From a virus: a DNA stretch of 31,389 nt. Shown here piece after piece: positions 1 to 31,389 of this stretch. Location: positions 1-31,389 of the IMG/VR virus record IMGVR_UViG_3300034062_002884; one strand, written 5' to 3'. Position numbers and translations under genes: made by a program. Numbering within the stretch: the stretch's first letter is position 1; each line of letters starts with the position of its first letter. Below the pieces are notes generated by a model that was not told the origin of the DNA, made no database searches, and was given only the letters and a program-made list of their open reading frames with translations.

Positions 1-565
1 TTGCGATGTCGTTACACAGTTCTTCTTGTAGTGTGCCACGCCTAGCACACCACTGAGCAATCCGGGTATACTTAGATAGACCAATAAGTTTGTTGGCAGC
101 AATAATACCGATATAAGCAACTCCACTGACAGGCTGATGATGATGACTACACATGCTGCGAAGCTCACTTCGCACAACCAACATACCTTCATATCTATCC
201 TCACTATCATTGGGAAACGCTGTAGCATCAGGAGCAGGTTCATATCTGCCTGACATAATTTCATTAAAATACATTTTAGCAAGTCGTCGTGCTGTGCCCC
301 GACTGTTAGGATCCGTTTCTCTATCGATCAACAATGTGTCTAGTACGTTTTCGAATGCTCGAGTAGTTTCGTTGATTAGGATTTCTCGATCACCTTCGTG
401 CAAGTAATTGCTGATGTTGTCTCCAGCCCAAAATCTTTTGCCATCACGCTTCATTCTAAAGCGGATAGCATCGGCCAAATTGGCTTCTTCATAGCCTTTG
501 TCGTCTATCACATTGATCAAGTGTTCACCTTGTTGAAAATCTTTATATGTTTTATCGTAACCCAT
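1..565 (-). CDS. folE: GTP cyclohydrolase I, partial (C-terminal end beyond left edge)
   Basis: Read on the minus strand from an ATG at 563-565, the frame stays open to the window edge (188 codons). Family landmarks are a segment reading TARRLAKMYFNEI, then a CSHHHQPVSG zinc/active-site motif, then KLIGLSKYTRIAQWCARR and the QEEL segment typical of FolE. The Cys and following His of CSHHH match two zinc ligands. The third ligand (a later Cys in FolE) would lie off the window. The enzyme opens GTP to dihydroneopterin triphosphate, the first step of both folate and 7-deazaguanine synthesis. A strong ribosome site (GGAG, five bases before the ATG) fixes the start, and a late-promoter-like CTAAATAC lies about 30 bases upstream. 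With a DpdA-like transglycosylase and a QueD-like protein a few genes away, deazaguanine synthesis is the likelier role. The family call is firm; the pathway is inferred. Confidence 0.9.
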   Translation of the reverse strand, partial: MGYDKTYKDFQQGEHLINVIDDKGYEEANLADAIRFRMKRDGKRFWAGDNISNYLHEGDREILINETTRAFENVLDTLLIDRETDPNSRGTARRLAKMYFNEIMSGRYEPAPDATAFPNDSEDRYEGMLVVRSELRSMCSHHHQPVSGVAYIGIIAANKLIGLSKYTRIAQWCARRGTLQEELCNDIA

Positions 566-594
566 TTATTCTCCACTGTTTGTGTTAGTATACA

Positions 595-602
595 GTATTT
601 AG
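595..602 (-). promoter_or_regulatory. T4-type late promoter box (CTAAATAC) before folE
   Basis: The minus-strand octamer CTAAATAC resembles the T4 late -10 box TATAAATA. It overlaps the stop codon of the upstream aminotransferase gene and lies about 30 bases before the folE ATG, leaving room for a short leader with the GGAG ribosome site. The spacing closely matches the similar box before the sliding clamp gene. No -35 element is needed for this promoter class. Confidence 0.5.
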
Positions 603-1186
603 ACCTGGAAGTCAATGGTTCGCAAATCCGGATACTGTTGTTTTGTTATGTGTTCGGTAATATTGGGCAATTGGTCTATGCCCAGCCGGCAAGTTTCCAA
701 GGTTGGACAATAGTGATAGCCTTCTTTAAATACCCGTTGATCTTGCCAAGGTACAATACTAAGATCTCTACCATCCGATCTCATACAGCTCAATGCTAGA
801 TATTCTGCTTTTGAATCTAGTAATATGGCACCACATTTTCCTAGCTGTAAAGGTTTACCATGCCCAAAACTCACGCATTGTTTTTGACCCACACGATACA
901 TTCCTGATTCAAGCCTGCGAGCACTGTCCCAGATGTTGGTCCCTTTGAAGTGATATTCACCAACGGTGTACCAATAGTCTGATTGTAACTGATAAGTGAT
1001 ATTGAGCTTGTGCATCAGTTGCGGAACGCTGATGTAGGTAAATGCTGTAAACTCGGTATAAGTAACCCTATCCAATCTAAAACAAAGTTCAAGAGCATGA
1101 GTGCAACCATCTGTTACGACCGCATAAGGAGCACCTGTGTATTCAGCCAATGCAGACTCAAAGTTAAACAGAGTTTGAAAACTCAT
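599..1186 (-). CDS. Short DegT/DnrJ/EryC1-type PLP aminotransferase-like protein
   Basis: The 195-aa product starts at MSFQTLFNFE; this ATG overlaps the stop of the epimerase gene (ATGA), so I prefer it to the longer upstream frame. It keeps the N-terminal landmarks of sugar aminotransferases: APYAVVTDGCTHALEL near residues 19-34 (cofactor phosphate region), Asp87 in WDSARR (pyridine-nitrogen Asp), and Lys111 in SFGHGK followed by a C-G-A-I-L-L strand (PLP lysine position). DegT enzymes are usually about 370 aa, so the C-terminal small domain is missing. A plus-strand paralogue of similar length at 15028-15699 argues that this is a stable compact form rather than a broken gene. It probably acts on a keto-sugar nucleotide with the adjacent GalE-like epimerase. 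Activity of such a short form is uncertain. Confidence 0.72.
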   Translation of the reverse strand: MSFQTLFNFESALAEYTGAPYAVVTDGCTHALELCFRLDRVTYTEFTAFTYISVPQLMHKLNITYQLQSDYWYTVGEYHFKGTNIWDSARRLESGMYRVGQKQCVSFGHGKPLQLGKCGAILLDSKAEYLALSCMRSDGRDLSIVPWQDQRVFKEGYHYCPTLETCRLGIDQLPNITEHITKQQYPDLRTIDFQV

Positions 1187-2139
1187 CTGTTGTACCAGGC
1201 CCAGGCGTGTGCAATCATGTCTTCGAGTCCATGTTCGGGCCTCCACGAACTTGCACCTTGGAATTTTGTGCTATCAGCGGTCAAAGTGGCTGGATCTCCA
1301 GATCGTCGTGGACCAACAGTATAGGCCAAGTCCTGCTTGGTTATGCCAATAGCACCGTGCAAAATTTGCAAATTGCTGTAGCCTTGATTGGTGCCCAAGT
1401 TATAAACACCACCTGGCACAGCAGGATCTATGGCTGTCACATGTGCCTGAGCAATATCTTCGACATGTACATAATCTCTCACACAGGTGCCATCTTCAGT
1501 GGCAAAATCCTGTCCGTTCAGCACAAACTGATCAGATTGGTCACGTATAGCTTCTAGCACACGGGCTATGATATGCGTGGCACCAGATTCTTGTCCATGT
1601 CGACTCATGCGATCCGCACCGCAAGCATTGAAATAACGGAATGCTACTGCGTCCAGCCCATATGCCTGTGCATAACTACGCAACATCCATTCAATCATGA
1701 GTTTGCTTTCACCATATGGACTGATTGGTTCTGCAGGATCAGTTTCTTGACATGGAGTCATGACTGGCTCACCGTAAATGGCTGCACTACTGCTGAAAAT
1801 AAAGCGAGTATTCATCATCTGATTGGCCAACATAAAATCTAACAACCGTTTTGTTTTTACAAAATTATTTTCATAATATAACTCTGGCATAAACAAGCTG
1901 GGACCAACCAGGCTTGTTCCAGCACAATGTACGATGGCATCAGGGGCAAACTGTTTGCTAGTGATCAAGGCCACTTCTGTTGCGTAGTCTCCAGTGTGCC
2001 ACCAAGTATTGCCAGTTCGTGTCAGTTGATCAGAAGGCACTCTTAAATCAATACCAAATACCTCATGACCGGCATCAGTCAAATTTAACACAGTCTGCCC
2101 ACCTATGTAGCCAGCTGCTCCAGTTACTATAATTTTCAT
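1183..2139 (-). CDS. galE: NAD-dependent sugar epimerase, GalE-like
   Basis: This 318-aa protein is an extended short-chain dehydrogenase. It has an N-terminal Rossmann motif GAAGYIG (residues 7-13), an acidic residue at the end of strand two (FGIDLR, binding the NAD ribose), a Ser-rich active-site strand SSSAAIYG (116-123) and the catalytic pair Tyr142/Lys146 in PYGESK. The stretches RYFNACGAD and VRDYVHVEDIAQAH are classic UDP-glucose 4-epimerase signatures, and the length is close to the family norm of about 340. It interconverts UDP-glucose and UDP-galactose or a related pair. It overlaps both neighbours by four bases and sits between an aminotransferase and a methyltransferase, which suggests supply of a modified sugar for a phage glycosylation step. 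Exact substrate unknown. Confidence 0.88.
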   Translation of the reverse strand: MKIIVTGAAGYIGGQTVLNLTDAGHEVFGIDLRVPSDQLTRTGNTWWHTGDYATEVALITSKQFAPDAIVHCAGTSLVGPSLFMPELYYENNFVKTKRLLDFMLANQMMNTRFIFSSSAAIYGEPVMTPCQETDPAEPISPYGESKLMIEWMLRSYAQAYGLDAVAFRYFNACGADRMSRHGQESGATHIIARVLEAIRDQSDQFVLNGQDFATEDGTCVRDYVHVEDIAQAHVTAIDPAVPGGVYNLGTNQGYSNLQILHGAIGITKQDLAYTVGPRRSGDPATLTADSTKFQGASSWRPEHGLEDMIAHAWAWYNR

Positions 2140-2834
2140 TTTTTAAATACCATTCTGATATTTCCGTCCATGACCTCATTGGGCTGTTCAGTAATCAGCA
2201 AATCGATTACAATAAAGTCTATGTCAAGAGTAGACAGTTGATTGTACACATATTCTTGCACTTGCAAGGAGCTTGGAGTTGACGTCTCAAATGTGCTTAA
2301 TAGCCACTCCGAGTTAGAGCGTTCTAACATACGAGCAGAGTTTAATGCTAAAAATCCCCTGCCGCCTTTTGCAACAATGTTGTAGAAGTCCATAACTCTT
2401 GTTGTCAACTGACTTAATGGCACAAAATGCAAAGCATTTATTGAAAATGCACATTGATAAGCCTCGGTGTGTCCTTGACTGAATTCTGAATCAAAATGAT
2501 CAAATTCATCAGCTGCACGGTTTGTGTAGTTCTCCGGGGTAGGGTCAATGCCGTGACAATCAATGTTGTAAATTTTTTTAATTAAGTGTTTGAACAAATT
2601 TGCACCGCAACCGACGTCAACAATTTGTGTTGGAGCAACACTGGCCAAAAAGTCCAGGTACCATAATGGTATCATGCTAAACTTTTTGGTCACACAGTCC
2701 TCTCTAGGAGTACGAAAAAGATGATTGTATTTGTAAGTTAGTAAAACATCGTTTCCAAACACTTCTTTAGCAGAAACATCATATTTTAATTTTTTTGATT
2801 CTTTTTCGAACCAGTCGCTGTCAAATTTAGTCAT
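2136..2834 (-). CDS. Class I SAM-dependent methyltransferase
   Basis: I place the start at MTKFDSDWFEKE, where the ATG overlaps the glycosyltransferase stop (ATGA), giving 232 aa; a frame extending 24 codons further upstream lies inside that gene. Motif I is IVDVGCGANLFKHL, followed by an acidic post-II segment CHGIDPTPENY and a motif-IV-like CAFSINALHFV. This is the Rossmann order of class I SAM methyltransferases. The segment KGGRGFLALNS matches the strand before motif VI. The target cannot be read from sequence. Position between a sugar epimerase and a glycosyltransferase suggests O- or N-methylation of a sugar or glycan, but DNA or a small molecule is possible. Confidence 0.8.
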   Translation of the reverse strand: MTKFDSDWFEKESKKLKYDVSAKEVFGNDVLLTYKYNHLFRTPREDCVTKKFSMIPLWYLDFLASVAPTQIVDVGCGANLFKHLIKKIYNIDCHGIDPTPENYTNRAADEFDHFDSEFSQGHTEAYQCAFSINALHFVPLSQLTTRVMDFYNIVAKGGRGFLALNSARMLERSNSEWLLSTFETSTPSSLQVQEYVYNQLSTLDIDFIVIDLLITEQPNEVMDGNIRMVFKK

Positions 2835-4036
2835 CCTTCGATCTTTCTCACATGATATTTGGCCTGGCTCACATGGTCGCGATATCTGTTGCCAGCACGG
2901 TTCCATTCTTCGCCCGATCCTTCCAAGATGTCTACCACACGATCAACTGTGCCATTGTTCCAGTCTGAAATCAGTCCAGAATTGTGATGCAGTTCTTGCA
3001 ACAGGTTTTCTAACTTGTGATAGGCATCATCTATGCTCCAGGGAACATATAATCGATTAGGGTCGTCAGCAAATGTCTCAGGAAAACTGCGATAAGCAGG
3101 ATATAAGACATTGCAACCAAGAGTGTCAGCTTCGCTAACGGTGTTCGAGACCCAGTCCTGTAAAGCACAGTTAAACAAAACACGAGTATCATTAAGCAAA
3201 TTATAATAATCATTTTTCTTCAAGTTTTCATAAATTACCAACCGACCTTCACGTTCTAGTTGTCTAGCACGATCGATATAACGCGGATTGTTACTGCGTA
3301 ACGGGCCACCTGAGAACACAGCAAACTCAATATCAGCATGACGACCTTGTCCATGATACATGTCAATCAAGTCCATGTAAAAGTCTGGTTGCTTTTCTTG
3401 ATCAAATCTGGCCGCAAAGCCCACACGCATCTTTCTTTCACCAAACGGTCGAATGTTAGACTCACCACCAATACGCTCTAGCACTTCTGACTTGCCAAAT
3501 GCCAAGCCTGAAATGTTGTAAATTGGCGCACGATATCCGGCTATACGCATGTGAGCCACCATCTCTTCGTTTGTGGCCAACACACCAGTCACAAAGCAAT
3601 TGACCATGCGTTCGTATGTGGCCATCCATTCAGCCATACCCCACACATGCACAAAGTCATCTGGGTCAATAGCTTGTGCAAGACAGCGCACATAAATCCT
3701 GGGTCGCTGGCTAGCATCAACTTGGTCAAGGATATAAGGCAAACTTTCAATACCAGGCTGGAACATGTCTTCAAAGTAGATGACATCTTGATCAGTGACT
3801 TCGCCGTTACGCATCATCTGCACCAGATTCATCATCTGGCTCATGCCAAAGTAACTGCGGCCATGTGCATCCAGCACTTGTCCTACACTGATACTTTGTG
3901 TGCTGTCAATAGTGCTTCCTGGAACATATACCACATCCAGGCCACGGCGATCAAACACACGCCGGTTCCATTCAGTCAGTTGTAGAGTGTATCTTGCTTC
4001 ATACGATTCTAAGCCCATGTAAAATAGTTTTCTCAT
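2831..4036 (-). CDS. GT-B fold glycosyltransferase (GT4-like)
   Basis: This 401-aa protein has the C-terminal half of a GT-B glycosyltransferase: MRVGFAARFDQEKQPDF (start of the nucleotide-sugar domain), an ENLKKNDYYNLLND helix, and SNTVSEADTLGCNVLYP, equivalent to the donor-binding E-x7-E region where the acidic residues contact the sugar nucleotide. The N-terminal acceptor domain is divergent. T4-like phages use GT-B enzymes to glucosylate modified bases, and others decorate host surface glycans; the acceptor here is unknown. It overlaps the methyltransferase and the small gene upstream by four bases each, so all three are probably translated from one message. Confidence 0.75.
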   Translation of the reverse strand: MRKLFYMGLESYEARYTLQLTEWNRRVFDRRGLDVVYVPGSTIDSTQSISVGQVLDAHGRSYFGMSQMMNLVQMMRNGEVTDQDVIYFEDMFQPGIESLPYILDQVDASQRPRIYVRCLAQAIDPDDFVHVWGMAEWMATYERMVNCFVTGVLATNEEMVAHMRIAGYRAPIYNISGLAFGKSEVLERIGGESNIRPFGERKMRVGFAARFDQEKQPDFYMDLIDMYHGQGRHADIEFAVFSGGPLRSNNPRYIDRARQLEREGRLVIYENLKKNDYYNLLNDTRVLFNCALQDWVSNTVSEADTLGCNVLYPAYRSFPETFADDPNRLYVPWSIDDAYHKLENLLQELHHNSGLISDWNNGTVDRVVDILEGSGEEWNRAGNRYRDHVSQAKYHVRKIEG

Positions 4037-4254
4037 ACAGGACGGCCCAATCTTCTAGCATCCTCCAGCCACATGTTCTTGGCATTTTTACCTTGGCTGT
4101 ACTTGTTGTACTGTTGCCAGGCATAGCTCTTGAAGTTGTAAAGATCCTCCTCGCGGAATCTATATCCATATTCTACACAAAAATCTCGATAGAGGTCAAG
4201 GTCGTCCATGATAGCGATTGCTCTTGGATTGGGTTTATGTTGGGGCTTGCCCAT
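4033..4254 (-). CDS. Small conserved phage protein, unknown function
   Basis: A 73-aa basic protein beginning MGKPQHKPNPRAIAIMDDLD and ending with an Arg-rich stretch. The start follows a good ribosome site (AGAAGGA, six bases before the ATG) and the stop overlaps the glycosyltransferase start (ATGA). I recognise the general pattern (KPNPRAI, then DLDLYRDFC, then a YKFDEEDLYN-like helix) as a small protein that recurs in T4-like aquatic phages, but no function is known to me. No membrane segment or metal motif is visible. Confidence 0.7.
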   Translation of the reverse strand: MGKPQHKPNPRAIAIMDDLDLYRDFCVEYGYRFREEDLYNFKSYAWQQYNKYSQGKNAKNMWLEDARRLGRPV

Positions 4255-4265
4255 GATTCTTCCTT

Positions 4266-4709
4266 CTAGAATTTAATACTAAGGTTAGGGCGAGAAAGTT
4301 CATACTTGATCAAACAGCCGTTCTCGCCATCTTCGGCCACTTCGATCCATACAGCTCGATTGGGATATCGATCTGCTATCTGTATATATAAGTCATCTGC
4401 GATCATCTCACAACTTTTCCACTCTAATTTTAATATAGATGAAGCGTATAAATTTTCTAACCAGCGTTTGAACTGTATAAACTCAATGTCACGATCATTG
4501 TGTAACACATCGATCCATACTCTGAAATGAAATATGTGGCGATGCGGATAACTCAAGAAGGTCACATCATATTCGTCGGTTGTGTTCAAATCCTCTCGCA
4601 CAGCGGCTGCAGGATATCGATGGATACCTTCTTTTCTAAAGGTCACCCAAATTTTACGCTCAGCGGCTTCGCGGATGCGTTCTACTGTTTCTCTTTGTTC
4701 TTGTATCAT
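4266..4709 (-). CDS. T-fold protein, QueD / 6-pyruvoyl-tetrahydropterin synthase-like
   Basis: The 147-aa product has features of the PTPS/QueD family: a first strand with EGIHRYPAA (His30), a central PHRHIFHFRVWIDV (His56 and His58, like the HxH zinc pair, followed by the long beta strand), a helix IEFIQFKRWLENLY in the place of the family's (M/V)xDFxxLK helix, then KSCEMIADDLY and WIEVAEDGENG, resembling the usual PTxEN helix and final V-x-V-x-E strand. Family length is about 120-150. QueD makes 6-carboxytetrahydropterin from the FolE product, so the call fits with folE and the DpdA-like gene nearby. The match is by motif order only; the catalytic cysteine is not in its usual place, so this could be a related T-fold protein of another function. 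Confidence 0.45.
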   Translation of the reverse strand: MIQEQRETVERIREAAERKIWVTFRKEGIHRYPAAAVREDLNTTDEYDVTFLSYPHRHIFHFRVWIDVLHNDRDIEFIQFKRWLENLYASSILKLEWKSCEMIADDLYIQIADRYPNRAVWIEVAEDGENGCLIKYELSRPNLSIKF

Positions 4710-4710
4710 G

Positions 4711-5013
4711 TTATGCTTTCAATAGTTCAACTGTTACGATTCGCCCAATGGCACCTGCTACATCTTCTACTTCGTCGGATATTATGTGTAAGTTTACTAC
4801 ACTTTCGTCGCGTTTACGATCATAATGGTGAACCTCAACAATGGTGCCACCGGTAGCCTTTTGTATTTTAAAACTGAATGGATTTGGTAAATCTACCTGG
4901 TCAGAGTCTCTGATCACGGTATCACGTTCGCTCAGTCTGATCTTGCTGAGTCTACGAGGCTCTGGATAATTTATACCCCAGCTGATCAATCGATTCCAGA
5001 TTCGTCTAATCAT
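4711..5013 (-). CDS. Conserved phage protein, unknown function
   Basis: A 100-aa protein with a basic amphipathic start (MIRRIWNRLISWGINYPEPR) and a beta-rich remainder with the pattern LPNPFSFKIQKATGG-IVEVHHYD and a final helix ending IVTVELLKA. I recognise this layout from small proteins near DNA metabolism genes in aquatic T4-like phages, but no role is known to me. Its start overlaps the stop of the next upstream gene (ATGA), and its stop is one base from the QueD-like start, so it sits inside the putative deazaguanine operon. Confidence 0.65.
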   Translation of the reverse strand: MIRRIWNRLISWGINYPEPRRLSKIRLSERDTVIRDSDQVDLPNPFSFKIQKATGGTIVEVHHYDRKRDESVVNLHIISDEVEDVAGAIGRIVTVELLKA

Positions 5014-5525
5014 TTTACGATTTCATCCTTGGTGTATCGAGACCAGTCGGTGAATACTTGGCGATCTCGTAAGTCATGTAAACTATGGCACCAGACTCCA
5101 GGATTGGTTGCAGCAAAATCCCGATCATCCAGTTTGATTGTGGCATTGTACCCCAACTGTTGTATGTAGGGTAGCTTGACTGAAATCATTGGAATAAAGT
5201 TGTTGTATTCAACCAAGGGGCCTTCAATCAGGCCTTCCACAGCTGAAACATCTAGATCCAGGGTACACAAGAAACCATGATCCATCACTGTCTTAATCAT
5301 GACTTCCCAAGCTGACCACAGTACCCCAGACAGTTTGCCTGGATCAAGGAAACTCTGATTGGCACCAAAGTACACATGGGTACATCCATTGGCTCTGGCC
5401 AAATCAACCAGCATCACAGGATCTTGTACACCTACCACAAACAAGGTCTTGTGGCCAAATGCTGGTGAGTGTTCAACTTCGGTGCCAACAAAACAGTTGG
5501 CTGTTTCATGTCCTGCTCGGTTCAT
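5010..5525 (-). CDS. Conserved protein next to DpdA-like gene, unknown function
   Basis: A 171-aa protein starting MNRAGHETANCFVGTEVEHS. It has alternating strands and helices (KTLFVVGVQDP, THVYFGANQSF, FLCTLDLDVSAVEG, MISVKLPYIQQLGYN, ATIKLDDRDF) reminiscent of half a TIM-type barrel. There is no CxxxCxxC radical-SAM cluster, so it is not QueE. It overlaps the DpdA-like gene by four bases (ATGA) and is translated just after it, so a partner or accessory role in base exchange is plausible but unproven. I do not recognise a named family. Confidence 0.68.
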   Translation of the reverse strand: MNRAGHETANCFVGTEVEHSPAFGHKTLFVVGVQDPVMLVDLARANGCTHVYFGANQSFLDPGKLSGVLWSAWEVMIKTVMDHGFLCTLDLDVSAVEGLIEGPLVEYNNFIPMISVKLPYIQQLGYNATIKLDDRDFAATNPGVWCHSLHDLRDRQVFTDWSRYTKDEIVK

Positions 5526-7258
5526 GCTTGTTCCTGTTCCAGTTGATCCAGTGCTGTTTGATCTAATTGTACACTGTCATCGGTATCTGTGTCAACTTCG
5601 GTGTTCTCAATATCGTTAACTTCAAAAAATACGTTGAACAATGGACGACCACTTTTTACATTGTCTCCCTTGTAGCCACGAGTGCCGGGAATATCCATCC
5701 AATAACGATCATAATGATCAATAATGGCTTCAGCTTCGGCGCGGTCTGGCGTGGCAAATATAGCATCCACGATGTCTTTAAATCGGGCATGATCACCTGT
5801 GCGATTTTTGGTTCCTTGATGCCACATCATGGCTGGCCATGTGCCCGAATCATAAGCACGATTGGCTCGTTGTACCGATTCTATATGCATCCAAACATTG
5901 TGTCCCATTAACAATGCATAACTGAAACTGTCCCAAGAAGTTTTACCTTCTTTGCCAATTTTGTTTAAATCGCCCGGTGCATAGATACAAACATCTTTCA
6001 TAGTCAGTAACTGACTAATTGGACTTTCATCAAAGTGCTTGATCAAGTCATCTGCTATCACAGCTGGTCCAAATGGTCTGGTATCTGAGCTGTACTTTTT
6101 GTCATCCACAATAGGGCTCATTCTATAACACCACTTGTCATTGTGTGGTAAGTCAATGTGATGATACACCTGTCCATTGGCTGTGGCCAAGAATGGACTG
6201 GCACAATCAAAACTGATAGTGAAAGCAGGATTTACATATTTACGTATGGCTCTTTGAATATCTGTAAGCAACAGTGCCCATTCTAATTTACTTGTGCCCA
6301 AGAAGTGCATCCAGTCATGAATGCCTTCTTGTAGTAAATTATCATGGCGTAGTGCTACCAATCGTCTTAGCACTAGTTCAACATCGCACATGTTCTGTCC
6401 ACCCATTGCCCAGCCATTGAAGTGTGTATCTGGATACTGAACAGGATCGCAATAGTGCTTCATGGTTTCATACCAACTGTTTGCATCGTCGTGGTTGGCA
6501 CCTTGTAACACATTCAACACTTTCATACCGCCATTCCGAATGCCTTTACGATGCTTCATGTAAAATTCATTATTGTACTTGGTGGCATTGACTAGTTCTG
6601 TTATATCTCCAAAGTTACCAATTTTACCATTGGCCTCTTTGTCATTTATAACCCAGGTTGGAATATCCAACGTCATACCGTAATCACAAATGCCATCTAG
6701 CCATTTAACTACAGCTTCTCTTTTTTTCTGTGCAGCATCTAATAAATTTTGATAATTTTTAACATGATCAATTGTGGTGTACTTTGTATTGCCATTTTTA
6801 TCATGTTTGGGCTTACCATTTGGACCAAGTGTTGGAACATGTTCAACGCCTTTGGCCTGAGCTTTGGCCATTTTATCAAGCACCTCTGGTCCAGTTGGAT
6901 CATGCCATTCACCTTCCCAAAGTCCTTTGGCAATCTGGAATCCACCAGAGTCGCCCAGCATAAGAGTTTTAGGATCGCGACTACGAACCATGTCTTCCGA
7001 CCAGTCCTGCTTGGTCAAATCTAGATTGGCATGACCACCTGAGTACAATGACCATTTATAAGGGAACAGACCCTTTTGATCATTGAGCCAGTTCATCATT
7101 TCCATGTCTTTGAGACCTGCGGGCATTCTAGCAGGATCCACATAGGGTCCGTTTACAGGATCACGTTGTTTGCCTACAAAGGTGGCATAGAAGCCACTGA
7201 TAGCAGGCAAGAATACAGCATAGTCCAGCTGTTTGGCTGTTAAATTATCTTGCGTCAT
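5522..7258 (-). CDS. dpdA: DpdA-like (tRNA-guanine transglycosylase family) DNA base-exchange enzyme
   Basis: The 578-aa protein carries the landmarks of the TGT superfamily in order: LGDSGGFQ at 101-108 (TGT DSGGFQ, with the substrate-binding Asp), GMTLDIP at 194-200, VLNVLQG at 247-253 (TGT VQGG), FNGWAMGG at 280-287 (TGT YAIGG), HFLGTS at 318-323 (TGT MGVGTP) and SFDC at 349-352 (TGT FDC, where the nucleophilic Asp sits). The zinc motif CxCxxC of tRNA enzymes is not visible. At 578 aa it is much longer than bacterial TGT (about 370), with an acidic Gln/Asp-rich C-terminus. Phage DpdA proteins swap guanine in DNA for a 7-deazaguanine. With folE and a QueD-like gene in the same run, DNA modification is much more likely than tRNA queuosine. 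The exact base is unknown. Confidence 0.75.
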   Translation of the reverse strand: MTQDNLTAKQLDYAVFLPAISGFYATFVGKQRDPVNGPYVDPARMPAGLKDMEMMNWLNDQKGLFPYKWSLYSGGHANLDLTKQDWSEDMVRSRDPKTLMLGDSGGFQIAKGLWEGEWHDPTGPEVLDKMAKAQAKGVEHVPTLGPNGKPKHDKNGNTKYTTIDHVKNYQNLLDAAQKKREAVVKWLDGICDYGMTLDIPTWVINDKEANGKIGNFGDITELVNATKYNNEFYMKHRKGIRNGGMKVLNVLQGANHDDANSWYETMKHYCDPVQYPDTHFNGWAMGGQNMCDVELVLRRLVALRHDNLLQEGIHDWMHFLGTSKLEWALLLTDIQRAIRKYVNPAFTISFDCASPFLATANGQVYHHIDLPHNDKWCYRMSPIVDDKKYSSDTRPFGPAVIADDLIKHFDESPISQLLTMKDVCIYAPGDLNKIGKEGKTSWDSFSYALLMGHNVWMHIESVQRANRAYDSGTWPAMMWHQGTKNRTGDHARFKDIVDAIFATPDRAEAEAIIDHYDRYWMDIPGTRGYKGDNVKSGRPLFNVFFEVNDIENTEVDTDTDDSVQLDQTALDQLEQEQA

Positions 7259-7940
7259 AAAACCTTATTGATTGTATTAATTCGTAATCTTTTGTGTAGA
7301 AATTTTTAAGTTGTTCAAGATGCATAGGACAAGTATTTAGATGATCTGTTAATGTATTAATTATTTGTTGTTGAGTCCATCCAGTAACTGTCTGTTGAGT
7401 TCCGTCAGGCCACTTAACAAATTTATTGGCCTGTCCTAATGCAGATATGTTATGTGGATTTGTGGTGGTATCCAGGGCTGATCTTTTTCCCGGTGCGATA
7501 AGTCTGTCACTTGCCCATGACTTCCAATTCTTAGTCAAGGTAGAATCACAATTAAACCACACAGTTTGATCGTAATTTATTTTGTCTAAGAACATTGTTT
7601 GTGGTGCAGTATGTTCATCGAATACTATATGATCAAATATAAGATTAAATCCTATGTTCAAGAAAAAATGAGGACTTTCGGGAGAGCACCCAGCAAACAC
7701 CTGAGCTGCTCCAGACACCCATCGACTTATTGGATCTCGTAATACCACTACAAATGTAGAATCAATAGGATTGTTAATATAATTGTATTCTCTACCATTA
7801 AAATATTTTTTCATCCAGCTACTGGCATTTTTTGGAATATTGATATAGGTATAATTATTACCAAGAGTCTGATGAAGGAAGCATTCACCACGATGCTTCC
7901 ATTCCGACATCTTCCATCCTGTTGAAAAATCAACAATCAT
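7245..7940 (-). CDS. Sulfotransferase-family protein
   Basis: This 231-aa protein has the two PAPS-binding signatures of sulfotransferases: YINIPKNASSWMKKYF near residues 31-46 (5'-phosphosulfate loop, IPK-x-A/G-S-S) and VVVLRDPISRWVSGAAQVF near 64-82 (3'-phosphate loop, RDP-x-x-R-x-x-S). A later DHLNTCPMHLEQLKNFY segment is also compatible with the family. It would move sulfate from PAPS to a hydroxyl or amine, perhaps on a glycan. It shares TAATG with the clamp gene's stop and overlaps the DpdA-like start by 14 bases, so it is co-translated with replication and base-modification genes, an unusual place for a sulfotransferase. The acceptor is unknown. Confidence 0.72.
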   Translation of the reverse strand: MIVDFSTGWKMSEWKHRGECFLHQTLGNNYTYINIPKNASSWMKKYFNGREYNYINNPIDSTFVVVLRDPISRWVSGAAQVFAGCSPESPHFFLNIGFNLIFDHIVFDEHTAPQTMFLDKINYDQTVWFNCDSTLTKNWKSWASDRLIAPGKRSALDTTTNPHNISALGQANKFVKWPDGTQQTVTGWTQQQIINTLTDHLNTCPMHLEQLKNFYTKDYELIQSIRFYDAR

Positions 7941-8662
7941 TATTTGGTCTGCGCCAACAAGATATAGTTGTAAGTGGCCAGGCCAGAATCCACAGTGATC
8001 ATGGCTGCTCCATCATCGCTGATACGGAATGTTTTGTCGCCGACTAGATCTAGTATACTGATCACAGTCTTGACAGGCCATGACCATGTGCGTTTGAGTG
8101 TGCCACCAACTGCGGGTTCAAACACAAAATTACCAGCGTGTGTGCTATGATCACCAAAGTAAAACTTTAGGTCACCATTTTCAGTCTTGGTCTGAAAGTT
8201 GACTTCTTCAGCCATGGCCTGTGCCTGCATCTTTAATCGCTGAATTGCAGCCACGCTTGGAGTAAATTCCACATGCCATGGAACTCCTTTGAATGTCACA
8301 GTCTTGAGCTTGCCATTTACCAAGGCACCTGACATGAATCTATAACTGTTTTTAAAGTCGCCTGTGGCATTTTGGAACTCAACTCCATCAGGTTCTCCAG
8401 CGGCATTCTTGGTCAATCGTAATACTGCATTTTCTCTGTATTCTTGCAGGTTCAACATGATCTTGAGTTTGCTCAAGTTAGGCATGCCAAATGTGCCTAT
8501 AAAGTCTGCTACCGGTGCGGCAAATTCGGCCTTTACTACCACGCTGCGATCTTCAGCAACAGCGTCGATTGCAGTTTCTGTGTCAGTTCCAGCAATCCTA
8601 ACTAGGTCAATGCAACCTAGGTCCAGCGTGTGTTCTACTAAGTCTAGTAAGTGATCTCTCAT
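7940..8662 (-). CDS. 45: DNA polymerase sliding clamp (T4 gp45-like)
   Basis: I set the start at MRDHLLDLVEHTLDLG (240 aa) because AGGAG lies seven bases before this ATG; an upstream in-frame ATG has no such site. The protein has the clamp layout of repeated beta-rich domains: an opening helix, VVVKAEF, a central FIGTFGMPNLSKLKIMLNL stretch (T4 clamps have a similar F-GxxNLxKLxxxL element), FKGVPWHVEFTPS, then a second domain with GDLKFYFGDHS and WSWPVKTVISIL, ending in YNYILLAQTK. T4 gp45 is 228 aa. It forms a ring that tethers the polymerase encoded two genes upstream and, in T4, also activates late transcription. A late-promoter-like box sits 34 bases upstream. Confidence 0.85.
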   Translation of the reverse strand: MRDHLLDLVEHTLDLGCIDLVRIAGTDTETAIDAVAEDRSVVVKAEFAAPVADFIGTFGMPNLSKLKIMLNLQEYRENAVLRLTKNAAGEPDGVEFQNATGDFKNSYRFMSGALVNGKLKTVTFKGVPWHVEFTPSVAAIQRLKMQAQAMAEEVNFQTKTENGDLKFYFGDHSTHAGNFVFEPAVGGTLKRTWSWPVKTVISILDLVGDKTFRISDDGAAMITVDSGLATYNYILLAQTK

Positions 8663-8695
8663 TGTAATTCTCCTTGATATGTTATTGTACAACAG

Positions 8696-8703
8696 TTATT
8701 TAG
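8696..8703 (-). promoter_or_regulatory. T4-type late promoter box (CTAAATAA) before the clamp gene
   Basis: Minus-strand CTAAATAA overlaps the stop codon of the upstream gene and lies 34 bases before the sliding clamp ATG, the same arrangement as the box before folE. The leader between them holds the AGGAG ribosome site. A clamp gene under late-type control would fit a clamp that also serves late transcription, as in T4. Confidence 0.42.
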
Positions 8704-9682
8704 ATTTTGCAACCGGGTATGGAACTATTTCTGCAGTCATTTGTCCGCCCTTGAGTGAGGCCATAACGCCGGGTTTTTTGAATTCCAGCCATGTCATGGG
8801 CCCATTATCTTGCCAGGTAAATATTTTTTCAAACCCAATGCTGTCTGCTAGTCCGCAAACCAGACTTCCTGGGGTATAGCAACCAAAAAACTGTTCAACC
8901 AAGATCACAGCCTTGTAACTGTCACAGTCGTTGATGGTCATGATCAGCACACCACCGGGCAACAGCTTGCAATATATTTCTTCAAGATACTGTTTAATCA
9001 CTTCAAACGGTTTGAAATTAAAAAAATTATATGCAAGGCAAACAGCAAATTGATTATTGGGTATTTTGGCCATGATGGCAGTGTTCTCTTGCTCATGAAT
9101 CACGTAGGCACGCAATCTTTGCTGATACAATGTGTTGAATCTTTGTAAGGCAGGCTCGAGTAATTCATGTGCTTCGTCTATGATATACAACGGATCATGG
9201 TCGACCATGTGCTGAATAAAATCAGCTCGACCCGGGTGTAAAATCATGGCTGCATGATGCCAGTCACTGTAGCGCATGACTCTGGCCACATACAGGTCCA
9301 GGGTAGTTTTGTCCAGCACTGGCAAACGGTCCAGGCACTGTTGATAGCATTCTTGCTGTGATTGTGGGGCCCCTACCAGTTGTTTTTTTTCCTGTTCATA
9401 CAGTTGATAGCTCTGTTGGAACATGGCTGTTTCTAATATGGATATCTGCGCTTTGACCTGTTGCTTGGCCTGTTGTACCAGGTGCGCATACTGCTCAAAC
9501 TGCTGGTCAATGGCCTGTTGTTGTGTGTGCAACAATACTTTGCTGTGATCCAGCACTGTCAACGGTTGATCCTGTATACACTGCGTGATTTCTTGCAGGG
9601 CCGTTTGAGCTGCCACTTGAGCTGGCCCGGCACACAGCACTTCCAGCTGATTATAATAGTATACTAGTTCACTCAGTTTCAT
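8696..9682 (-). CDS. Coiled-coil plus methyltransferase-like protein, unknown function
   Basis: The 328-aa protein has two parts. Residues 1-125 are a Gln-rich predicted coiled coil (heptad-like runs such as HTQQQAIDQQFEQYAHLVQQ). Residues 150-328 look like a degenerate methyltransferase-type Rossmann domain: LYIIDEAHELL, QFAVCLAYNFFNFKPFEVI, then KLLPGGVLIMTINDCDSY (like the L-pGG-x-(L/F)-x-(I/M)-T strand) and IGFEKIFTWQDNG near the end. A clear GxGxG motif I is missing. It overlaps the DNA polymerase stop by ATGA and precedes the clamp, so it belongs to the replication run. I recall similar proteins in aquatic T4-like phages but know no function. Confidence 0.7.
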   Translation of the reverse strand: MKLSELVYYYNQLEVLCAGPAQVAAQTALQEITQCIQDQPLTVLDHSKVLLHTQQQAIDQQFEQYAHLVQQAKQQVKAQISILETAMFQQSYQLYEQEKKQLVGAPQSQQECYQQCLDRLPVLDKTTLDLYVARVMRYSDWHHAAMILHPGRADFIQHMVDHDPLYIIDEAHELLEPALQRFNTLYQQRLRAYVIHEQENTAIMAKIPNNQFAVCLAYNFFNFKPFEVIKQYLEEIYCKLLPGGVLIMTINDCDSYKAVILVEQFFGCYTPGSLVCGLADSIGFEKIFTWQDNGPMTWLEFKKPGVMASLKGGQMTAEIVPYPVAKSK

Positions 9683-12339
9683 GACCAGTCAAATAAAGTT
9701 TGGAATGTGTTTTCAGTATTGGTAGCACTGGCCAAGTCCCAATCCAACACATTCAATAAGTTATCAATCTTTTGATCTACCACAGTAGCTTCCATTTCAC
9801 CGTCGTCAAATGGCAAGTCCTTGAACCATTGGGGTAAATGTATCTCATCTGTGGGGTAGCCGATACTGGTCCAACCCAATGGATTGTTTTTTAGTTTGCA
9901 TACAATGGTCTTCATACCATCCACAATCTGTAGACTGTACTTGTCACCGTTCATGACTCGCAGGTTGTTCCAGTTCAAGGCTGCTCGCACATGACCAGGC
10001 ATGTTGGCTCGACCTTGGCGTTCTTCTTCTTTGCCATACTTGGTCAAGTTGTTCACACGCTTGGGTGAACCTTTTTCCCAGCCAGGTCTGTCCTTGAACA
10101 AGTATTTGAACTCACGGATCTTTTCTATAATTTCTTCGCGAGTAGAACCTGTCAGCACATCATCCAAGATTGTGCTTAAGAATTCCTGTATGACCTTGGG
10201 TGTGTCTGATCGCTTGAGATCTAAACCCATGGCCTTGACCTTGCCGGGCTTGCCGTTCACATCTATACGCTTGCCTTCCTTGTCAATGATCATGACAGCA
10301 TAGCGTTTTTTAGTAATGAATAGGCCTTTGCTGGCTACCACTTCACGACCACCTCGGATTACAGAACCTATTTCTCTTGGCACATGGAACGCCTGTTCCA
10401 TAAAGCCTGGAAAGCTGTCATTGACTTGATCGGCAATGCTATCATATAACTGTATGGCAATTTCTTTTGACCATGACATGGTGCCTGCATCTATCTCTGA
10501 TTTAAGCACCGGATAGGCTGTAAAGTAACAACTGTCAGTGTCACCATAAATGATTGCATCGCCCACATGATCGTACTTGCCAGTGATGCATTCATTCACA
10601 TAAGCATCCATGTGCCGGGCAATGGCCCGCCCTGTAAGAGTTGTACTTTGGCCAATACGTTTGTCAAAGAACCTGCATCCAGGGTTTAGAATAGCACCAT
10701 ATAAACTGTTCAGGTTAATCTTCTTGACCAACTGACGCTTGTCCCAGTATTCTTCATCATCTTTGTTGGTGCATTCCTTTAGCCGAGCCTGCATGTCTTT
10801 ACGTTCAGCATACCAGCGTTTGAGCAAGCCTGGAATTACAGCCTCACGCTCATATGTGAATATAGTACCGTTGGCAGTGATCATCCAGGGTTGATTGCTA
10901 TCAAATATCATTTTCCATACTTCGGCAGCACTATGCACAGTTTCCGCTCCATCCGACCAATCTATGGTAATTTCAGTGCCACGCTGTTGTTCCATTACTG
11001 CGGTATATTCCAGGCTTCCAAACAGGCCTTCCCAAGCAGCAGCAAAGCTGGCTTTACCCTGCATCTTGTCTGAAATATACCGATCGGTCATTGTTTGACG
11101 TAGTTGTCCAATAATGGTTTCTGGACCCATGTTAAGAGCACGGATCGCCGACGGATACAGACTGTTGATATCGATTGACCCGATATATTCGTGGATACCT
11201 TTTTTAGGGTAAGCAACATAGGCACCTGCGGCTTGTGTATCTTCATCTGAAAGCCTTTCTTTACGGTTAGGGACTACCATACCACGTTCATGTGCTTCAT
11301 TGATAATTGCTTGTTCAGTCAAGGCCACAGCACCCATAGTGGTCTGTAGCAATACTGTATTTTCATGTGCCAGGATATTGGCCAAATCCAAAAACTTCAA
11401 CTTGTTATCCAGCTTGGCCAGGATCATGGTATCCTGTCTGTTGTATTCAATAAAGGTCTTGAAGTTTTGATTGTAAAGTTGATCAAGTGTGCCTTCGAAC
11501 ACAGTTTTGGTTTCACCCAGTTCATAGTCAGCAATGGCATCCAGGCTATAACTGTGACGTTCTTCATAGGTGTACTTGCGATACAGTTGCATATAGTCCA
11601 TGTGTACGCGACCGATCAGGTCATAGGTTTGATTTTCTGCACCAAAGCGTTCAAACATGCGTTGCTTGGGAAATTGGTCCCATAGACAAAATCTGCGTGT
11701 GTCATCTTTGCTCAGTACACGAGTCACACGATTCACAGTATACGGAATATCAAATCCTTCGCTGTTCCATCCTGAAAGTGCGTCGGCATCTTCAATCAAG
11801 TCCAAGAAAGTCTTTAACAGATCCTCCTCACGTTCAAAAATCATGGTGTTTTCAAACTCACTGGCAATTTCTTCAGCAGTCTCGGGACTCATGTGTCTGG
11901 GAGGAATCACTAGGGTAACCATCTGTTCCAACCAACCCAGGTATACGCTTATGGCTGTGATAGCATTAAATGGATCGGATGGTGGACTGAATCCACGTTC
12001 AGGATCAAAGTCCACTTCAATGTCGAAGAATGCCACATTCAGTTTGGGCGCATCTTGACCTTTGTAGTTTTCTTCCAGGCATCTAAAGATTGGATTGATG
12101 TCACTTTCAAACAGGCGTTTGCCACTTTGGATACGCATTTCCTTGCGGAACTCTTTGTTGTTTCTTGTGCTGAATCTGGCCACAGGTGTACCAAAAATAC
12201 TCTGGAACTTGCCTCTGGGATCATCATAGTAAAAGATATAGTTGGCAGGATACTCGCGATATTGCCTTTGGCCATCTCTGCGTTCAACTATGTGTATGCG
12301 ATCGTGTTCGCGATCAAACAATGCATCAATGTAGCTCAA
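9679..12339 (-). CDS. 43: Family B DNA polymerase with proofreading exonuclease (T4 gp43-like)
   Basis: The 886-aa length is close to T4 gp43 (898). Exonuclease motifs are FFDIEVDF (Exo I, 104-111), SGWNSEGFDIPY (Exo II, 189-200) and YNRQD (Exo III, 299-303). Polymerase motifs are DINSLYPS (A, 390-397), KKINLNSLYGAI (B, 539-550) and YGDTDS (C, 598-603), with catalytic Asp residues in A and C intact. It replicates the phage genome with the gp45-like clamp two genes downstream. The start is a TTG at 12337-12339, six bases after GGAG; no ATG lies near the N-terminus, and this start gives an N-terminal domain of the expected kind. The 66-base leader before it could hold an operator, as in T4 where gp43 represses its own message. 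Confidence 0.96.
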   Translation of the reverse strand: MSYIDALFDREHDRIHIVERRDGQRQYREYPANYIFYYDDPRGKFQSIFGTPVARFSTRNNKEFRKEMRIQSGKRLFESDINPIFRCLEENYKGQDAPKLNVAFFDIEVDFDPERGFSPPSDPFNAITAISVYLGWLEQMVTLVIPPRHMSPETAEEIASEFENTMIFEREEDLLKTFLDLIEDADALSGWNSEGFDIPYTVNRVTRVLSKDDTRRFCLWDQFPKQRMFERFGAENQTYDLIGRVHMDYMQLYRKYTYEERHSYSLDAIADYELGETKTVFEGTLDQLYNQNFKTFIEYNRQDTMILAKLDNKLKFLDLANILAHENTVLLQTTMGAVALTEQAIINEAHERGMVVPNRKERLSDEDTQAAGAYVAYPKKGIHEYIGSIDINSLYPSAIRALNMGPETIIGQLRQTMTDRYISDKMQGKASFAAAWEGLFGSLEYTAVMEQQRGTEITIDWSDGAETVHSAAEVWKMIFDSNQPWMITANGTIFTYEREAVIPGLLKRWYAERKDMQARLKECTNKDDEEYWDKRQLVKKINLNSLYGAILNPGCRFFDKRIGQSTTLTGRAIARHMDAYVNECITGKYDHVGDAIIYGDTDSCYFTAYPVLKSEIDAGTMSWSKEIAIQLYDSIADQVNDSFPGFMEQAFHVPREIGSVIRGGREVVASKGLFITKKRYAVMIIDKEGKRIDVNGKPGKVKAMGLDLKRSDTPKVIQEFLSTILDDVLTGSTREEIIEKIREFKYLFKDRPGWEKGSPKRVNNLTKYGKEEERQGRANMPGHVRAALNWNNLRVMNGDKYSLQIVDGMKTIVCKLKNNPLGWTSIGYPTDEIHLPQWFKDLPFDDGEMEATVVDQKIDNLLNVLDWDLASATNTENTFQTLFDWS

Positions 12340-12345
12340 ATATTT

Positions 12346-12349
12346 CTCC
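12346..12349 (-). promoter_or_regulatory. Ribosome binding site deciding the TTG start of DNA polymerase
   Basis: Minus-strand GGAG lies six bases before the TTG at 12337-12339. There is no ATG in frame for some distance on either side, so this site and the rare start define the polymerase N-terminus. Confidence 0.65.
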
Positions 12350-12405
12350 GTTTATGGCCGGTCGACCATGATCCATGCTCGTGTGTGAGCGACTCATATT
12401 ACTAC

Positions 12406-12666
12406 TTATAATGTTTTGCCAACTGTGGTCAAGATTTGTTCAAGTATTTCGTGATCCTGTTGGGCACGACCAAATTCAGCTTTGTGTGCCAGTTTGATAG
12501 CTCGTTTAAGGATAGCTGGCTTGATTTCCATTTCTTCGGCAATGGCCTTGACAGTATCGTTCAAGCCTTCGGTGAGTGTTTCAATCTCATGAGTGACCTG
12601 CATACCTTCGTTGATGATTTGTGTTAGTTTGGTTGTTTGTTCTACAGTAAAGACACGGGTTGACAT
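12406..12666 (-). CDS. Small helical protein, possible DsbA-like dsDNA-binding protein
   Basis: The start MSTRVFTVEQTTKL (86 aa) is fixed by AGGAG seven bases upstream; an earlier in-frame ATG lies over the promoter region. The protein is almost wholly helical with an N-terminal pair of helices (KLTQIINEGMQVTHEIETL) and a C-terminal helix-turn-helix-like segment (EMEIKPAILKRAIKLAHKAEF) ending in LEQILTTVGKTL. Size and layout resemble T4 DsbA, a late-promoter dsDNA-binding protein, and similar proteins of aquatic phages, but this is a pattern match and not a firm family call. It lies directly upstream of DNA polymerase and has its own sigma70-like promoter, so it may be expressed early. Confidence 0.5.
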   Translation of the reverse strand: MSTRVFTVEQTTKLTQIINEGMQVTHEIETLTEGLNDTVKAIAEEMEIKPAILKRAIKLAHKAEFGRAQQDHEILEQILTTVGKTL

Positions 12667-12691
12667 AGATTTCTCCTTTGAATAAGTTACT

Positions 12692-12720
12692 ATTGTACAG
12701 GAATAATCAATAATAATCAA
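12692..12720 (-). promoter_or_regulatory. Sigma70-type promoter before the DsbA-like gene
   Basis: Minus-strand TTGATT (12715-12720) and TACAAT (12692-12697) are separated by exactly 17 bases, close to host consensus TTGACA-17-TATAAT. Transcription would start near 12685, leaving a short leader with an AGGAG ribosome site. The -35 box lies in the loop of a 9-bp inverted repeat (12697-12705 with 12722-12730), so it may be controlled. Confidence 0.6.
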
Positions 12721-12730
12721 CTATTCCTGT
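12697..12730. repeat. 9-bp perfect inverted repeat over the promoter
   Basis: ACAGGAATA at 12697-12705 pairs perfectly with TATTCCTGT at 12722-12730, with a 16-base AT-rich spacer containing the repeated AATCAA. It lies between the DUF2061 stop and the DsbA-like start and spans the -35 box and spacer of that gene's promoter. It could be an operator or, on the RNA, a weak hairpin; no U-run follows it on either strand, so it does not look like an intrinsic terminator. Confidence 0.6.
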
Positions 12731-12742
12731 CGGATGGTTTGC

Positions 12743-12982
12743 CTAAACTGTTTCAGAATTAGATGAATGCTTGCCCCAATCAATACGATTCCAGGCACGT
12801 TCGTGGAAATAGTATAAAATACTATTAACTACCAAGGTAAAACCGACTACACCCAATCCAACCCATGGATTACCTGATGCAAGCCAGCCACCCAAGAAAT
12901 TAGTAACGGTAACCGAAATACGCCAGGTTACTACCTTGCCTAGGCTACGCATGGATTTTTCTAACCATTTAGATTTAAACAT
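12743..12982 (-). CDS. DUF2061 family membrane protein
   Basis: A 79-aa protein with the DUF2061 pattern: GKVVTWRISVTVTNFLGGWLASG, then a second hydrophobic segment (VGLGVVGFTLVVNSILYYF), then HERAWNRIDWG, the family's closing HE-x-x-W-x-x-x-x-W-G signature. The two hydrophobic stretches (about residues 20-37 and 42-58) should span the inner membrane. AAAGGA stands seven bases before the ATG. Function of the family is unknown; it is found in bacteria and in several aquatic phages. It is divergent from the plus-strand island, with only 36 bases between the two starts. Confidence 0.85.
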   Translation of the reverse strand: MFKSKWLEKSMRSLGKVVTWRISVTVTNFLGGWLASGNPWVGLGVVGFTLVVNSILYYFHERAWNRIDWGKHSSNSETV

Positions 12983-13018
12983 TTTATTTCCTTTAAAAAG
13001 TTGACACTAAGTATTGAC
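12983..13018. promoter_or_regulatory. Divergent 36-base spacer between DUF2061 and the ligase-like gene
   Basis: This short gap separates oppositely directed genes. It holds the minus-strand ribosome site of the DUF2061 gene and, on the plus strand, a TTGACA at 13001 and another at 13015 (overlapping the start codon), but no good -10 box at 16-18 bases from either. I see no clear promoter for the plus-strand genes; the region is AT-rich and may hold a weak one. Confidence 0.25.
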
Positions 13019-14107
13019 ATGAAAAGAGCAGTTCTTTGTGTTAAACATCCTCAAAATTATATCAATGACTTGAATGATTATAGCATTATGATTGTCAACC
13101 CTGATAGTGCACCAGCGCGACTGGATTATTTATTGACCAAGTCAGACTACAGTTTATTAATTACCGACCAGACCACCGTTGATCGCGATGGGGGTGATTA
13201 TCCTGGAGAACGGATTCTTGCTTATACTTCTGGCACCACTGGAGACAGTAAATTTTATTCATTCTCTCAGGCACAGGTCAATCACTGTGTTGATACAATA
13301 GTTCAATCGTATGAACTCACAGACAATGATCGATATGTAAGTGTAATGCCATTATGGCATGCGCATGGTCAGGCATTTTATTGGGTTGCTAAACGGATCG
13401 GTTGCGAAGCACATTTTTTATCTATAGCCAATCTTAGGAACATGCCCAGCTACAGTCCTACTTTTATTACCGCTGTGCCTGATGTGCTAAAGACCGTTGG
13501 CCAATTGGCTTTTGATAGCCTGCGTTTTATTCGCAGTGCCAGTTCAGCCATGCCCGGCAAGTTATTCCAAGATCTTCAAGACCGATTCCAAGTTCCCATA
13601 ATTGAAGCGTTTGGTATGACTGAAGCCTATAGCCATTGTTTTACCAATCCCTTACACGGTGAGCAACGCATGGGCACCGTGGGACTGCCTTCGGGCATTG
13701 AAGCCCGCATTGACAATCGGCATTTGATGATCCGCGGCCCGGGCGTATGGACCAATGACTGGATCGATACCGGCGATTTGGCCGAACAAGACGACCGTGG
13801 ATATTATCGCATCTTGTGCCGTAGCGTTGATCAATTGAATATTAAAGGAAAGAAATTCAACCCCGTCAGTTTAGAATCACAGTTGTTGAAACACATCACC
13901 ACTCTTGAGGCGTGTGCGATATTTGGCAATCACGAACTCAACTGTGTATATGTGGGTGAATGTGAGTCCACAGAAATCCAACAGTTTTTACTTGGACTGG
14001 ATCCACATCTTAGGCCCAGATCGTTAACTCGGGTTGATGTGATACCTGTTCCTGCTTCTGGTAAAATTTCCAGGAGTTTTTTACGACAACAGTTTGATTC
14101 TAAATGA
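13019..14107 (+). CDS. Acyl/aryl-CoA ligase-like ANL-superfamily adenylating enzyme, shortened N-terminus
   Basis: From the ATG at 13019 (MKRAVLCVKHPQ; an upstream TTG is possible but has no support) the protein is 362 aa. It has the full ANL motif series: P-loop ILAYTSGTTGDSK (about residues 68-80), PLWHAHG, IRSASSAMPGK, EAFGMTEA (A5), WIDTGDLAEQDDRGYY (A7), the hinge RSVDQLNIKGKKF (A8) and PVPASGKISRSFLR with the catalytic lysine (A10). ANL ligases normally have the P-loop near residue 160-190 of 500 or more, so about 100 N-terminal residues are gone. It would activate a carboxylic acid as an acyl-AMP and perhaps pass it to CoA or a carrier. It leads a three-gene operon and overlaps the next gene by ATGA. 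Ribosome site is weak. Acid substrate unknown. Confidence 0.8.
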   Translation: MKRAVLCVKHPQNYINDLNDYSIMIVNPDSAPARLDYLLTKSDYSLLITDQTTVDRDGGDYPGERILAYTSGTTGDSKFYSFSQAQVNHCVDTIVQSYELTDNDRYVSVMPLWHAHGQAFYWVAKRIGCEAHFLSIANLRNMPSYSPTFITAVPDVLKTVGQLAFDSLRFIRSASSAMPGKLFQDLQDRFQVPIIEAFGMTEAYSHCFTNPLHGEQRMGTVGLPSGIEARIDNRHLMIRGPGVWTNDWIDTGDLAEQDDRGYYRILCRSVDQLNIKGKKFNPVSLESQLLKHITTLEACAIFGNHELNCVYVGECESTEIQQFLLGLDPHLRPRSLTRVDVIPVPASGKISRSFLRQQFDSK

Positions 14108-15027
14108 CTCAACACGTTTTCCAATCAAGATATCCCATCCTGGAAGCCTGTATGAATCGTGGCAGTACACTAGAATTGGCTGTGGCTGTACATGCGGCAG
14201 GTGGATATCCCAGCCTGTGTTCGTGGACATACAATCGACACAGTCAGGCCATGCAACAAGACCTGGATCGTTTTGTCAAACTGACCAATAGTAACTGTAT
14301 ACATTTGAGTTTTGAACTGAATGAATTTGATAATCAAGTTGTACACGACATTGTTCAATCACACAACATTCCTACTGTAGAAATTATCTATGGCAAGACC
14401 AATATGTATCGCTCAACAGATTCTGAATCAGAATTAGAAGTGACATTGTTACAATTACTTGGACCGTTAAAAGAGCAAGGAACACAGATCTTTAAACGTG
14501 TGTATGAAACAGTGGATCAAGACACTATGGATCGGCATTTGCTAGATGGATTTTGTATCAAAGGTGCCGAGAGTGCAGGATTTAGTTCTTACATTCCTGT
14601 TAGAGAAACATTTTTAAAACAGCGTGAGCTGACTCCCAGTGCCATGCTAATACCATACGGTGGTGTAGGCACAGCCGACCAGGTTCAAGACTATATCAAC
14701 CTGGGCGCTGAAATGGTTGCTGTGGGCACAGTGTTGGCACTAAGTGTAGAAAGTACAATGGCTACAGAAACTAAACTTGCAGCAATACAAAAACAATCCC
14801 AGGATCTGGTACAATCAACTCATGACTTTGGCGGAGTCAAACGCAAACAATCATCCTTGAAGTTTGGCAACTACGCTGGACCCGACGACGCAAACGGCAC
14901 CATTGGATTGGTACGTGGATTAAATGGCAAGAAAGATAGCCATGTTTATCTTGGACATGGTATCGATCATGTCACTGAAATATTGTCTTGTCAACAGATT
15001 ATACAAAACTTAGTGGAGAAAATTTAA
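14104..15027 (+). CDS. Nitronate monooxygenase-like flavoenzyme, catalytic His replaced
   Basis: The 307-aa protein has the TIM-barrel pattern of the nitronate monooxygenase / FabK family: PILEACMNRGSTLELAVAVHAAGGYPSL (N-terminal substrate and FMN region), DGFCIKGAESAGF at 148-160, IPYGGVGTADQVQDYINLGAEMVAVGT at 183-209 (phosphate-binding loops for FMN) and a following LSVES. In the family the third segment reads G-x-EAGGH, whose His is the catalytic base; here it reads G-A-E-S-A-G-F, so the usual nitroalkane chemistry may be lost. Family members reduce or oxidise small substrates with FMN. It overlaps the ligase-like gene (ATGA) and abuts the aminotransferase, implying a shared pathway. Confidence 0.72.
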   Translation: MTQHVFQSRYPILEACMNRGSTLELAVAVHAAGGYPSLCSWTYNRHSQAMQQDLDRFVKLTNSNCIHLSFELNEFDNQVVHDIVQSHNIPTVEIIYGKTNMYRSTDSESELEVTLLQLLGPLKEQGTQIFKRVYETVDQDTMDRHLLDGFCIKGAESAGFSSYIPVRETFLKQRELTPSAMLIPYGGVGTADQVQDYINLGAEMVAVGTVLALSVESTMATETKLAAIQKQSQDLVQSTHDFGGVKRKQSSLKFGNYAGPDDANGTIGLVRGLNGKKDSHVYLGHGIDHVTEILSCQQIIQNLVEKI

Positions 15028-15699
15028 ATGTCCCTATTCAGAACTGAACTTGATCAATTACGGGCGGCTGGCTATGAATTTGAACAAACATGGCAAGTTG
15101 TAGATCTGTTTGAACAAAAAATCGCAGGATTTTTTGGTGCTCCCTACGCTGTGGCCACAGATTGTTGTACTCATGCACTTGAATTGAGTTTAAGACTATT
15201 AAATTGTTTTCAGCTTGAAGTGGACATACCGTTGCACACTTATATGAGTGTGCCCATGATGATGGACAAAATCAATCATTCATGGCGATTTAAAAATATC
15301 GCATGGTCAGATCAGTACTTGCTTGATCCTTTGCCTGTCATTGATGCTGCTAGAACGTGGAAATTGGATTCATATGTGCCTGGGCATTTGATGTGCTTGA
15401 GCTTTCAATTTAAAAAACATCTTCCTATTGGTCGTGGTGGCATTATATTGACGGACAGTCTCGATCAATATAATCAATTGCAAAAAATGGTTAGAGATGG
15501 ACGTGATCGTAAGATACTATGGGAAACCGATGACGTTGATACTGCGGGATATCATTATTACATGACTCCAGAAGATGCTGCCCGCGGAATCATGTTGTTT
15601 GATCAATTGCACAATGTTGCCGCTACACGAACTTGGTCATGGCAGGATTACAAACCATTAAATCAGTTGTCAGTGTTCAAGACCCAACAAATTTTCTAG
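15028..15699 (+). CDS. Short DegT-type PLP aminotransferase-like protein (paralogue)
   Basis: This 223-aa protein is a second, independent copy of the compact DegT form seen at 599-1186. It has APYAVATDCCTHALELSL at 38-55, a TYMSVPMMMDKI segment, Asp106 in VIDAART (binding the PLP nitrogen) and Lys130 in SFQFKK just before the GRGGIIL strand. The C-terminal domain of normal 370-aa DegT enzymes is missing in both copies. It starts right after the preceding TAA (no gap) and its last 23 bases overlap convergently with the minus-strand NeuD-like gene. Together with that acyltransferase it may make an N-acylated amino sugar. Activity and substrate are inferred. Confidence 0.72.
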   Translation: MSLFRTELDQLRAAGYEFEQTWQVVDLFEQKIAGFFGAPYAVATDCCTHALELSLRLLNCFQLEVDIPLHTYMSVPMMMDKINHSWRFKNIAWSDQYLLDPLPVIDAARTWKLDSYVPGHLMCLSFQFKKHLPIGRGGIILTDSLDQYNQLQKMVRDGRDRKILWETDDVDTAGYHYYMTPEDAARGIMLFDQLHNVAATRTWSWQDYKPLNQLSVFKTQQIF

Positions 15700-16276
15700 C
15701 TGTGGATCCAATGTATTGACCTGGGTGTGTGATATTTTTGACCACATTAGCAAAGGCCATAAGTTCAACATCATCAACAACAGTTGCACGATTGGTCACA
15801 GTTGAGCGAATATTAAACACACAATTATCGCCCACAGTAGATTTGTCTGTGACCATGACGCCAGGCCGTAGTACGCAATTACGACCAATGGTACTGTAAT
15901 GTCCTAGCATACTGTACGCACTTATAATACAATGACGGCCAATGGCAGCTCCTAGACTAATATTGCAAAAAGGAAAAATAAAGGTACCAGGTTGTATCTC
16001 TGGTGCAGGATTGTTTCCAATCAGGCAGTGATCATTAATCACAGTAATTAAATCTAGATCAAGACTGTCTACTGTGTCAATGACGTTTTTTCGTTCAGCA
16101 AAATTAACACTGACAGAAACAATATATTGGAACTGGGTATCAGGATTGTTCAAAAAATCTTGTGTTTCTACTACAGTGACTGACCTGGTACAAGAAATTT
16201 CTCCAACAAACTCCTGGGTCATTGAAGATTCTGCATAACCAATGATACGTATAGGTTTATCGTTGCCAATGATCAT
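15677..16276 (-). CDS. NeuD/PglD-like sugar acyltransferase (left-handed beta-helix)
   Basis: The 199-aa protein has an N-terminal Rossmann-like part (KPIRIIGYAESS) and a C-terminal hexapeptide-repeat beta-helix, visible as I-G-x-x-C-x-x steps such as IGRHCIISAYSMLG, IGRNCVLRPGVMV, VGDNCVFNIRSTV and VDDVELMAFANV. NeuD/PglD enzymes acetylate amino sugars with acetyl-CoA; their length is about 200-210. The catalytic His seen in PglD in the first helix turns may be the His in MLGHYS. It overlaps the next upstream gene by ATGA. With the DegT genes it may complete an acylated amino sugar. Substrate is inferred. Confidence 0.75.
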   Translation of the reverse strand: MIIGNDKPIRIIGYAESSMTQEFVGEISCTRSVTVVETQDFLNNPDTQFQYIVSVSVNFAERKNVIDTVDSLDLDLITVINDHCLIGNNPAPEIQPGTFIFPFCNISLGAAIGRHCIISAYSMLGHYSTIGRNCVLRPGVMVTDKSTVGDNCVFNIRSTVTNRATVVDDVELMAFANVVKNITHPGQYIGSTARKFVGS

Positions 16277-17346
16277 GCTAGTCCTTTTAAAATTTTATAA
16301 ACGTGTGTATTTGACTGTTCGCATACGTCCCAAAATTTTTGCGAAGTGACCAGGTCGTGATTATGCAAGGTACTTTCCAGGGTCATTTCATAAAGATCCT
16401 GTGCAGACCAGTACTGTAACGATTTGATTAAGTTAACAATCTGCTCTAATCTGGTGAGATTGCCTTTCTCGTTATCAAAATCAAGATCTAGTTCTCCATA
16501 GTTGAATTTTAATCCCAATTGGCGAAACCATTTATAGGTATGCATTTGTCCTACTGGAATAAATGCTGTACGTGATAATAAACATTTCCAGGTTTTTTCT
16601 GTGACAAACGGTCCAGGTTCTACATACGATCTTGTTCCATTGTCCATGAAACTATAAAAATAACTTTCCATGGTAAAATTTAAAGCCGCCGTTTGATAAG
16701 CACTGTTACGGTACGAATGATCTATGTTGTTGTCGCTGGGCAAACTTATTTTTTTACCTAACCATTGATCTTTAAACATTGTCATGTAATGATCACAAAC
16801 TGTATTACTAGACAACTGCCACCCGTGTACATGGCTATCAAGGGGTAACTTACACCTCAATGATACCACTCGATCTTTTTCACCAAGTATGTCGGTTAAG
16901 GCTGCAAAGACGATAGCCTTGCTGTGACGGATAACACTGGTTAGGGCACTGGCTTTGTGTTGTATATTTTTAACTATTTCTGGTCGAGCAACACCTTGTA
17001 TACGTCTATGAGCACTATTATATGGCACATATCGTATGCGATCAGTGTCAAATGAATCAGGCATCAATGAGCCAGTTAGATGTATTATCTTGCCATCGAT
17101 GCGATCAATCACATGTTCTGGCCAGCCAAACATTAGACTATCTCCGCTTGTTATATAATATTCATAACCAGATGGTGGTGCATCTGGATAACTGCCGTCG
17201 GCCTTCCACGGAAGATGTAAATCTAGGTAAATGTTTTTGTGTCGGAGATCTTCAATCCAAGGATACCACCAGAGTATTTCTTCAGTAAGTTTTATAGTCC
17301 GGATATCGCCAGATACCCTTAAAGGAATACAAGAAGTAGGAATCAT
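16273..17346 (-). CDS. Possible glycosyltransferase, fucosyltransferase/exostosin-like C-terminus
   Basis: The 357-aa protein has no clear N-terminal family match. Near residues 245-290 it has FVTEKTWKCLLSRTAFIPVGQ and YKWFRQLGLKFN, resembling the (F/Y)-x-TEK-(I/W)...PIV-x-G...LRELGF motif of GT10 fucosyltransferases and exostosins, where TEK lies near the donor nucleotide. The start ATG has a weak ribosome site. It overlaps the NeuD-like gene by ATGA, so it shares the glycan operon. I rate it as likely GT-B glycosyltransferase but the match covers only part of the protein. Confidence 0.5.
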   Translation of the reverse strand: MIPTSCIPLRVSGDIRTIKLTEEILWWYPWIEDLRHKNIYLDLHLPWKADGSYPDAPPSGYEYYITSGDSLMFGWPEHVIDRIDGKIIHLTGSLMPDSFDTDRIRYVPYNSAHRRIQGVARPEIVKNIQHKASALTSVIRHSKAIVFAALTDILGEKDRVVSLRCKLPLDSHVHGWQLSSNTVCDHYMTMFKDQWLGKKISLPSDNNIDHSYRNSAYQTAALNFTMESYFYSFMDNGTRSYVEPGPFVTEKTWKCLLSRTAFIPVGQMHTYKWFRQLGLKFNYGELDLDFDNEKGNLTRLEQIVNLIKSLQYWSAQDLYEMTLESTLHNHDLVTSQKFWDVCEQSNTHVYKILKGLA

Positions 17347-17382
17347 AGCTTACTTATTGAGTTAAAAATTCCCCTGTTAATA

Positions 17383-17409
17383 ACAACTTAGGTAGCGAAT
17401 CTTAGTTGT
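17383..17409 (-). other. Imperfect hairpin in the intergenic gap
   Basis: ACAACTTAG at 17383-17391 pairs with CTTAGTTGT at 17401-17409 with one mismatch and a nine-base loop. It lies in the 17347-17530 gap, downstream of the minus-strand run that starts at 18798. On the minus strand the hairpin is followed by TATTAA rather than a U-run, so a terminator role is weakly supported; a processing or regulatory hairpin is possible. The rest of this 184-base gap holds a GC-rich stretch (17411-17445) and a possible tiny gene, but no promoter I trust. Confidence 0.4.
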
Positions 17410-17449
17410 CAAGGCCCGGGGAACGGCCATTCGGTCCTAAGGCCAAATT

Positions 17450-17527
17450 CTATGTTGGTGCGTAAGGAAGTCGTGGTCGATCATCTTCAGGATTTTCTTG
17501 TTCAGGATATACAGGATATGGATACAT
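17450..17527 (-). CDS. Possible 25-aa Pro/Tyr-rich peptide
   Basis: An ATG at 17525-17527, three bases after the stop of the next upstream gene, opens a 25-codon frame ending at TAG 17450-17452. The peptide begins MYPYPVYPEQENPEDD and is rich in Pro, Tyr and acidic residues. It is too short for family assignment and has only a weak GAAG-type ribosome site, but the spacing to the preceding gene suits coupled translation. It could be a chance frame. Confidence 0.3.
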   Translation of the reverse strand: MYPYPVYPEQENPEDDRPRLPYAPT

Positions 17528-17530
17528 GGT

Positions 17531-18160
17531 CTAGTCTTCGTACATCACTGTGTTGGTTTCACCAAGTGCCCACTTGGAATCAGTCTCCACTGACCATCGT
17601 TTTGTTGCCACTTTAAAATCTGGTATTTTCAGCTCTCTGGGATTGCTACTTGGCTCCAGTACGATCAAGCGATTATTTGGCTGAGCAGCAAACTGCCCAT
17701 TATCACACTGAATGAAATTATAAGACTTGTGATCCTCGACATCTTCAGAAAAGCCAGTATCAAGAACATTAAAATCAGGATGGGCACTATCGACTGTAAA
17801 AAGATATACACCATACATCCAACCTCCACTCTTTAACTTAAACTTGCACTTCATTGATTGTAATTGTGCTTTTTTCAACACAGTGATATCATAAGATAAA
17901 CAATCCCACAACTGCAAATAATCCAATGGCAATGGTTCACCTTCAATGGGTTTCCAACAAAATGCATGCAATGGCAATTTGTCATACAAGGCGCCATAGT
18001 TGTTTAGATATGCTTCAACTCTAAACGCTTGACCTCGCAATGATTTGACACTGATCCACCAACATGGTTCAAGTTCACCATGACCTTTTTCAAAATCATA
18101 CAAAAACTCTCTACGAACAAAACATTTTACCGCTGGAAGATTTGCTATTATGTGTGCCAT
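17531..18160 (-). CDS. Conserved phage protein, unknown function
   Basis: The 209-aa protein starts MAHIIANLPAVKCFVRREFL, followed by GHGELEPCWWISVKSLRGQAF and an LPLHAFCWKP segment; it is beta-rich with many aromatic residues and no membrane segment. I recognise this general layout as a protein common in T4-like aquatic phages, with no known function. The start is five bases after the deaminase stop, so the two genes are probably coupled. Confidence 0.7.
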   Translation of the reverse strand: MAHIIANLPAVKCFVRREFLYDFEKGHGELEPCWWISVKSLRGQAFRVEAYLNNYGALYDKLPLHAFCWKPIEGEPLPLDYLQLWDCLSYDITVLKKAQLQSMKCKFKLKSGGWMYGVYLFTVDSAHPDFNVLDTGFSEDVEDHKSYNFIQCDNGQFAAQPNNRLIVLEPSSNPRELKIPDFKVATKRWSVETDSKWALGETNTVMYED

Positions 18161-18165
18161 TGCTA

Positions 18166-18798
18166 CTACTTACCGTCAATGTAAAGCTGGGCACCGTTAT
18201 TGAAGCTGGGACTGAATGGACTGTTGCCAGATTGGCCGCCACGCTGTTTTGACCATGCATAACCAGCTCTATGTCCCGAGCAGTCCTTGGTACAGGGACT
18301 TCCTAAAAAATTTAATTCAGTCAGTTCATCCTTGAGGAATGTCGCAGCAAAGCGTTCGCACAGTTCGTGTATCTTGGGATTGCCAGTGATTTCAATATGA
18401 TACTTTTTATCACCAAATTCTTGTGTGGGATCTTGATAGCCAGCATACACTTTATGTACACCAACTTCGTCGATTAGATCACTGCAATTGACGCCCGCCC
18501 GTTCGCTCATGTCATGACTGCAAGGACTACAGGTTGTGATGATGATACTGCCGGCCGGTATGTTGCCAAATCTGGCTGTGTAACTGTCTATGGCCGCACG
18601 CTCACCATGCACACGTCGGCCGTCTCGTGTGGGGTAGTTGATGCCCACCACACAGTTGTTATCAGGATCAAGCACAGCGGCCGCCACCATGCCAAGATTA
18701 CCTTTCTTGCCTTGACCTTGTATGACCATTTCGCAAAGGCGTACCAGGATAGCATCCAGCTTGTCGTGGTTACTGATTTGAAAATCACTTATCTGCAT
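18166..18798 (-). CDS. Cytidine/dCMP deaminase-fold zinc enzyme with basic Cys tail
   Basis: The 210-aa protein has the deaminase zinc motifs: HGERAAID at 64-71 (His64 ligand, Glu66 proton shuttle; the family more often has HAE) and TTCSPCS at 88-94 (Cys90 and Cys93 ligands). T4-type dCMP deaminases feed dUMP to thymidylate synthesis; this one could also act on a modified or free base. The last 45 residues form a separate module reading GSPCTKDCSGHRAGYAW then SFNNGA, rich in Cys, His and Gly, which is not part of normal deaminases and resembles tails of other proteins in this window in having a Cys pair. The substrate is uncertain. Confidence 0.75.
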   Translation of the reverse strand: MQISDFQISNHDKLDAILVRLCEMVIQGQGKKGNLGMVAAAVLDPDNNCVVGINYPTRDGRRVHGERAAIDSYTARFGNIPAGSIIITTCSPCSHDMSERAGVNCSDLIDEVGVHKVYAGYQDPTQEFGDKKYHIEITGNPKIHELCERFAATFLKDELTELNFLGSPCTKDCSGHRAGYAWSKQRGGQSGNSPFSPSFNNGAQLYIDGK

Positions 18799-18816
18799 GG
18801 CTATTTCTTGTTGTGA

Positions 18817-19353
18817 TTATTTGCTTTTGTTGCCCCAATTGGCGGCACCTTTTTTACGGCACTGGACCAGGGCTCCTGATGCGTAAGCGGACGGCCAGAC
18901 CTTGTAACGGCTCTTGACCTTGTTATAGCAGGCGTCTTGTTTTTCAGCCAACACACGATCATCGTAGGCCATGCCACCACATTCGGGACAGGCATTTGCT
19001 TCACGAACCTTTGTGGCAACATTTTTTGCAGCTCCACGTCGTTCTGGATTGGGATCCTGTCTACGCTTCTTGGCCGCGGCTGATGCACGACCTTTCTTGC
19101 CTAGAGCATGAGCTTTACTTTGTGGCAAGCACTTGGGCTTGCCCTCGCTACTGCTACCCCGGGCACAGTCTCCACGGATTTTTCCGTCTGGACCAAAACG
19201 CACCCATTTTTCCTTGAACCACTTCTTGAGATCTTCTTCCATCTCTTGTTCGCTTACAGGCACACAGTTGGGTACCATCCTGTCACCTTTTTTCTTCATG
19301 CCCTGTTGTTGATAACCAGTCCAGCATGCTTCAAGTATTTCTTGGAACCTCAT
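18817..19353 (-). CDS. Basic Cys-rich protein, likely packaged head protein
   Basis: A 178-aa very basic protein made of short modules. Residues 1-33 read MRFQEILEACWTGYQQQG then MKKKGDRMVPNCVP; residues 48-85 include WVRFGPDGKIRGDCARG and GKPKCLPQSKAHALGKKG; residues 86-113 are a Lys/Arg-rich linker (AKKRRQDPNPERRGAAK); residues 120-140 hold CPECGG (a zinc-knuckle-like pair). No enzyme motif is visible. The first ten residues resemble the T4 capsid-targeting leader MKTYQEFIAE and contain I-L-E followed by Ala, which suits a hydrophobic-x-E cleavage site. I recognise this module set from uncultured aquatic phages. It may bind DNA inside the head. Function not known. Confidence 0.68.
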   Translation of the reverse strand: MRFQEILEACWTGYQQQGMKKKGDRMVPNCVPVSEQEMEEDLKKWFKEKWVRFGPDGKIRGDCARGSSSEGKPKCLPQSKAHALGKKGRASAAAKKRRQDPNPERRGAAKNVATKVREANACPECGGMAYDDRVLAEKQDACYNKVKSRYKVWPSAYASGALVQCRKKGAANWGNKSK

Positions 19354-19354
19354 T

Positions 19355-21895
19355 TTAGCTCAGTGCCTGTTCAACTTGACGCACCCAGCCACTTACATCA
19401 CTGGAGCCAATTTCATCTACTGAGCCAACATAATCAGCAACGTCTTCTACAGCCTGCATTACCTTCTTGGGACCATACTTTAATAACAAATCTGTACGGC
19501 CAACCATGATTCTGCGAACAATGGCCTGTTCAACTGCTTCATTGTCTGATTCTTCTGTAACAGATTCAGCAGGAGTTTTTTTCTTGGCATAGGCTGCTGA
19601 CAAAGTGCGCTGATTTTCATCGTTGTTTAATAAACTTCTGACTGTGCTACGCAACATGCCTCTATTGTTGATTAAATATTCTTCAGCCGCTTGTAGCAAG
19701 GCCATGCCACTGAGACCCATTGGCAATCTGCGAATCACGTCATCCCAATTCACAGCAGAAGCAGGTGCGGCTGTTCCGGGCACACGGATTTTACTTGGAT
19801 TGCGTAAGTATTCATAGGCCACAGCTTCTGCGCTGTCAGGACCATTTTCTCTAGCTAGAGCTGCTAGTGAACTGGCATTGGTTTGATACTGCTTGGCCAA
19901 TAGTCTAATTTGTCGTTTCCATTGTTCTTCTGGGCTGACTGGCTTGGGAGCCAAAGTCATAAAGTTACTGATCTCATCAACCTTTTCAGGCTTGGCACCA
20001 CGCTGGAACTGTTGTTTGGTTAGCTTGTTGATCTTCTTGAAGTGTTCATGACCTTTGGCATAGTCACCAGCTTGATCAGCGGCAGTGGCTCGCCGGCCAT
20101 GTTCTTTCTTGTAGCGTTCTATGTATTCAGGACTGACTTCGTTTAATTGGTTTAGTAATTCTTGTGCTTTTTCAATGCTGATCAAATAACGTCCAAATCT
20201 ATTAGGATCTGCGGCCTTCTGTAAATATTCTTTACTAAATCCTTTACTGGCCACAGGTGCTTTTACTTCTTGGTCAACTGGGGCATTGGCCTGTTGAGTA
20301 GCAATTGGTTGTCCAGTTAAACGGTTAATGTTAGGATCATCGCCGGGCATGACTCTAGCTTGGACACCACCAGCACCCAAGGCCATGGTTGTTGCTAATG
20401 CGGCTGCACCTAGTGTGCTTTTTAATCCTTCTTTTATTTCCCCTGGCTCTCCTGGCAACAGTTCCACAGGAGGTTCTCCTACTATGCCTTGGTCCTTGAT
20501 GTCAACCACAGGTTCGTTATACTTGCGTTCAATATAGGTTTTTACATCACAGTCTTCGCCACATAAGAATCTGATCCGCTTGCCAGATTTCAGTGTGACA
20601 ATGTATTGATAGCGTTCATACTTTTCTAGACTTTCCGCCATGCCTTCAAACTGTGCCGGACGATCTTGTTTGATAGCTTTTGCAATATCGTCAACGCTGA
20701 TGCCAGGGCGCATGGCCATTGTGGCGCCTTGATAGAATTTTTCTGGACTCCAAAAGTTTGCGCTGTAATTTCTTAACGCATTACGATCATCAAGATTGCG
20801 AACAATAAACTTGGCGGCATCTTGGGCAGCTTTGAGGGCACCTTTTTCTCTGATGGCTTCGGCTACACCTCGATTGACACTTTCGCCTCCGCCGCCATCT
20901 CCACCACCTTCGCCAGATTCCCCACTACCATAATAACCATAACCCGGGAAGAAATATCTGCCTAGAGATTTTGAAGCTTTTTTCTTTTTCTTGCCTTCTG
21001 CCATGTCTTGCCAGTCAAATGGTTGCTTGTCTTTGAATACTCGAAAGGTATCTCTGGGATTTTGCTTTTGATGATACTGGGTATCCTTGCGCACAACATC
21101 GTCAGTGTAGCCTTTACCGTGATGATAGATTGCCTTGCGACGTCCTTCAGGATCTAAATGGTGTATTTCGTATTGACCTTCTGTCACACCAGGGGATCTA
21201 TTTGTTCCTACAGTAACAGCAGGTGCTCGCAATCGCATTTTGTCGTTTGATGCCTGTACCACGCTGTCAAAGTTCAAGTCAAATACTCTATTGCCATCTC
21301 TATCAACTGTTTCATCACCCAGCACATACCTACCATTGGCAATAAGATTTGCGGCCACAGCCGCTTTGGAACTTAGTGAAACTCCTGGAAGTGGAGTGGT
21401 ACCTTCAGTACTGTTAGATGTTCTAATGCTACTAGGCTTGAATCCTTCAGATTTCATGATATCGGGATATTGCATCATTTCAGAACCGGCTATCACCAGT
21501 CTAGGACCTGGTATAATTTTAGCATAAAAAGTTTCTGAACTTAGTTCTAATATAGTTCTTACAAAATCAACATTGAAGTCCAAGATACCTTGTCCACTCA
21601 CTTTGGTAGCCGTGTCAATTTCACGATCAATTTCTGCTTTTAAATTATCCACTGCCTCTTGTGGTGTATTGCCCTGGGCCTTGAATGATATATCACGTGT
21701 TCGTGGATTTTCTGCCACAGCAATAAACGCTATATTGTTAAATTTCTTTCTGCTTACATACACATCATATCGCTTATAAGCCTCTACGGATTGATATGCT
21801 TTATTGCTTCCGTATCCAGTCAATTCATTCAATGTGCCTTCTGTCACGCCTTGGGGTTTTTCGTTGTTGTCTTCAAACAGGTCAAATATTATCAT
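19355..21895 (-). CDS. 846-aa mosaic protein with repeated GV(T/A)E linkers, likely packaged polyprotein
   Basis: The protein begins MIIFDLFEDNNEKPQGVTEG and is a chain of short, unrelated segments. The boundaries carry glutamate linkers: GVTEG (16-20 and 236-240), MAEG (298-301), GVAEA (343-347), GMAES (418-422) and IKEG (487-490). Residues 311-340 are a Gly-rich spacer. Residues 424-468 form a small domain (QYIVTLKSGKRIRFLCGEDCD). Residues 489-514 look like a bacterial signal sequence (EGLKSTLGAAALATTMALGA ending in VQA), but lie in the middle. Residues 786-846 form a compact C-terminal domain with VDEIGSSDVSGWVRQV. No enzyme motif is clear. The linkers fit the T4 gp21 prohead protease rule (hydrophobic, any residue, Glu). 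Function of the parts is unknown. Confidence 0.72.
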   Translation of the reverse strand: MIIFDLFEDNNEKPQGVTEGTLNELTGYGSNKAYQSVEAYKRYDVYVSRKKFNNIAFIAVAENPRTRDISFKAQGNTPQEAVDNLKAEIDREIDTATKVSGQGILDFNVDFVRTILELSSETFYAKIIPGPRLVIAGSEMMQYPDIMKSEGFKPSSIRTSNSTEGTTPLPGVSLSSKAAVAANLIANGRYVLGDETVDRDGNRVFDLNFDSVVQASNDKMRLRAPAVTVGTNRSPGVTEGQYEIHHLDPEGRRKAIYHHGKGYTDDVVRKDTQYHQKQNPRDTFRVFKDKQPFDWQDMAEGKKKKKASKSLGRYFFPGYGYYGSGESGEGGGDGGGGESVNRGVAEAIREKGALKAAQDAAKFIVRNLDDRNALRNYSANFWSPEKFYQGATMAMRPGISVDDIAKAIKQDRPAQFEGMAESLEKYERYQYIVTLKSGKRIRFLCGEDCDVKTYIERKYNEPVVDIKDQGIVGEPPVELLPGEPGEIKEGLKSTLGAAALATTMALGAGGVQARVMPGDDPNINRLTGQPIATQQANAPVDQEVKAPVASKGFSKEYLQKAADPNRFGRYLISIEKAQELLNQLNEVSPEYIERYKKEHGRRATAADQAGDYAKGHEHFKKINKLTKQQFQRGAKPEKVDEISNFMTLAPKPVSPEEQWKRQIRLLAKQYQTNASSLAALARENGPDSAEAVAYEYLRNPSKIRVPGTAAPASAVNWDDVIRRLPMGLSGMALLQAAEEYLINNRGMLRSTVRSLLNNDENQRTLSAAYAKKKTPAESVTEESDNEAVEQAIVRRIMVGRTDLLLKYGPKKVMQAVEDVADYVGSVDEIGSSDVSGWVRQVEQALS
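20354..20431 (-). other. Internal signal-peptide-like segment in the 846-aa protein
   Basis: Residues 489-514 begin EGLKS, followed by about 15 Ala/Leu/Thr/Gly residues and a VQA that looks like a signal peptidase site. A matching EGLRS segment followed by Ala-rich sequence ending AMA occurs in the 1933-aa protein. Each follows a Glu that could be a cleavage point. Confidence 0.4.
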
Positions 21896-21899
21896 TGTG

Positions 21900-22532
21900 T
21901 TATTTCTCTTCTATATAGTCAGGGTCACAGTCTGGTTGCACAGACTGTGTTGGGTGTTGTTCAGGTGCTCGACCGTGTAGTCTAGCATTGTACATTTCTA
22001 CGGCCATTTCGGCATGCGTTATGTCTTTGAATCGTGTGGGCAAGGTGCGATCACCGTGTCGTACTTCATAACCTTCTTTATCGTTGCCGTGTATTTCACA
22101 TACCTGACCCGTGGCCATTTCTAGTACTTTAGCGGCTGGAGTCACGTCTCTAGGCTTGAGATCTCTGTGGTCTGGCCGTTTATCTTTGATATCGCTATCA
22201 CCTGTGGTTTTATCCCGTAAATCTGAATCAGATTTGATCTCATCTTGCAAGTTGCTCAAGTAGTCGCTTAGGCTTTTACGGACCTTGCTTACTACATCTT
22301 CGGCCATTTCTTTGTCGTTCTCCACGCTGTCTCCAAACATGTAGCCACTGACAGGATCTTTAGCATCAGGATTACCACCTAGAATCTTTTGTGTTCGTGG
22401 TTTGAATAATGCTGGCATCTGAGGCACTGACTTCTGTTGTGCGTTGAGACCGTGCTTGACTGAGGTCGGCGTGATGCGACCTTCCAGGATAGCCAGTCTC
22501 TCCACTATGGAGTATATGTTGTTGTGGTCCAT
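21900..22532 (-). CDS. Conserved acidic phage protein, unknown function
   Basis: A 210-aa hydrophilic protein starting MDHNNIYSIVERLAILEGRI. The first 20 residues form a likely coiled helix; a VKHGLNAQQKSVPQMPALFK segment and a long Asp/Lys-rich middle (SDSDLRDKTTGDSDIKDK) follow. The C-terminal part, KVLEMATGQVCEIHGNDKEGYEVRHGDRTLPTRF then AEMAVEMYNA, looks like a small alpha/beta domain. I recall such proteins in uncultured aquatic phages, with unknown role. It lies between Dps and the 846-aa mosaic protein and may be another head-associated protein. Confidence 0.68.
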   Translation of the reverse strand: MDHNNIYSIVERLAILEGRITPTSVKHGLNAQQKSVPQMPALFKPRTQKILGGNPDAKDPVSGYMFGDSVENDKEMAEDVVSKVRKSLSDYLSNLQDEIKSDSDLRDKTTGDSDIKDKRPDHRDLKPRDVTPAAKVLEMATGQVCEIHGNDKEGYEVRHGDRTLPTRFKDITHAEMAVEMYNARLHGRAPEQHPTQSVQPDCDPDYIEEK

Positions 22533-22533
22533 A

Positions 22534-22974
22534 TCATGCCCGTTGATCTTTCAAGAAACTTCTCAATTGCCACATATATTTGTTTTGTTGGCTCAAGCGT
22601 TCTGCTATAAAGTTAGCAATATCTTGTTTGTTTTCTTCAGTAGCACTAACAAAACAGGTGTTTAATACATCCACCATGGTATAGCTGTTGGCTAATAATT
22701 CTTCAATCATGAGTCGGGCACGAGGAACTTTGGTTTGTCCAGGTATTTGTGAAAGTTCTTGATAGCGTTCAAAGCTACCAGGAGCATAATCTTCTAAAGC
22801 TCTAATGTATTCGGCTATGGGATCCACAGCACTATAAGCATCTTCGTAGATGTTTTGGAAAAAATCATGTAGTTGGGCAAAGTCAGACCCTTCCACGTTC
22901 CAGTGGAAGTACTGTGCCTTCAAGTAGTAGGCAAATTGGCTGGCTAACAGGATTTTTAAATCATCGCTTAACAT
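22534..22974 (-). CDS. dps: Dps/ferritin-like DNA-protection protein
   Basis: I start at MLSDDLKILLASQF (146 aa); an upstream in-frame GTG/ATG-type start lies inside the preceding gene. The Dps signature is clear: YFHWNVEGSDFAQLHDFF (His24 and His36) followed by Asp51 and Glu55 in AVDPIAEYI, the intersubunit ferroxidase ligands of Dps. A second helix pair (ARLMIEELLANSY and the NIADFIAERLSQQNKYMWQLRSFL region) gives the four-helix bundle. Dps dodecamers store iron and coat DNA. GGAAAAAAA precedes the ATG. It overlaps the upstream small gene by 14 bases, and a late-type CTAAATAC box lies about 60 bases upstream, so it is likely made late. Why a phage carries it is unknown; DNA packaging or oxidative protection are possible. 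Confidence 0.85.
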   Translation of the reverse strand: MLSDDLKILLASQFAYYLKAQYFHWNVEGSDFAQLHDFFQNIYEDAYSAVDPIAEYIRALEDYAPGSFERYQELSQIPGQTKVPRARLMIEELLANSYTMVDVLNTCFVSATEENKQDIANFIAERLSQQNKYMWQLRSFLKDQRA

Positions 22975-23164
22975 TTTTTTTCCGTTTGTATTGTTTATAA
23001 CTATCCGGCGTGTTAGGCGTGGAGTCGTTAGTGTATTTAGCGCCAGCAAAGAAACTGTCACCAGTTCTTGAAATCATACCGCCCAAGGGTGTAGCAACTG
23101 TGGCTATGCTGCCACTGGTGGTACCACCATCCTCACCTAGGTTAATAAATTCACGTAGTCGCAT
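22961..23164 (-). CDS. Small basic protein with capsid-targeting-like leader
   Basis: A 67-aa protein reading MRLREFINLGEDGGTTSG at the start, then a Gly/Ala/Ser-rich middle and a Lys/Arg tail (YKQYKRKKNVKR). The leader matches the pattern of the T4 capsid-targeting sequence MKTYQEFIAE (M, basic residue, then E-F-I), and the basic tail would bind DNA. It overlaps both neighbours by 14 bases. No known family; a small internal head protein is my best guess. Confidence 0.6.
   Translation of the reverse strand: MRLREFINLGEDGGTTSGSIATVATPLGGMISRTGDSFFAGAKYTNDSTPNTPDSYKQYKRKKNVKR
23033..23040 (-). promoter_or_regulatory. Possible late promoter box (CTAAATAC) before dps
   Basis: Minus-strand CTAAATAC lies within the small basic gene, about 60 bases before the Dps start. 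Start of transcription about six bases downstream would give a roughly 54-base leader. It could also be a chance codon pair (Lys-Tyr). Confidence 0.3.
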
Positions 23165-23444
23165 CTGAGATCCTAAGAATATTGTTGTCTATTGTGGCAG
23201 GTCCATACCCAACACGCATGTTGTCCACAGTCAACCGGGCCAGATGTGGTGGCACCAGTTCAAATTTAATATGATAGTTACCTGGTTCTGCTTCAATCTG
23301 CAAACACTCCCGCAAATAGCTGTCAGTCCAGATCCAGGTACGTTCAGCAAATAATTCGTCGTTGACATAGGCTCTGTAAATAGGACTCAATCCCTGCCAT
23401 TTACAGTGTACATCTGCTAGTAATCGAACAAATTTACGGGCCAT
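23151..23444 (-). CDS. Small beta-rich conserved protein, unknown function
   Basis: A 97-aa protein with strands such as FVRLLADVHCKWQG, PIYRAYVNDELFAERTW, YHIKFELVPP and LRISDATT, looking like a jelly-roll or immunoglobulin-like sandwich. I recall proteins of this pattern in aquatic phages, with no known role. No ribosome site is visible before its ATG, but a late-type box (CTAAATAC) stands four bases upstream, suggesting a leaderless transcript. It overlaps the following gene by 14 bases. Confidence 0.65.
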   Translation of the reverse strand: MARKFVRLLADVHCKWQGLSPIYRAYVNDELFAERTWIWTDSYLRECLQIEAEPGNYHIKFELVPPHLARLTVDNMRVGYGPATIDNNILRISDATT

Positions 23445-23447
23445 GCT

Positions 23448-23455
23448 GTATTTAG
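23448..23455 (-). promoter_or_regulatory. Late promoter box directly before a start codon
   Basis: Minus-strand CTAAATAC ends four bases before the ATG at 23442-23444, and no ribosome site fits between. If start of transcription follows the T4 rule of about six bases past the box, the message would begin at the ATG. Confidence 0.45.
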
Positions 23456-23521
23456 CCGGCCCTGTTACAGGATGATTATCTTGTTTTTGGTCGACCTATA
23501 TAATTGACAACAGTGGAGCTA

Positions 23522-23746
23522 TCATGCAATTTGCACCACGTTGGTCACAATGCTGTTTTTGCCGTATTGTGCTGTCAACAGTTGGCGAGCCATTTGCGGA
23601 TTTTTGGCAAATATAGCCACGTCCATGGAATTAGTATACAGTTCGTTTTTGACTTTGACTCGGGCCTGATACACATGGAATCCTGGTATCACTGCTTCCT
23701 GTAGGTTGTATTGTGAACCAGGGCTGTGTTTTGTGTACTGTTTCAT
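23522..23746 (-). CDS. Small conserved protein, unknown function
   Basis: A 74-aa protein with a compact beta-alpha layout: AVIPGFHVYQARVKVKNELY, SMDVAIFAKNPQMARQLLTAQYG, ending IVTNVVQIA. No motif of known function is visible. Its start overlaps the stop of the 1933-aa gene (ATGA), so it is probably co-translated with it. Confidence 0.65.
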   Translation of the reverse strand: MKQYTKHSPGSQYNLQEAVIPGFHVYQARVKVKNELYTNSMDVAIFAKNPQMARQLLTAQYGKNSIVTNVVQIA

Positions 23747-26700
23747 TTTTTCCTCCCCGATTTCATGTTAGCACACCAGTGATACATTTTTGCCTTTTCA
23801 CCTGATGCATTTTTAGCACGTTTGCGCAAACTGGTCACTGAACCGTCGCAACTTGCACCGGAACGTTTCACACGCCCGGGGCGACTTTTACCTTTGACTT
23901 TGCCATCCGCAAAGTTTTCGTCTACATCTTTCTCGACCATTTGTTCGGCAAATTCGTTACCTTGTAATTTGACACCGATGACTTGTTGTATCAATCGCCA
24001 GGCCTTACTGGTTTCGCCTGCGTCTTTTAATTGTTTGAACTTGATTTTTTCTTCTGGAGTGGCAATATTAAAAAACTTGGACACTTCCATCATGCCAATG
24101 TTTCCTGGATACGTTGCTTCCGTTGTAACTGTGTTTGGCCGTAGTGTGTATACAACTTCATCGCCTTGTTCTCTTGAGTGAACCTTGTATCCCACAGAAC
24201 TGGCATAACGCTGGACCAACCTGTTGTACAGCTTGGCACGACTTTCTGGATTTGCTGACCCAGTATCAACGTCTTTGCTGGCTGAAAATGTCAGTGACTG
24301 TGGTTCGTGTTCTTTGACAAACTGGCTGATTGCGCTCAATACTGTGGCAAATATTCTTTGTGCGTCACCTTCACCGGTAACTTCGTAACTGCTATTTCTA
24401 TCAAATACAACTTGCCAATGATCACCTTCGCTATCGAACCTAATGACCAAAGGCGAGCCGTCATTTAATTTGGTCATTGCAAGAACCGTGTCGTCCCTGG
24501 GAGACGCCCAATGTAATGGATAGGGTTGATCAAATGCTTCATCTACGGTTTCTCTGTAGGGTCTTACCCATTCAAATCTTGTGCTGGCCGGAAGCCATTT
24601 GAGTCCTGCGCCTTGGTTGCCTTTTCCTGGATCAGTGTCAATCAACAACCAGTCTTTTTTATCACTGAACTTGACTGAATGTTGTTTGCGTATGATTCTG
24701 ACAATTTTTCCTGTGGCTTCGATCTTGCCCATCATGGCAGATTCACGCAGATCTCTTGACTCATTTGTGGTCATCTGCGGTCTTATGCTATAGGATCCAG
24801 GAATAGGATAATCATCCGTATACTCTTGGGCATATCGTATGGCGTCAGCTTCGTTGCTGTTCCAAAATGTGCGTATTCTTTCTCCAGTTTCACGATTGTA
24901 TATTTCCCAGGCCAAAGACCCGCCTATGTTGCGTTGTTGTGGTTCGGCAGGAAAGTTTTGTGCCACGTCGGGTTCAACATCAGCTACATCACCAAATGCT
25001 GGTCTTGGTTCGCCTAGAGTGGCCCTGGCACGAACTCGTTCAGCTGACTGCTCAGTAGGTACACTACGCATTCTCACGCTGTCATCAGCATGTCCATATC
25101 TACGCACTATGTCTGCTCTGACAGCATTGGCCTGCATCATGTTGATATCATCCACAGTATCAATTACTGCACCAGTTTCAGCACGATAAAACTCCCACCG
25201 GCGTTGCACGTTGGCCACATCAGCACTTACACGGGCCTGTAAATTTTCACTGTCCTGTTGATCATCTTTTTCTTTGGGTGTTTTGATACGCTTGGCCAGC
25301 TTGGCACGAGCACTAACAGGTTCAATTTCTTTTTCGCGCACTCGGAATTTGTAGGCGTTGCCCAAGGTATCACGGAAGTAGTTGGTAGCATTGGTCCGAC
25401 TATAGTCCATGACAGTTGCCAGCACTTCGTCAGTGTAAGAGTCAACAGCTTCCCATTCACGATCTTCTCCGCGCCCGGGTCTTTCCTTCATCAAGGCCAA
25501 TTCAGCCCACTGTGACTTGAGTTCTTTACCGGTAAGTTCACCAGCACTGAAACGTGAGAACAAGGCCAAGGCAGGATCTTGTTGGGCAGGAGAAATTAGT
25601 TTGTATAACTTCTTGGCATATTCTTTGCGTTCTGCAGAAGGATCGCCGGCAATCTTCATAGCACGGGCATAACGTAACAAGGTATTCTTTAGTTTGTCAA
25701 TGTCTTCAAAGTAATTGCTGTTGCCGGCTGATCTGAATTCGATATAGTTGCCTTTGGGATTGATACTGGTGTATTTGCCAAAGCCCATGTTATTAGCAAT
25801 ACTGCGGTGTGCCAATTCTAGCAGGTTATTCTTCATTAGGTCAAGTGCGCCACTGACTGCAGATCCTGAATCAGATCCTACCCGATCACGAATCTTTTCC
25901 ATGGCCGACCGACAGTAGGTATTTGCCTCACGACCAAATTCTCGTAACACATATTCATCACCTAGGAACAAGGCCAGTTTTGTAAAGTCCACGTCTTCGT
26001 GGAATTTGGTGGGCAAACTCACACCCATATGGAAACCGGTACTACTGTTGGCATAAGCGCCTTCGCTTTCGGCCCAGGCAAAAAATTCTTCCATTTTTGT
26101 CAAGCATTCATCCAACGGCATGGGCGGACTGACAATTTCTGCTGACATGTTGTCAGATTCATCCGAGTCAAGACTCGAATCAGGTTCAATGATCCAGCTG
26201 GTATCATCTCTAGTGGCACTGTGATATCCACCTGACACTTTTACTTTTACACCCAGGGCCTTGGCCAGGCTATCACCCAGACGATCAGCATTGTATTCGC
26301 TCCAGCCACCTTCACCACCACCGCCACCGGTCATATAAGGCCACTCTAGACTAAACTGCTCGGCAATGTCGCTCATATAACGTAGACCCACGTCACTAAA
26401 GAAACTGTCGTCATCACCTGAGTAATTTTCGCTATAGGCTTGCAAGGCCGCATCGTAGATGCCATCTTGTTTTTCTATCGATTGTTCTACTTCTTCAGCC
26501 AGCGCATCATACGCAATGGATTTGGCTTTGCTGTATTGGGTGGCCTGTTCCAACTGCGGTTCAGTCATGTCACTACCCTCAATTTCACCACGTTCGCGTC
26601 GAGCTTGTAAAATTATAACAGCGTCGGCTTCGTCATCAGTCAATTCCATATCATCAGTTAATGCGGCATGTATGCGTTCGGTCATGGGTTGTTCGTCCAA

Positions 26701-29544
26701 CAAGGCATCGCTGATCAGCTCTTCATTGTCGCCCCTGCGCCAATCATCCATCATCTGTTCGTCGCGCCACTCCAGCCACATTTCATCCAGTTGTTCTTCT
26801 ACCCGTCTAGCGGTACCATCACTTATGCCATAGCCCGAGTCATCGTTTTGAAAAAAGTCCAAGACCTGCTGTATACTATAGGCACGCTCGTCTGCACCAT
26901 AATCAGGTTCAAGGTCATCATAACTTTCCTCGCCTATGCCGGTGAATACTAGCTCAGCTTCAAATCCGGCACGGATACCTTTGGCTTCAGGACTGGCAGC
27001 AAACCGTTTTAGATCGCTAGGTGCCATGCGCACTTCGTCTAAGGTCTGGAACTGTTGGAGTTCCATCATCAATGCTTCTACTAGACCATTGGGGTTGGCT
27101 ATCTGCGGATGACCCTGTCGATCTGTCTGTAGTTTTAATTTATTTGCTTCCTTGCCCACCTGTCCTGGTTTGATATCCACAGTCAAGGCCATGCTGTATC
27201 GTGGATCTTTGGCCTGCCGTTTTGTGGGAATATATCCTGATGCACTTTCATTCTGTGGCTGACGATACTGCTGATCCTGTTGTGGCGGTTCTTGTTGCTG
27301 TAGTTGACGTTGTAGTTGATACAGTTGGCTGAGATTTTGACTGCCAGCATCGCCACCCACACCACGCACATAATTGACAATTTCTTGTTGCACTTCCGCA
27401 TTGAGTCCAACACGGGTTATGTTTTGGGCCTGTTGTGCTACGGTGCCAGCATCTCGGATAAAGCCCAGGATACCCTGTATGCTCTGTGCCATGGCTCCTG
27501 TGGGCTGACCCAACAAGGCAGCCACTACAGCGGCAGCGGCTGTGCGACTTCGAAGACCTTCATCAAGTTCTTGCTCCTCTAGACCTTTGACTAAATGTTT
27601 TTCAGGATCAAACTCATTTCCAGACATAGCATCAATAATCTGTTGATACTTGTGATTGCCTAACCAGCCTGGTTGATTTAATTTGCGTTTGACCAACTCC
27701 TTGAACTCTGGACGCTCACTCCAATTCCACGATGCACCATTTAATGGAGTTACAAGGCTGAATCCAGGATTGTTAGGATTACCATTGTTGTCAGTAATTT
27801 TTAAATACTTGCCATAAATTTGATCAAAATTTAAATTCCGTGCATAACCTTCCGCCACACCTTGATCGACACTTTCACTTTTGTATGTGGCGCCGGTGCA
27901 GACCCAAGCAGGGCCAGTGTATCCTTGCGGGAATGCCTTCAAATGCTGAATAGTTCTATGCCAACCTTCAATCAAATCATAACCGTTTGATAATTTAGCA
28001 ACAATAATTGGTTCTGCACTCACACCCTTTTGCTGAATCATTTGTGATTGCTGTGCGTGTCTTTCAGCGTCACGCGGCACTTGAAAAGGATTGGAACTAC
28101 CGCCTTCTCGACTGGCAAGCATACGCTGAGTCTTTGGTGTAAAGATATCAAATGTTACGGGCAGTTTAGTCAGTGTCCATTTACAATTACCAAAGTCTTG
28201 TTTGTTTCTTGTCAGAAAATCATCTAACTCTGCTTGGTCACGGATGCCCTTGGCTTGTGCATACAAGAAGTCTTTCAACACATAATCAGGCCAACTTGGA
28301 AAATGTTGCTTTACAAAGGCAAATAAACTATTTCTAGCTTCTGTCAAGCCTTCCGCCACACCTTGCTGATCAGCATCGAACAGTTCTGGATGTAGTCGAC
28401 CATAGTCACGCATCAATACACCAGCACGGGCATTGGCTTCGTTTTCATACGGGCTACCAGTTTCTCCAGCTGCTGGTCCCATGCGATCGCCATCACGCTC
28501 GTGTTGACGTGTGTGAGTAAGTTCATGTGCCACAGTACGGAGCACATCCATGATGTGTCTATTGCCCCAGGCCACTTCCAGCATGTGTTGGTCATCGGTG
28601 TAGCGACCAAATGTTCTATTACGCACCGACCACTGTGGATCTCTACGTAGTCTGACAGCAGGTATCTGTTCTAGTTTTAATTCGGCCGCACAAAAATCCA
28701 CAAAGTCTTGCAATACACCTTCATCATTGATCGGAGGTTCTTCGCTGAGAAACATCTTGGTTTCAGGACTGACTCCATCCGGACTACTGGCTTCTTGGAC
28801 CTTTTTAAATCCATACACAAATGGTTGTTTGGGTTCTTGTTCGGCCAAACTTAGTTCTTGGTCTCGAGCACGATTACGAGCATCATATAATTGTTTAATT
28901 AAGCCTTGACTACGCAACATTTTAAATGCTAAATTTTCAGGACCAAACTCACCATGATTCTCCAGGCCAGTTTGACGCATCTTTTTAATCTTTTCTGCCA
29001 GACCTGTCATGCGTTTTAAACTGCCTGACTTGACGGCTGATTCAATTTGTCGTCCAACTTTTTCAAACTTGTCACGGGTGCTGGTATCATCAACTACACT
29101 TTTTACCCTGCGTGGGACCTGTGCCCAGTCGTTGTTCAACAACGAATATATGCCCTGACTGATATGCGGTTTATCAGCGTCTTGCACATATAATTCTACA
29201 TCGGCGCCACCAATACGGATGTTGTGTTGTTCGTTGTACTGGAACTTTTTGGCATCAAACAGTTCACGATAAACAGGATTGTCTGGTATATCTACTACCA
29301 GGTGCAAATCAATATCGCTGTTGGGAGTGTAGGTATAAGCTGCATTAGATCCGCTGACAGTAATGTCTTTGATTGCTAGATCTGTTACTCCTAGAAATTC
29401 ACGAAAGTCGTCGGCTATTTCTAACAGGCGCTCACGAACTTCAGGTAACAAATGTTCACTCTGGTCCCACAAACGTGGATTCAACTGATCGTTAAACTTG
29501 ACCGCGTCTGCTAGGTTGTAGGAATCTAGTTCTGTAATATTCAT
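23743..29544 (-). CDS. 1933-aa multidomain protein: nucleotidyltransferase, metallopeptidase, ParB/Srx-like, amidoligase, Cys tail
   Basis: Domains in order: residues 25-150, a nucleotidyltransferase with GSNAAYTYTPNSDIDLHL (G-S plus D-x-D, Asp77/Asp79) and a later Asp in GADVELYV; 255-390, a zinc metallopeptidase with HELTH at 340-344 and a Glu near 367-369; a GVAEG linker (395-399); 460-550, a ParB/sulfiredoxin-like segment with GYDLIEGWHRT; a second GVAEG (562-566); an EG followed by an Ala-rich signal-like segment (662-690); a Gln-rich spacer (720-765); 856-1280, an amidoligase-like domain (GFEAELVF, then SAEIVSPPMP at 1134, STGFHMGVSL at 1168 and NYIEFRSAG at 1266); 1445-1600, two small repeated modules (WEFYRAETGAVIDTV and WEIYNRETGERIRTF); 1875-1933, a basic tail with SGASCDG and YHWCANM. 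It lies after a terminator and a late box with no ribosome site. Very long for a phage protein. Likely a packaged polyprotein; individual activities are inferred from motifs. Confidence 0.75.
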   Translation of the reverse strand: MNITELDSYNLADAVKFNDQLNPRLWDQSEHLLPEVRERLLEIADDFREFLGVTDLAIKDITVSGSNAAYTYTPNSDIDLHLVVDIPDNPVYRELFDAKKFQYNEQHNIRIGGADVELYVQDADKPHISQGIYSLLNNDWAQVPRRVKSVVDDTSTRDKFEKVGRQIESAVKSGSLKRMTGLAEKIKKMRQTGLENHGEFGPENLAFKMLRSQGLIKQLYDARNRARDQELSLAEQEPKQPFVYGFKKVQEASSPDGVSPETKMFLSEEPPINDEGVLQDFVDFCAAELKLEQIPAVRLRRDPQWSVRNRTFGRYTDDQHMLEVAWGNRHIMDVLRTVAHELTHTRQHERDGDRMGPAAGETGSPYENEANARAGVLMRDYGRLHPELFDADQQGVAEGLTEARNSLFAFVKQHFPSWPDYVLKDFLYAQAKGIRDQAELDDFLTRNKQDFGNCKWTLTKLPVTFDIFTPKTQRMLASREGGSSNPFQVPRDAERHAQQSQMIQQKGVSAEPIIVAKLSNGYDLIEGWHRTIQHLKAFPQGYTGPAWVCTGATYKSESVDQGVAEGYARNLNFDQIYGKYLKITDNNGNPNNPGFSLVTPLNGASWNWSERPEFKELVKRKLNQPGWLGNHKYQQIIDAMSGNEFDPEKHLVKGLEEQELDEGLRSRTAAAAVVAALLGQPTGAMAQSIQGILGFIRDAGTVAQQAQNITRVGLNAEVQQEIVNYVRGVGGDAGSQNLSQLYQLQRQLQQQEPPQQDQQYRQPQNESASGYIPTKRQAKDPRYSMALTVDIKPGQVGKEANKLKLQTDRQGHPQIANPNGLVEALMMELQQFQTLDEVRMAPSDLKRFAASPEAKGIRAGFEAELVFTGIGEESYDDLEPDYGADERAYSIQQVLDFFQNDDSGYGISDGTARRVEEQLDEMWLEWRDEQMMDDWRRGDNEELISDALLDEQPMTERIHAALTDDMELTDDEADAVIILQARRERGEIEGSDMTEPQLEQATQYSKAKSIAYDALAEEVEQSIEKQDGIYDAALQAYSENYSGDDDSFFSDVGLRYMSDIAEQFSLEWPYMTGGGGGEGGWSEYNADRLGDSLAKALGVKVKVSGGYHSATRDDTSWIIEPDSSLDSDESDNMSAEIVSPPMPLDECLTKMEEFFAWAESEGAYANSSTGFHMGVSLPTKFHEDVDFTKLALFLGDEYVLREFGREANTYCRSAMEKIRDRVGSDSGSAVSGALDLMKNNLLELAHRSIANNMGFGKYTSINPKGNYIEFRSAGNSNYFEDIDKLKNTLLRYARAMKIAGDPSAERKEYAKKLYKLISPAQQDPALALFSRFSAGELTGKELKSQWAELALMKERPGRGEDREWEAVDSYTDEVLATVMDYSRTNATNYFRDTLGNAYKFRVREKEIEPVSARAKLAKRIKTPKEKDDQQDSENLQARVSADVANVQRRWEFYRAETGAVIDTVDDINMMQANAVRADIVRRYGHADDSVRMRSVPTEQSAERVRARATLGEPRPAFGDVADVEPDVAQNFPAEPQQRNIGGSLAWEIYNRETGERIRTFWNSNEADAIRYAQEYTDDYPIPGSYSIRPQMTTNESRDLRESAMMGKIEATGKIVRIIRKQHSVKFSDKKDWLLIDTDPGKGNQGAGLKWLPASTRFEWVRPYRETVDEAFDQPYPLHWASPRDDTVLAMTKLNDGSPLVIRFDSEGDHWQVVFDRNSSYEVTGEGDAQRIFATVLSAISQFVKEHEPQSLTFSASKDVDTGSANPESRAKLYNRLVQRYASSVGYKVHSREQGDEVVYTLRPNTVTTEATYPGNIGMMEVSKFFNIATPEEKIKFKQLKDAGETSKAWRLIQQVIGVKLQGNEFAEQMVEKDVDENFADGKVKGKSRPGRVKRSGASCDGSVTSLRKRAKNASGEKAKMYHWCANMKSGRKK
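27475..27561 (-). other. Internal signal-peptide-like segment in the 1933-aa protein
   Basis: Residues 662-690 begin EGLRSR, followed by an Ala/Val/Leu-rich run and an AMA that looks like a signal peptidase site. It matches the EGLKS segment of the 846-aa protein in layout. A preceding LDE would suit prohead-protease cleavage. Confidence 0.4.
27848..27864 (-). repeat. 17-bp repeat encoding the QGVAEG linker, copy 2
   Basis: Minus-strand CAAGGTGTGGCGGAAGG is identical to 28349-28365. Both encode Q-G-V-A-E-G at domain borders of the 1933-aa protein, so identity is kept at DNA as well as protein level. Confidence 0.75.
28349..28365 (-). repeat. 17-bp repeat encoding the QGVAEG linker, copy 1
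   Basis: Identical in all 17 bases to the copy at 27848-27864, about 500 bases away. It sits between the metallopeptidase and ParB/Srx-like domains. Confidence 0.75.
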
Positions 29545-29548
29545 TCAT

Positions 29549-29558
29549 GTATTTATTG
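29549..29558 (-). promoter_or_regulatory. Late promoter box (CAATAAATAC) just before the 1933-aa gene
   Basis: Minus-strand AATAAATA, one change from T4 TATAAATA, ends about six bases before the ATG at 29542-29544 and follows a terminator. No ribosome site is present, so a leaderless transcript is likely. The terminator-then-promoter order supports a real promoter. Confidence 0.55.
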
Positions 29559-29562
29559 CGTA

Positions 29563-29586
29563 AACAAAAGCCGCTAACTTAGCGGC
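29563..29586 (-). terminator. Intrinsic terminator after the GT-A gene
   Basis: GCCGCTA at 29570-29576 pairs perfectly with TAGCGGC at 29580-29586 around a three-base loop. On the minus strand the hairpin is followed by TTTTGTTT. This is a textbook rho-independent terminator for the gene ending at 29611. Confidence 0.85.
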
Positions 29587-29610
29587 CCTTGAGTGTGTGT
29601 AGCAAATTGA

Positions 29611-30531
29611 TTACTTGTGTTTCTTGGCTTTGACTGGCTTGCTACTGGCCAAGACCTTGGCAGCCACCGGTGCAGGTGCCGCAACAGGTGCGGCTGGTGT
29701 ATCAACTGGTGCCGCTACACCATTGGCCAAGGCCAACTGATGTAGATCCTTGTACAGTTGATCCTGTGCCGCATAGTCAAACACATAGGTTCCTGTGTGC
29801 TTGAGCAACACACGCTTGTCAACCCAGACTTTACCACCAATATCACGCCAGTTTTCACAGAAAGTCCAGTCTTCACTGTAGTAGCGATTTTCACGCACAG
29901 CAGTGTCAAAGTAGGTTTTCATGAATGGATTCAGTTCAGCAGGCAGGCCAATATCATTCATAAACGGTTTCACAGCAGGATGGCTGTCCAGTTTCTCAAA
30001 CACGTCACGCTTGATCAGCATGAAACCTGTGCCGGTCTTGGTAACTTCTTGTAGGCCATTTGGTCCTTCTTCAGCGCCGTTAAATCCGTTCACACACCAT
30101 TTGACTGGCAACGATTTCATTGGATACAATCCGCCGATTACATCCAGTTGACGATCCAGCATGACCAGCAGGTGCCATGGCTCCCAGCCAATGTCAGCAT
30201 CGATAAACATCAGGTGAGTAGAATCTTTGTTGTGTAAAAATTTGGCAGTCAAGGTATTTCTAGCACGGCTGATCAGACTTTCGTTTGTCATGGTTTCCAT
30301 GGTCCAGTCAATGCCCAATTGACGGCAAGTGTTGGCCCATTTGATATAGCTCATGAATGTTGATTCTGTAAGCATACCACCGTAACAAGGCATACAAATA
30401 TGCACACGGGTAGTTTTTAAATAATCGACATTTACCTGTATTTGCTGTTGTCCAGGCTGTGGTTGTTCAGTAACGTCGTTTACTTTTGCGCCGGGAGTTT
30501 GTGTTGTGGGTACTGCGTCTTTTTCAGCCAT
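29611..30531 (-). CDS. GT-A glycosyltransferase-like protein with Ala/Pro-rich tail
   Basis: The 306-aa protein has a GT-A (GT2-like) core: VHICMPCYGGMLTESTF (first strand and nucleotide loop), then HLMFIDADIGWEP near 105-117 with the D-A-D acting as the metal-binding DxD, KTGTGFMLIKRDVFEKL, and YYSEDWTFCENWRDIGGKVWVD (catalytic-region E-D and W). The C-terminal 45 residues are Ala/Pro/Val-rich and end in a Lys tail (KAKKHK). Such proteins are common near structural genes of aquatic T4-like phages. AAGGA stands five bases before the ATG, after a late-type box; a strong terminator follows. Donor and acceptor unknown. Confidence 0.75.
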   Translation of the reverse strand: MAEKDAVPTTQTPGAKVNDVTEQPQPGQQQIQVNVDYLKTTRVHICMPCYGGMLTESTFMSYIKWANTCRQLGIDWTMETMTNESLISRARNTLTAKFLHNKDSTHLMFIDADIGWEPWHLLVMLDRQLDVIGGLYPMKSLPVKWCVNGFNGAEEGPNGLQEVTKTGTGFMLIKRDVFEKLDSHPAVKPFMNDIGLPAELNPFMKTYFDTAVRENRYYSEDWTFCENWRDIGGKVWVDKRVLLKHTGTYVFDYAAQDQLYKDLHQLALANGVAAPVDTPAAPVAAPAPVAAKVLASSKPVKAKKHK

Positions 30532-30555
30532 GATGTCCTTTGTAAGTTAGCGTGA

Positions 30556-30563
30556 TATTTACG
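30556..30563 (-). promoter_or_regulatory. Late promoter box (CGTAAATA) before the GT-A gene, inside an inverted repeat
   Basis: Minus-strand CGTAAATA resembles T4 late boxes. TAGCGT at 30548-30553 and ACGCTA at 30561-30566 flank it as a 6-bp inverted repeat. Transcription about six bases on would leave a roughly 20-base leader with AAGGA before the ATG at 30529-30531. Confidence 0.5.
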
Positions 30564-30581
30564 CTAGTTTACACGAGACTG

Positions 30582-31389
30582 TTATTTTTTGCGACCGGCG
30601 CAGTGGGCTCGTTGGCTAAATCCGCGTGGATTGGCACAATTGATACTGCGTTTGTATTTTTTGCTCCATTTTTCGTCGATGTAATCAGGATCTTCATCTT
30701 GATCATCGGTGTCATCAAAAGCAAATTCTCGTAATACTTCACGTTCTGCACGTATGATACGTTCCATCAAGGCCATGCTTCTTGCTGTGCCAATCCTGCG
30801 GCATTCTTGCATCATCTTGACCACATGATCAGTCACACCCAGGCGCTGTTTGAACATGTCACGCAGGCCTGTATCTGCGGCACCGTACAAGTCTGTGATG
30901 ATCTGATCACGATCAGAATCATTGCCATCTATAAACAACTGACGCACCACTGTGGCACTGCTGGCATCTTTGCCACGCACTTGAAAATTCACAGTAGGAG
31001 TTATGTCAATATAGGCTGCTTTGGTCATGGGTTGTAATTTTTTACCTGCGCTACTCAATGGCTGGATATAACTGGCACTGCCATCTTTCTTGGGCTTGAA
31101 GTTAAATCGCTCAGCATCTTTGGCACTGACTGCAAATATCAACACAGTGTCTGCTTTTTGTTCTGGCGCAAGATTGTCGGTAATTTCTGTGGCCTGATAT
31201 GGGTTTTTGACCTTGACCACATGGCTGGCAGGTACACCTAATTTGGTCATCATCTGCACTTTGTCACTGTACGTGAATGGACTGGTAACTGGTGCTTGTT
31301 TATCGCTTGTGGCAATATACACTGCATCGGCGCCGTATTTTTTTACAAGATAATCGTAGCTGGCTTTATGCCCCAAATGGAATGGGTGG
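30582..31389 (-). CDS. HxGH nucleotidylyltransferase, partial (N-terminus beyond right edge), with basic Cys tail
   Basis: The frame runs off the right edge; the last bases read H-P-F-H-L-G-H, the HxGH motif of cytidylyl/adenylyltransferases (usual context G-x-F-x-P-x-H-x-GH). A TTG inside this motif is not a real start. Further landmarks are YIATSDKQAP, SPFTYSDKVQMM (like the ISGTxIR/SPF region of NadM-type enzymes) and VKVKNPYQATEI. Residues near the end change character: an acidic linker (DDTDDQDEDPDYIDE) leads to KYKRSINCANPRGFSQRAHC and a GRKK end, a basic two-Cys module. The enzyme could join a nucleotide to a small molecule or protein; substrate unknown. The tail resembles other Cys tails in the window in layout, suggesting shared targeting. 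Confidence 0.72.
   Translation of the reverse strand, partial: HPFHLGHKASYDYLVKKYGADAVYIATSDKQAPVTSPFTYSDKVQMMTKLGVPASHVVKVKNPYQATEITDNLAPEQKADTVLIFAVSAKDAERFNFKPKKDGSASYIQPLSSAGKKLQPMTKAAYIDITPTVNFQVRGKDASSATVVRQLFIDGNDSDRDQIITDLYGAADTGLRDMFKQRLGVTDHVVKMMQECRRIGTARSMALMERIIRAEREVLREFAFDDTDDQDEDPDYIDEKWSKKYKRSINCANPRGFSQRAHCAGRKK

Follow-up and report, generated by a model that had tools for sequence, protein, structure and literature searches.

A plus-strand island in a T4-like phage carries candidate parts of an acyl-transfer pathway leading to acylated amino sugars

Three plus-strand genes in a virus record of 31,389 bases (the whole of this stretch is called the window here) encode a short enzyme of the ANL superfamily, a flavoenzyme-like protein and a short DegT-type aminotransferase. 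The members of this trio recur in dozens of related viruses, where they look like swappable pathway parts. We propose, with a probability of roughly 40%, that the island is T4-like phage cargo supplying parts of a phage-owned acyl-transfer pathway that runs from acid activation to amino-sugar acylation. We infer the reactions, the order of the steps, the CoA carrier and the glycan target from family knowledge and gene neighbourhood. The short ANL enzyme would adenylate a carboxylic acid with ATP, most likely yielding a CoA thioester. The DegT-type aminotransferase would then aminate a keto-sugar, probably a nucleotide sugar, and a NeuD-like acyltransferase would move the acyl group to that amine, a task that would fall to an SGNH-type enzyme in other lineages. 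In the last step, glycosyltransferases of the phage or of the host would attach the acylated product to a glycan of the virion or of the cell surface. The flavoenzyme might provide optional tailoring by reducing an acyl or sugar intermediate, and the periplasmic TctC-like protein encoded next to the ANL enzyme in many relatives may help to capture the acid. Because ACP is found in just 1 of 20 large contigs, a phage carrier protein would not be required.

In the window, where open reading frames were called greedily, the trio occupies open plus-strand frames at 13019-14107, 14104-15027 and 15028-15699, and all recognisable genes outside it sit on the minus strand. The ANL and flavoenzyme genes overlap by 4 nt (ATGA), and the flavoenzyme stop is followed immediately, with no gap, by the DegT start. 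The layout given in a preliminary description of this DNA, in which the trio formed the only plus-strand genes and was tightly coupled, was thus borne out. By that description, its reading would be refuted if the trio occurred only here, with disrupted frames in relatives, and it had proposed a search for the trio in bacteria and phages. The refuting case did not arise: of 63 non-redundant IMG/VR loci, 9 have the trio, the relatives being IMG/VR contigs that are mostly fragments, and the frames were intact in every relative compared. With saturated-dS pairs excluded, dN/dS was 0.07-0.16 for the trio and 0.07-0.18 when the adjacent NeuD-like gene was included. The trio genes are real and under purifying selection; the intact frames and the dN/dS values rule out chance ORFs or pseudogenes. 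The only function that PHROGs gave within the trio was "aminotransferase", a tblastn search of GenBank phages gave no match for the flavoenzyme and generic matches only for the ANL and DegT proteins, and a description of the gene set was not found in the open-access literature.

The element TAAGTATTGAC immediately precedes the ANL start in the window, forming a late-promoter-like feature (CTAAGTATTGAC, 13007-13018, plus strand) of the TAAGTA type, which we take to resemble T4 late promoters; an mRNA begun there would be leaderless. Most polymerase-lineage relatives keep a TAAGTA-type element at this distance, despite a differing upstream gene. Before other ORFs of the ANL loci, [AC]TAA[AG]TA was seen 29 times at 11-12 nt against about 1.1 expected, a count that includes redundant loci. 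Sigma-70 promoters showed no excess over shuffles. These patterns suggest that the island could be transcribed late and nearly leaderless from its own promoter.

The first gene (13019-14107) encodes a predicted acyl-adenylating enzyme of 362 aa, assigned by Pfam AMP-binding (PF00501, E 4e-27, above the gathering score), by motifs and by an AF2 model. Translation is placed at ATG 13019, since M1 is invariant in 38 relatives; TTG 13001 is a mechanical ORF start only. The superfamily motifs are present, namely the P-loop TSGTTGxxK (here TSGTTGDSK), GMTE, TGD, the hinge Asp and the C-terminal Lys (Lys349 in GKxSR), and they are invariant or nearly so in 38 sequences down to 48% identity. The structure prediction that had been called for in the preliminary description gave an ANL fold with a pLDDT of 91, and the model fits acyl-CoA synthetases along its entire chain. 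The nearest structures were MenE (Z about 31), feruloyl-CoA synthetase, MatB and oxalyl-CoA synthetase (Z about 31-29), and the best sequence matches were oxalyl-CoA synthetases. The N-terminal domain, about 400 aa long in a complete ANL enzyme, is shortened. The total deficit agrees with the earlier estimate of about 100 missing residues, but these are not all N-terminal: residue 1 of the model aligns with residue 53 of MenE and MatB, so that about 52 residues are absent at the start, and the remainder is a shortening before the P-loop. The phage protein therefore shares its whole fold and all adenylation motifs with the MenE/MatB/oxalyl-CoA synthetase branch but differs from it in lacking these segments, in being only about 20-28% identical in structure alignments, and in scoring far below the NCBIfam cut-offs (63.9 against 330 for menE; 73.6 against 558 for malonyl-CoA synthase). 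It is a member of the ANL superfamily to which no named ANL function is assigned. The same short enzyme is found in an uncultured Caudovirales phage (Acs, A0A6J7WHT9; 359 aa, 56% identical), where its only label is that of a general acyl-CoA synthetase; the open-access literature yielded no paper on either its function or its genomic surroundings. Some of the ANL genes are mosaics. The gene of L017 (10001-11080) is 92% identical to the window's gene (13019-14104) over residues 1-66 and 37% at the C-terminus; between L016 and L020, identity rises from 47% at the start to 95% at the end. The mosaics suggest intragenic recombination, which perhaps alters substrate or partner. On a 154-kb contig (L423, 7944-10812) a short DegT gene is flanked by two ANL paralogues.

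The short ANL enzyme is a phage family. Its 159 gene records, in which some contigs are counted repeatedly, fall into 72 clusters at 97% identity and lie on IMG/VR contigs, some of more than 300 kb. In cells, the best relatives are found among the Bacillota, as full-length proteins with 29-30% identity; Pseudomonadota relatives reach E 1e-41 and match mostly from about residue 65. In the sampled cells the ANL matches lie in frames of more than 400 aa, the one exception being a partial match whose frame has 383 aa. A sample of 398 Pseudomonadota genomes gave no profile match for the flavoenzyme (E<=1e-10) or the short DegT protein (E<=1e-15), while the same profiles do match phage records. Recent pick-up of the trio from a host is not supported by these absences and by the longer cellular ANL frames. 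A broader proposal is that phages own a modular acyl-donor system around a miniature ANL enzyme absent from the sampled cells. Environmental carboxylic acids would be taken up and end as acyl groups on the amino sugars of glycans, either of the virion or of the host surface; the acyltransferase could be exchanged between LbH and SGNH types, and the uptake partner between TctC and DUF2061. We regard this wider claim as doubtful, and as less probable than either of the two serious rivals considered below. Phage-encoded glycan enzymes are already known; if the proposal were true, phages would make their own non-acetyl acyl donors. This would open a testable way to novel surface chemistry, to the masking of receptors or to carbon uptake driven by phages, and the enzyme would offer enzymology a natural minimal ANL.

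The link to sugar acylation comes from what lies near the ANL gene. Across the 63 non-redundant ANL loci, each retaining most of its flanking genes, and uncorrected for phylogeny, a NeuD/LbH or SGNH-type acyl-transfer gene stood within 4 genes of ANL in 51, an aminotransferase in 34, TctC or DUF2061 in 34 (both in just 1), FolE in 17 and the flavoenzyme in 10. Forty loci with full flanks were compared with 119 control positions in the same loci, at least 9 genes from ANL. NeuD or SGNH was near ANL in 30/40 loci against 7/119 controls, an aminotransferase in 22/40 against 2/119, TctC or DUF2061 in 22/40 against 0/119, FolE in 12/40 against 1/119 and the flavoenzyme in 5/40 against 0/119. In the window, the gene for the NeuD/PglD/VioB-like left-handed beta-helix acyltransferase (15677-16276, minus strand; TIGR03570, E 4.6e-21) overlaps the DegT gene tail to tail. 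The predicted acyltransferase has LbH repeats and a conserved His, as do the NeuD/PglD/VioB N-acyltransferases, and its G125-H126 is invariant in 18 sequences, including the non-orthologous one of L300; its PDB matches are LpxD, PglD, VioB and perosamine N-acetyltransferase. Unlike NeuD proper, it scores 75.4 against a TIGR03570 cut-off of 160.8. Its gene overlaps by 4 nt that of a 357-aa protein (16273-17346, minus strand), syntenic in many slot relatives, which had no match in Pfam, PHROG or NCBIfam and may be glycosyltransferase-like. In other lineages the commonest direct ANL neighbour is DUF6071, whose likeness to SGNH proteins comes from a weak profile match (PDB E 1.7e-4) to thioesterase I and GDSL esterases, spanning blocks I and V; in some SGNH/DUF6071 members the catalytic Ser or His is not cleanly present.

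The aminotransferase (15028-15699, 223 aa) is a predicted PLP enzyme of the DegT/DnrJ/EryC1 family (PF01041, E 5.5e-15, score 55.9 against a cut-off of 19.8), and all 23 sequences compared keep the PLP motif residues D106 and K130. Among solved structures it comes closest to sugar aminotransferases, e.g. perosamine synthase. It shares the PLP Lys and Asp motifs with perosamine synthase, LegC and PseC but not their two-domain chain: the phage form has about 200-220 aa against about 370, and its PDB matches cover partial stretches. It is a family member in short form, and its activity is not certain because much of the usual chain length is missing. The short form is phage-wide, being found also in cyanophage S-SCSM2R amid glycosyltransferases.

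The flavoenzyme (14104-15027, 307 aa) is a TIM-barrel, flavoprotein-like member of the FabK/NMO superfamily by Pfam (PF03060, E 2e-8, score 34.3 against a cut-off of 28) and by its model (fold Z 24-28, nearest FabK at about 27.8). It has the phosphate-site-like GG and GT motifs of FabK and class I nitronate monooxygenases but is only about 20% identical to them, and F160 occupies the position of the catalytic His. This substitution, already remarked on in the preliminary description, proved to be family-wide, the position being F, L or Y and never H in all 15 sequences, including relatives at 48-50% identity on other phages. Having lost the His, the enzyme is not a nitronate monooxygenase in the strict sense, and it is not FabK either (TIGR03151, 37.4 against 453.1); no proposed step clearly requires it. 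A second, diverged relative (E 8e-49) is encoded at 210030-210911 of G013 C1, a 337-kb contig that also has ANL-NMO.

The preliminary description had guessed that the trio, together with the NeuD-like acyltransferase, might build an acylated sugar. The association with NeuD and with acyl-transfer genes in general held up, while the trio did not prove to be a dedicated pathway: ANL is mostly unaccompanied by the flavoenzyme, and both the flavoenzyme and DegT also turn up in the absence of ANL. The order ANL-NMO-DegT is kept in 8 loci (the window, L003, L004, L008, L012, L013, L015 and L155), and in L018 the trio is rearranged. The NMO-DegT pair is found without ANL in L157 and L162, and NMO with neither ANL nor DegT alongside in L160, L163 and L165. 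The many partial combinations rule out the trio as an obligate unit. They also fit a serious rival, which we consider unlikely though it ranks first among the alternatives, that a slot beside gene 12406 and the polymerase gathers unrelated morons and that the three enzymes serve separate purposes. This slot, between gene 12406 and a deaminase or ferredoxin gene beside the DNA polymerase, was surveyed with the polymerase rather than the island as anchor. It is hypervariable and sometimes empty (L261-L263, L292 and L293), and among 41 complete slots 2 held the trio and 5 held ANL. Some loci have NeuD or NMO-DegT but no ANL (L157, L162 and L271), so neighbours in the slot may not share a pathway. 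NeuD was present in 5/5 ANL-bearing slots against 1/36 without ANL (Fisher p 8e-6, uncorrected for relatedness). Coincidence would have to account for the order kept in 8 loci and for an ANL gene that, in lineages where its genome position is another, keeps its neighbour classes far above controls.

A second serious rival, next in rank and likewise unlikely, is auxiliary carbon metabolism: TctC-like or DUF2061 proteins would help to import an environmental carboxylate, ANL would convert it to a CoA thioester, and this would be channelled into central metabolism by the flavoenzyme or by enzymes of the host, so as to power phage production; the nearby sugar genes would be a separate matter. In the window, a DUF2061 small membrane protein (12743-12982, minus strand; PF09834, E 2.9e-13) is encoded divergently from ANL; relatives have a TctC-like periplasmic binding protein there instead. 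The TctC-like proteins match Bug/TTT binding proteins (PDB, 2e-14), BugD and terephthalate-binding proteins among them, have signal-peptide-like N-termini and, for the protein of L008, score 32.7 against a family cut-off of 27. The TctC-like gene directly adjoins ANL in 17/63 loci and in several lineages overlaps it by a few bases on one strand. The nearness of the flavoenzyme to FabK would also suit this rival, as would the resemblance of the L300 ANL to 3-hydroxybenzoate/benzoate-CoA ligases. In L300, a distant phage, this full-length ANL lies together with NeuD and a different TctC-like protein beside the same polymerase. The L300 ANL is unrelated to the short phage ANL, which suggests that the ANL/TctC/NeuD combination was assembled more than once; among the neighbourhoods this is the most telling case for the acyl-transfer proposal. 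Against carbon scavenging, the inspected neighbourhoods showed no recognisable genes for beta-oxidation or ring degradation, acyltransferase-type and aminotransferase genes are common ANL neighbours, and most phage TctC genes lie elsewhere without ANL, the family being wider than ANL and adjacent to it in 22/80 loci. The phage TctC/Bug-like solute-binding family is broad (L324-L402; at least 86 loci, mostly not ANL-adjacent), with two copies sometimes side by side.

A lesser rival, which we hold to be quite improbable, is nucleobase hypermodification, in which the enzymes together with GTP cyclohydrolase (FolE) would equip a DNA base with an amino or acyl side chain. The FolE counts near ANL given above favour it, and the window itself starts with a FolE fragment. 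In these phages, though, FolE accompanies GalE and a second short DegT protein, neither a kinase nor a glycosylase known from base-modification pathways was identified, and the relatives of NeuD and DegT are sugar enzymes. A 578-aa minus-strand protein (5522-7258) conserved beside the polymerase had no meaningful Pfam, NCBIfam, PHROG or PDB match; its GDSGGFQ motif recalls tRNA-guanine transglycosylase/DpdA. At the start of the window (2-4036, minus strand), FolE, a second short DegT-type aminotransferase (599-1186; Pfam 1.8e-9, aligned with the DegT set), a GalE-like nucleotide-sugar epimerase (1183-2139; Pfam Epimerase 8e-53), a methyltransferase and a glycosyltransferase follow in series as a second sugar-related cluster, partly common to ANL loci of other phages.
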